Origin: Trichobilharzia regenti | Taxonomy: Eukaryota > Platyhelminthes > Trematoda > Strigeidida > Schistosomatidae | Length of the DNA stretch: 64,000 nucleotides | Reading direction: 5' to 3' | Assembly: GCA_944472135.2 (NCBI GenBank) | Contig: OX235270.1 | Location: 52,023,267 to 52,087,266 of the forward strand | Shown: piece by piece, positions 1 through 64,000 of the stretch | Numbering within the stretch: the first letter of the stretch is position 1 | Layout: the number at the start of each line of letters is the position of its first letter | Translations under genes and position numbers: made by a program | Notes under the pieces: model-generated | What the model was told of the DNA's origin: nothing | Databases searched by the model: none | What the model saw: only the letters and a program-made list of their open reading frames with translations

Positions 1-1802
1 GTGGTGTTGCAAATAATTTGTTGTTTTATAATTGCGACTTATTTTGAGTGAAATCGAGGTTACATCGTAGAGTAACTGCCTGACCTTTGACTGTCTGCGG
101 GAAACGTGTTTTGTTTTGTTTGAATATTAGAGACGATACAGTTTTTATCCTAACTTCTTGGAAATATCTCTGTTGAATTGTGTTTGTTGTACAGTATGTG
201 GTATTCACCTGAGAAACTCCTGGAGTGTGTATCTGTTGGATGACACTGATGAGTTACTTCTGGATTTTTAATGAGTCATTATTGTCCAGCATAACCAAAG
301 ATTCCGTCAAATTAAAAAGTTTTAGCATTCTTAGGATATAATTCTGCACTCGCTGTAGTTTGGTAAGTGATACAGAAGAACTCATCGATTGATTTCTTGT
401 TTTCAAACCAAAATATGAAGACGATGTGATGATTTATGTGTAATACGCATACCTTTAAATTAAGAAACAAGCATTTAATTTTATGGCTTTAACCAATTTA
501 CTGAAATTTATAAAATCCTGAATTATAACGCCTTAAGCTTTGTTCCTGTGTAATAACTTAAGTAGACTTTCTTCAGGGGATAAAACAAATCGTTGAAATG
601 CACTTACTGTCCCATTTAAAACGACTTTTAGTGAACACTTCGAAAAATAATTCATATCTTGAAACCTATAGAGAACAAATATATGGAATTTATTTAATAC
701 CCTTATTCACATCTATTGTGTTAGACTGATTTTCTGTATGCGATCGACATTTCTGTTTTTATCCCAAAAAATAAATGTCACCCAAATATTGACTGCGTAA
801 TCTCTGACAAGATTAGAAATTACCCACATTTGCATATCTGAAATTCCTTGGTAGAACTTTTATCTAAGAAATCATATACTTATATTTGTGCCATGACTTG
901 CTTTCCATATATTATATATACGACGATAAACAGGGTGCAAACAACTTTGGAGATATGTTTTTGAGAGAGCGATATTGATACATTGTATTATCTACTACAC
1001 TATTGATGTGTTAACTAGGCTCATTTTTGTTGGTTGCAGTTTCTTTCATCTTAAGAACGATTTCATAATAATATGTGGACACCAGTTAGAGGACATGTGG
1101 TTTTTACAAGTTGTCTGGTTGATATTTGATTTGTGACAAAATTTATCATAAAAATAAATTTTAAGTCTGACTCCATCGTTCCGATTATTCATTCACTTTG
1201 TGGTTTAAGGTGATGATGCTAAACTCAAATAATTGTACAACTATTTCTCGTATTCTAACCGTTGTTGGTATTTTAAGCTGTAGAAAGGAAAAAATAAGTA
1301 AATGAAGTCATTTATAGAATTATTTTAAAACATATGAACATCTGCGAAATGTACATATTCGAAAATTACCATGTGTTTATATAACAACATATTTTATAAC
1401 GATAAAACTACAGGTATTTCGGTTGGATTTTCCGTCTAATTGTTGTTTAAGAAGAAACGGTAGAAGTGCACATTATTTTACAGAGAGCGAGAGAGGGGAA
1501 AAAACATACCACAGTAACACATGTTCTGCCTAATTTACCTGTATGCAGATATGCTTTTGTCGAATACTTATGAAGATTCCCAAATACTGTTTTGCTGTTT
1601 CATAATATATGTAAGTATTCGAATAGCTTATTAATTTATGGGTATATTTAATACAAACAAAGAGTAAAAAGGCACTGAAGTTATTCTGCTCTATGATCTT
1701 TAAGAGCTGATTTTATTCACTGTTTATACTTAAAATCAAAATGATAGGCATCTGAATATTCGCAAAGGTCATAGGTGGTTTCAGGCAAACAACATGATCA
1801 CT

Positions 1803-1854
<52 letters not shown>

Positions 1855-4000
1855 TGAAAACAAGTTATAAAGATAATAATGAATGATATGAAGGACTTTT
1901 TAAACCAAAGTGCAATTTGGTAAACATGTTCTGATCTAAATAACTTCATGAAATAAAAATTATAATATTCTTCTTAACTTAATTACACAATTGATGAAGT
2001 GTTAACTTCTCTTCCTAGTATGCATCTTAATTGATTCGCTATAGGACGTAAAAGGTATTTTATCCAGTAAACAACCAACATATCAGAATGCATAGCTACA
2101 GACAAAAAAATTTCGCAGATAAGATCTCCCATAGAAAATTTCTGAACAAGTTAATACTTTTAAATTACCCACATAAATTCCAGTGGAAGGTGATTTGGGG
2201 TAAAACTATAAAACTAATTATGTTTACCTCCCTACATACTCATTTAAACATGCACAAGAGTGATAGAAAGTTTTCATCACTGACAGATATTTATTTTCAA
2301 TTATTTTATTCCCATGCTAAACGAAAACTTATATATGAATTTCTGAAATTATCTCAATATATAAAATAAATTCTGTATCTATTGCAATTGTGTATTAAAA
2401 ATTTGTCAGGGTTTTTAAAATGTATTATCAACTATGCGATGTTGGTTTTATAGTTGATTCTTCAAAAGCATATAAGGGGAAGACTGTCGGTTTTAAAACT
2501 TTGGTAAAGCATCAAATGAACAGTAATATTCTATATACTTTTCATTACATTAGATAAGTGAATGTAACACAGTGTTATATTTCAGCACATTTTATATTAA
2601 GAAAGAATATTAACTTACTGACTTTAAAGGGATTTCAAAAGACTTATTCATATAAAGATGCTGTGTACAGAACTATACGTTATCAACGGTTGCTTAACTG
2701 AAATCTATCTCTGACTAAAAGGGCTTCAGGTAAGGGGTGAATAAATGTTTTCTTTTAATTTTCAATTTTAGACGTAATTCTCCCACTAAATTTCTCACTA
2801 CAGGCATTTTGTTATGATTATTAGGGATCCACCTCTTCGTTTAAATCGTTCGTTCGTTTAGATCTCACTTCAAATGCTTTCTTGAGAAAGCCAAAAAATT
2901 CCGAGTTGTAAGATAATACTTCACCAGTCTTCATTCAGTCTTCTAAAATATGACAGAATACGTCTATGCATAAAACCGAATTTGGTATGTACTGAAAAAA
3001 GCATTTCAATGAAATCAAAACATACAAAGACCTAGTGTATATATATAAGTCAAAGAAAACCACTTTTGGGCCACATTCCATCTAAATAATATCATATGAT
3101 TAGTGAAAAAATTAATAAAAGTTTACTTATTTCCTCTAAAAATATTTAAAAAGTTATCAAATCAGCCAACATCTACTAATTTAGTCAATGTCATACTAGG
3201 GATATATATATACCGAATAATCAAACTGATCAAACATGCTAGAATCACAGTTCCTAAAGTTCTACTGTACCAAAAATGTAGGTTGATAATGATCAAACGG
3301 AAAGCAGTTACTGCCACATGATCGTATTCTCTTTTGTGAGGGTTCTAAGGTAAAGTCGTATCGCTGGTGGGTGGGATTGTAACAGCCTAAACGTATCTGC
3401 CTCGGGAAACCAGCAAGCTCATTTCGCACTCCAAAAAGGAGAAGTTAGAAAAAATTCACCCCTAACATTGTGCATCCTCACTTACCCTACGATAACCCAT
3501 GTCAGCCGATACGGTTATCTTCACGAATAAAAGCCTCTCAAACTCAACGTCTTGACAGGCCATGTGCAACAAACTTCTTTGGTTAATCCTTAGAGAATTT
3601 CTGGAATATGAATAGTATTGAGCTCAAGAGTAGAAAGCACAATATTAGAATGAATGTAACTGGATAACTGTTTGTGTCTACTGAGTGAATGAATGGATCT
3701 ACCAAAATAACGAAAGTTCATGATACACATAAATTGTTTTCATAACTTCAACTAACACACTAGAAAGTTGCATTTTACGCAAAGTAAAGCATGAACTTTA
3801 TCAGAAGCCATCAAGCCTGTTGCCAGAAGCGAAACTCCTAAATATATTTGCAAACCACTCAATTTCATTCTTAGTGGCAGGTAGGTATATGTCCTTCAGT
3901 TGTAGCTGTAACCCCCTAAAGGTGAATCTGTTAAAAGCGCAGGCACTTTGTTATAACTGAAGTGAATAAATCTGTTGCACTTTGTTATATCTGTATTAAT
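1..4000. other. No recognisable gene
   Basis: AT-rich sequence. Short ORFs lack family features. Apart from the (TA)n tract I see nothing. Confidence 0.5.
1804..1849. repeat. (TA)n microsatellite
   Basis: About 23 uninterrupted TA repeats. Confidence 0.95.
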
Positions 4001-4007
4001 ATTATCA

Positions 4008-4795
4008 TCGTTCCCTTGGGTTCCAAGTGGAACATAGGGCTTCAACTGCACGTCTCCACTTGTTTCTGTATTCTGCTGTACTTTTCACCTGCATCCATGT
4101 TAGCCCATACTGTTTCAACTCCTCTTCAAACAATCTCCTCCATGTCACCTTTGCACTGACGTCCCACTCGCCGCTTCCCTTTCGGGTTCCACTCGAGCAA
4201 TGGCCTGACGCGTGACATCACCCAACGGCCTCCTCAGCGAGTGTCGAATCCATCTCCACTTTCTCCTGTTGGGCGATTAGTTCTTTGTTTGTTTGTTCCC
4301 ATAGTTTCTTGTTGGTGATTCTTTCCGGCCCGGCCATCTGATCTTCAGTATAGAGCGAAGACAGTTGTTGATAAAGGTCTACAATAGCCTGTTGGAAATA
4401 TTCTTTGTGACCAGCCCGCCAAGTTTGTGATCCGTATAGAGGAGCTGACTGACTTGACGTTTGTATTGAAAATCCGACCGAATTTTGTTGTTGGTGCTGA
4501 GTGACGAAGATTTCCAGATCGGTTTCAGGTAGATGAATGTGTTTCTCGCCTTCCCGATTCTCGCTCGATTTGACATCCTCGTCCGTTCCGACTGCCTGTA
4601 GTTAAGATGATGCTCCCTAGACAAGTGAGTGAATGAGGTAACCTCTTTCAAATCCCTCCCGTTGATGGTGATTGGCACTGGATGTTGCTGTTGTTGTTCT
4701 TGTTGTTGGTTGGTTATTTTCATGATTTCCGTCTTGTCTATGTTCACCTGGAGTCCTGTCTTCGCCGGCTGCTTCTTCAACCAGTTATGTTATGT
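4008..4795 (-). mobile_element. RTE-clade LINE fragment, 5'-truncated (copy A)
   Basis: Minus strand. Carries the palm-to-thumb part of an RTE reverse transcriptase (TGLQVNIDKTEIMKI, then ARIGKARNTFIYLK) and the C-terminal region ending in GCAGTTGAAGCCCTATGTTCCACTTGG. A CAG/CAA-rich stretch codes Gln repeats. Several stops and frameshifts are shared with copies B and C. Truncated in the middle of the reverse transcriptase. Confidence 0.8.
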
Positions 4796-4799
4796 CCGT

Positions 4800-7195
4800 T
4801 ATGTGTTATTTTGTCATATCTGCGCCTGCTAATTATTATGAAGGTAACGAACTCGACTGGTACACTAATAATTCTATTTGTCCATTGTACCTTCCAACTC
4901 ACTAAGCCCTGCAAATATCAAAAGACAATGGCTGACCTGTGACTGTATTGTACACTTTCTTTACCATAATAAAGTTGGCTAACAGGCGTAAGAATGGACT
5001 TTTCTTATTGGCTTGAAATTTTTATTCTCATTGGTTGGCGATCCAACAAAGACCAAGGTGAGACAAAAGACCATGAATCGATCACACACTAGATCACAAT
5101 ATGCATTACAAATGATAGAAAAACGTAGTATCTCCATCACAAGTTAAATCGCACGATTCGTAAGGAAGGATGAATCTACTACTTTATGTTGGGTCTTATC
5201 ACACCTGATAGTACGGCTTCAGAGGATTTTGTGGTTTATGATAAACTAGTGACTTGATAGACCAGTCTGTTAGCTGGTGTATAGGAATCCGGAATATTCC
5301 AATGGAACTAGTGTGGATTATTGTCGGTGGCATAGTGGTTAGGACTCTCGCCAACCATGCACATGGTCCCAGGTTCTATCCCTGCCGACGCACACATGAT
5401 ATCTATGGTCGGCCTGCAAAAATTGGGATACCGATATCCATGCTGAAAATTCCATACCTGTACCAAAAATACATTGTGGAATCAAGCCGTAATCAAATAT
5501 AAAAATAATCCCAGTTCACAATAAAAGAAACAAATCTTCCTGTGATAAACATATGGAAATCAGAATAAATAACGCAATATTTAAGGTTTTAGATTCTATA
5601 GTTCTTTCAAGACTAAATGAGGCTCTTCATAGCAAACTTGGGCAAATAGAACGATTTTTTGAGCTTGATAATTTTTTATGGATCTGAAATATGATTTTCT
5701 GGCCTTTATCTGATGGCGATATTTGACTCATTCTGTAGAGTCTGGGGTGACGACAACCAACTGTATCGACCGAAGGTGATTATTATCACTGTTGTCTTTT
5801 AAATTCATTATCGACACACTATTGGATGTGATCCTCGTTAACTTCGACTTTCCAAGAAGTAACCTTCCACTGGGGAAAATCCGCTTTGACCCACAGAATG
5901 CAAAGTATGCCGAACGCCAGTTAAGATCCAAACGTGTTTGGATGCAGTTCATCAATATCAAATTTAATATAATACTATAGAGTGGTCTTCACAAATCCTT
6001 GTTTTAAGGAAAGATAGAGAAATTGTTGATACTATTGAATACTTCATTAATTTGAAGAGCTGCACTAGCCCAAATGGACTGACTTGTGACGAAATATTAG
6101 TGTTAATATTAAAAACACTTCAACCCTTATCAACCTACATCATCTTTACACAGGTGTAGCATTCACTTATCCATCAGAAAACGTTTGAAATGCTCTCAGT
6201 TTGTTTTATCTTATCTGAAAGTGATGATATCAAGAGACTAGTGAATTTTGAACACAAGGACAGTTCTTCAAGCTCTCAAATTATATGGAGCGCACTAGTC
6301 CATAACATTGGGGTTTGTGGTACAGAGTTAGATGAGACGTAAAACTTAATCGACGATATGATGATGCTCCATGGATCGAGATGGCTAAGGTATGCGTTGC
6401 ACATGCCGAACCAATGCTGTACTCAGTTTAGTAATGTCAACTTAAATAGGACTACTCTGAAAAAAGTTTAATCGTGGAAAATACTCATCGGGACATTACA
6501 GGGAAAAGAACTAGAGGTTCAGCAAAGATATCTTTTTGGCGATTTCATTCTCAAAAGCAGCTATACAGTCGCAATTATATACATTAGTGTACATGAATAC
6601 AATTATTATTTATTTCATTCCCCATAGTAACGAAGGTGATGGTAATTTTCAACTTGATATGAAAGTTTGAAGGTACGAATATAGATTACAAGGGGCTTCG
6701 AGACAAGATTGCATACGATTAGAAAACAGTTACAACGTATACAAAATTAATATTTGATAACTGGAGAAATACTTTTAAAGACGAATAAAAGGTGATAATA
6801 ATTTTCAACTTGATATAAATTACAGGAGGCTTAGAAACAAAAGTTACGCAGGGATAGAACGAATTACAGGTGTGAACAAAATGAGCATGGAAACAAATTG
6901 AAATCAGAATTTTTCAACTTCAAATGTAAGTTAGGAGGTGTGAATATAGATTACAAGAGGCATAGAAACAAAAGGATACAAAGGATTAGAATATAATTGT
7001 AAACTGGTTATTCTAAACGAATTACAAGTGTGATCAGGAGGAGCATGGAAACAAATTTAATAACTGATTTTATAACTGAAAAAATGGGATGAATTGAATG
7101 AAGACAAATAGAGAAAATTACACACACAGAGAACAAAACAAAATAAAAAACTGAAGGGTAAAGGAACATACCGAAATAGGTCCATGGTGGTTGTA
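4800..7195. other. Mostly unannotated
   Basis: Apart from the SINE at 5.33 kb, nothing recognisable. 6.65-7.07 kb contains loosely repeated GAAACAAA/TTACAAG wording (ATTACAAGGGGC, ATTACAGGAGGC, ATTACAAGAGGC), a possible old short tandem duplication of about 130-150 bp. Confidence 0.4.
5325..5512 (+). mobile_element. tRNA-head SINE with an alternative 3' tail
   Basis: The head (GTCGGTGGCATAGTGGTTAGG, then CCGACGCACAC) is the same tRNA-like module as in the 23.05-kb SINE. The tail is different: GCTGAAAATTCC, then TGTGGAATCAAGCC, ending in an A-rich run. The same tail occurs at 7.81, 9.23 and (reversed) 20.34 kb. Box B is degraded. Confidence 0.65.
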
Positions 7196-7199
7196 AATG

Positions 7200-7590
7200 C
7201 TGGACTAGTTTTTTTTAACACATAGTTCCGGCTTTTCGATGCATATGCCGAGAGCTTCCGCAGTACAAAGAAGTAGGAAACACATTTCTTTTGGTAGATT
7301 TTTGTTTACTTTGTAAATGACTCTGAATGATGAGTCAGTTCAGATGCTGTGACAGGTATTGACGAGGTGTTTAGTTACTGCGCTTCTGATTGAACGAGTG
7401 CCTCCTCTTTGCAGCCATGCTGGATAATGTTCTCTAACACGTTTCGATAAGACCCGCCTAGAACGGCCTATGTACCTAGCTCCGCAAGAGAAGGTGAATT
7501 TATATATGCACATTGAAGTGGTCATATGCGGAAGTCTGTCCTTCACGTTGCTCCGAAGTAGTGGGAGGCTAGAGAATATCACTCTTAGAA
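7200..7590 (-). pseudogene. PLE GIY-YIG endonuclease fragment
   Basis: Minus strand. Residues CIYKFTFSCGARYIGRSRR, then LSKRVREHYPAWL, then SAVTKHLVNTCHS form the GIY-YIG core (here C-G-A-R-Y-I-G with the catalytic Arg in SKRVREH). A frameshift follows, then AEALGICIEKPELCVKK (about 7275-7205), the usual C-terminal EA.AIR..KP motif. The reverse transcriptase is missing. Confidence 0.78.
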
Positions 7591-7597
7591 TTGCTGC

Positions 7598-8036
7598 CGG
7601 AAAAGTCTCCTTCAGAGAATTGGGATTCTCCTTTTAAGGATATCTGCTGCTAGGTCTCCCCTGAAATCCAGATTCAAGTAAAGTGTTTTCTTTTGCACTG
7701 AAGTGTACTCTTCTCTTTTTTGCTTTGGTTCTATGTTCTACACGAAACACGGTGGGTATCCATTCTGAACCAGGATGCTTTTGAGAAATAGGAGCTCTTC
7801 TTCTAAACCAATATCCATGCTGAAAATTCCACACTTGTATCAAAAATACGGTGTGGAATCAAGCTGTATTCAAAATAATAAAAAAATAAAAATAAAATAA
7901 ACAGTCATCGCTGCAAACTCTTCTGGTACTGTGCGCTAGAGAGATGAGAGCTCTTTTAGGGGTGATGGGTATCTAACTGTAGCAGCAGATATCCTTAAAA
8001 GGAGAATCCCAATTCTCTGAAGAAGACTTTTCCCAA
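7598..8036. repeat. Long inverted repeat, arms about 60 bp
   Basis: GGAAAAGTCTCCTTCAGAG...GATATCTGCTGC (7600-7653) is inverted at about 7983-8034 with few differences (for example TCTCCTTCAGAG against CTCTGAAGAAGA). The spacer of about 330 bp contains an alternative SINE tail. Confidence 0.65.
7812..7900 (+). repeat. 3' tail of the alternative-tail SINE/LINE family
   Basis: ATCCATGCTGAAAATTCC, then GGTGTGGAATCAAGCTGT, then an A-rich end; the same module as at 5.45-5.51 kb. Confidence 0.6.
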
Positions 8037-9230
8037 TAATTCCTGGGTTTCTATGCCTGTCAGTTCGCCACCATTAAACATTATCGAAAAATCTGTAATT
8101 TAACATGAAACAGTGCTTACTTAGTGATGTAATTAAGATTGAATTCTCTGAAATGCTAGCAAACCCAGGAAATGAAATACATTCCGATTCAATTTGCTTT
8201 AATTTCAAACTCGATATTCAAGCTATTGACTACTTCATCATAGGATCTGACTTCCGTTCTCAACTTTGAAATAAGAGATTTTGTTGATTCAATATGCGAC
8301 TTAATGATATGTGTGGTAGTTTACATGTACACACTGAATTAAGTTGGTGAGGAAAATAGTGAGACTACAAGCATTCCATGTAAAATTTAAAACAAGTTAC
8401 TTTTCTAGGTGTTCTTCAACGAACTGTCACCAAATAATTCAGTGATCTGAAAGACTGTATGGTGAGTTATTTTTTTCTGAAAATTCCTATTTGGTGGTGT
8501 GACACAGACAGTGGGTTCCAAAGGAATATTATTCTCACAGTAAAAATCATTATATTTGATGGTGTTATCGTCTGAAAACCATTCCCACATTTGAATACTA
8601 CGTTAGCTTCAGAATATATATATATATATTTGAACATTCTATTGTCTGTTAGGGTCAGAGTGCTTTTCCCACAGTTCAATACTGCATTAGCAACAGAACT
8701 GAATAATATATGTATTTGAACATTATTTCATGTCGTTTAATGTAAACCAAAATCACATGCTCAGTGATTGGTTAAAGAATATACAGTGTATGAATATAAG
8801 TAGCTGTTTAATCAGTTGAAAATATACTTTGGCTTCCGTGTCTTTCCCTCTGCTGTTATACCTATACTTAATACCCTTTGCTTCAAAAGGGTAAATAATT
8901 GTATGAATTTCCTCATTCGCTAATCAGTTTATTGGTACACTTAGTTCCACTTGTATTTTGACCCATTTTTTTCATATAAAACAGCTTCATTGTGATAATC
9001 AAGGCTTGTTTTTGTTGTTGTTGTATTTACAAATAATTCATATTCATTAAAATATTTTATCAGAAATGTCACTGAAATTTCCTTATCAGGTCATTTGCTA
9101 GTAATTTTTCCTCCATATTCATTATTTTGTTGAAAGTCATCTTCTCTACTGGTATGTAAATTAATTATTAACTGTCTATTAAATTATGACATATTAATAA
9201 CTGATTCTGAAATTGGTGAACTCTTATTTT

Positions 9231-9280
9231 GAAGAATACGGTGTGGAATCAAGCTGTAACCAAAAAAAAAGAAAAAAAAC
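9231..9280 (+). repeat. Fragment of the same alternative 3' tail
   Basis: GAATACGGTGTGGAATCAAG and CTGTAACC followed by an A-run. Only the last 50 bp or so remain. Confidence 0.5.
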
Positions 9281-10139
9281 AGCAGTTTTCTTATCACTCC
9301 AAAAAGTGTTAGTAATGTTAATCAGTATCGGTGTATAGCCAAAGAAGTTGTATAAATAATAAGAGTTCACAATATTTAACTTTATACAATTTATGTCAAC
9401 ATTGATTGCTTAAAATAGTTACTTCACTTTTCTCAGTTATTTTTATTTAAATTTAACTTGATGAGGAAAACAGGAGGTATACAATTTGATTGACAGTTCT
9501 AATTGCATTGTAGCACAGCCATTTCATAGAATAAAATAAATTAACAACTGAAAGTTCCATTCAACAAAAAGGGGAATAATAAGTAGTCATAATAGTAGTT
9601 TACCATTCACTTCATCTTTGATTTCACATCTATGCTGGAAATGACCATTCACCTTCTTGAAGAGACTAAACTTGGTAGAGACTTCCTCCCTAAATCAAAG
9701 GAAGCGTCATTAATCGTGCATGTCATTTAGTCAATTTAGTTTTGGTGACAAATGTAATCATTCCAAGTGTCCTTTACAAACTACTTGTCAGACTTATTTC
9801 AGTAATATGAGCAAAACAATTTTTAAGAATTCCATAAATGACCTATTCTCTTTGTATACTTCATAACTTATGGTGGAATATCAGTAAGACCTTGCAAATA
9901 TACCATGCCTGAGAATCACTAGTGACTCTTGAGCAAAATAAGAAGGATTCCATAGTGTTTAGTGTTTGTAAACGAAAAATGAAGTAAGAATTAATCAAAA
10001 GCTTCACACACCACATTTTTAGCTGCATTAGGAAGTCTAGGTCATTAGGATCCATCATATCAAGGTGAAGTAGGTGCTTATAGCAGGCATTGGTGAGGAA
10101 AGCTCTATATCACGAGTTGACAGAGTTAGAATTCAGGGG

Positions 10140-10330
10140 TCACTGAATACCAGCCCAGGTGGTCAACTAGCTTGGTCACATATCCTGAAGGTCCCAGGTT
10201 CGATCCCTGGAGAGGTCGTGGTTGCGTACTACTGGAGACTCCTGAAATAAGATGGAACGGCTGTGCAGCACCCTCTGCCTTTCAATGGTCTTTCTGATTG
10301 ATGATGGTTCGTGACGAAAACCTAACAAGT
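10140..10330 (+). mobile_element. Hammerhead SINE H1, decayed
   Basis: Box B GGTTCGATCCC and the downstream order are recognisable. The ribozyme is decayed (CTGGAGA...GGAAC, stem II lost). Confidence 0.6.
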
Positions 10331-12743
10331 GAAATTAATCCAAATTCCCCGGAAATCGTATAATCTGAATACTAATCATATTATTTAAGTTACATAAGCA
10401 CAATGTGCAGACGAGCTTATGATCAGTTTTTCTGTGACTCTATCTATCTTTTTTTTAAACCATGCATTTGTACACAGTATTTCTAAAGCTCAAAGTGTTT
10501 ATCTGATAGTCATTCAACCACCACATTGTCTTATGCTACAGAACTGGTTTAATCAGATAGACATTTTGTGTTAAAGGGTTATTATAATATCGTTGAAAAA
10601 ATGAGCAAAATCTGCATCATCAGATGAGACTTTGTAAAGTAAACGGCATTCAGTAGGTAAATTTGTTAATAAACCAAAGTCTATATGGTAGGCAAATAGT
10701 ACTATTTCCTGTGCTCTTACATTTTTGTTTATATGAATTGTCACATCAATAATATACAGACACACTAGACAAATATCTCATTTTATTATTCTAACAATTG
10801 AACCCTATTAGATGATTTACCACCATTTTACTATCTATAAACAAGCAGGGTAGTTTTAATTACGTGCATTTCTTGCCACTCATTCAGCACACAATTCTTA
10901 TTCAGAAATCTCAGCTGCAGAATCAAATTTGAACAGTTGAGACCTCTAGCTAAAAAGAATTTAACATTTTATTTTACTTTTTATTCTTATCTCTTTGTAG
11001 CGAATGAATTAGCATTCCACAAGCATTGAAATTTCAACATGTTCAACTTCTACAAGTTTAAAGCATAAAACTACTTCTGTTGATTTGAGATGTACGCCAC
11101 CATAGTTGCATGGCTTCTTGATAGATAACTCGAAACGTTTTTATTAGTCCAAAAGTTCAGTTCTTATCACAGCACTGATTCTAAACAATGTTTGGAAGGA
11201 CGGAGTAAAATAGTGTACTGTCACCGTCAGTCTACATTACATATTTTGCTTATGTCATCTACAAAGTTAAATAAGCTTGAAGGATTTGTCTTGGTAGTAA
11301 GTACTTTTAAATATCAGTCTTATTCAGTGAATTGAAAGTGAAAGTGACTTCAGAAAATAAAGTGATCATTGGTCCTCAAGATATGTAACCATTTTCTCAT
11401 GTCTGGCATTTAGTAGATGCGTGATCAATGTATCCATGACTTGTTCAAAATCTTATCTGCTTTTATAAAGACAATGTTCCTCACCTTCGGTCAAAAGTAT
11501 GAAGTAATCTGTGACAGACCAATACTAATAAGGAAAAGCCGTAGGCATACTACACGAAGCATGTATTTTTTGATGTTTCAATGAGTGAAATCACTACTAA
11601 GTCAGTGCTAATTTCGATATTTCGATCAACTCAATATCTACCTTGTACTCAAAACAATAAATGACGTCATAATAATACAGTATTATGTAATTTTGAATAG
11701 TTTTGCATGCATCACCACATATCACAAGTAGAAATGTTTAATTTTAATAACGCTTAAAAGCTACAAATTACAGTCCCCATTTGACGAACTGCATTCATCT
11801 CTAACCAAGTCCATTTGAACTGTTGTAAGACTTACGAAAATGTCTATTTGAAATAGTCATTTTGTATGAAACTTTTGACTGTTTATTTTAATTTAAAACA
11901 TCTCCTGACAGATGGAAGAAAGAAATCTGATTGAAACGAGAAATGAAAATCCAGTTATTCTTTATCCATTCTGTCTATCAGTAAAGCCATTCAAAATAAA
12001 TCATCCAGAGGAAAAAACAAATTATTATTGTATAACAAAGCTCCCGTGAAATTTTAATATTTCTTTCAGTAAGTTCAGACTCTGAAAAAGGAACTTACCA
12101 TATTTTTTTTCTTTTATTCATTATATATAATAAGTGAAACACTAATAGCCTTTTAATAAAAACCTAAAATTTTTATTTATGCAATGGAGGACAAGCTTAG
12201 AAAATGGATAAATTCACATAATAATAGTATTGTATAAGACGTGACTTATATAATTTGCAGTTCAATAATCTAGGTTCATAAGTCAAGTATTGTAGGACAT
12301 ATTTACTTCTTTTACTCTACATGATTCGTCACAAGAAGGAAAAATTCTAATAATAATACTAATATAAAGGCCAGATTCAACAAATAATTACAGTGAGAAA
12401 CCGATCAACACTGTAATCAAGTCTTTTGCACCCTTAGGTAATTCTGTTTTGTGGCTCAAATAATCAGGTAGTAATTAGGACAAGATATTTTAGGTATAAA
12501 AGACTTTCAGAGTGAAATGAAAGAATCAGAATCATCAGTTTCGAACTGCACAGTTCTAGATAAGGAATCACCATTGTCATTTATAGCATCAAGCAGATCA
12601 TCTCGACCACAAACGAAGAAAACGACTGTCCAGTACTAAAGTCACTTCCGTTTGCCTAGCAAGCTCTAATATTTCGTGTGTAACTTTTTAACTACTCATT
12701 TAATCAATCAGTAGTATATAAAATTAGAAATAATTTTGACCGT

Positions 12744-12959
12744 GAACTGGCAGAAGTTAGAATTCAAGGACCATCGGATCGGGTCCCAGTGGCTCAATGT
12801 TCTACGAGCTCGCCTTGTAACCAGAAGGTCCTGGGTTCGAGCCCCGGTGGGTGCGTACTGCTGAGGAGTCCCAAACTGGGACGAAACGGCTGTCCAGTAC
12901 TCCCAGGTTTTCCAGTGGTTCTCTAACTGATGTCAGCTCATGATTAAATTCCTCCATGC
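12744..12959 (+). mobile_element. Hammerhead SINE, family H1, complete short form
   Basis: A 216-bp insertion between 12-bp TSDs (AATTTTGACCGT at 12732-12743 and 12960-12971). It starts in GAACTGGCAGAAGTTAG and has a tRNA-like region (GGCTCAATGTTCTACGAGC and box B GGTTCGAGCCC), then an intact hammerhead ribozyme, then a tail ending CCTCCATGC. Such elements depend on another element's reverse transcriptase; a PLE or RTE in this genome is the likely helper (inference). Confidence 0.85.
12855..12900 (+). ncRNA. Hammerhead ribozyme, intact (H1)
   Basis: Core CTGAGGA (12861-12867) and GAAA (12883-12886) are complete. Stem I is GTACTG/CAGTAC (12855-12860 with 12895-12900). Stem II is GTCCC/GGGAC. 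Stem III is minimal (AC/GU). Cleavage is expected after GTC (12892-12894). The very short stem III is typical of Sm-alpha-like ribozymes. Confidence 0.88.
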
Positions 12960-12971
12960 AATTTTGACCGT

Positions 12972-14440
12972 CTTTAGACTTTCCAATCCACAGCATGTAT
13001 TTCAATCATTTGTCTGTCATGAGTACAACTGTGAATATTGGTTTTTAGAGACTATCTACAACTTGATAGTTGTAAATGAAACTCTAAGGAATCTGTCTGC
13101 TATGGTAAGAATATATGCCTTATTTTTTTCAATATCAGTTGCATTAAGGACGATAATTAATCGAAATCATTACTCTGTGTATAAGTGACATAGCTCTTTA
13201 ACATCTTGTAAACAAATGGAGATAAGTAATAGGTTTTCTTACGTTATAAAGTAACATTAAAAGAATAAGTATTGGTATATAGTCTCTATCAAGCCATTAG
13301 TGAAAAATACAAAAAAAAGTAGTTCTGCGAAGAGGCCTTTTCGGTTGATTCATTTTTTAGCTCAACAGTAGCATTTAGAGTAAACAAATTTCAAAATAGA
13401 GGATGGTGACAAAAGTGATGAGTTTTCATAATCCTAACTGTGAATATTAATTGGTATATAAAAAGAAATGAGTAAGGATAAAGTGAGCATGTCTTCATCA
13501 AGATACAAGACACTCAAAAGTAATTAAACAGTCTGAAGCCAATCACATTAAAAGTTCTCTAAATCACAGTGAAACTAAGTAACTAGGTTAAATAATGTTA
13601 AATGTTTGAAAGAGTTAAATGTAATTGGACAATGAATTCATTTTCAAAACTATAAGATGAGAAGATGGTGTGAAAAAATCATTTTCAAAGACGGAAGTCT
13701 AGTGGCTAAGTAAATCTCTCTTTTATGTAGAGCCAAGGCCATAAAATATTAATTGTCATAGTGTCTACAGTTTATAGTTCTATCCGTAACCTTTTCAGGA
13801 GATACCCACGTGAGTTCACCGGGTGGTCAAAGTCGAATAGGTGTTCTGAGGTGAAACTGCTAGAAGATTTTCTTCCTCGCTTACTAACCCAGGAGAATAA
13901 GTATTCGACTATATAAGTAAACAGAAATAGTAAATATTTTTTCACATTACCTAGGGATTATTCCGACAAAAGTAGCGTCATATTGGTAACAGTAAAGAAT
14001 AGACACCAAAGTTCAGAGACCTTGAACCAAACAATCAAATCCCTCAGCATTATAAATGGATGCTTTTTCATAATCGTCGTTGCAAGATTCACCCTAATCT
14101 TAATCATAACCCTACCTTAAACCTATACTAAACTTAACCCTGAATCAAGATGAGACTTGGAACGAAGATTATGAAAGGCATATATCTGACTGGTTGGTTC
14201 ACTGTTGTTTGGTGTCTATTCTTTACTGCTGCGGTCACATCTTGTAAATGACGAATAAATATTGAGGAATCAAAATAAGGAATCTACCCATTGCAGAATT
14301 CTACTACCATTTTTATAGTACAGATTAAAGAGACGTTTTTAAATTCCTAAAATATCAAATTCTTTTTCAGAAATAAGCTCAGCTAGTTAGACCATTTACA
14401 TAGAAAAAAGAACTAATTATAATGCTCAGCATACTCGAAA
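12972..14440. other. No recognisable gene
   Basis: Nothing seen except the fold-back element at 13.99 kb. Confidence 0.5.
13992..14228. repeat. Fold-back element with 21-bp inverted ends
   Basis: CAGTAAAGAATAGACACCAAA (13992-14012) is perfectly inverted at 14208-14228. A second imperfect pair lies inside (CATAATCGTCGTTGCAAG with AACGAAGATTATG). The centre (about 14092-14147) is rich in CCCTAA/CTTAA hexamers. It resembles a small MITE; no clear TSD was found. Confidence 0.55.
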
Positions 14441-15552
14441 TACAGTACTACGGTGTACCCCAAATATTAATCAGCCTTATTCAACAGCTGTACGACAACG
14501 GCATATGTCAAGTGATCCACAACGGAAAACTCACTCGGCGAGGCGTTTAGAGTAAACACAGGAGTCAGACAAGAGTGCTGGCTGATTATCACCAATGATA
14601 TTCCTAATTGTGGTGGACTGGATTATGCGTCAGACAGTGGGAAACGAGGAGACAGGGATATCCTGGGCCGACGTGAAGAATCTAGAAGACCTGGATTTCG
14701 CGAGTGGATGATTTATGTTTGATGTCACACAAAATCGAAGACTTACAAGCGAAAACCGACCGACAAACTGGTCGAAGAAGCAGCCGGCAAAGACAGGACT
14801 CCAGGTGAACATAGACAAGACGGAAGTCATGAAAATAACCAACCAACAACAAGAACAACAACAGCAACATCCAGTGCCAATCACCATCAACGGGAGGGAT
14901 TTGAAAGAGGTTACCTCATTCACTCACTTGTCTAGGGAGCATCATCTTAACTACAGGCAGTCGGAACGGACGAGGATGTCAAATCGAGCGAGAATCGGGA
15001 AGGCGAGAAACACATTCATCTACCTGAAACCGATCTGGAAATCTTCGTCACTCAGCACCAACAACAAAATTCGGTCGGATTTTCAATACAAACGTCAAGT
15101 CAGTCAGCTCCTCTATACGGATCACAAACTTGGCGGGCTGGTCACAAAGAATATTTCCAACAGGCTATTGTAGACCTTTATCAACAACTGTCTTCGCTCT
15201 ATACTGAAGATCAGATGGCCGGGCCGGAAAGAATCACCAACAAGAAACTATGGGAACAAACAAAAAAAGAACTAATCGCCCAACAGGAGAAAGTGGAGAT
15301 GGATTGGACACTCGCTGAGGAGGCCGTTGGGTGACGTCACGCGTCAGGCCATTGCTCGAGTGGAACCCGAAAGGGAAGCGGCGAGTGGGACGTCAGTGCA
15401 AAGGTGACATGGAGGAGATTGTTTGAAGAGGAGTTGAAACAGTATGGGCTAACATGGATGCAGGTGAAAAGTACAGCAGAATACAGAAACAAGTGGAGAC
15501 GTGCAGTTGAAGCTCTATGTTCCACTAGGAACCCGAAGGAACAACATTAATA
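14440..15552 (+). mobile_element. RTE-clade LINE fragment (copy B), defective
   Basis: The longest copy of this lineage. It begins at reverse transcriptase motif YYGVPQILISLIQQLYDNGI, with later frameshifts. The catalytic FADD motif is destroyed (DLDFASG). It continues through NIDKTEVMKI and the Gln-rich stretch to the GTTGAAGCTCTATGTTCC 3' end. Shares its lesions with copies A and C. Confidence 0.8.
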
Positions 15553-15849
15553 ATACGAGAAAGACATTCTTGTGATACAATAGTTGCATAGTCAATACAA
15601 AAGATGAACATTCCGAACTAAAAATTGTATTGTGCTTTAAAATCAGTTTAATAGCAGCCACATGGCATAAAAACCTCCTACAAAATTTAAATTTTAATTG
15701 CACTGTTCATCATATAGATAACTAAATATACTCAGTAGTCATGTTATTGCTTAGAATGGTTTACTAAAAATCCCATTTTCGATCACATGATTTTCCATTT
15801 GTCTTCTCCAACCCCCAACAGAGATATGAGAGAAATGCTGCAGTCATTT

Positions 15850-15965
15850 TCATAAAACCAGGAGTCGTGGGTGCACAAAAGTGGAGAATTCCAAACTAGG
15901 ACGAAACGGCCCTCCAGTGCTCTTTGGTTTTTCATAATTCTCTTAATGATGTCGTTTGGTGACAT
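15850..15965 (+). mobile_element. Hammerhead SINE H1, 5'-truncated and decayed
   Basis: Retains CCAAACTAGGACGAAACGG and the tail (CTCCAGTGCTC, TGATGTC). The CTGANGA core is destroyed. Confidence 0.5.
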
Positions 15966-16187
15966 AATCTACACTGAAATATATTATGTGCCTACAAATC
16001 CAAAATCTGGAGGAAGGAAATTATTTATTTATTTCGATACATGTAAGGTAAAACATTTATTACACCTCACATTGACATCTCATATGGTCCTAATGATGAA
16101 CTTAACTGGTGAATTTAGTACTCTAGGCCATACTTCTCACCAAAAGCTAAATATGTATACAATAGGTGGATGGTGGCTAGCAGTGGA

Positions 16188-16232
16188 ATCCAGGATGCGC
16201 ATTTCGTCCTATTTGGGACTAGTCAGCTGGAT
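16188..16232 (-). ncRNA. Hammerhead ribozyme, G8 mutated (H2)
   Basis: Minus strand: stem I ATCCAG/CTGGAT, core CTGACTA (G8 is U), stem II GTCC/GGAC, GAAA, cleavage triplet ATC. Loss of the catalytic G8 should inactivate it. Confidence 0.8.
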
Positions 16233-16452
16233 GTACCTGCATTTCTCAGTGAGTGATGATGTTCCCACCGAGGCTCGAACCCAGTGCCCATAGTTTCAAA
16301 CGCCAAAGCGTTATCCACTAGACCACTTGGGCCACGAGAGCCACCTCTTGTGCAACGGGTCATACATTAATTATTGAATTGAATTTTTGATTTTCCCGTC
16401 GATTGATTGGACCGAAGTGTTCGGTCTCAGGTTGACATGTCGGCTTCTTGTG

Positions 16453-16500
16453 CTGACGAGTCCCAATTAGGACGAAATGCGCATCCTGGATTCCACTGCT
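16453..16500 (+). ncRNA. Hammerhead core without its stem I partner (H2)
   Basis: Core CTGACGA (16453-16459) and GAAA are intact, followed by GCGCATC and CTGGATTCC. The bases before the core are the inverted tail (CTTCTTGTG) and not ATCCAG, so stem I cannot form locally. Confidence 0.75.
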
Positions 16501-16651
16501 AGCCACCATCCACCAATTGTATACAAATCAAATCCCCAGACATCGTCGAAGCATCTGCACAAGAAGCCGACATGTCAACCTGAGACCGAACACTTCGGTC
16601 CAATCAATCGACGGGAAAATCAAAAATTCAATTCAATAAAAGCTAAATATG

Positions 16652-17737
16652 CTGTGAGATTTTTTGGAGGACTTTTGTTGCTCACAACTCCCAGTTTTCC
16701 GAAATTTGATTGTTGGTGCAGATCACACTTTCGATTTCATACTTTCAAACATTTTTTTTATTTCTCTCATTCCTTTGCCTTTGGAGTAGAACATAAGGAT
16801 TCATGCTAGAGATTTGAAGTTACAGAAGAGGTGGTGTTGTTGTTTTTACGGACAGATTAGCTAACCTCACGCCAACTTCATCGGATTTTCTTCGGATATC
16901 TCTGAAAGTCAATTTAACATCTGCTACACCATCATGATAATAAACTGAACCTGGAGGAATCTGACAAACTAATCTGCTCTATTTCTTTGGAATTCGACAA
17001 TATCAATCAGTCAAACATTATGAATATGGATTTATTCACCTTCACAACTAAATGCTTTTTAGTTTTTGTAATCTTCTACTTAAAATTTGCTAATAGTATG
17101 ATGTTTTAATAAGAATATTTCCTGAATGCAGTGCGCTTTTTGAATTTGGACAGCAAGATTATTTAGTTCCAAAATTATTTCATGAAACATGATTCTGGAT
17201 TCGACTTACATTCAAGTTGTGTGACCTCAGTCTATGAGTAGTATGTTGGTACAAATATTTTCATGAAACAATACAAAAAGAGCAAGTCAGTCATTTAGAT
17301 TTCAAGATGTAATTGTCCTAGTTAAAATCATGCATCTCGTGGAACAGATATTATAAGTGGAGTATAAAAACTGGCAAATGCTGTACGTAGGTAAAACTAT
17401 TTTGCCAACGTCCAACATGAGTGAAAGATATTAGTTTGTTCACAATGGTTCCATTATTACTAATCAGCTATTTCTATCGTTGAATTTCTGTGAAATTTAC
17501 AAGCCACCTTTGCCTCTGCCCCAAGCTGTTGAAAATGTATATCAGTAAATAAAAACAAACTCATACCATTCTGATACATATCAGTTGTTCAGATCTTAAC
17601 CAGTGTAACGTTAAGTCAAATGGTGATAAAGTTTATGAAATGCAATTGTCCTGTTAAATGCTGCTACTGAGAAGCACCATAAGTTGTAAACTAATTGGTT
17701 AAAATCACTAAGTGTGAATTCAAGTTATCTAATCCGA
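16652..17737. other. No recognisable gene
   Basis: AT-rich, no family feature. Confidence 0.5.
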
Positions 17738-18182
17738 TGGAGGATTTCTTTATGAACTGATATCAGTTACAGAACCATTAGAAAACCTGAGAGTACTGGA
17801 CAGCTAGTTGTTTCGTCCTAGTTTGGGACTGTTCAACAGTACGCACCCACAGCCAGGGTTCAAACCAAGGACCTTCTGGTTATAATGCGAGCTGGTGGAC
17901 CATTAAGCCACTAGTCCCCGATCCATTGACCATACCATGAATTCTAACTTCTGCCAAATCATCACGTAGCACGACGATTTAGCAATATCTTGTGTCGATG
18001 AGTTACTGCCTCACCTTCAAAGTGGTGTAACCTACTGGTCACGCTTCCTATTGGAACCCTAGATAACTACCTGGATACGGCCAGTCGCTAGTGAGCATCA
18101 GATCAATTTCCAAGTAATGGTTTTGTAGGAATCTTGTTTGGTTGGTTTGAGGATTTCATAATGAACTGACATCTGGTCCATT
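17738..18182 (-). mobile_element. Hammerhead element H1, about one unit, defective ribozyme
   Basis: Minus-strand copy with head (box B region GGTTTGAACCC), hammerhead and the long unique region seen also at 30.3 kb. GAGGATTTC...TATGAACTGA recurs near both ends, about 410 bp apart, so this copy too may span slightly more than one unit. The core reads TTGAACA instead of CTGANGA, so C3 and G8 are lost and the ribozyme should be dead. Confidence 0.75.
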
Positions 18183-18489
18183 TTTTTTCAACTGACTCAC
18201 CATTTTTGTCTTGAATTCGTTTTACTCAAAATTTTGAAAATATCCCGTTTAACCAAGTTATTTTCATTATCAGATCCCATTGCACAAATTCTCAAACTTA
18301 TTCTGGCTACGGTTTGATTACTGTGAGTAGTTCTTTTCTGGTTTAAAATGAATTTCCTTATTCGTACATTGCAGCTTTTATTTTCCGATTATCTGTTCAT
18401 CTTATATTACGTAGAGTACCGAATGTATTGGAACGTAATTCGCTTTGATATTCCAACATCAGATTACTCTATTTCCAGTATATTATTAT

Positions 18490-18980
18490 TGTTCCCTTGG
18501 GTTCCAAGTGGAACATAGAGCTTCAACTGCACGTCTCCACTTGTTTCTGTATTCTGCTGTACTTTTCACCTGCATCCATGTTAGCCCATACTGTTTCAAC
18601 TCCTCTTCAAACAATCTCCTCCATGTCACCTTTGCACTGACGTCCCACTCGCCGCTTCCCTTTCGGGTTCCACTCGAGCAATGGCCTGACGCGTGACGTC
18701 ACCCAACGGCCTCCTCAGCGAGTGTCCAATCCATCTCCACTTTCTCCTGTTGGGCGATTAGTTCTTTTTTTGTTTGTTCCCATAGTTTCTTGTTGGTGAT
18801 TCTTTCCGGCCCGGCCATCTGATCTTCAGTATAGAGCGAAGACAGTTGTTGATAAAGGTCTACAATAGCCTGTTGGAAATATTCTTTGTGACCAGCCCGC
18901 CAAGTTTGTGATCCGTATAGAGGAGCTGACTGACTTGACGTTTGTATTGAAAATCCGACCGAATTTTGTTGTTGATGCTG
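18490..18980 (-). mobile_element. RTE-clade LINE fragment, 3' part (copy C)
   Basis: Minus-strand copy nearly identical to the last 490 bp of copies A and B, with the same lesions, truncated at a different 5' point. Confidence 0.8.
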
Positions 18981-19072
18981 TACTTGTACTGCCGATCAAA
19001 TTCGTTTTGTGATCATACTGAACAGCAGTTGAAAACCTCTGTTCATTTTATCTGATTGGTGGTGACCCCCTT

Positions 19073-19075
<3 letters not shown>

Positions 19076-19107
<32 letters not shown>
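19076..19107. repeat. (TA)n microsatellite
   Basis: About 15 AT repeats lying just before RTE copy D. Confidence 0.9.
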
Positions 19108-19109
<2 letters not shown>

Positions 19110-19345
19110 ATGAATTCGATACACGCTGAGGAGACTGTCTAGTGACATTGCACACCATGCCCTCGAGTGGAACCCGAATGGGAAACGGCAAGTAGGGCGT
19201 CCAAGTGTGACATGAAGGTGATCGTGAGAGGAAGAGATAAGAGACTATGGTCAATCGTGGGGCCAGCTTAAGAAGAATGGGAAAAAGTGGAGGCATGTTG
19301 TTGAAGCCCTATGTTCCTCTTGTAACCCTATGGAATAATAATAAC
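19108..19345 (+). mobile_element. RTE 3'-end fragment (copy D)
   Basis: From ATACACGCTGAGGAGAC through CCCTCGAGTGGAACCCGAA to GAAGCCCTATGTTCCTC and ATAATAATAA. The sequence is nearer to the 37-kb copy than to A-C. It abuts a (TA)n tract at 19078-19106. Confidence 0.7.
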
Positions 19346-20117
19346 CAATCGTAGGCCTAATTTATAAGTAGTGATTACTGGTCAATATTCTGCTATACTT
19401 GTCAGTTTTAACAGAAATATTTTGTCAGTTGACATCGAACGGAGATAACAGCGTTACATTAAAGTTGCGTAGGTCATAACCAGAAATACTTGAGAAATAT
19501 TAGTAGACTAAATGTCTGATGGTAGGCGGATTGCGCAGAGAAACATTCACTAGATAAGACAACAGGTATAACTCACTATTTTCAGTTCACCTATCGCATA
19601 TTACTCACCGTGTCCCTTTATTTTTCCACTTCTGTTGCTTAATTCTGCGAAATTTCAATCTACTTGCAACAAATCATATATAAAAATAGCATTAAATTGC
19701 ACAAGTATAATTGTAGTACTATACATAATAATTTCTGTAAAGTGGCTTCTTTTGTAAGCAAACTGAAATTCCGTTTGTTACATTTCTCTCAGAATCCTAA
19801 ATAATGATTAGCACCACGTTACCAGTTACACTTTCTCTTTCTGTAGAGTTCATCATTGGAAATTAGCAATCTAAACATAGTTTAATCGAAAAAATCAAGA
19901 GTAAATTCTTCAGAAATCATTTCAGTTAAATGACGTTTGACAGTCTCCAATTTCATGCCCGCCGATGAAGAAACCACTGAAGTTCCTGGAAAAACATAAA
20001 AACAGTTAACTGTTATTCTCTATAGTTGGTTTGTAAGGATTAGTTTTCTTTTTACGAGTTGAACTGTTATTCCTTGTTTTTGAGTATTTAATACCCTCTA
20101 ATATATTTTTAATTGGC

Positions 20118-20510
20118 TGGAGGATTTCTTTATGAACTGATATCAGTTACAGAACCATTAGAAAACCTGAGAGTACTGGACAGCTAGTTGTTTCGTCCTA
20201 GTTTGGGACTGTTCAACAGTACGCACCCACAGCCAGGGTTCAAACCAAGGACCTTCTGGTTATAAGGCGAGCTGGTGGACCATTAAGCCACTGGTCCCCG
20301 ATCCATTGACTATACCATGAATTCTAACTTCTGCCAATTTTTTTTTTATTTTTTTTTTATTTTTGATTACAGCTTGACTCCACACCGTATTTCTGGTACA
20401 AGTATGGAATTTTCAGCGTGGATATCTGTAGCCCGAAATTCATGACATAGCGCGACGCTGATGTTCGATGTGTTATTGCCTCACTTTCACTCTGCTTTTA
20501 TTATTTTTGT
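20118..20510 (-). mobile_element. Hammerhead element H1, near-identical to the 17.7-kb copy
   Basis: 20118-20337 differs from 17738-17945 at only about three positions and shares its inactivating core changes (TTGAACA). It is interrupted by a nested A-tailed insertion (20338-20432) and continues to about 20510 with the unique region (GCGACGCTGATG...TTATTGCCTCAC). Confidence 0.72.
20338..20432 (-). mobile_element. Alternative-tail element nested in a hammerhead SINE
   Basis: Minus-strand copy of the TGAAAATTCC / GGTGTGGAGTCAAGCTG tail with a long A-run (T-run on the plus strand). It interrupts a hammerhead SINE: the SINE stops at CTTCTGCCAA and resumes at AAATTCATGACATAGCG, by comparison with the uninterrupted copy at 17.9 kb. 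Confidence 0.6.
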
Positions 20511-21699
20511 ATACTGAAATAGCTTGGAAGACTGATTTATTAGTGTACAAGAATGGTCATACTTTCAGAAAAATCTACTGTCTACCATATATGTGCATAT
20601 TTAGAGAGCTGAATTATTGACATCATCTGAATTACTGGAAACCCTTTCAGTTTATTTTGAAAAAATTGTTTTACAGCAAACGCCTTCTAGAAAATTCTCG
20701 AAAATGCGTGCACATTATCTAGTATCTGTATAGCCTTCTTCTATAATTTCCATCACTTTCCGGTTCTTTTAGATTAAGCTTTTCTGAGAGTTTATCAAGT
20801 GTTAATAGACTTTACTGACATGATGTGACGAAAATATCACTTGTGGTTTATAATTCACCTTGATACTCTCCTTTTTTTAAAGTGTCATTCCCCTTTTTTT
20901 TCTCTTTTTTTATTCAATATTAAGGTGCAAACACTATCATGATTGACACTTATTTATCAACTGTAGAATTGTAGACGCCAATTGGTTTACGTATACAACT
21001 GAAACTATACACTAAAATCGATAAGGATACGAACACGATGAAACAGTAAACTTGATAAAATGATAAAAATACTGAAATACGTTTGTTAGTTTATCTCTAT
21101 ACTCGCCATTTGTCACTCATTGTAAACCGCTTACTGTTTACTTGCTACAAATTTGATTCAAAGTAAATTTAGTGTACAAAAAAGAAGAAAAACTATATGA
21201 TGAATCTTCTACGGTAAAGCACTCTCAAAACCTACAGATAAGTGCAGTTGATTCAAATGCATTCACATTTTTTTGCCAAAAGATATATATATATAGTGGT
21301 TACTGTATAAATGAATACTGGTGACGGGGGAAATTTATTTTCCAGTTACTTAGTGAATCCTTTGGAAAAGCTTCATGGAATTTACCTTATTTTGTAAAAC
21401 AGTTTTTCATTCCTTATCAACTTTATTAAACTTCCATAAGACTGTAGTTTCTTTATTATGTTAACGTACATAAAAGAAATTGGTGTTAGATAATTCCAGG
21501 ATCACTGGACATTAAAAAGATGACTTTTTCACTTTAACGGTTGTATGTGCTTAGAAGTTGAAATAAGCACATCCAAAATAGTACTACTAATTTGTTCATT
21601 CAACTGGCTTCAGTTATTCTGATCCATAAACAGGAAATATAAGTATTCTACCATTCTGTCACAAACTGAAGCACAGTCATAATAATACTATCGGTAAAA

Positions 21700-22197
21700 A
21701 AGAAGCCTCTTTATATACGACTACAATTCAAGGGTGATATACCAAGCGAGATAGTTGCGAAGAAATTGAGAAAATCAGTTCAAAGAACTTTTACTGCTGG
21801 CGAACTACGCGTCTTATTCTCTACACGACCGATGGTGATTCCTCGACCGAAAGATGAACTACCTAGACTAGCCACTTCTAATTGTATCTATCAATTCAAC
21901 TGCGTTTGTGAAGCCAGTTATATTGGCAGTTGCACTAGGAACTTGATTTTTCGCGCTCGAGAACATCTCCCAGCATGGCTAAGTAAAGGTGTAGTGAAAA
22001 CTATTAACAGCTCGATATTGGAACATCTGGTGCAAACAGGCCACAAAGCCAGCGTAGATGAATCCTTCTCTAAATTATACCGGGTGCCAAATAAATTACC
22101 AAAAACACCGAAGCACCGCAGGCTCCAAACAGCAGAGGCTTTTGCGATTCGCCTCAAACAACCAGCACTACCAATCTTGAATATTTTGTGTATATAA
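21700..22197 (+). CDS. PLE GIY-YIG C-terminal domain, open but truncated
   Basis: Open frame beginning in LYIRLQFKGDIPSEIV (about 21708), the linker between reverse transcriptase and endonuclease in PLEs. It then carries CIYQFNCVCEASYIGSCTR, FRAREHLPAWL, SSILEHLVQTGHKA and AEAFAIRLKQPALPIL to a stop at 22197. No stop or frameshift interrupts about 160 codons. No reverse transcriptase lies upstream, so this is a 5'-truncated copy and not an autonomous gene. The role in the parent element is nicking the target DNA. Confidence 0.75.
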   Translation, partial: KKPLYIRLQFKGDIPSEIVAKKLRKSVQRTFTAGELRVLFSTRPMVIPRPKDELPRLATSNCIYQFNCVCEASYIGSCTRNLIFRAREHLPAWLSKGVVKTINSSILEHLVQTGHKASVDESFSKLYRVPNKLPKTPKHRRLQTAEAFAIRLKQPALPILNILCI

Positions 22198-22394
22198 ACA
22201 TATATATAACTGTAGAGCCAGAAGAGGAATTTATCGAAAAGAATATTCTTTGCTCGATTATGTTGTGTTTTATAGATGTCTGAATGAATATTTTTGCAAT
22301 ACTAATACCGTTGATTCCAGTCTTTTGTGTGAAAGGATTCTTTTACAATAAATCAGTCAATAACCTGTTTAAATACAAAACAAACATTAATTAT

Positions 22395-22540
22395 AGAATC
22401 ACTGAAAGCTCTGGAATACTGGGCATATGTTTCTTTCTAATTTAGTATACTTCATCAATCAGCAGCTATCAACCTACTGACGACTAAGCTCAGGACCTCC
22501 AGATTGTTATCTGAGTGCTTTGACCATTTGTGAAGAAATT
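22395..22540 (-). mobile_element. Hammerhead SINE H1, strongly decayed
   Basis: Similar to H1 in order and wording (GAAAGCTCTGGAATACTGG...CAGGACCTCCAGATTGTTA on the plus strand). The ribozyme is not functional. Confidence 0.4.
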
Positions 22541-22927
22541 TGCTTTGAACTGAATTAAAATCCCTACAAATCCGAAGGTGAATAACCTGTGTGTGAAACA
22601 GATGATAGATCACTAAGCTATGAATGTTAACTTTGCATTTCATGAATTTTTTAATTCATCTCCGGTATCTTACTTAAAGTAGTGTTTCTACAATAATGTC
22701 AGTGTAAATAAGTAAAATTAGGCATAGTCTGTGAACTATATACCTTCAAAGTACACTTTTTGAGAAAAGCTTATAGCCATTACAGTAGAAAATGGAAAAA
22801 TTAGGGAAACTTAATTTAAAAACTTCATACATTCGCTCCAACTAGTTAGCTTCAACAAAGCAAGAACAATAAACATACTAGAATAATATGCGTTCACTTT
22901 TTTATTATTTTTAGGTTTTAAAGGCCT

Positions 22928-22938
22928 ACAGCATGAGC
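22928..22938 (+). repeat. Target-site duplication, left, of the U6-SINE chimera
   Basis: ACAGCATGAGC, identical to 23279-23289 just after the SINE's A-rich end. The pair shows that U6 and SINE entered in a single insertion. Confidence 0.88.
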
Positions 22939-23045
22939 GTACTCGCTTCGGCGGTACATATACTAAAATTGGAACGATACGGAGAAGATTAGCATGGCCC
23001 CTGCGCAAGGATGACACGCAAAATCGTGAAGCGTTCCATATTTTT
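22939..23045 (+). ncRNA. U6 snRNA retrocopy (5' half of a U6-SINE chimera)
   Basis: The 107 bases are colinear with U6 spliceosomal snRNA over its whole length, ending in the T-run. The 5' stem-loop, the AGATTAGCATGG region and the GATGACACGCAAA region are plain. Against the usual U6, position 3 is A and position 17 is T, a compensated base pair in the 5' stem. The normally invariant ACAGAGA box reads ACGGAGA. An 11-bp TSD abuts the first U6 base, and the SINE follows the last T, so this is a reverse-transcribed copy, not a U6 gene with its own upstream promoter. It is probably a pseudogene. I cannot say whether the variant 5' stem is normal in this species. Confidence 0.9.
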
Positions 23046-23278
23046 GGGCGTCGGTGGCACAGCGGTTAACACGCTCACCGACCATACACATGGTTCGGGG
23101 TTCGATTCCCGGCCGACGCACGCCTTTACCTTGCTAAACTAGAAATAATGCTGGTTAAGAGGAAAGGTTGAGCATGAGGCTAGCAACCCCATCCTGTAAA
23201 ATTAAACACTGCTACAGAAACTTCAAGCCACAAGCTTGAAGCCCTACGTTCCACTGGGAACGTGAAGGAAATAAAAAA
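23046..23278 (+). mobile_element. tRNA-derived SINE with RTE-like 3' tail (family T, copy 1)
   Basis: The first 72 bases after the leading GG form a tRNA-like head: a 7-bp acceptor stem GCGTCGG/CCGACGC, box A (TGGCACAGCGGTTAACACG) and box B (GGTTCGATTCC). A body of about 110 bp follows, then an 8-bp hairpin (CTTCAAGC/GCTTGAAG), then GAAGCCCTACGTTCC ending in GGAAATAAAAAAA. That last part matches the 3' ends of the RTE fragments in this window, so the SINE is probably moved by an RTE reverse transcriptase. It is joined directly behind the U6 copy. Confidence 0.85.
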
Positions 23279-23289
23279 ACAGCATGAGC
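23279..23289 (+). repeat. Target-site duplication, right, of the U6-SINE chimera
   Basis: ACAGCATGAGC, perfect copy of 22928-22938. Confidence 0.88.
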
Positions 23290-23689
23290 AATCCAAAAAT
23301 AAAAATTACGAAAAAAAAACTAAACATACTTTTATCACGATGACAGTGAGTAATTAATACAAACCATAATTAACAAAAGTTTGGAATGGTGTCAACTGTT
23401 AAATTATTAAAAGTTAAAAGAATTGACCATTTATAGGATAATTAGACGAAAATTCTTTAAAAAATGGCAGAGTTCAAAAGTCTGGGTAGGTAACGAAACT
23501 GAAGAAAATATGCTTGTGTAAAATAGTAAAACAGGAGTAAGGCTAGTGACATTCAAGTGAAACGATGAAATTTTCTAAATGGAACAGAGGATATAGGAGA
23601 ATATTTGAAGTTATATAAAATGGCAAAACTTTATTTTGTAAGTTTAATCATCAAGGTAGTCAAGGTCTACGGCTCACTTTCTGCTTACA

Positions 23690-24130
23690 TAAATCTAGTT
23701 TAAACCATTTAATGGTAATTCCCTCAGCATACTCTCTAAGCTACGTTTCTTTTGTTTGTTAGTTCTTTTGAACACATCCAGATTGTCTGCAATATGACCT
23801 GTGTTCTGTAAATGGCGCTCAGTCATACTGTTTAATGATTGTAAGTCCTTTAATTTCAGGTTCTTGCCTATGTATTCAGAAATGTGGACAACAACCCTTC
23901 TTTGTATTCTTTCAATGTGCACACTCTGGCACTTATATAGGAATGAGCAGATGCAATTAGAGGCAACATGAGGTGAGAGTTTGTCCACTTTTCAGTCTCA
24001 GAAAACTATTTGTTCAATCCACACACTCAACTTTGATGGTTGGGTATGTCCTTTTCAGTGCAGCGTTCAATCTGCATCTTATTCAGTTATCAATATCATG
24101 TCCTTTGAAGATAAGCTGTGAAAAGATAAA
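23690..24130 (-). pseudogene. PLE GIY-YIG fragment, decayed
   Basis: Minus strand: QLIFKGHDID (about 24130-24095), KLSPHVASNCICSFLYKCQS, then RRVVVHISEYIGKNL and NSMTERHLQNTGH. The YIG motif is altered (SVHIERIQRR). The plus-strand ORF from 23973 is a shadow. Confidence 0.65.
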
Positions 24131-24331
24131 CTGTTTCTCCACCGTGCTGCGGTTCACCTTTCTCACATTACGTTACCCATGTTTGGCAGTGAACTTCTGT
24201 ATACAACCATGGCGTAGGCACTTTTCCACGGCGGATAACTCTTCTGTTCTTTCCTCTAACCACCATCATTCAATGATGTTGAGATATGGCGTTATCGTGT
24301 AACAACAAATTCCAAATACTTTCGTTTGATG

Positions 24332-24505
24332 CTGACTAGTGGTGAAATCCAGGCCGCTCATTTCATCCTACTTGGGACTCGTCATCTGGACGTATCTGCG
24401 CTCTCAGTGAGTGATGGCGTTCTCACTCAGATATGGACTCTGAACCCATTGTTTCAAATGCCAGACGGCTACCCACTAGTTCACTAGATCACAAGGGTTA
24501 CCCAT
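24332..24505 (-). mobile_element. Sm-alpha-type SINE (H2), decayed
   Basis: Minus strand: decayed tRNA-like head, GCAGATACGTCCAG, core ATGACGA (C3 lost), GTCCC...AGGAT, GAAAT, CTGGATTTC. Head-to-head with the next copy. Confidence 0.65.
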
Positions 24506-24750
24506 TGGCGTTTGAAATGATGCACACAATGTTCCAGTCCTATTGAGCACACCATCACTCACTCGATATGCAGGTACACCCAGCTGACCAGTCCCAAATA
24601 GTATGAAATTTCCATCCACGATTCTTCCACCACCAACTAAAATAATGTCATGTATATCTTTAGACGCCTTCTAAACGTCCGTACCAGAAGTGGATATGCC
24701 AACAGAAAAGGAGCATTTCAGTCCAACATAACCAGTCAATGTGAAATGCA
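24480..24750 (+). mobile_element. Sm-alpha-type SINE (H2), decayed, opposite orientation
   Basis: Plus strand: head remnant (CTAGATCACAAGGG, GCGTTTGAAATG), TACACCCAG, core CTGACCA (G8 lost), TCCCAAATAGTATGAAA, then a tail resembling that at 16.56-16.64 kb (CAGAAGTGGATATGCC, CAGTCCAA). Confidence 0.6.
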
Positions 24751-25084
24751 AAACAAACAATAAGTTCTCAGTTTCTAATAGCCTGCTACCTGTTGTATTT
24801 ACTTGCATATTCTCTCTAACAGGAGTACATGTAAACATGATAATTGCTACATTTTTGAGAATTATTATAGGATACTTTATACAGGATACTGTAATCCGCT
24901 GGTAAAGCTAAGTGTGAATAAATGCCTTTCAGTCCCTTTAAAATTGACTGAAAAGGCTGACTGACCTTGATAACAGCAAAATTCATCAGGCTGTTACACT
25001 ATAGCCATTCAAGTATGAGGTTTTAGAGATTTAAGTTCAAACATGTCCAGATTTAATAGTCTGGAACTACACTGAAACAAGCAT

Positions 25085-25320
25085 TCAGTAGCATTTGTAT
25101 TTCCTGTTGACCAGTTATATTGGACTGAAATGTTCGATCTCTGTTAGCATGTTAGCTCCTAGTAAGGATGCTTCAACGATATCTGACGATTTAGTGAATG
25201 GTGACTAGTAGTGTAATCCCGGACACGCATTTGGTCCTATTTGGAACTCATCATCTGGATGTATCTGCATTCCCAGTGAGTGATAGTATCAGCACTAGGA
25301 CTTCAATCTAGCAGTAGTTT
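25085..25320 (-). mobile_element. Sm-alpha-type SINE (H2), decayed
   Basis: Minus strand: ACATCCAG, core ATGATGA (C3 lost), GGACCAAAT in place of GGACGAAAT, CGGGATTACAC, then the long tail (CTAACATGCTAACAGAG, TTTCAGTCCAATATAAC). Not catalytic. Confidence 0.6.
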
Positions 25321-28300
25321 ACAGTTTACATAGTTTATAAAAACTGACTTTGGTTTGATACAGTGAATTGATTGAAACCAGTGATTCAATTAAAATCAGG
25401 TTACATCTTAAACAGTGACATTTTAAAAATGTTAGTTTGTAAACTAGTATAGAGATAGGCTGTCTCTCGTGTTCTCGTCATACTCAAGTGTATAAATTAC
25501 ACTGTGAGACTAATAACGTGCTTATTGCTCCTCATAAATAAATCTGTCTTGTCCAAATCCATAATTTAATGCCTTCGTCTCACTCTCACATTTTAATTGC
25601 ACCAATAATCCCACAATAAATTCACTTTTTTTATAATGCATATTTATACAGACAAATATAATATAGGGGACTATAATCCAAAGTCTCTTGAATATATATA
25701 GAAACTTTAATTTTGAAGAATTGTCTTCACCTTTTAATAATTTATCCATTGTGTATAAATCAAGACAAAAAAACTTTAGCGGTCTAGCGTCGTTGTCTAG
25801 GCTTTCTTAAAAATAAGTGCATGCATGCATGTATGCTTATATACAGACATCACACTAACGGAGGTGTACACTTTACTCTTACTTGCCACCTACTGGTTAA
25901 CACTGTATCATGTGCTTTCGATATCTATATATTCTATTGCAATGCCTACTTGTCTTTTGTTTTTAATACCTCACCTACACTTTCACCATTTCTACCTTCC
26001 TTCTCCTCCTAAATAATAGAAATAACAATGAATATAAAGTAACGAAAACTATTTAATTTTTCTTTGCTTAGATAAGTTTATCAAACTATTCACAGAAGTT
26101 AGATTAATCGAAATTAAGTGTGATGTTTATTATTATTCTGATGACACTGAATTAAATTCTTCACTAAAATTTATATGAACAGTAAATATATTATAATGTA
26201 GGTTTAGGAATAATATAAACATGTACACTTATGCGTAGATTAACCAAAAAGTATGTAGAAATCAACATATATCACACCTTCACATTTCTGACTGCTATAC
26301 CAACCCAGTATTCATATTGTCTCAAAACATGTACACACATACACCTAAGAAACTCAAACTTTTTACTGATATTAACCTAAGAAAGTATATGTACATTCAT
26401 TTGCACATGCAACTACGAAAATCCGACATTTTCAGAGGATTTTGTTTACTGCATACGTCAAATCAACAAAAGTAGAGGAAGAAGAATAAGAAAAGGGAGT
26501 ACAAAGACGACGACAATAATGACAATGGGGTGACAATGGAAATGAAGATGAAGTAGTAGTAGTTACCGTGTGATAGCATTTTTAAAGGTAGATAGATAAA
26601 TTGTGTTACCAAGTTATAGGTATACATATAATATTATGTACACATTTTTTCTATATATATAAACATAGAAGTTAGTTACTGAAAAGAATAGAAGAATAAA
26701 AATGAGTTAAGTGAATATCACCATTCAGAATGTGAGGATTTACAGGTCAGTAAGTAAATGTATTGCGTTGTGGAAATTCATGTACATACACATACACACA
26801 TCTATATGCGTGTATAGCCTGAAAACAAATAAGTTCAAAATAAAAAATAAGGATTGAAGTAGAAGGAAGATTGAAATGAAAGGAAATTTGGTATTTATTT
26901 GTATTATTTACATTATTTGATAAAATGCATTAAAATTAATTTGTATCCAGAGAAGCAGTTAATAACGATAATAATAGTTATTATTATATTCATTTTGTCT
27001 TGAATAAATAAGCATATAATACGAGATAATCAGTCTCTATGATAGTGACACAGTACGTTATATATCTCCGGATGGTTTGAAGAAGAAGAATATATATATA
27101 CATATATATTATCCGATAAATAAACAAATATTTAGTCATTGAAGTTGACATTCCTACGATTATATTGAGTAATCGTAAACATTAAATAGTAGTCGCATGA
27201 GATAACATCGTAACTAATTGGCCTAGTTTTGAGTCATTTTTAATGTAAAAAAATACTAGTGCATTCTTCAAAGAAAACATTGCATAAAGTATGGAAATGA
27301 ATGAAGACAGTGTTTTTCGTTCTCAAATACTTCATCTCACAAATTTAATCATAAGCAGCAGGGAACTCTGGGAATGAGCTAGCCAAAAACCGATTGCCCA
27401 AATGATATACAGAAACAAATGGAGATGGATCGGACACAATGAAAATGCCACCGAGTGGTATTTCATGTGTCAGGCACAGCAGTGGAACATTAATGGGAAC
27501 AGGTGAGCTGGTCGTCCAAGGGTGATATGAAGGAGATCTTGTGAGGAGGATATGAGAGGCGATTTTTGAGGCGGCTAAAAACAATTTCAGAAGAAGATGA
27601 AATGGAAATGTACTGCTGAGGCTTTATGTTCCACTTGGAAACCAAGGAAATAATAATAATAAATGACAAACAGATCCAAACAAAGCCAGAATGATAACTG
27701 AACCAGATTGGTTGATTACTTTGATGTAGCCGTTATCTTTTCCTTATTACAATATGAAATAATCTTGGTATTTAGTAAAAGAAAAAAGCATCTGTGTATA
27801 TTGTTCAGCCATAGTGGAATGTTGCATAGACATAACACTGTAACTTCCTGAGAAGTCCAGTAACAGAGGTCACTAAGATTTTTCTATGATTACCTAATTG
27901 TAACAAATACAACTCAAACTACTCAGGAAGTAAAAAATACATTAAACGGATGGGAACATAAGTGTGCTAGCTCATGAATGCATTGTAAAAAGAAAACCAA
28001 CTAACATGAACAACATACTGAGTAGAGGGGAAAATATTCACATTATTGGAATAGGCTACCTTTCAATGCGAAATTTCAGTTAAAATATTTAACTACAGTC
28101 GCCTTTGTGGAATGCACACAATACAACTTTTCGTTTATTTCCACTGATGCTATAGACTTCTGATTAACTGAAATGATTACCACTTAAATCAGCCAGTAGT
28201 GCTTGCTAATCAGATCGAAGTGATCCTAAAACCGAACAGCCATTTTTTGGATACGAACTCATCAGAGGTGTATCCGATTTGAATCAGCTCAGAGAAGCGA

Positions 28301-30022
28301 ATCAGTTAAAACCACTTGAATCACGATTTATGGTATCAAGCAGATCACATATTGTTATCTGAATAACATCAGCTTATGATAGGAACTGTGGTGAAATCTG
28401 GCGTCGAATATTGTAAATTCCTAATCCTAAATTAATTTACAAATCTCTGATTTGATATATTTTCATTGACCTCAAAATATTTTTTATGATTCTTTTTATC
28501 ATAAAAATGAAGGTTATGTAACCGTACTTTTCGTTCCAGATTTTCCGGAATACACTATAAAGTTTGACCAAGTGCTCGTTGTCACCATTCTTTCAAAATG
28601 TCTAAATACATGGAAATGATTTAATAGTCACAGACTTTTGGCAAAATCGTTATTGACAGTTTTTACCATAGAAGCATTTCCTTTGAAACATTGTTCACAA
28701 ATCGTATCGTTGAACACTTAATTACGTTTTATATTGTATGAACTGAAGAACTGGATGAATTACAGAAGTAATATGGTATAGAAACTTATGGCACCTCGAA
28801 TGATTATAAAGCCAGCCCATAAAATATTTAAACTGTTCAAAAAATGTTCTCAGATCCTGAAATCACCATGATGAATTTTAGGTCTTGATTCAAGGGTATT
28901 TGCCGATTAATCACTGACATCTGTGCATAATTTTTCCTGCACATTCATTACATATTTCCTTCATTTACTTATGACTATTGACAAATAATTGCATATCTGT
29001 TATAAATTATTTCCAAATGATTATTTGACGATTATTAAATATACGAAATTTGAAGTCTGATTAACTGATGCAATCCTAACAGTTACATTTGTCATAGTTA
29101 GGAGTTATCGCATAGACTTTAACATCTCACGAAATGTGGTGTCACTGGAATACTACCAACTTAAATGTAAAAGGTCAAATCCTGATCTCGGTGCCTACAA
29201 TCCAATCAGTAATCCAAGATACAGCAAGAATTCACGGTAGCTATTAAAAGTCTACGCAAAATGAATTTATTGTTTACACAAATAAATCTTCCTTAAATTC
29301 GTTAAAAACTACAATAAATTATTTGCTGAATGAAAGATTTCTAGTATTTTAGAGTTTATAGTTTCCACACTAACCATAATATGTTCACGCTGTGTTACAG
29401 AATTTATTCAAAACAATATATCGAAACACGATTTACGTCTCTGTCGTTTTACCTGGTTTAATTTGTAAAGTAAATTATTTTTTCTTTCCTTCCGTCTACT
29501 CAGTCACAGCTTCGCACTTTTAAAACTTTTAAAATAGCATCTATTCCTTTAGGTATTTTGTAGCATTGTGCAACTCATTATGTACATATTACCATCCTAC
29601 TTAAAATGTTTATTTAACTTTGAATAAGGTCTATCACTGACTGAAATTTCCCTGCTAATCAGCCATACAAGCATATCTTTTAAATTTTCGTGAACATCAC
29701 AAACTCTGCATATGTGTGTATAAATGACAGCCTAGATTAGAAAATTAAGCTGTGAGAGTCGAAGGCGGTAAACAGAATTTTCAGATAGATTTAAACAAAC
29801 TGATTGTTTTATATCACCCAGAATATATTTACTGTCAGCTTTAGAGGAATTTACTCTACTTTTAAGTTCCAAAAATTCTCAAATGTTAGTTTGTGTGGAT
29901 TTGATTGCTTTCAAGTTTAATGACAGATTGATATCGACTAGAGAAGCATTGAAGATCAGGAAGTGCTAGACAGCTGATTCCTTCTAGTTTGAGGTTCTTC
30001 GCACTATAATTCACTGATTGAC
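25321..30022. other. Mostly unannotated
   Basis: Apart from RTE copy E nothing is recognisable. A purine-rich stretch with GAAGAA/GATGAAG wording lies at 26.47-26.58 kb and a CATGCATG run at 25.82 kb. Confidence 0.45.
27380..27662 (+). mobile_element. RTE 3'-end fragment (copy E)
   Basis: ATGGAGATGGATCGGACAC, AGCTGGTCGTCCAAGGG, GAGGCTTTATGTTCCACTTGG, then AATAATAATAATAAA. Decayed, no open frame. Confidence 0.7.
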
Positions 30023-30034
30023 AGAATTAGAATT

Positions 30035-30475
30035 TTCAAGTATTGGTTTTGTAGGGATTTTGTTTGATTGCATGGAGGATTTAATCATAAGCTTACATCA
30101 GTTAGAGAACCACTGGAAAACCTGGGAGTACTGGACAGCCGTTTCGTCCTAGTTTGGGACTCTTCAGCAGTACGCACCAACCGGGATTCGAACCCAGGAC
30201 CTTCTGGTTACAAGGCCAGCAAGCTCGTAGACCACTGAGCCACTGGGACCCGATCCAATGGCCCATGAATTCTAACTTCTGCCAATTCACGAATAGCGCG
30301 ACCACTTCGCACTGTCTTCTTCGATGAGTTACTGCCTCATCTTCAACCTGCTGTAGCCTACTGGTCACGGCTTCCCACTAGAACCCAGGTTAACTGCCTG
30401 AATAGGGCCAGTGACTAGTGAGCACAGATTAATTTTCAAGTATTGGTTTTGTAGGGATTTTGTTTGTTTGCATGG
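30035..30475 (-). mobile_element. Hammerhead element H1, longer than one unit, with terminal direct repeats
   Basis: A 441-bp insertion between 12-bp TSDs (AGAATTAGAATT at 30023-30034 and 30476-30487). The first and last 41 or so bases are near-identical direct repeats (TTCAAGTATTGGTTTTG to GCATGG), about 399 bp apart. Read on the minus strand, it runs tail segment, unique region, tRNA-like head (box B GGTTCGAATCC), hammerhead, then tail segment again. This is more than one full turn of a ~400-bp repeat unit. Confidence 0.85.
30128..30173 (-). ncRNA. Hammerhead ribozyme, intact (H1, minus strand)
   Basis: On the minus strand: stem I GTACTG/CAGTAC, core CTGAAGA and GAAA, stem II GTCC/GGAC, cleavage triplet GTC. 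All conserved core bases are present. Confidence 0.86.
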
Positions 30476-30489
30476 AGAATTAGAATTCG

Positions 30490-30665
30490 CAGATCATATG
30501 ATTCCATCCTAGCGGCTGAATGGTCAGTGAGCTCGACTCATAACCTGAAGCTCCTGGTGTCAATCTCTGGAGAGAGTCATTGGTTCATACCGGTAAAAAG
30601 TCACAAACTAGGACGGAACAGCTCTCCTCTACACCCTGGTTTCCAGTAATTTGTCACTGAGTAGT
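30490..30665 (+). mobile_element. Hammerhead SINE H1, decayed, beside the full element
   Basis: Plus-strand remnant: GGTCAGTGAGCTCGACTC, CCTGAAGCTCCTGG, then GTCACAAACTAGGACGGAACAG. The core is broken. It lies just downstream of the 30.0-30.5 kb insertion in the opposite orientation. Confidence 0.5.
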
Positions 30666-33600
30666 AGAGTGTACATAGTTATTATCAAATTTCAACATTT
30701 TCATAGTTTTCATTTTAATATTGTCTATCTTGGTAGATGAATATGAGTAGATGTTTTGGTGCCTATTTCTTTCTGTTCATAAGAAGCTAGTTGTCTTTGC
30801 TTGTATTGCAACCAGAATGTCATCACTTCAGCTGGCAAATCTGAAAGTAAATGAAACGCTAAATCGTAAATATATAGCAGCAATTAACAGCTTCTCTATA
30901 ACTTATTAGTTCGATATGCATAATTCTTGTTATTCCTCTCGTCGTCTTATAAATTCACACTATTATCCACTACACATCCCTGTCCTTAATTTGTTGGATG
31001 TTTTCCTTTTAGCCTTTTAAGTCACAACTTAAACTTAACTGAGTTATTGTGACTTAAAGCTACTCTCTCTCTCTCTCTCCCTACAGATAAAAGAAAGAGA
31101 ACAGATGTTAACTAACTGTGAGATAATTTACGTGCGTGTCTGAGTGTGGAATTCAAGTGGATACTTAATTTAAGACATCCTCAAATTTCTAACACTTAAT
31201 ACGCATATACCTTTTTCCTCGTGTAATCAAATACATACAGCATACTGATTCACACACACTGATATCTTTTTAAGTGTGTAGGCAAACAATGTATGCTCAA
31301 CGTACAAATTTTGTTCTTTTTTCAAAACAAAAAAGAGGAGAAATTAGGAGAACAGAAGCTCATTCAAATTAATTACTTTTCTTACTTGTAAAACTTGATA
31401 TATACTTCTTCTCGAATCACGTTTCAATGGTCAGGTCAAAAGACTAAATGTTTTCAAAACCAATTTCTGCAAATTAAATCACGAAATACTCAACAGAAAA
31501 ATAGGTATTTTCTTTAAAAGAATTATGATTACTGGAAATAGCTTCTATTATCATTAATGCTTTGCTTTTTATATGCTTAACTAGAAATTATGAAACCCTT
31601 TTTGAGTAAATTGTACCACTACCTGATCGAATGAACCATTGTTATCAGATACACGATCGATTTCTCACTTTCAAGCGGTGATTAAATGCTATTAATAATA
31701 ACGATATATGATATAGCGGCAAATATCTGTAGCCTAGGTTTAGTTGTGTTGAATATTTCTGTTGCTTTGCAGCCTTAATTACTGTCTACGGATCATCTTT
31801 AGTGTGCCTTTATTGTTCCTTTTCCACTTTCTGGGGCAAATATAACAGTGTGTGATAAAAATACTATGCAATTTTCTTTAGAAACCAGAAATATTCAGAT
31901 GATATAACATGACATGCCTGAAAACATAAGTGTTGTTAAGAAAGTGTAAGATATTGTAAGATGAATAGTAATACCAATCAGTGGTATATACTGACTTGCA
32001 ATTTTGCATACTTTATGGATACCATTTACAGGTCACATATTGTCCCAAAGGAAGGTGAAATTTCACCTCGAACTATGTACTTCACAGTTGACGAATTCGA
32101 TTCCATATATTATCACTGCGCCCATGTAGATATTCCAAATTTGGATGGTTTGAATAGAATCACTGCAGGCACACTCACGATGGGGTTAGATCCTCAAGGA
32201 ATAAAATTTCTGTCAGTTGTTTAGATTACTCCGACCTGGCTGTTTACCTGGCTATTTAATGATTGACATGAGTGGTTTTAAACTTCCGGCATCAATAAGT
32301 AGTATCCACCATGAAACGAATACAGCCGGCTCACTTTTGTGAAGCAATGAACTAATCCAATATCATAAAAGGAAGATGACTGATATTACAAAGCTTAGTT
32401 AACTTAGTTTTTAGAATTCTGATACTCTATACCAGGTATATAATTTTCAAAGCCATGCAATAAAAGAGGTTTGTACAAATAATTCAAAAGTAATTAGTTT
32501 AAAAAGTCTCAGTAGCTGCTGACTTCGGATGAAAAACAACATCAGTCAAAGCTCTTGCTAGCTTTCCCGATATCACAGTAAATTTGACTCAAATCATATC
32601 CGTGATGATTCAGAATACACAATGTCTCAATGAACTCCAAATAAAATTTGAATATCTGGAATAGCATTTGTTTCGAGGGTTATGAGTTTCTCAGTTTTCT
32701 TTATTGTCTACTACACTGCTTTTAGGTAACCTCAGTTTTCAACTCTTTGTGGAGACTTTGCAGTGACTTCATTATTACTGAAGCAATATTCGGAAATAAA
32801 ATGTATTTTTCAAATGTGAAATAAGATTATGTTTTTGTTTAAACATTCACGCAGAATGCTTTCCCTAGGTGATTAATCAAGCCATGATGAGATTCGTACA
32901 TTTAATATAGTGAGAAACCGATCAAAATCCTATTATCATGGGAGAGTTATCGGTGTCTTTCTTTTAATTTGTCCTATGATTTATATTGGAACCACTGACA
33001 GCTACAAAATATTGCATAGTAAGTCAAATCACAGACCACCTTTTCTAAATAATACAAAGTGTCGTGCGAAAACTTTAGTTTATACTATCCTGTGGGATAT
33101 GAGAAAGGTATTTATGTCACGTGATTATATACTAGATAATACTCTAGAATAAATAGCTAAAATTCACAAAAATATTTCATGTGACAACTGTTTTTTCGCA
33201 GTATAATGAGACCTGATCGCTGAAACTTATATCAATGTAGGCGATAATTTGATTTCATTGACTATCGTCATTGTTTTCATCTTCAAGAATATTGGTATGT
33301 ATTTGTTGTGTTTAGCCTGTAGTTTTGTGTTTACCTTACTTTTATGCTGTTATTTTCAGCTGCTTTTGATTTCATGGGAAATTTTATCAATTCATGTTTA
33401 CTTCTGTGTGACCCAATAAAAAATAATTCTGCTAATCACCTGCCTTCATCCTGCCAACTTGATCTGTTTGTTATTGTTGTTGTTATTATATTAGTGATGT
33501 TGGGTAGTGAACACTGTTATGATTATTAACCCTGAAAACACACACGCACTTACACAAACACGCTCATTTGAATATTATTCACCTTGATACCACCACCACT

Positions 33601-35310
33601 GCCGAAAAATCATACAATGCAGGGATTTTGTTTTTTGGGAAGTTGCTCTGGTAATAAAAACAGTCACAAAAAAATCACAACTACAACTGACATTGGCATG
33701 ATTAATTTTCCTGTCTCCAAAATCGTATTATTGTTTTATTGTAATTCCTCTTTGTTCTGTCAGTTCCTACACCAGCCCCACAAAAAATCTTAAGTCGTAA
33801 TTTGTGGCAATACAGATAACTAGGTTTATGTGTTTTGTGTCCGTTCGCTAACATCTGGATGTTTATTGTGTTTATCTTTATGAAATGTCTTGGCTTCATA
33901 TTGAAAACAAAAAATCTCACTCATTTTGACAGGCTTTTTATGCTTATATTGATAGACGTCAGTATTCAGTGAATTCCACAGTTTATGCGTAAGTGGAAAT
34001 CATTTACAAATATTTGTAGTTATTTTGATTGTCTTCTGTTAGTGTTCCTTCTCTTCGACTTATTGAGTCAAACAACTATAACTTATACATGCAAAACAGA
34101 ATGACGGCACCAGATAAATAATCATTTTGATTTTTTTAAACATTGTCATAAAACCACATGTATGTAAATGGAAACAAGGACTTCTTTAGCCGGTGAGGAA
34201 TAATGGATATATACAGCGGTGGATGTTTACACATTGAACAAATTCTTAAGCAGAGGTAAGAGAAATGAAGAGCCGACGAGGATAAGGCCGAAAGATAAAT
34301 CCTTATTATGCTAGCTTATCTTCTACTTACTGTTTACATTGTTATACTTAGATTGTTTACGTTTTAAGGCGGCACATTATAATTTATAATCTATTCTTAA
34401 ATATGTACACTATATTCAGTTGTGAAGATTTTTAAAAAGAAATGAATGAACATCGGTACATGCGTTATTTGCGTATAAGCATTCAACTGTACACAGAGAA
34501 CTACAAAGAAAATATCAGGCATACTAATCATTCTGTAGTAAACATAAAAGCGGACTTTTACTCGTTTATAAATAATGATTATTTATAAATCATTTTTCAT
34601 TTCTGTGTCTTGAGTTCTACTGTTGCGTTGATATAAACCGTTCAAGTTTCGTTTCCATTTCAATTGCATTGTTATGTATTAAGTAAAGCTGGAATAGAGA
34701 GGTAGTGTATTTTTATTATATTTGGTTTATTTTATAACAAAGTTCAGAAAAAGTCTCACACTGTTCTCTTTGGTCAGACTTCACAGTGTTCTTCCTTTCC
34801 ACCTCCTAAGTATTGCATCATAGAAAGTCTAAGCATGAAGACTGAAGCCATGATATCCTAAGCCAAAAGGTTTTCAAAACAAAGTTAACAGTACGTCTTT
34901 TATCATTTTAACATGCATTGAAAAACTTAGTTTCTAATGTGTAAATAAGAAACACTTTACAGAAACGATAACAAAACTAAGAGAATATTTTTGAGAGTCT
35001 CTAAAAGATGGTTATATCTCATAACGTATTGTTGTGATTTAAAGTGAATGTCACAGAAATTTTGGCGTTGAACTGTTAGGTGAGATTGCATCTTTAGGAT
35101 GTTCGATTTTTTAGTTTTTATATTTTTAAATCGGTATTGCATACATCGCTACTTAAATCTATCTATTTCACTGTCTGGTAGACGAAAGCTAGAGCAGTAA
35201 CTTTAGGTATCTTCATTGTAGTCACAAGTAAACGAATAATCAATAAATGATGTCATTTGTTCTTTCACTGAGAAAAGACTTATCATGATTTTTCTGAAAT
35301 ATAATGTTAA
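30666..35310. other. Mostly unannotated
   Basis: A short (CT)n at 31.06 kb and the exon-like ORF near 32 kb; otherwise nothing I can support. Confidence 0.45.
31992..32224 (+). CDS. Unrecognised exon-like ORF
   Basis: The open frame 31961-32224 has ordinary protein-like composition in its last 68 codons (KEGEISPRTMYFTVDEF, ITAGTLTMGLDPQG), unlike the Phe/Tyr/Leu/Ile-rich chance ORFs around it. A possible acceptor CATTTACAG lies at 32022-32030, so a terminal exon from about 32031 to the stop at 32224 is conceivable. I do not recognise the family and see no upstream exon. It could also be a transposon remnant or chance. Confidence 0.25.
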
Positions 35311-35350
35311 TGTTCGCCAACTTTCCCCTTAAAACCTAAGTTGGCGAACA
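35311..35350. repeat. Perfect 13-bp hairpin
   Basis: TGTTCGCCAACTT (35311-35323) and AAGTTGGCGAACA (35338-35350) with a 14-base loop, unusually GC-rich for its surroundings. Role unknown. Confidence 0.7.
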
Positions 35351-35883
35351 ATTCATTGAGACATAATAATGTATGTTGAAAATGTTAATTTAAAAACATT
35401 ATTATAATTATGAACTTCTTGAAATATATTCATTTAAACAGATGATGGAGAACTGCCCAACAGTGTATAGATTCAATGAGACATCTTAGTCATAAATTTC
35501 ACATATGAAAATTATATAATTTTCGTGATCACAGTCAAAAACAAAATGGCTAAGTTATACATTTAATTTAAAATCAAGAGTCTATTAGGTAATTCAAACT
35601 GACTTAATACTTTTGTTGTGTTAAATGATTATGGATTACTGAGTAAAGTGAAAGGAATGCAGTAATTTATTATTTGTTCCATTATGGAATTAAATGCAAA
35701 ATATTCATAAGTAATTCATTTGATCAACTTTCGCTTGGTATTCAACTTGAAATATTGTCCTAATAACTTTATTGTTCGCATGTAATAATCGGCAGAATTT
35801 ATATTGTAGTAGTCATTGCATTCTCTGCAGTCAACTTCCAGAAACAAATTGCACATTACGGATGATGTTACAAACATCTTTCA

Positions 35884-35889
35884 TTTATT
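35884..35889 (-). terminator. Candidate polyadenylation signal of the ataxin-1-like gene
   Basis: AATAAA on the minus strand, about 225 bases past the stop codon. It is the nearest canonical hexamer I see downstream. In such AT-rich DNA the motif occurs often by chance. Confidence 0.35.
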
Positions 35890-36113
35890 TGCAAATGCTC
35901 AGTTGAATTGTAAAACATAAGGAAGAAGATGAGATGATATACTGATAAATAAAATCCATTTGGAAATTTCTCAACATGTGACGGTATGAATATCACTGTC
36001 AAATATTTGACTTCCAAAAAAAACTACAAATATCCGGTATCCTTCTACTTCTTTGATATACAGTTCTAGAGTACTGCGTGTTCTTCGAAAGATTGAATAC
36101 TTTAATTTGACTT

Positions 36114-36372
36114 CTACATAGTATCTGGAGACTTGGCTAGATTACAGGCGGAAAATGGATGTGATGTACTTGAGCTAGATTTGACTATTGTCTGAAAAGG
36201 TGCTTCTAATTTAGGCCTCTTAATCACTTGTGTATCATCATCATACTGTTTGCGTTTCATTTCATCACGTAAAGAAGATAAGGTCGATGGAGAGTGATGT
36301 GGGTCATATTTCAAGTTAAGTGGGGTCGCCCATTTATGAAGTGGCTCAGAAATGATATCACCGTTGATTTTT
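36114..36372 (-). CDS. Ataxin-1-like protein, terminal exon with bipartite NLS
   Basis: Last coding exon, residues 649-734, stop TAG at 36116-36114. It begins after an acceptor AATTTTAG (36380-36373). Its first base completes the split Lys codon left by exon 2, so the phase match is exact. Residues 688-703 hold KRK, ten residues, then RPK: a good bipartite nuclear localisation signal in the position where ataxin-1 also has its C-terminal NLS. A Lys-Trp-Ala-Thr-Pro motif at 662-666 recalls the Arg-Trp-Ser-Ala-Pro phospho-site of vertebrate ataxin-1, but that comparison is weak. No HMG box is encoded here, which argues against HBP1. The tail is Ser/Thr-rich. Whether another 3' exon exists by alternative splicing cannot be judged. 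Confidence 0.75.
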
Positions 36373-37137
36373 CTAAAATTTAAATAAGTAAATTTAACTC
36401 TTTGAATTTATGTTTTATTCTGTTGAAGAGTAAAAACAATTTGCTTAGAATTCAAAAATTCACAGAACAACATGCACTGAATTGGTTTCGGTTTTCTAAA
36501 AATGTAATTTTTGAAAAAAGTATCTCGTAGTCGAAATGTTTTCATGCATTACCACTTGGCATTACTTGAGCGGAAAAACTAATATTGAGTACTGAGATCA
36601 AGATAAACATCATGTATAGGGAGCATCATTATGGTGGAAAGAACTTAAAAACAGGGAAGATACGTGTAATAAAAACTTCTCTTGAAAAATACCGTCTAAA
36701 GCAGCTTCTATCAGTACATCTGTTTACATTCTTTTCTTTGTAAGAGAGAATTGCGAATACATATGTTCAAATGCTAATTTTGATTTTAAGTAATAATTAA
36801 TAGCTTCCCTAAATATTTAGAATAACTTGGTAAAAACTTAAGAAGTACAGATGCATCAACTTGAGCAAACGCTGAACGGGTATGCTTCATGTCCAAGGAA
36901 TGACACCTAAAAATAAACACTGTATCACTTTTAAAATTGACTGTATCCAAAACGTCGAAGCGACATTTACAGAAGGTTTCAAATACACTTTATGATACTG
37001 TAATAGCAGAGAAGACTTGATGTTTAGGATTAAGGTGACAATACTTTGACTGCAAATGTTTCACCATTGATTTCACATAGAAATGAAGCACTTTAAAGGT
37101 CATGAACATTTGTTTTTCATTCATTGGGAAATACGAA

Positions 37138-37697
37138 AACCAATGATCTTCCTGATTGCAATTGACTGGATAATGCGACAGACAACGGCAACCAACGAGG
37201 GAACAGGCATAAAATGGACTGACACAAAAGACTTGGAGGATCTGGATTTCGCCGATGATATATGTCTGATTTCCCATAAACTGGAAGATATGCAAGTGAA
37301 AAGTAACAAGTTGGCAGAAGAAGCATCAAAGATAGGACTTCACGTGAACATAGATAAAACAGAGATAATGAAGATTCCTAGCCAACATCAACAGCAACAA
37401 CAACAACAGACAACAATAAGCATAAATGGGAAGAACCTGAAAGAAACAACCTCCTTCAACTACCTGGGAAGCATCGTCTCAACTACAGGCGGAACTGACG
37501 AAGACATCAAAGTCAGAATCGGAAAAGCAAGACAAGCTTTCATTACTCTCAAATCTGTGTGGAGGTCAACAGCAATCAGCATCAAAAATAAGATCCGGAT
37601 TTTCAACTCCAATGTGAAGTCAGTGCTACTATACGGATCAGAGACTTGGCCAGCGCGTCATAAAGAGCATCTCAAACAAACTTCAAACCTTCATTAA
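37138..37697 (+). pseudogene. RTE reverse transcriptase, 5'-truncated, part 1
   Basis: Open frame from the 5' truncation to a stop at 37697. It includes FADD and a run of Gln codons (CAG/CAA) at about 37388-37407. The upstream 50 codons or so in the same frame are flanking sequence. A frameshift near 37655 separates it from the next piece. Confidence 0.75.
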
Positions 37698-38043
37698 CAA
37701 CTGTCTCCGCTCAATACTCAAGATCAGATGGCCAGAAAAGATCAGCAACAGGGATCTATGGGAGCGAACCAATCAGGAACCGATTGTGAAACAAATAGGC
37801 AGAAAGAAATGGAGATGGATTGGCCATACGCTGAGGAAACCATCAAGTGACATCACTAGACAAGCCCTCGAGTGGAACCCGAAAGGGAGGCGGCGAGTTG
37901 GTCGTCCAAGGGCGACTTGGAGGAGGTCATGCGAGGAGGAGATGAAAGCATGTGGACAGACCTGGAGCAGGGTGAAAAAGTTGTCAGAAAACCGAAGTCA
38001 ATGGAGGTGCGCAGCTGAAGCCCTATGTTCCTCTAGGAACTAA
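37660..38043 (+). pseudogene. RTE ORF C-terminal part, after frameshift
   Basis: In the next frame the protein continues (SISNKLQTFINNCLRS, then IGRKKWRWIGHTLRK) to a stop at 38043. It contains the Trp-rich and basic region usual at the C-terminus of RTE proteins. Confidence 0.75.
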
Positions 38044-39054
38044 AGGATACAATAATAATATAATAATAATAATGAATATCATATACCCAATGCCCAAATT
38101 TTTTCAAACCGTTAAAAGTGAACTTGGTTTGGACATATATAGTCACGAACATGTGTTTAAAAACATCAGATTTGAACGATGGTGTATTGTAAGTGGTTTA
38201 TTGTTCCACTGGAGTTTTGAAGCCTGAGTCTTGTAATCCTAACACGTTGTCTTATTTTAACCTGCAGTGCTATATTTATATCGCATCATGATATCTGACT
38301 TCTCGTTGATGCCCATATAATCTGATGATTACCCGTTAACTGGATTGACCAATAAAGCAATGCTGGCTGTTCTTGTAATCGATTTTGCAAGTTACGTTTT
38401 TTTGTTTCTTAAGACACCACACCCTCGAGTTTTTACGAGTTAATCTGTAGCGACTCGTATTCACAACCTCGCTAAATGGATAGAATAGCACGCTAAGATT
38501 TGCTCAGGTATCCTTAATGTGTAGTGTTATAATGCTCTCTGTTAGCTGAGGTTATTTATTGTTCATTTGACTTAGTTAAAAGTTACATACCTTACTAACT
38601 AGTGATTAATTTATTAAGTCTGATCATTCTAACCATAACTTTGGGAGGTATTGCCAGTTAAATTCTCAGTGAATAAGTGTTGATGTGACTGTAATTAAAC
38701 GTGATAACTTTCCTTTCCATTTGACCTAAAGTTGTACACTCATACTGTCAAAATGCAGTCTGACAGCTCCACTTTTAAATCAACAAAATATGCACAATCG
38801 TATTTGTTCGTAGACTTTCAAATGTCAGAGGATTTTCAGTTACTAGGAATCACAGGAACAGAAAGAGGATGATATTATTATTTTCTCCTCATTAACACAT
38901 ACTTCTCAAAGAAAAACAGGAAGAGATAACAGCTTGCTATATTACAAACGAAAATCAGATTGCGAAAACAAGAGAAAATGAACTTTCTTCAGCACAATGA
39001 ACTAAAACGTTAAGTAGGAGTAGCATTTAAAATTGCTTTCAACCTTCATCTTAC

Positions 39055-39392
39055 TTTTTGGAATAAGTTAATGATAAGGAATCACTTTCGAATTCAGTAT
39101 CCACAGGCTTAACTGCCTTGATAAAAGAAGATTGTAATCCACATTTTGAGTGGTTAATTTCATTTGAGGATGATAATTTAATATTATTAGCTTTTATAGT
39201 GGAAATTCGGCTGCTTTTACCAGTTGAAGGAACACAGTAGGTTAGTACTAAACAAATGTCTTCTATTTGCAGTTGTCTACATAACAAATGTTGTTGTTTC
39301 CATGTTAAATTTGGATCGACAGATGACCAGCCGTGTCCATACACGTAGAATGGATAATCATTTTTAACACTCAGTGCAAGTTTCGTATCCAC
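39055..39392 (-). CDS. Ataxin-1-like AXH-domain protein, exon 2
   Basis: Internal exon coding residues 537-648 plus two bases of codon 649. It opens after the acceptor TTTTTAG at 39393 with GTG GAT ACG, in phase 0 with exon 1. Residues 549-560 read YPFYVYGHGWSS, the most conserved stretch of AXH domains (family consensus YPFFVFGQGWSS). It is followed by a Cys-Arg-Gln-Leu and Glu-Asp-Ile-Cys-Leu-Val-Leu stretch that matches the last beta-strands of the fold (to about 589). The rest of the exon is Ser-rich and probably disordered. It ends at a donor AAAAA|GTAAGA (39054) in phase 2, which fits exon 3. This half-domain makes sense only joined to exon 1, which supplies the first half. Family assignment is strong; ortholog status is inferred. 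Confidence 0.88.
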
Positions 39393-40784
39393 CTAAAAAT
39401 ACGAAAAAAGATAATGTTAGTGTACTGTAGAGCAAACAAAGAGGATCTTCGAAAGATATTCATATACTATGCTACTGATTTCTAGAAGTTAAGACTCTTG
39501 CACAATATTTACCTGACCGTTGCAAAATAGGTAAAAAATGACACTGTTGAACAAAATAGGATGAACGGGTAAAACTAATATAAAGTTGTGGCTTTCCCGT
39601 TGAATATTAATGAGCATGGCAAATAAAGTAATGGTGCATTTAGCTTTAGGGCAAGAGGTGACATGATGTTATGTAGATTATAAAACTAATTATTCGATAT
39701 ATTAGTTCAGGATTTAAAATTTATTTAAAATGATAAAAGGTGTACTTATCTGAGAACGAGGAACCTCTCAGAAGTTATCCTTTATAAATATCTGTGTCCA
39801 AAGTTTCGGTTTCTTATTGTACTTTTGTAAAGAAACGCTTTTGACACTAACATTGTGGTAACCAGCATTGAGATGAAAGAAATGTGTTTAGTTTGTTGCA
39901 TATACTCGATGTATTTGTATTCCCCACTGAAATTGTAGCCTCGTGTAGAAGTTTCAAAGATCAAAGTTTTGTTTTGCTATTCTTTAGGAGAGGTATGATC
40001 ACTATCTGCTCAATAAATTTACGCTATTATTGGAGCTTAAAAATTGCTGACTATTGGGTGACAAATCATCTCTTTGTACATGTACTTTGTACCACTTCTT
40101 TCCATCAGGTTTTGGAATGATGCTTCTGTGATTTAGGTGGTAGATCTTTTCCTTTATTTTCTAGTTCTTACTGTGTGTTTTAGACTGAAGAATTTTGTGC
40201 AAATCGGCCAAATAAATGAAACTATTACACAGACCAGTGACACTTTATCCAAATGTGTTCGCCCCACAGACCCATTAATTCTTAAAAATTCTAGTCCTAC
40301 TGTCTGGTCAAATGATGACAAAACTTATTTCCTGTTCACTTTTAGATGTATACATAAATAAAATGTTAGGATTTATTGGGGTTGAAAAAAGAACACAGTT
40401 TCAGTGTATGGTTTAATCAACAGTCAAACTGACTGGAGCTCTTACCACAGTGACCAAACTGTATTTTTGCACTAATGAAATTTGACTTAACACTTTCATG
40501 AATTATGACCAGTTACACTGTTTTTTTTAATAAAGAAGAAAAATTAGTGAGAAATCTTTTGAGACTTACAAGCTCAAATTGCAATATGCTCTTTGTCGGT
40601 ACAAAATATTTCATTTTAGACATAATAATCGATAGGATGAGATCACTGTGAGGATTAAAAGCTTTACCAGATGCGAATAATTCTTGAACACCATTCCTTG
40701 TCGAAACCGTATTCACGTAATAAAGGTTACTTTGTAGTCAACGAATTATGACATAGTATAAAACCAGCGGTCCTCACTTCCATC

Positions 40785-40930
40785 CCTGGTGCAGTTTTGT
40801 ATGCATGATGATGAAGAGTCACAAAAACAAGATAATGAACCTGTCTATTTTTCCTTGGACTTTAGTGGTTCTGTAGCTGACGTCGATTCATGACGAAATC
40901 CTCACTCATGTCGATCAAGTTCACAAAAAC
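40785..40930 (+). mobile_element. Hammerhead SINE H1, remnant in intron 1
   Basis: GATGAAGAGTCACAAAAACAAG and the tail GGTTCTGTAGCTGACGTCG...TCATGACGAAATCC are recognisable. The ribozyme is decayed. Confidence 0.4.
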
Positions 40931-43179
40931 CTATGAAATTAATTCCACAATAATCTATAGAACACACATGACTTCAGTGAATATATAGGGACGTTTAATC
41001 GTTGGTTAGCCTGAAAGTGTTATATAATCATATAACTTAAAATGAAAATTCATTGAGGCGTATGCAATTTTACTAATAATTTTCACTATCAATGAATCCA
41101 AAAGATAATACACTGGAAACTGTACTTGCATATGCATATTGAATACCTCCATAAATTCATGTTTGTTAAATTCATACTTAGCTACTTTTTGATTAAAACA
41201 GTCAAAACTGTTTTATAATAAGTGGAATAGAGTTATACAAAAACGAATTTTCTTTATTAAATCATTTTTACTAACTTTGCGTTATCACATCTCATATTAT
41301 ATGCCCTTGGGGTAGATTAATCTTTGCTTTCTCTGAAACGTAATCCGTATTCTTCCCCATGGGATTTAAATTGGCCAAATATCAATACACTTGTAGAAAT
41401 GACTATTAAAAAGGCAAATGCATTACTCCCTCTTAAATTTACCCACAAAAATAACCGAAAAAGATGCATATAACAAGTCGAGCAAACCTGAAGGAAAACA
41501 AGCACACAAACACTAACAACAAAAAATGTTACAACCTCAGAACAAAATAATCATCAATTGACCTATGGGGCACAAGTCATTATTTGAGAATGGAAGTAAA
41601 TAATAAAAAAAATCTTTTTATTATCATACTGAAATGAGAAAAAAAGGAGAGGAAAGAGTTCCGCAGATTATCACTTTATAATTGATTTTAGGACATAGAA
41701 TTAAAGACTTATCGAATAAAAACATTTAATAGGGAGAAGTATGCAGACGAAGGGAATTCGAGAGCTAACGAGGTAAAAGAAATCAGGGTAGTGAGTAAAA
41801 CAAGTGGAATGGAAAAGTAGTTTTGTTTGGAAAACTAGTTATCTATAAAATAGATTAAATAAAAATCACTTTGTATGGTCACTTAGTGAGACATACATAC
41901 ACATCAGGACGAAAAATGTTAACACATACATGCGAAAAATGGAAATGAAGTTAACTTTACAACGAGTGTTTGTTAAGTACTTATACAACAGTGATATATA
42001 CAATGAGATAAGGAAGATAGTATGCATAAATATATCAAATTAGTGGGTTTTGTGCGCACGAACTGTTTTAACGATTACGCAACTAGGGCTTACTGATTTC
42101 ATTCTTATGAAGTAGATGAAATCTAAATTGGACCGGATAAAAATCCAAAACTGAGTCTCCCTTGAATTTTAAATAATTAGAAAAATTACCAGGAGATAGA
42201 TTACACTGATGCTACTTTCAAATGGATATGTGAAGCTCAATCCATGTTTCTAATTATGTAAGCAATAGGGTAAATAAGTCGATAGTGGATTTAAACTCTA
42301 GCGTCAAACATTAATTCATGTTCATAATCAGTGTGCACATCCGAAGTTCATCTGAATAAAAGTTTAAAATTGCTGGAAGTGACATACAATAACTAACTTG
42401 TTCCTGACTTTTTAATCTAAGGAAAAGGGACATAATTACAAAATATAATCTAATATTTCAAAATGCCTTTAAGTCTCCAATCCTGAATAAATATTTGCCT
42501 GTCTACTAGACCTATGAGGATTACAGTATCTGCGACTACATAAGTATTCAGTTATTTAAAGACAAGATTAATTATAGAATCTTGTAATTAGTGTAACGAT
42601 ATAGATTATCTCGTCATTCTGACATAATTTTCTAATACAATGTATAGGAGATTTTGGTCTAAACACAGAAAATGACACAAAAATGTCAGAAAAAGACAAA
42701 AGATTCAATGAATATTTCAAATTTTAGGCTACCAGGAGTTTATTGGGTCTGAAGGTATACTTTGTCATGAATCAGTGTCAACTGGAAGACAGCTGGAGAT
42801 TGTGGAGAAACACACAATTGTTTTACTGTGGTTTTTAACTCTTCACCGATATACATCCCTGAACTCAAGAGGAATGGAAACCATTTAGACTTATAATAGA
42901 AGTATTGGTTATAGTCTGATGTAGAAACTGTCTATTCTTGTATGTTTTTCGTGTAAAATTTACAGTTATCTTCTCAAAAAATGTCATGTAGTGCTAAGCC
43001 AAAAATTAAATGAGAACCGAATGAAATGATTTCGGTTTTACTTTGTGAATGTATTATTTTTGTAGTCTACGTATGCTTATCATACCTATTTATTACATAT
43101 TTAGATTATGCAAATTTTAATGATTTGGTTTCATTTCAACGTAGATTGCATCGCAAACTAACATCATTTATTATATTAT

Positions 43180-43302
43180 TATTGTTTCCTTTAGTTCCTA
43201 GATGGACATAGGGCTTCAGCCGCGCGTCTCCATTACGTTCGGTTCTCTTTCAACGTTTTCACCTGGCTCCACGTCTGCCCGCATGCTTTCATTTCCTCTA
43301 AT
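43180..43302 (-). mobile_element. RTE 3'-end fragment (copy G)
   Basis: Minus strand: GAAATGAAAGCATGCGGGC...GGCTGAAGCCCTATGTCC, the last 120 bp or so of the RTE family. Confidence 0.7.
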
Positions 43303-43439
43303 ATCATTAAGAGATTTTAAATTATATAAAATAATCCTATGTGTTTAAGAAAAAAGATTTTTCTGAACGTTTATAATGATTAAGTCTGACCCGATGCTCA
43401 AATTATTCCAGGAAATTCGTAACATCTGCGGCCTGGAAA

Positions 43440-43740
43440 GTCAGTAAGAGGTCACTTAAACCAGAGAACACTGGACAGCTGTTTCACTTTAATTTGGAAC
43501 TATCTGACAGTGCACACCCACAACTCTGTCAGGGATCAGACCTGGGACATTCAGGTGGCGAAGCTAAGATTTCTGATCATCCACTCACTTCGGTCGGAAT
43601 TCACTATCCTGAAAATTCTAACTTCTGCCAATTTGTGATATAGTTCCTTTGATGGGCACCCGCTTCACACTGACATAGTGGACGCCATTTGCCACGACCT
43701 CTCAATACAGATTCAGGACCACTCTCAAGTAGCCAACAAT
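43440..43740 (-). mobile_element. Hammerhead element H1, decayed, in intron 1
   Basis: Minus-strand copy with ribozyme remnant (GACAGCTGTTTCACTTTAAT on the plus strand), head remnant, AATTCTAACTTCTGCC and part of the unique region. No active core. Confidence 0.5.
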
Positions 43741-45799
43741 ACGCTGGAGATTGATATCATCACTTATAAAACTTCTTAAGTAATTCTCAGAAGACTGGGT
43801 CTATGGAGTCACATAAGCACAAAGTATAAATATAACATAATGAGATATGATCATGGACATATAATTTGGCCTATAAATTCACATTTGACGATGAGACTAT
43901 TCAGAGTAATCTTGAGTTGGTAATGAGTGATTGCTAAGGGTGAAATGGGAAATCTGGGTTGTGGAAGCATTTAAATCAGCCATCTGTGGATTACTAGCGT
44001 GTTATTGTATCAGTTGAACCACATGACCCTGAGTCTAACGACATTACCATTTCACTAGTTCTCATAGCTCAACCGGTGGAGCTCTGGCTGGTTCTATCCA
44101 CACCGTAATCCAGACATTCACCCACTCAGTCATTCAACTATTAAAACATTTCAACTGTGATTAGTGTAATAATTTAATATTTAGTAACTTCAGTAACCAT
44201 TTTCAAATTCGTCATGAGTCAGAAAACCTTTGCGACATACTATTACATGTCTACAATAACAGATTCATGGTGCATAATGCTTTCTTTACCAGAATTCAAA
44301 AGTTGATTTCAACATATCTGATGTTTTCAACTTTGAGTGCGATTTTAATTATTCACATATGTGTTATGAATAGTTATTTATCCCTACAAACAAACAATAT
44401 GCACAACTTAATACAATGACTACTCTAGAAAAAAAATTATTCGGAATAAATAAATTAAGGATTATTATTATTTGTTTCTTCTCTTTTCTAAAATGATAAT
44501 AAATATAATAAACTTTCTATTGTAAATTATTAGTAGAATTAATATACAGTGAAAATTAGAATAATAATAATGATAAATAAGGTTTTTGATAAGTGTTCAT
44601 CTGTTTAACACACTCATTTGTTTCATTCTGAAAATAAGATGGGAAGTATAATTTATATCTGATTCTATGCTAGGAGGACAGCAAGGGGATGGTGGTGGTA
44701 TACAATATGCATACAGATGCTTTAAAGCCTCATTTAGTTTCTGTTATCTTCCCATTTGTATGATTGTGACTACCCTATGCGATAGTTAGTTTGAAACTTC
44801 TTTCATACACCATGGTTTTTCTTTTGTGTTTCACTCTAATACACAAGACAGACTCAGAACAGCTTTGCGTTGGGAACAGTATATTTACATACATATGCAT
44901 TATAAAATGAATATAAGAATCGGCATAATAATACTTTTTAGAAAGTGTATTGTGTATTCAAATTATCTTTTGAATAAGGCAATGTGACACCTAAAATGAT
45001 GAACAATAGTTCAAATCATTTCTTTTCATCACAGTAGCTGTAGCAGAAATCAGAAAAGAGAAACAGAAACTACTGAAACTAATAGTCAGGAAGGAGAAAT
45101 CTCTAGGAATATTGTTTAAACACATGGTTATTTCTCTTTAGAAGTGCTACTCGTGTTTACAACTTTCATGCGCCTGTTTCATAAAAACAATAACGTGTCA
45201 ATAACTAGAAAATATGAAAAATTTTCTTTATAAGAGAACCAAATGTATGCCTGGGTTTCGGCAGTCTTGTTAATTTATCAACTTATACTACGCTTCCAGT
45301 ACCTATGCATAACCTTTACTTCAATCAATCTGTTTTCTCAGTTAACTGTGTTAACAAACGTTATAAATTTCACCTGGCTTTTGGTCTTATGGTCATAATC
45401 AGATATATTAAAGTGAAAGTAAAAAAGCTTGCAAAGAAAAACCTTGAAAACTCTAATTGAACCGACGAAATTCGAACTTGAGACTCAGGAAAGTCCAACA
45501 GCGTTCGCATAAACACCTAATTGTGAATACCAATTCTTCTTGTGCATTTCTATAAAACAATAAGAAATGCATTTTATCTTGAATGTACAACAGAAATTCA
45601 GTCTTCTCATTTTCCTTCCGAAATCCTCTACAATAATAATCGGTGCTTTGATGTTTACGTTGCAGAGTTCAGTTAAATATTTCGGAAATTACTAATCACA
45701 GAAAACTTGAGGCAAAGAGCACCCCACACATCCTAATAAAAAGAATGTGCACATCATGCAGTCTCTTATTCATGAATACTGCACAACCCCAGAAATGAA

Positions 45800-45990
45800 G
45801 ACTATTATTTGTCTCTTCTGTTCAGTGTGGAAGATAGGGCTCCACTAACACATCCCCATTGTATTATGTACTTTGCTTTATATTTTAGCCACCTTGGTGA
45901 ATGCCCACAAGCTTCCATTTCCTCTTCAAATGATAACCTCCATGTTACCCCTAGACAACCATCCTCGCCTCACTTACTAGTTGGTCCTAA
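45800..45990 (-). mobile_element. RTE 3'-end fragment (copy H), decayed
   Basis: Minus strand: GAGGAAATGGAAGCTTGTGG and GTGGAGCCCTATCTTCCAC. Many mutations. Confidence 0.6.
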
Positions 45991-48900
45991 GTGCAGAAAA
46001 AGAAGGAAAGTTTAGCTAGCGACCCAACATCAGAAAAAGCAACTTCATTGTTACTGAAACTTCGAAATACAGAAATGAAGGCTATTGTGTTATAAAAACA
46101 AGAGTTTAAATTTAGGCTTGATAATGAGGAAGAACTTAGTAGCTTTTACTGATCTTCTAAATGATATCAGTTTGGGATACTGGTTACCTCATTACCAACC
46201 AAATAGCATCAATCTCGGTTACTGAATTATCTAAATTCTCACGCTTTCTTTCGATTTACCTTCAACTTCCATAATACTCCTTACTTTTCACACCATATTT
46301 CTACATTTTAATCAGATAGCAGATAAACTTCACAGTTTCGAGAATAGAAATAATAGTCATCTACATACTTCAGTAAAACATTTAAATGTGATATGACTAC
46401 GTCAGAAATAATCACGGTAAGCTAGTCTTCACTGTGAACAGTTATTTAGTCTATTTCGGTTCACTATTATGCATAATACCAGTTTATATTATACAGCTAG
46501 TAAACTGTCCAAGTTTCATAGCGGGTACAGTGTTGATCGCAATAAACAAAACTAAAAAAAACCTGTCACATGTGACAAAAGTATTGCACAATATACCTAG
46601 TGGATATTGGACTTCAGCGTTGCTTAGAGTACTAAATAGTAATTAGTATACCGAAGTAGTTTACAGTTTACCAGCTAAGACTAAGTGATCTTCAAGAATG
46701 ACCACCTAATCATCAAATCACGACTAACCATAATTGTCATTATATATATATATGTACAATTCGCTGTACGTAATTTTGACGAAGAATTCTGTCAAAAACT
46801 GAAAACAGAATCCTTTCCATCGCAAATTTACTTTCATAAAAGTGGAAATATTGCAGCTGAAATGTGTGCTTTCCGTGCAGAAGTCAACTATATCTACGTT
46901 CATTTTAACAAATGCATTTTTAGTTTCTATATGTATATGTATATTTATCTAGCTATCATGAAGCTGAAAAGCAAATAAAACAATAAGATAAAGTTATCTT
47001 ATTTTGTAAGTGGAATTGTATTACTTTGCTTAGGTTCAATGAAGACACTAAATGTATGGATCCTCTATATAGCATAGAGGAACAAGAAAAGTATGCATTT
47101 AAGTGTTGCAAATGATGGACCATATCTACTGTATAACTTATGCATCAAGTAAAGTTTCGTCAGAATAAATAGACACATCATAACTACTGCCATACTAGTG
47201 ATTGAATTGTCACTAGCCTTCCATTTTCGTTCGTTGTGCCAATGTATAGTCGGGAACTAGGCAAGACATTAAGATGCTAAAGTGACTGCAAAATTAAAGC
47301 ACCTTTCATAAAATAATTGAATTTCTGACTGTCTTCATAGACAATACTGAAATCCAAATTTAGGCGAGATAACTTTAAATTAACTCATTTTTTTCGGATA
47401 ACAAAACTGTTCTGATGGAAAGCAATACTGGTATCCCTAAATGCTTAGGTATATTAAACTTTAAAATGAGTCACTTAATAAAGTGGATACATTGTTGCAT
47501 CTAGCCCAGCAACTGAATTATGCACCTGATTAACACATTTTGACCAAATATTTGGGACCAAAAAAGTTGTGACCAAGTACCATCGCATCATTCATGGATA
47601 ATTCAAATAAATTCACTTTACATCGAAGTTTACTCTGAAGATTTTCATAATGTCAGTGAAAGCTTCTCAGTTAAATCACCTAGCTCAGGGAACATAGTAG
47701 GGCCACATATCCCGTATTTGATAACTGATCCGTGTATAATGGTGTATTTTGTATTTCACTTTTTGTAATCAAACAAGTAATGATTTCAGCCAACATAATA
47801 TTGTCGAGAGAAAACTTCGAATTCTGCGAGAATTTTACTGCCTATACAAGGTGACTGATTAGTTATGTTTTATTGGAACGAAAAAAGAATTTTGCTATAG
47901 CAGGCCTGATTTACCGTATAGTCATGAAAAAAAGTTTGTAGAAGTTAGGCTTGTTCAAATAAGGTTATCACAATTACCGCATTATTCAGCACACTGAAAA
48001 TAAAGCTTACTGGAAATCATTCGAATAATCGGTTTGAAGATAAAGAGTGACTTTAACTTAATTTCGTATTTTACCCTTTTTTCTTTCATAAGGGCAGTGA
48101 AAAAATCACCTAAAATGAATTCCAGTTGAAATCAGATAAAGTTTAGTGTAAAGAACGCGCTGATAATCGAAATCAAGGTGATTAGTAGTTTGTACAGTGA
48201 ACTGCAGCCAATTTCTTTCGAGTTCTTGCCAAACATGTCGCGTTAAGTTATAACAGATTTTCTGCATGAAGTTCTACATGCATTCAAACTGTTCACAATT
48301 CAGATCAACAAGTGATGAAAACATTTACCGTAATAAATTAAATGTCAGCGAAATATAGAATTTGTTTAGAAGACAATATAATGGAAGTAGTTAATCTGTT
48401 TCTGCCTAGACCATTTTGAAATAAAACGGGAAGTTTAAGCTGTGGAATACAAAAGAAGTGATATGGTTGTGGGCTAGATGCTATAAAGCTGTCAGCTCAG
48501 TCAAATAACTTATGCTCAATTCATACTCAAAGTTCTTAAAACTGTAAGACACTTTAGATGCAACGAACAAAAAGAAACAAAAGAAGGATCCATACACTTC
48601 GCTAATCATTATAGTATAGGTACCACTTATAAATTTTTTACTAACACTATGTTACCTAATAATAATCTTAGTGCAATAAGCTACGCATGAAGTTGCGTTG
48701 CTGATATCCGTACCACTAAATCAGACATCCTCATTGGCGAAACATCCATTAATGTACATCGTCTTCTTTTCCCTAATTAGATGCTATTCTCAAGATTTTC
48801 GACTTCTAGCAGTTCCTCAGTCTATAACATTAGCCTTTAGATTTTTCATTTTGGTGTACGAAATTAACCCCTTTGGTAATCTAATGAACAATAAATAGTT

Positions 48901-49070
48901 CATCCTGTGAAGTAGAATTACTTACGCAATATCTTGGAAAAAATTATTAATAGGACAGAATAAAATAAGTGTAGGAAATCAGTGGTTGTATTTTTCCTCG
49001 GATGGAACAATTAAGTTATTAGAAACCATTAAAAAAGTCAGTACCACATATCAATATTCATTGAACTTAC

Positions 49071-50678
49071 ATTAAAACTTTTGGCATTAAAATGGGGCCA
49101 TAGCATTCTGGAGGCTTGTTTACTGCCACTTTTTTCACTGATGCCAACTAGTAAATGATGACGCTTAGAGGAATGAATGAACACTAATTCACTTGATAAA
49201 TTGCAGATATCATTCTCGAAATTTTCTTTTATTTGTGCCACTTTTACCCAACACATTTCCAGATTATTTGTACTAGCTAAAGCTTCAATTAATGCACCAT
49301 TATTTTGCACGGAGTTATTCAAGTTATCATATTTTATGGCGCTGGCTATAAAGTCAGACACTGATAAATCGTCTCGAGTCTTTTTCTGTCCATTGACAAG
49401 ACGTACACAGTTTTTTGAATCATTCTCTTTATAAAGTTTTAATTGTTCTGTAATTTTAAGATTATTACAGTTTTCTTGTTTATCATCATTATAGTTAACT
49501 GATGAGCACGATAAGTTCGTATTAGTTTTCTGATTTGATAGATTACTCCATGGACTGATGGGATTGAGTGTTACATTTTCATTTGAAAACATTTTGTCAT
49601 GGAAAGTGGAACACTTTTTAGAGTGATTACTGAGAATTTTTCTTGAATTTGCCCCCATTGTACCACTTTCCACAAATGGATTGAATAAAGGGAACCCAAG
49701 TGAAGACGAAGACGATCGGGCTAGATTATTTAATTTGTTATGATGACTGCTTTTATGTGTTTTACAGTTTTTGTTATGTACAGTAATCATTTGACTCTTG
49801 TAATCTGGAATTGGACAGTTATCGTATAACTTAGATAACATTTTAACCGAAGTATAGCATTCCTTACCGTTGTTTACTAACGGGTGTTCTATATTTGAAG
49901 CGCAATTTCTAACTTCATCGTAGATACTACCTGTATCGTTTTGAAAATACGAATGATTTATCTGATTCTGAATATTTGAAAGGTTAAGATGGCCATTTAA
50001 ACCACTAAACATGAAGTCATTCTCATCATTCTTATTATCTGAGGGTGCCGAATTCTTTAATAAACTTGTAAAAGTTTTGTAGATGCAGTCGATCACTGAC
50101 ATTTCTTGTGTGTATGCAGGATACAGTTCAGTTAGTTGGTTAATCCAGCTTACTGAAGATGGTACTTTTGTTGTAACTGATGATGTTGAAGATAATGGAA
50201 GTGGAAAAGAAGTGGGAATTTCATTTCGTTTCGATTGTTCAATAATACTTGGCAGTATGATATTATTCTTTAAGTAAGAGCTTAACAGATGATCGCAACC
50301 ACTAGACTTCATCAGGCTTCTTATGTAACTGGTGGAATTTTGCATAAAGTTGACTAGCGATAAGTGATCATCCTCAAAATGACCTTGTCTAACTGGGTCT
50401 GTATATTTTAAGTTTAGTGAAGTGTTTGAATAGGTATTATAATTGCTAGTTGCATGTTCCAGTAGTTCGTCAAAACATGGGATGCTTTTATATTGATGCA
50501 TTGACGCATTAATATGTGCTGCAACTGATGACGTTGGAGATGTTTTATGACTTTGTAGAAATGTCAAAAAGTTGACAAAATCATGATGATTGTGTTGACT
50601 TTGTGGGTGGTTTCTCAAATTCGGATCTAGATTATGTGGAGTCGTCTCCAAGTGACTATACTTTGGATATTCGTGCAT
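49071..50678 (-). CDS. Ataxin-1-like AXH-domain protein, exon 1
   Basis: First coding exon of a three-exon gene (50678-49071, 39392-39055, 36372-36114; 2205 nt, 734 residues). The start ATG has A at -3 and an in-frame TAA lies 34 bases upstream (50714-50712), so the N-terminus is well placed. The exon codes residues 1-536. These are mostly Ser/Asn/His-rich and of low complexity, as in the long disordered N-terminus of ataxin-1; there is no poly-Q tract. Residues about 424-510 (VRLVNGQKK, then DLSVSDFIASA) match the first half of the AXH fold, an RNA- and protein-binding domain of nuclear co-repressors ATXN1 and HBP1. The exon ends at a consensus donor (AAT|GTAAGT, 49070) in phase 0; read-through would add ten residues and stop. 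A nuclear transcriptional or RNA-binding regulator is inferred from family membership. Confidence 0.82.
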
Positions 50679-52269
50679 TTTTTTGAGGACGAAAAATTTA
50701 AAAATGGAATATTATTTTAGTTTTCTGTTTTAGGAAAATGGTGACTTCTTTCCTGATGTAGAATCACTCAGAATTTGCAAATATCTAAATGAAAAACATT
50801 GAGAATATTTTTATCTGTAAGGGATAAAAGGGAATTTCGATTCAAGTATTTCAATAAAAGCAGTAACTTTCGAAATGAAATTACATTTGGATCCGATTTG
50901 AAATATTCCCCTACTTGTTACTTTGATATGTCGATGATCGCATTCACCGAGTAAAATGTTTCACCACAACAGCTAAATTATAAGAAATAAACAGTAGATG
51001 TCACAAAAGTTTTATACAGTTCAAACTCTGATTATGCTAAATGATACGAAATGTCTGTGTCTCTAGTACTTTTCATCATAAAGGGATTTCAATTGGACAA
51101 GTACTGGAAATTAGAAAAGCCATTCCAATATTTGATGCAATTGAGTGAGAAATATCAACACTCAGGTTTCAGATAAAGGATATTAGTCATGACAGAGAAT
51201 TCAAGCTGTTCTGTTACTTTTAATAAATGTATAAGTCCAAGCCACAAAGTTTCCATTAAGCTATTTAAATTTATAGTTGTTTCAGAATAGGTTATGAAGA
51301 TTTAATAAAGGATGGGACAGATGAGGATTTGTTTGCTGTGAAAAATTCTTTCTTCCGTTAGAAACGACTGATAAAAATATTATCTTAGTGTTGACAGTCA
51401 TGCAATAGTTCTTAAGTTCTTTCAGTGTTTTGATTAGCTAGAAATTTATTTGTGAACTAATAATCAGCCACATTAGTCTCTGCTTATTTAATGACGAAGA
51501 ATCCCATCTTATGGAATAGAACTGACTATTACGAATAAGTACCACATACAGGCCTACATCAACATGCATGCAATGCGTGTTTATATTTCAGAATCTTACA
51601 TAAACATAATTCAGTGTTTACTTTGTGATTTTTATTGTTTTACACACAGAATTACGCACAAGATACAAAATCATTGGTCTCTATGTTTTCAAGATTGCAA
51701 CAAATGCTACATTTGGGTTTAAACGGAGGAAAAATATTTATGTTGTACCTAAATAGGGATAAGAATCAAGTGAATATACCTCCTTGATGACATAGTTACA
51801 TCAACGAAAACTACACAACAGTAATGATATTTCTGAGAAACGTCGTCACTTGTGTTTCCGGAATCTGGGGCGAAATATATTTTACATAACTCTCATAATA
51901 AGTGAAACAGTTAAATTAATAAAGGTAGTGTTAGCTGTCTTTAAAATAACTTGAAAAATTAGTAGGTGAGTTCCAGTTGCGTCTGTTCTTTTGGTAATTT
52001 TAGTACGCCACACAACACAATTATCCTAGCTCAGTAGATGAAAGCTAAGACTCTCGTCATCTGCTCAACGATAGAGGTGGAATTGTTATAATTCTAAGGT
52101 ATAAGTAATGGTCATTTGGAATAATTTGGTCTGGTCATTTTAATTAACTGCAATTAACAAAAATAAGCTTGAGCGAGTTACTTAACGTTACTAGGTATGA
52201 ACTCACGAATAAGAAGCATAACTTCGTCTGAAATATGAGTAATGATTAAAATAATTAAATATTCAAGTA
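50679..52269. other. Upstream of the ataxin-1-like gene
   Basis: Should contain the 5' UTR and promoter of the minus-strand gene. No TATA box, initiator or trans-splice acceptor could be singled out in this AT-rich DNA. Confidence 0.4.
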
Positions 52270-52282
52270 GAAAATTATAGTT

Positions 52283-52551
52283 TTTTAAGTGTTGGTTTGT
52301 AGGGATTTGACTGGTTACAGGATTTCATCATGAGCTGATATTGGTTAGAGAAGTTAGAATTCATGGGCCATTGGATCGGGTCCCAGTGGCTTAATGGTAT
52401 ACGAGCTCGCCTTGTAGCCAGAAGGTCCTGGGTTCGAGCCCCGATGGTGTGTGAGTACTACTGAAGAGTCCCAAACTAGGAAGAAACGGCCGTCCAGTAC
52501 TCCCAGGTTTTCCAATGGTTCTCTAACCAATGTCAGTTCATGATGAAACCT
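52283..52551 (+). mobile_element. Hammerhead SINE H1 with inverted 5' tail (fold-back)
   Basis: Between 13-bp TSDs (GAAAATTATAGTT, 52270-52282 and 52552-52564) lie an inverted tail segment (52283-52352) and a plus-strand head, hammerhead and tail. The arms 52324-52352 and 52519-52547 pair at 27 of 29 bases. The junction to the head lies at AGAA|GTTAG. The TSD encloses both parts, so they arrived together. Confidence 0.82.
52453..52502 (+). ncRNA. Hammerhead ribozyme, damaged (H1)
   Basis: Core CTGAAGA (52461-52467) and GAAA (52483-52486) are present. The base-closing pair of stem II is lost (A at 52482 opposite G at 52468) and stem I has a mismatch next to the core. Reduced or no activity is expected. 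Confidence 0.75.
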
Positions 52552-52564
52552 GAAAATTATAGTT

Positions 52565-53619
52565 AATTGGAATCAAGTAATAAGAGTAGTATTTGTGTAG
52601 TCTTGTAGAGTATAAATCCACAGTGGATAAGTGATCATCCTCCCCGTCCACTTAACTATATTATATTTTTTCAATACTTTCACTTTGTCCCACCCTGCTG
52701 TGTGATTACATGCAACTAAATGCATTGTAATGAATTATGGATAAGAATTAAATTTAGGTCTTACCAAATTATGATGAATAAATATTCAACATGCTGATGA
52801 GTGAACAAAAAATATTCTTTTGAACAAATTCAGTTTCTACCGTTACATATTCGTAATAGTAAAGGCGTCGATATCCAACTGCGTGTTAAGAATCAGTCAT
52901 CATCATACTCTAATTGTCTTATCTTTCCTACTTGTTGACTCATATAACAAAGGTGTAACTCCAATCTTGAGAGAACCAATATACATTTCAAGCATCGAAG
53001 TTGCTACCTGTAGTGTCGAAGTTAGATATAATGACTAAGCTACTTAGGCCATCACACTTGATTTACAGGCTTTTGTTAACACACATACACACATTCTGAT
53101 ATCAACTATATACTTTTCCTCAGTGTATAACAAAATGCTCACCATCGAAATTTCTGTTAGAATCTATGGGCATTGTCTGTCATCGCAGAAATTGTATGTT
53201 TGCAAATAGGATATTACATCTCAAACACCAATAGACCTCTGTTATCTCATTAAGGACACCGAATACTGAATTTCTGATACATTCGCTCACAGAAAAGTGG
53301 CAGCATTTAAAACAACAAAACAGACTTGTTTTTAAAATCACCAGAAATAGTCTTATAAGTCGAATGGTATCCTACTGAATGACCCCTGACATTTAACACT
53401 TCTAATAGTCTACTGGTGACACTAGTTTAAGTTCATATATGAGTTTCTCAACATTTCATTTTTAAACCTTTTGATTAATTAGGACCCTTCAAAAAAGGAG
53501 CATTAAAACTGAAGGTACATAATTGAAGCTAGAGTGATGCGATTACCAAGTAATATTTGCATAGTAATAACCCAGAGTTCATAAAGCTAAGTAGAAAGAC
53601 AAGACTGTACTTGGAGGAA
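52565..53619. other. No recognisable gene
   Basis: Nothing supported. Confidence 0.45.
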
Positions 53620-54870
53620 AAGAGTAAGCAAAAATCCTTTTAAAGCAAAGCAAGAACCAGCAGCTGATATTGAAGCTTTCGAAAGAATTCAGATTTCCGG
53701 ACCAGCACTTCCATGTCTTAACTAAACATTCACAAAGAGGGGTTATTCACCCTACCACTGCGTGACACTTTAATTAGCAGAAACTTCAGAACCTCTTGGA
53801 AAGTTAGCGGTGAAACATTCTTTAAAAGCTGCTTTAGAATTTGTTAATTCCAAAAATGAGACAGACGCATTTGAAGTGAGTATGGTTTCGTTTGATGTTG
53901 TCTCTCAGTTCACCAATTTTCATCTGATAGAACCAACGTGTTCTTACGTAAATTCACCTATTTAGATCTTTTCGATTTTAAATACTTACTAGTTATATAC
54001 AGCAGCTAATACTAAGATTTATCCTAAACTTCCAGTTCCTATTTAGTGGTGAAATATAGGGACAGATGGATGCAGTAGCAATGGGAACTCCGCTTGCCCT
54101 GTTACTTCCTAACTGCTAAATAGCAAATCAGTTCAACATTTACACCTTAGGTGTTGATGAAAAATATAATCCTAGAACTATTTCACTATTCATCAGCTCA
54201 TGAAGTTGAATTAAAAGGTAAACTCTCCTTGTAGAGGTCAAAATTTCGGGAAAAAACAGATGGGAAATTTCAAAGACTAACTTTTACGGCTTTGTTCCAA
54301 CAAGTAGAAGGATAAACCTCATTAACTGCCTTCTTCAAAATTTGTTGCCCATGCACAGAAGACATATTAAACAGAAAATTCGAATCTTTCTGAAACACCC
54401 ATTTCACAAATAAACATTTGAAACAAGAACGGACAATCCGTGCAACTCATAAATACAAAAGAAATTTCTGACAAACCTGTAATTCAGAGGCGACGTAATG
54501 GGTAAAATTCTTCGAAGGTGATTATCAAGAATTGTTTGAAAAACATTCATCGCTGAACTCTTGAGTCTTACTTTATTCACGCAATCTCATGTTCATAAAA
54601 AATGTCAAAGACGAAGTTCCACTGTTGGTAACATCTTTGTGTGTACATCATTTCAATTTCTGCTGTGGAGATAAACACGGAGATTATACTAAAAGGACAT
54701 TATATAGATGCACTCATGAACGCCATTAATATCACTATCGAGAAGAAGAGATAAGCCGATTAGTGGCTCAGTTTTTGAATGCCTTGTTCTTCTGTGACAT
54801 CCCGTGTAAACAGACAAGTTTTTCAGGTTACATGTAGTATGCGGTAACGTCAAGACCTATGAAAGGTTTC
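53620..54870 (+). pseudogene. PLE reverse transcriptase plus GIY-YIG, heavily decayed
   Basis: Plus strand, many stops. MVSFDVVSQFTN (near 53.88 kb) is reverse transcriptase motif A. QMDAVAMGTPLALLL (near 54.07 kb) is motif B. FNFCCGDKHGDYTKRTLYRC (near 54.65 kb) is a damaged GIY-YIG domain. No YVDD survives. Confidence 0.65.
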
Positions 54871-56869
54871 CACTTACATCTTCTGTTTAAAGACAAAACT
54901 CTTGTTATACACAAGGAAAACCGAGGACTCTGTATACAGATGCGTTTTATGAAACCCCTTTGAATACTGGGGCCTTAAACTACTTTCCACCAGTTTTATA
55001 ATGATTTTCTATCCAATGCATTTGCATTTCCTTTATTAAACTACTAACTTTTCGAAAATTTCTACATATTCTGAAATTCTTCGTCTTGTACATAATATTA
55101 CTATTTTCAGGTGTTTACTATTCTAGTAACCTTTCCTGGACGGTATTCACCACTTAGTGTTTTGTTTGTATAAGATTATTTTGCTACTTCTCACAGGTTT
55201 CACCATCTTTTTATATGCAGTTCAATGGGCTGGCATTCATACTTTACCTTTATTAGTATTTTCCATGACCATTCAGAAACAATTCCTGATTACACAACTC
55301 TGATGAGATGTTACAAACAGAGAACCCTCCTGAGACATTTATTTTTAATATAATAGTAATGTTTTGATATCACCGAAAATGTCTCAGCAAGTATGAAGTG
55401 TGGCGTAATGACATGATTTCTTCGCTGTGCGAAGTGCTTTTCTCTTGTTAACAAGTAGTATTCATAAGTCGAAGTTGGTAATCGATGACAGATGGTGAAG
55501 GGTGACCAACAGAAAGCTCCAGATAGTTGTCAACAAGGTATCTCTTAATCCTCAAAGGCAATGAAGTCACCTCAGAAATTAGAACTCATGTAGTACTACT
55601 ATACTATATACTATACTACTACTACTATGCATCCTAAAACTGATTGAGCTAAATGTGATAGAATTGGTTTTTAATTATAATAATTAAAAAAACCTTAGTT
55701 CAGTGTTTTAAAAGTGAAAAGTATAAAGTATTTTAATGATAATAGCCTGGTTGAATACTGTAAGTGGCATTGTATTTATCGGTCTAATTTATTTTAGACC
55801 TTCTTAATGGCTAGTGATGTACATACAGGGAATTACAGATCAAAGTGGTGGAACCTAGTAATAATAACTAGGTAAGAAACCCAGTGGAAAAAGTACAATG
55901 ATGCATCTATGTGCATAGATGAATGTAGTAGTATAGTCTAAATTATGGTATTCACAATGAAAATCAAAACAAGACACTAAATAGTAACAAATAGGTTCTG
56001 ATTTTAGTCAGTTTACACTACGCTCAAAAAAAACTTTCATCTTATGTTTCATGATAATTACATATACAAAGAGCAACTCACATCAACAGTAGTAGGAAAC
56101 GTAATTGACTGGAAAGCCGAGGAAATTAGCAAAAACAGCTAAATAACCACTTTTACTATAATCTTCCAGTTAGCGTCACACCACCCTTATTATTATTCCA
56201 GTTTCTCTAGGATATGTTGAAAGGGGTGAAATATTAGTAATAGTAATTGTAGTAGTATAGTTATATTCATTGGAATGCTATCTGGAAGAAACCACATAAT
56301 ACTTTTCTAAACATTTTTTCTGTCCTCCTACAAAACCTATCGGCTGCTAGTGTTTATCTTCCCCTATTCCCTCTTATTTTCTTCCTCATACACTTATTTG
56401 TCACTGTATGTGTGTGTTTTTATTTTCATATCGAAAATCAAAACAAGTGATTCAAACCAATCCTGTTACACAAAATCATATGTACCGTACACTTGTCATG
56501 ACTTCTGCCACACAAGGTTACTACTACCACTTTCAAGTCTAGTAGAAATAAGCTAATGAGGGTGTGGAAATTGGAAACCCAGAAAGACATATATACAGAA
56601 AACTACACGAAGACATACATTACACACAATGATAGACGTAAACACACGTGCATACAATGCACGTGTATCTATGCTAATGGTTTTACAGTATAGAAAATAG
56701 TTTTGCCATAGATATATGTCATCACATCTTTTCTTGGTTTGAATGAATCTAAACACATAAGAATAATTTAGAAAAATAAATAAACTACTTATCACTTTTG
56801 AAGGCTGAAATAGTTCTATAGGTCTGAATTCCTCCTGATCAGCTGTAAAGTAAATTTTAATAGGTCCAA
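54871..56869. other. No recognisable gene
   Basis: A TACTA-rich run at 55.59-55.63 kb and a short CACGTG palindrome at 56.64 kb; otherwise nothing seen. Confidence 0.45.
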
Positions 56870-57126
56870 TTCATGCTAGAACTTGCTCTGAAGATGTTGT
56901 CTAGAAGGACAACGAAACCATCATCACCAAAGTGCCAAAATCCTCAATAACAAAACATCTTGTGGATTACGGACATGATATCGACGCGGTCAAGTCATTC
57001 ACCATTGTCAGCAAACAAAGAAACAAGAAGATGCTTGCAATTGCAGAGGCTTGTGCAATTCGAATTTATAAACCAGCTCTCTGTATACAAAAGGAGATGG
57101 TAGTGACTCTGAATCTACCATGGTAA
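56870..57126 (+). pseudogene. PLE C-terminal end fragment
   Basis: SSITKHLVDYGHDIDAVKSF, then AIAEACAIRIYKPALCIQKE, ending near TLNLPW with a stop at 57126. This is the C-terminal end of a GIY-YIG PLE. GAAGATGTTGTCTAGAAGGAC upstream recurs at 61.03 kb. Confidence 0.65.
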
Positions 57127-57164
57127 TACGTTTTACTTATTATTCTCTACTTGTTATTACTATT

Positions 57165-57222
57165 ATTCTACCTCTTCTTCTTCTTCTTATTGTTATTATT
57201 ATCATTATTATTATTCTTGATT
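57165..57222. repeat. TTC/TTA-rich low-complexity tract
   Basis: Runs of CTTCTT and TTATTATT. The Leu-rich ORF over it is an artefact. Confidence 0.8.
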
Positions 57223-58385
57223 CATCTAAAACTATGCTTTATCAGCAAGATTATCTTAACTCACTTCAACACTATTATTATTATAGCCATTACTATTGAT
57301 ATTAGTCTGTTTGCAATTCTCGTTATATTCCCTAATGGCTAACTGTTTATCTAAGTGATGTAATTGAAGGGTAATGCAACTTATCTTAATTTTGATCTCT
57401 CATACTCTCTCTCCGCTTATCTACTTGAAAATGACCTGTAAATTATTCGCACGTGTCTTTTGGCATGACTAATTCAATGTAGTTTGTTTACTTATCAGCC
57501 TTATATCTCCCAATGTAATTTTAAAAGTATATATATCCGTGTATGTAGAGTATTCAGCTGACGAGTTCTACCGAAATTTGATGAATTCATTAAATCTTGC
57601 TTTATTAACCTTTATTGCTTGTTTTAAATTTGTATCGGTAAATAAATGTTTTCAATTCGAAATCATTTCAGTTAAACCAACCGACTCAGAGAACACAAGT
57701 AAATCAAAATCACTCAGCTGAGCTGCAAATATTCTCTACTATTTCAAAATCTTACCGGGGTGGTACACTTCTATCTTGTCGAAAATGGGAGGACTTTATC
57801 AAAAGGCAAGTGTCCACAGAAGAACAATTATTTTTTCTTCATGACTGTCTCCACCAACAAATTCTACCAGCCAGTTTTAATTATAAACCATCAGTTAACT
57901 GTCATTTGGGATGGAAATTAGCCAAACAAAAAGAAGAATAAACGGGGTAATTAATGATTACTGATGCACACAATCGCATTAAAAAATACCAGCATATGAT
58001 CTAATCTTAAAGATAAAAGGTTGAACGAACTCTCAGCCTAGAACATCAATCATCATTGAACAAAATATTAAGCGGACGACTCAAAGAATGAAGACGAGTT
58101 GTCCTCAAAGAAAGATTAGTTAAGATTTCTCAACAACCATCCAAAGAAACGCTGAATCATTATGCAGTAAACTTATTGAAACATTCATTATTAGAAACAG
58201 AACAATTTCTTAAGAAAGGGCTAAATTACAATAATGGTGATGCTTCAAAAACAGATTTCTAAACTTCCTTAGAACCATCAATCAAATCATCAAAATTAAA
58301 TGAAGAAGTACAACAGGAAATAATAACACGAATAATAAAGCCGGAAAAACACAATACCCAACTTAACACTCAAGAGCAAAATGGA

Positions 58386-58616
58386 TTGAAGAAACTGAAA
58401 AATAGAGAAGATATAGTCACAAAACTAGATGACAATGGAAGAACAATGGTAGTTACGGACACAGCGGACCACACGAAGAAATCAAATGATTTACTCAAAG
58501 ATAATAATGTATATCAACAGTTGACGAAAAAACCTATACAAACATTGGATAATAAAATCAAAATAATACTAAATAGACTAAGAAAATCAAGACAGATTAT
58601 AAAACAAGATCAGTGA
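58386..58616 (+). pseudogene. PLE ORF piece, N-terminal reverse transcriptase region
   Basis: Open piece with VTKLDDNGRTMVVTDTADH, LLKDNNVYQQLTKKPIQ. It corresponds to the region before the PLE fingers domain (RPDKG..VVVMD in related copies). Ends in a stop at 58616; the frame continues beyond it (SNGPVLPWFYGRPKLHKPN). Confidence 0.6.
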
Positions 58617-58848
58617 CGAATAAAATCTAACGGACCTGTTTTACCTTGGTTTTACGGTAGACCAAAACTACACAAACCAAACATTTCCTCACGATCAGTC
58701 TTTTCGCTACCATGAACACCAACATATATATAGTCTATCTAAAGAAATTCTCAGAAAATTAAAGTATATAATAGAATCATGCGACCAGTCTGTCAGTTCG
58801 CTAAACCTGTTTTTAGAGAAAATCAAAAGCATTCAAGTAGATGACAGT

Positions 58849-59076
58849 GAAATAATGGTATCCTTTGATGCCACAGTGTTACAGACTTTAATTGGTCCAA
58901 AACTAGCAGAAGACACTGTGCAACAACTACCCTATAGTGATAAACACACAAAAACGCAATGTTCAACTTGGATGGAACTCTTAGAATTATGTCTTACAAC
59001 AAACTTCCAATTCAATACTCAAATATGTGAACAGATAAAAGGAATTGAAAACATTTATTTCCCGATACGAATTTAA
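58849..59076 (+). pseudogene. PLE reverse transcriptase piece, motif A
   Basis: EIMVSFDATVLQTLIGPK carries the first catalytic Asp. It then runs to CLTTNFQFNTQICEQIKG, after which the frame shifts to GTIMGSHISGLTME (motif B, near 59.09 kb). Confidence 0.65.
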
Positions 59077-59129
59077 AACAAGAAATAAAAGGAACAATAA
59101 TGGGATCACACATATCAGGATTAACAATG

Positions 59130-59443
59130 GAAGTCGTTATGCAGAGATTAAAATTAATACCCCAAAGATTTGGGTACGTTATGTTGATGATATATTCGTA
59201 ATAATTAAAAGGAATGAATTGGAATACACCCACAAAGTAATATACAACATATCTGAAGACACTAAATTCATGAGAGGAGAGGAATCAAACAACAAGATTC
59301 CATTATTAGATGTTTTAATCAAAAGAACTAATGCAGAAAACTTAGAAGTACAATTATACAGAAAATCAACGCACACTAACCAAATACTCAACTATAACAG
59401 CATTAACCCACTAACTCATAAAAAAACTATGTGTAGACAGTGA
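59130..59443 (+). pseudogene. PLE reverse transcriptase piece, YVDD motif
   Basis: PKIWVRYVDDIFVIIKRN carries the catalytic YVDD box, followed by IPLLDVLIKR and LYRKSTHTNQILNYNS, the PLE thumb motifs. The frame ends at 59443. The first residues in the track-like frame are out of phase with the element. Confidence 0.7.
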
Positions 59444-60199
59444 TTAAAAAAGTCCAGACACACTGTATTAATGTGGCTGTGAAGAGAATGGAAGAGAAAT
59501 ACTTACTAACTGCCTTCAAAAAGAATGGACACCCACCCAATTTCATCAGAAAATGTTTAAACTAAAATCGTAATCCCATCAAGAAACCATCATCAAAGAC
59601 CACATGAAAACTCATTCTACCATATGTACAGAATATTTCTGAAATAAACATTTGAAATAAACATAGCTCAGTCACTTCAGTCGATAGTCTGTAAAACGAA
59701 GGATCCAACAGGAAGAGAAGATAAAATTAGTTAGTAAATTAAGGTGCGTTGATATGATTATGAGCAATAAATTATGCTTGAAGCGTCATCAGCAGATATT
59801 ACTGTATCCAGTACCCAATTTTTATCCTCATATCAAAATTAATACCAATTTCAAATTATAAATCGTATGAACTGCAGCAAACACTACATCGGTCAAAGTG
59901 GGCGTCCTCTTCGAATCCGATTCCAAGAACATTAATTAGGGGTGAAAAACACGATATGTATTCTTTCTTATCGATGCATGTAGACATTTACGAACACCAA
60001 CATGATTGGCAGCATACAGAAGTTTCAAACAGAGGAAACACCAAAAGTACCTGGAAATTTCTAAAAGCCTGCTACTCAAATGAATCAGCGACGTGAACAG
60101 AGGAAGAACAACAGTTTGTGAAGAAAAAAGTGGTACCAGCATTCATATATACGTATAGTTTTTACTTAGGTATTTCAAGTTTCAACAATATCAGTGTAT

Positions 60200-60516
60200 T
60201 TTGATTGGACACTAGTAACTAGTGCGACGTGTCTAGTCCTTTCTTTGGTGCAGAATGAATTCTATCAGTCAGGTTTGCAATGTGACCAACATTCTAAATA
60301 GCTCGCCATCAAGATGCACAGTAATTTGGTTATATTAGATAGTTGGAGGCCGGAATAGCTCAGTGGTAACGTCTCTGACTGTGGCACTGGGTGACGCGGG
60401 TTCGAATCTCAGAAGGGACATGAGTTCCTTCAAGGTTGCAGATGCACCTTGCTGACGAGTGCCAAGTAGCACGAAACCTAAGTCCAAGGATTCCTGCCAA
60501 TTGCCTCCAACTACCT
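60200..60516 (+). mobile_element. Hammerhead element, third family (H3), with TSD
   Basis: A 317-bp insertion between 13-bp TSDs (AATATCAGTGTAT at 60187-60199 and 60517-60529). It has a leading 150 bp or so of unknown sequence. A sub-unit follows that opens with TAGTTGGAGGC and closes with its exact complement GCCTCCAACTA. Inside are a tRNA-like head (AATAGCTCAGTGGTAACG, box B GGTTCGAATCT) and an intact hammerhead. Head and stems differ from H1 and H2. It lies just past the 3' end of a PLE. Confidence 0.8.
60446..60490 (+). ncRNA. Hammerhead ribozyme, intact (H3)
   Basis: Core CTGACGA (60452-60458) and GAAA (60473-60476). Stem I CCTTG/CAAGG. Stem II GTGC/GCAC, which keeps pairing with bases different from H1/H2 (GTCC/GGAC). 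Cleavage triplet GTC (60482-60484). Confidence 0.85.
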
Positions 60517-60749
60517 AATATCAGTGTATGCATACGAAGGTAAAGGAGTTACGGAATAAAGACTAGAGGTGAGTAAGATGATGAGTAACTAATAGATTGG
60601 ATAACAGTTTACTGAGTTCAACCCAAATTATAGAAACAAGAGACAATCAAAACTACGTTATGTCAAAGGAGGCGATCAAGTGGAAGAGAGAGTAAAGACA
60701 CCCAGTTACTAGGGCAAGGAAAGACTGACAACAGTTTGATTCTGAATAC

Positions 60750-61020
60750 ATAAGTCTGGTTGCAGGCGTTTGATAGGGATTGCTTTGACAAACTTGAGGA
60801 GGGTTAATTAATTAAATTTATTAATGTAAAAGGGTTTAGCAATTTCTACCTCGTGACCCGTATCAAGGAGATGTCTGGTAATAGCACTGTTGTAAGCGCT
60901 TGTTCACCTGAGACAGGTTTTTTCGGTACATGTTCTGAAAATCGGAGGTGGGCTCTACTTTCTGTTCTCCCAGTGTAACTGCTCCCGCAGATACACGTAA
61001 ATTCGTATACACAGAACCAG
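60750..61020 (-). pseudogene. PLE GIY-YIG fragment
   Basis: Minus strand: VYEFTCICGSSYTGRTESR, LRFSEHVPK, then after a frameshift SAITRHLLDTGHEVEIAKPF. YIG reads YTG. Confidence 0.65.
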
Positions 61021-61149
61021 AGATTAACAAATCTGAAGATGTTGTCTAGAACAACAACGAAAGCATCTCAGTTAAACCAAATGGCTCAGAGAACACAATT
61101 AAATCGAAATCATACACCTGAGCTACACGTATTCTCTATTATTTCAGCT

Positions 61150-62170
61150 GTAAGTCTATTACAAAGATAATTCGATTTTTCGTATTCTCCTGGTAGCATG
61201 TATGCTTGATCTATGTTAGCTCTGGCCAACAAAGTGACTATGAAAATAAGTTCTGAGAAGTGATACTCAACTGAAGAGATTTCATTACCTCATTTTTTCT
61301 AATAATGCTAATATTTTGTATTAACGAATGATGAGGAAACACAAATAACACGATAAAAACTTTTTGATGAGTCACTGCAAGCATCCAGTGAGATATCACA
61401 GTTTTAGGTAAGCATTTTTGATATCCTACATCAAAACAAATACTGAAGCAGCTGTTAATTAAAAACAGTACAGGTCTACAGGAGGTTAATCGAAGCCTAA
61501 ATACCACTGTGATGATAACTTTGCTTGCGACACTGGTTGATGTGCCTTTAAATCTCAGCGTTAAATTAAGTTCGTTTGTGGCTGTAAATAGTCCCCGATT
61601 AACAAGTTCCAACAAGCTCAAAACGTGGGTCAAGAATTTCCTTCCGGTTGTATCCAACCATCTATCTAGCATTTTAAAATAACATCAGCGTCCTGTTTTT
61701 ATGTCGTATTTTCAAACTGTACATTAAAGTATTCTTTTATTACCACTCATTTTGCACGTTAATTTTGACCATTCAAGAACATTTTACTATAGAAATCAAA
61801 ATCAATCTTAAATGTCATGAGTTGACAGGCCAACAAAGTCAATGGAAATTATTCAAAGCAAGATAGTAATACCTGAACTGACAGTGAGCAATTTCCAACT
61901 TTAGTATTGTAAGCAGATTTGAAGGTTTTTTTATCGGCTAGTAAGTATAACCACTGATAATATTTAGGTCTTGAAAACACCTAATCTGATTCCATGAAAG
62001 TTTGATTTCCCAGGGAGGCAAGCGAAGTAATTCATACCAGAATACTTGAATATACAGACGCATTTTTACCCTTTAACGTTTATACACCCATATAGTAATT
62101 TGACAAAGTTCGGAGAATCGATGCATTTCTCTCATCACTTATTTCGAATGAACTGAATACGCAAAACCCT
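61150..62170. other. No recognisable gene
   Basis: A 144-codon minus-strand open frame (61672-61238) shows no family features and is probably chance. Confidence 0.4.
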
Positions 62171-62171
62171 T

Positions 62172-62172
62172 A

Positions 62173-62203
<31 letters not shown>

Positions 62204-62204
62204 T
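62172..62204. repeat. (TA)n tract plus T-run
   Basis: AT repeats followed by a T-run that is the A-tail of the minus-strand SINE. Confidence 0.85.
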
Positions 62205-62428
62205 CTTCACGTTCTCAGTGGAACATAGGGCTTCAAGCTAGTGGCTTGAAGTTTCTGTAGCAGTGTTTAATTTTACAGGATGGGGTTGCTAGCCTCATGC
62301 CCAACCTTTCCTCTTTACCAGCATCATTTCTGGCTTAGTGAGGTAAAGGAGTGAGTCGGACGGCGGTCGAACCCCGGACCATGTGCATGGTCGGTGAGTG
62401 TCCAAACCACTATGTCACCGACGCACGA
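62203..62428 (-). mobile_element. tRNA-derived SINE, family T, copy 2
   Basis: Minus-strand copy of the same SINE as at 23.05 kb: head GTGCGTCGGTGACATAGTGG with box B GGTTCGACC, the same body, the hairpin CTTCAAGCC/GGCTTGAAG shape, and the GAAGCCCTATGTTCC tail ending in an A-run. An AT microsatellite and T-run lie next to its 3' end. Confidence 0.8.
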
Positions 62429-62799
62429 TAGATAGATAAACTATCCCTGAATTCTAATGGTTATCTGTTGAAGTGATCGTATCTAACGAGAATTTACTTG
62501 AATAAAGCAAGAACAACAGTGGTTTGTGCAGAATAATATGGTACCATCATTTATTTCGTTGGCTTCTCATCATCTCCTTACAGCCTAAATAAATTATGAG
62601 ATTTCAGTACAGAAACGTTTCAACATACTTGCAAATTTTACATGTTGTCAGTTGACAGAATGTTCCACAATTAGTAAACAGTGCTCAGAAAATTGCACTC
62701 ATATAGGTTTTGCACAGGCAGTTCAAGTTAAACCAAAATAAATGTATGCATATAATGGTAAAGAGGCTGGCTCAAATCTAAGCTGGTCGAAGTTGCAAA

Positions 62800-64000
62800 T
62801 CAATACCTCATTTAACCAACGTCATATTCCAAAGTCCTCTTTGAAGAGCATCAAAAAGCATTGAAAGCTCTCAAAAATAATGACAAAATTGTCATACTGC
62901 GACCTGACAAAGGCTCAGGAGTGGTAGTGATGGATAAAGATGACTACATCGCAAGGATGAAAACTGTGCTGATGATCCGTTGAGGTTCAAAGTCGACGAC
63001 TGCCAGAAAGACAAGACAGATGCAACCGAAAAACGCATCACAAACGTATTGAGAGATCTTCTAAAGAAGAATTTGATTGACAACAACACGTACAATGAAT
63101 TGAAACCCCGAGGGTCCCGCTTGCCATATATGTATGGCCTTCCAAAGACACACAAGAAAGAAGTTCCTCTGAGACCTATACTTTCGATGATCAACTCTCC
63201 CCAACATAAGGTTGCCCGTTGGCTTTCGGAGAAGTTGGAACCCATTCGCCAAAGGCTAGTAGCGCATACCATAAAAGACTCATTTCATTTTGCTGAAAGC
63301 GTGAATCACATGAACGTTTCAAATAAGTTCATGGCTTCATTTGATGCAACCTCCTTGTTCACAATGATCCCAATCAATGAAACCATTGAGATCATTTGTC
63401 AACAGTCTGATCTTCTCCCACTACCAGAGCCGGAATTCAAACGCCTACTGCTGATGTGTACCATGGGTGTACAATTCCAGTTTGACAACACTCTTTACCG
63501 ACAAATAGATGGTGTAGCTATGGGCAGTCCACTTAGCCCTGTTTTAGCAGATATCTTTATGTCAAACCTTGAGAAAACAAAGCTGAAGCATGCAATTGAT
63601 CAAACAACTTCCTATTGTCGATATGTCGATGACACATTTGTAGTATGCAACAACGAAAGTCATGCCTCCTACCTACTCAGACTATTCAACAACGCACATA
63701 CAAATATTGTATTTACTATGGAACATGAAAATGATGGACAGTTCCATTTCCTTGACGTCGCCATAAAACGCCTAGAAGATGGTAGTCTCCAGAGGTCAAT
63801 CTACCGAAAGCCCACATGGAATGGACAATACTTACATTTTAATAGTTTTTGTCCAAATAGCTATAAACGAGCACTAGTCAAGACTCTATGCTATAGAGCG
63901 AGGAGAATATGCTCTGCAGAGAAACTAGAGGAAGAATTCACGAATCTCGAAAAGGTGCTGAAAAACAACGGCTATCCTCAAAGATTCATTAACAAATATG
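62800..64000 (+). mobile_element. Penelope-like element, best preserved, cut by the window end
   Basis: Starts with a damaged N-terminal part (YSKVLFEEHQKALKALKNND, then RPDKGSGVVVMDKDDYIARM). One base is missing near 62970. It then has an uninterrupted reverse transcriptase to the window edge. Any GIY-YIG domain would lie beyond 64000. Confidence 0.85.
62971..64000 (+). CDS. PLE reverse transcriptase, open to the window end (partial)
   Basis: 343 codons without a stop. Motifs in order: LPYMYGLPKTHKKEVPLRPI (fingers), MASFDATSLFTMIPI (motif A, first catalytic Asp), YRQIDGVAMGSPLSPVLADI (motif B), YCRYVDDTFVV (motif C, catalytic YVDD near 63.62 kb), FHFLDVAIKR and IYRKPTW (thumb). PLE reverse transcriptases are telomerase-related enzymes that copy element RNA at a nicked or exposed DNA end. 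Frame 2 upstream (62820-62970) continues the protein N-terminally, so a single-base deletion is the only lesion seen in the visible part apart from an upstream stop (near 62815). It could be a young copy; codon use and overlapping antisense ORFs add nothing. Confidence 0.85.

Follow-up and report, generated by a model that had tools for sequence, protein, structure and literature searches.

The question raised by this locus is how a copy of the U6 snRNA and a SINE came to lie end to end. The window, meaning the whole 64,000-nucleotide stretch analyzed here, belongs to contig OX235270.1 of the flatworm Trichobilharzia regenti, and at 22928..23289 it holds a U6 copy directly adjoining a SINE, which we call SINE A, with both inside one perfect 11-bp target-site duplication. 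The parts read in order as follows.

22928..22938, no strand: left copy of the target-site duplication, ACAGCATGAGC, identical to 23279-23289
22939..23045, plus strand: full-length U6 snRNA retrocopy ending in T5 (RF00026, model positions 1-105 of 105)
23046..23047, plus strand: GG at the joint, taken as the start of the SINE RNA from the plain SINEs L022 and L029
23048..23121, plus strand: tRNA-like head of SINE A, common to copies at 62424 (minus) and 5323 (plus)
23153..23226, plus strand: SINE body, common to the 5' region of LINE D (77% to L068)
23236..23270, plus strand: 3' tail common to LINE 3' ends, from matches in the window
23271..23278, plus strand: A-rich end ahead of the right duplication, read directly
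23279..23289, no strand: right copy of the target-site duplication, identical to the left copy

The U6 match scores 112.5 bits (E = 1.5e-28), and the 2 parts lie on the same strand with U6 on the 5' side in sense orientation. The duplicated sequence occurs on the plus strand of the window just twice, at 22928 and at 23279, and its score is matched by 1 of 462 swapped pairs, in which the upstream flank of one chimera is set against the downstream flank of another. Because that single duplication brackets both parts, one insertion is supported for U6 and SINE together, as a preliminary description had proposed, and its account of a full U6 joined to a complete SINE within a perfect 11-bp duplication is borne out by the whole-model RF00026 match, the repeat, and a second copy of the SINE. 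Between the last T of U6 and the motif GCGTCGG there are 2 bases, GG. In the plain SINEs L022 and L029 the order is duplication, GG, GCGTCGG, so we read the GG as belonging to the SINE, whose RNA would begin there. This makes the joint end to end, from the last U6 T to the first base of the SINE RNA. A plasmid search gave no match.

The head of SINE A falls below the cut-off of the Rfam tRNA model and ARAGORN calls no gene there. By eye, 23055-23065 looks A-box-like and 23099-23109 B-box-like. The body aligns to the LINE part of the U6-LINE chimera L068 at flank positions 66-142, and the tail matches 15507 (plus), 4045 (minus), and 18526 (minus) at 86-92%, and 38016 (plus) at 80%. An open reading frame at 37071-37697 with RVT_1 and DUF6451 lies upstream of the tail at 38016-38055. 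The end of a 3.15 kb LINE that follows U6 at L090, which is the same locus as L053, is likewise the SINE's tail, so the RTE-like tail proposed earlier is supported as a LINE tail both in the window and at L090; for the LINE sharing this tail we presume the clade name RTE. The 12-bp repeat with one mismatch that follows the LINE tail at L090 and a long-range repeat at L046 were both found without the swap control. Three other SINE copies in the window introduce the families met below.

62195..62424, minus strand: plain SINE A copy without U6, 88% over 230 bases to the window SINE from 23048 on
5323..5505, plus strand: SINE A2, with a similar head and another body, elsewhere the usual partner of U5 (88% to the L041 flank)
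12781..12917, plus strand: SINE B, a tRNA-like head with a type I hammerhead at 12855-12900 (RF00163)

SINE B matches the flanks of L065, L071, and L075, and elsewhere it is a partner or a middle part in U6 chimeras. The window has 9 type I hammerheads at or above cut-off, including 16188-16232, 30128-30173, and the one at 12855-12900, and 5 of the 9 are within SINE B copies.

A search of the genome with the DNA of the window stretch, scoring the best 40 of 9325 candidates, provides loci L001 to L022, with 19 U6-SINE A pairs, one of which (L019) is beside a run of N. A U6 family search, which is blind to what lies 3' of U6, scored at least 48 copies of 109340 loose candidates, and all 48 match over model positions 1-105. 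Copies with the same flanks were merged (L053-L056; L051 and L059; L069 and L070; L078 and L079; 2 in L081; the 2 arms of L064), leaving 40 distinct U6 loci, with counts that are to be read as lower bounds. Sorted by hand, 36 of the 40 have an identified partner at the U6 3' end, whether a SINE, LINE, tRNA, or other repeat. SINE A adjoins U6 in 18 of 40 (truncated by 13 bases in L063 and by 43 in L074), SINE B and a LINE 5' region in 5 each, SINE A2, LINE C, and a tRNA in 2 each, and a LINE interior and repeat E in 1 each. The 4 loci lacking an identified partner are L045, L064, L082, and L083, the last with LINE sequence starting 77 bases on. When the L046 U6 served as a DNA query, the best 40 of 127 candidates were scored, and they lay at almost the same places as those from the family search. 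The search for further U6-SINE chimeras suggested beforehand has turned up dozens of fusions in this genome alone.

An uninterrupted consensus U6 gene was not found with exact patterns or among the matches listed. A 53-base U6 core occurs exactly once in the genome, inside the chimera L041; of 16 matches to the U6 5' pattern, 13 are at loci already seen (including L082, without identified partner) and 3 are cut or rearranged copies; and the 5 matches to the U6 3' pattern are all at loci already seen (including L045, without identified partner). The consensus gene may be unassembled or interrupted. By eye, L136 has a U6 fragment within an antisense SINE A. At L058:2109-2400 (minus), upstream of a U6-SINE chimera, is a whole-model match to the metazoan SRP RNA with a hammerhead match inside it.

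Three or more parts are present at 8 of the 40 U6 loci, in these orders.

L041: U5, U6, A2
L051 (copy L059): U6, two tRNA units, SINE A
L057: tRNA, U6, B
L069: U6, tRNA, C
L075: U6, B, A
L078: U6, B, B, E, A
L065: U6, B, 5S-like stretch
L067: U6, E, SINE A, with a 20-bp bracketing repeat that has one mismatch

The tRNA units of L051 look to us like initiator Met and Lys, and both have T-rich trailers. The 5S-like stretch of L065 scores 37.7 bits against a cut-off of 38. L067 is the only one of the 8 with a bracketing repeat, and for the others we infer a single event. At L059, one test finds no bracketing repeat and another lists one of 10 bases at a distance of 1035 bases, with one mismatch; at L075 the best repeat is 133 bases from U6. 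Two observations concern what lies upstream of U6: at L057 an inverted SINE A abuts the tRNA unit preceding U6, and at L065 a reverse-complement 5S rRNA-like stretch, a weak Rfam match at E = 0.11, ends near U6.

U5 has a different habitual partner. A U5 family search scored at least 47 copies. Contigs C125, C284, and C71 aside, 38 remain, and 19 of these were read, taken from the top of the list. SINE A2 lies within 50 bases 3' of U5 in 18 of the 19, L099 being the exception, versus the 2 of 40 U6 loci that A2 adjoins. The flank of U5 itself can be seen in L117, from the C125 array. In L100 and L109, U5 runs about 30 and about 45 bases into flank of the L117 type before A2 starts, and hence the copying took in RNA past the mature U5 end. 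Of 16 U5-A2 chimeras tested, 0 have a bracketing repeat scoring 8 or more (1.7% of 240 null pairs), and for this reason a single event is less certain for the U5-A2 class.

For the window chimera and most of its sister loci, the explanation that we hold to be probable, reasoning from sequence, is serial end-to-end template jumping during retrotransposition, and the template switching proposed in the preliminary description is still the best reading of these loci. At a nicked target, a LINE enzyme recognizing the shared 3' tail would begin at the 3' end of the SINE RNA and copy it. Upon reaching the 5' end of the SINE RNA, it would jump to a U6 snRNA, at the oligo(U) 3' end, and copy this through to its 5' end, and the whole cDNA would end up as a single insertion with one duplication. 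The same jumping may have been repeated with several elements, sometimes serially by way of tRNA precursors, a second SINE RNA, or U5. The identity of the enzyme, the order of the steps, and the joining of the parts during reverse transcription and not before it are presumed from the structure of the joints. In L017, U6 is cut internally at a 4-base overlap, GCGT.

The alternative with most to recommend it, which we nonetheless consider improbable, is that U6 RNA was joined by RtcB to a 5'-hydroxyl on the retroelement RNA, with the fused RNA inserted afterwards. Mature U6 RNA has a cyclic phosphate at its 3' end. LINE D, which carries Exo_endo_phos in L086 (LINE C of L089 has RVT_1), has a 5' end resembling the type-P1 twister ribozyme, below cut-off, at L068:1603-1691, L066, L061, L050, and L045. 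In 4 U6-D chimeras the match scores 45.7-51.9 bits (E from 2.5e-7 to 4e-9), its first model positions fall within the T-run of U6, and the AACC or AAACC after that run is the model's U/A site. In the available part of PMC5408937, twister is described as cutting at U-A and leaving a 5'-hydroxyl, and ligation of U6 to LINE-1 RNA has been reported in human (Moldovan 2019, as cited in the available parts of PMC13174262 and PMC13247085). Hence self-cleavage of LINE D, if real, gives the 5'-hydroxyl, and RNA ligation is possible above all for a LINE with such a 5' end. Against it, all twister-P1 matches at LINE D 5' ends, at 45.7-52.7 bits and E from 2.5e-7 to 1.8e-9, are under the Rfam gathering score of 67.2, and the fifth U6-LINE 5' chimera, L053, has no twister match. 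The match in L071 is at 29.6 bits, and for the LINE C 5' end Rfam gives nothing up to E = 0.5.

Primary transcripts of Pol III carry a 5' triphosphate and a 3'-hydroxyl, and in other animals U5 is made by Pol II, neither of which suits ligation. The L017 joint lies inside U6, and ligation does not easily explain that joint or those to tRNA and U5. It is the internal cut of L017, the tRNA units of L051, and the U5 flank in L100 and L109 that make us prefer jumping to ligation. As an observation apart, L071 and L045 have the first 270-300 bases of LINE D directly upstream of U6, head to head, at 99-100% to L068, which twin priming could produce.

A second alternative is that all copies descend from a single U6-SINE chimera, which spread as a new composite SINE. 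In its favor are the many copies with identical part order and a SINE tree on which the chimeras are clustered, requiring 7 changes against a shuffled mean of 13.9, with 0 of 500 shuffles as low; the plain SINEs on the tree are the best matches to the window SINE, and such picking may cause the clustering. However, the U6-SINE A joints differ between loci in letters and length, and most joints therefore look like independent events. Following CATA, 37 of 40 entries (2 loci being entered twice) have a T-run of 3 to 7, and the other 3 read 1 because another base breaks the run. The truncated SINEs of L063 and L074 and the truncated U6 of L017 also stand against a single source, as does the joining of U6 to several other elements. 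After correction, no diagnostic column separates chimeras from plain SINEs (best p = 0.0029, 44 tests), and among 41 aligned SINEs the nearest kin of the window SINE is a plain copy, 97% identical, with the same GG beside its own duplication. On the joints, the nearest kin, and the absent diagnostic columns, we reject this origin as very improbable.

The bracketing repeats are found in only part of the sister loci: one of score 8 or more is present in 9 of 22 distinct U6-SINE A chimeras, versus 0.87% of 462 swapped flank pairs, and 13 of the 22 are without. Among 21 plain SINE A copies read, 12 are flanked by a repeat scoring at least 10, 2 of these in AT repeats, a count made without the swap control. 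Matching ages of the U6 and SINE parts were also considered and rejected, as their divergences show no significant correlation (Spearman 0.28, p = 0.21, 22 copies). The 19 U6 parts hold 78 distinct changes, 61 private to one copy and 17 recurrent, and the window U6 differs from their consensus by the single change A43G. That change, in the ACAGAGA box, is common to the window U6 (window 22981) and the U6 of L046 (L046:1543), whose partners differ. This points to a U6 RNA variant behind both or to a change made at that one site during copying. Finally, 2 separate adjacent insertions or an assembly error have a negligible chance of accounting for the locus, since nothing at the window site was found to support either, one duplication brackets both parts, and the U6 chimera pattern recurs on contigs C1-C5, C7, and C8.

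Returning to template jumping, the choice of acceptor is open to a speculative and doubtful extension, in which retroelements finish reverse transcription next to the U4/U6.U5 tri-snRNP and the acceptor depends on the element, A2 taking U5 and A, B, and the LINEs taking U6. One locus, L041, is U5-U6-A2. If the extension is true, serial small-RNA jumps would keep supplying new composite SINEs, and the U5/U6 split, if it is true in the remaining copies, is a lead to the nuclear site where insertion finishes. The multi-part loci show how SINEs with several RNA heads could come about step by step, and together the loci suggest a retrotransposon enzyme that repeatedly jumps from one RNA to the next. 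Here a single genome has joints numerous and varied enough to distinguish template jumping from RNA ligation.

In comparing these loci with known systems, snRNA-retroelement chimeras look to be extended to a flatworm; in the literature on them that was searched, by titles and abstract openings with few subscription papers, no flatworm U6 or U5 chimera was found. Chimeras of this class occur with mammalian L1 and Alu, as the preliminary description had it, and vertebrate U6 cases with SINEs and an RTE-like LINE are already in the available part of PMC4476161. The window locus is one of dozens of fusions in the genome. That source has vertebrate U6 chimeras with L1, L2, an RTE-like LINE, Mon-1, and AnolisSINE2, proposes template switching, and mentions 40 U6 chimeras in platypus (Doucet et al. 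2015), so that the number here is not exceptional. As there, U6 is 5' and in sense, and many chimeras have duplications. Unlike here, most platypus U6 parts are 5'-truncated, the system as described in that part is of vertebrates only, and the 3 human U5 chimeras are 3'-truncated, whereas here U5 reaches or passes its 3' end.

The available part of Gogvadze et al. 2007 (PMC2104539) describes bi- and tripartite chimeras of Magnaporthe grisea and mouse B2-U6-L1, which like ours take 2 successive template jumps and have a duplication around 3 parts, as at L067. Those here differ in also forming arrays of four and five parts, with tRNA units and U5 among them, though of the multi-part loci only L067 was found to have a bracketing repeat. 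Mammalian LINE-1 chimeras, for which the part of PMC13174262 available weighs both ligation and template switching, also have the non-LINE RNA 5' of the retroelement in one event, with LINE-1 there and a SINE and other LINEs here. The schistosome elements Sm-alpha and Sj-alpha, as far as the available part of PMC2770079 goes, share with SINE B the tRNA-like head and hammerhead, a likeness of architecture, and differ in that SINE B is a partner in U6 chimeras. LINE loci of parasitic flatworms with a partial spliced leader (PMC12582326, available part) also have small-RNA sequence on a LINE, but the explanation given there is trans-splicing of the transcript, not jumping, and U6 does not figure in it. 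Set beside these systems, what is new here is, apparently, the flatworm host group, together with the serial small-RNA arrays and the U5/U6 split.
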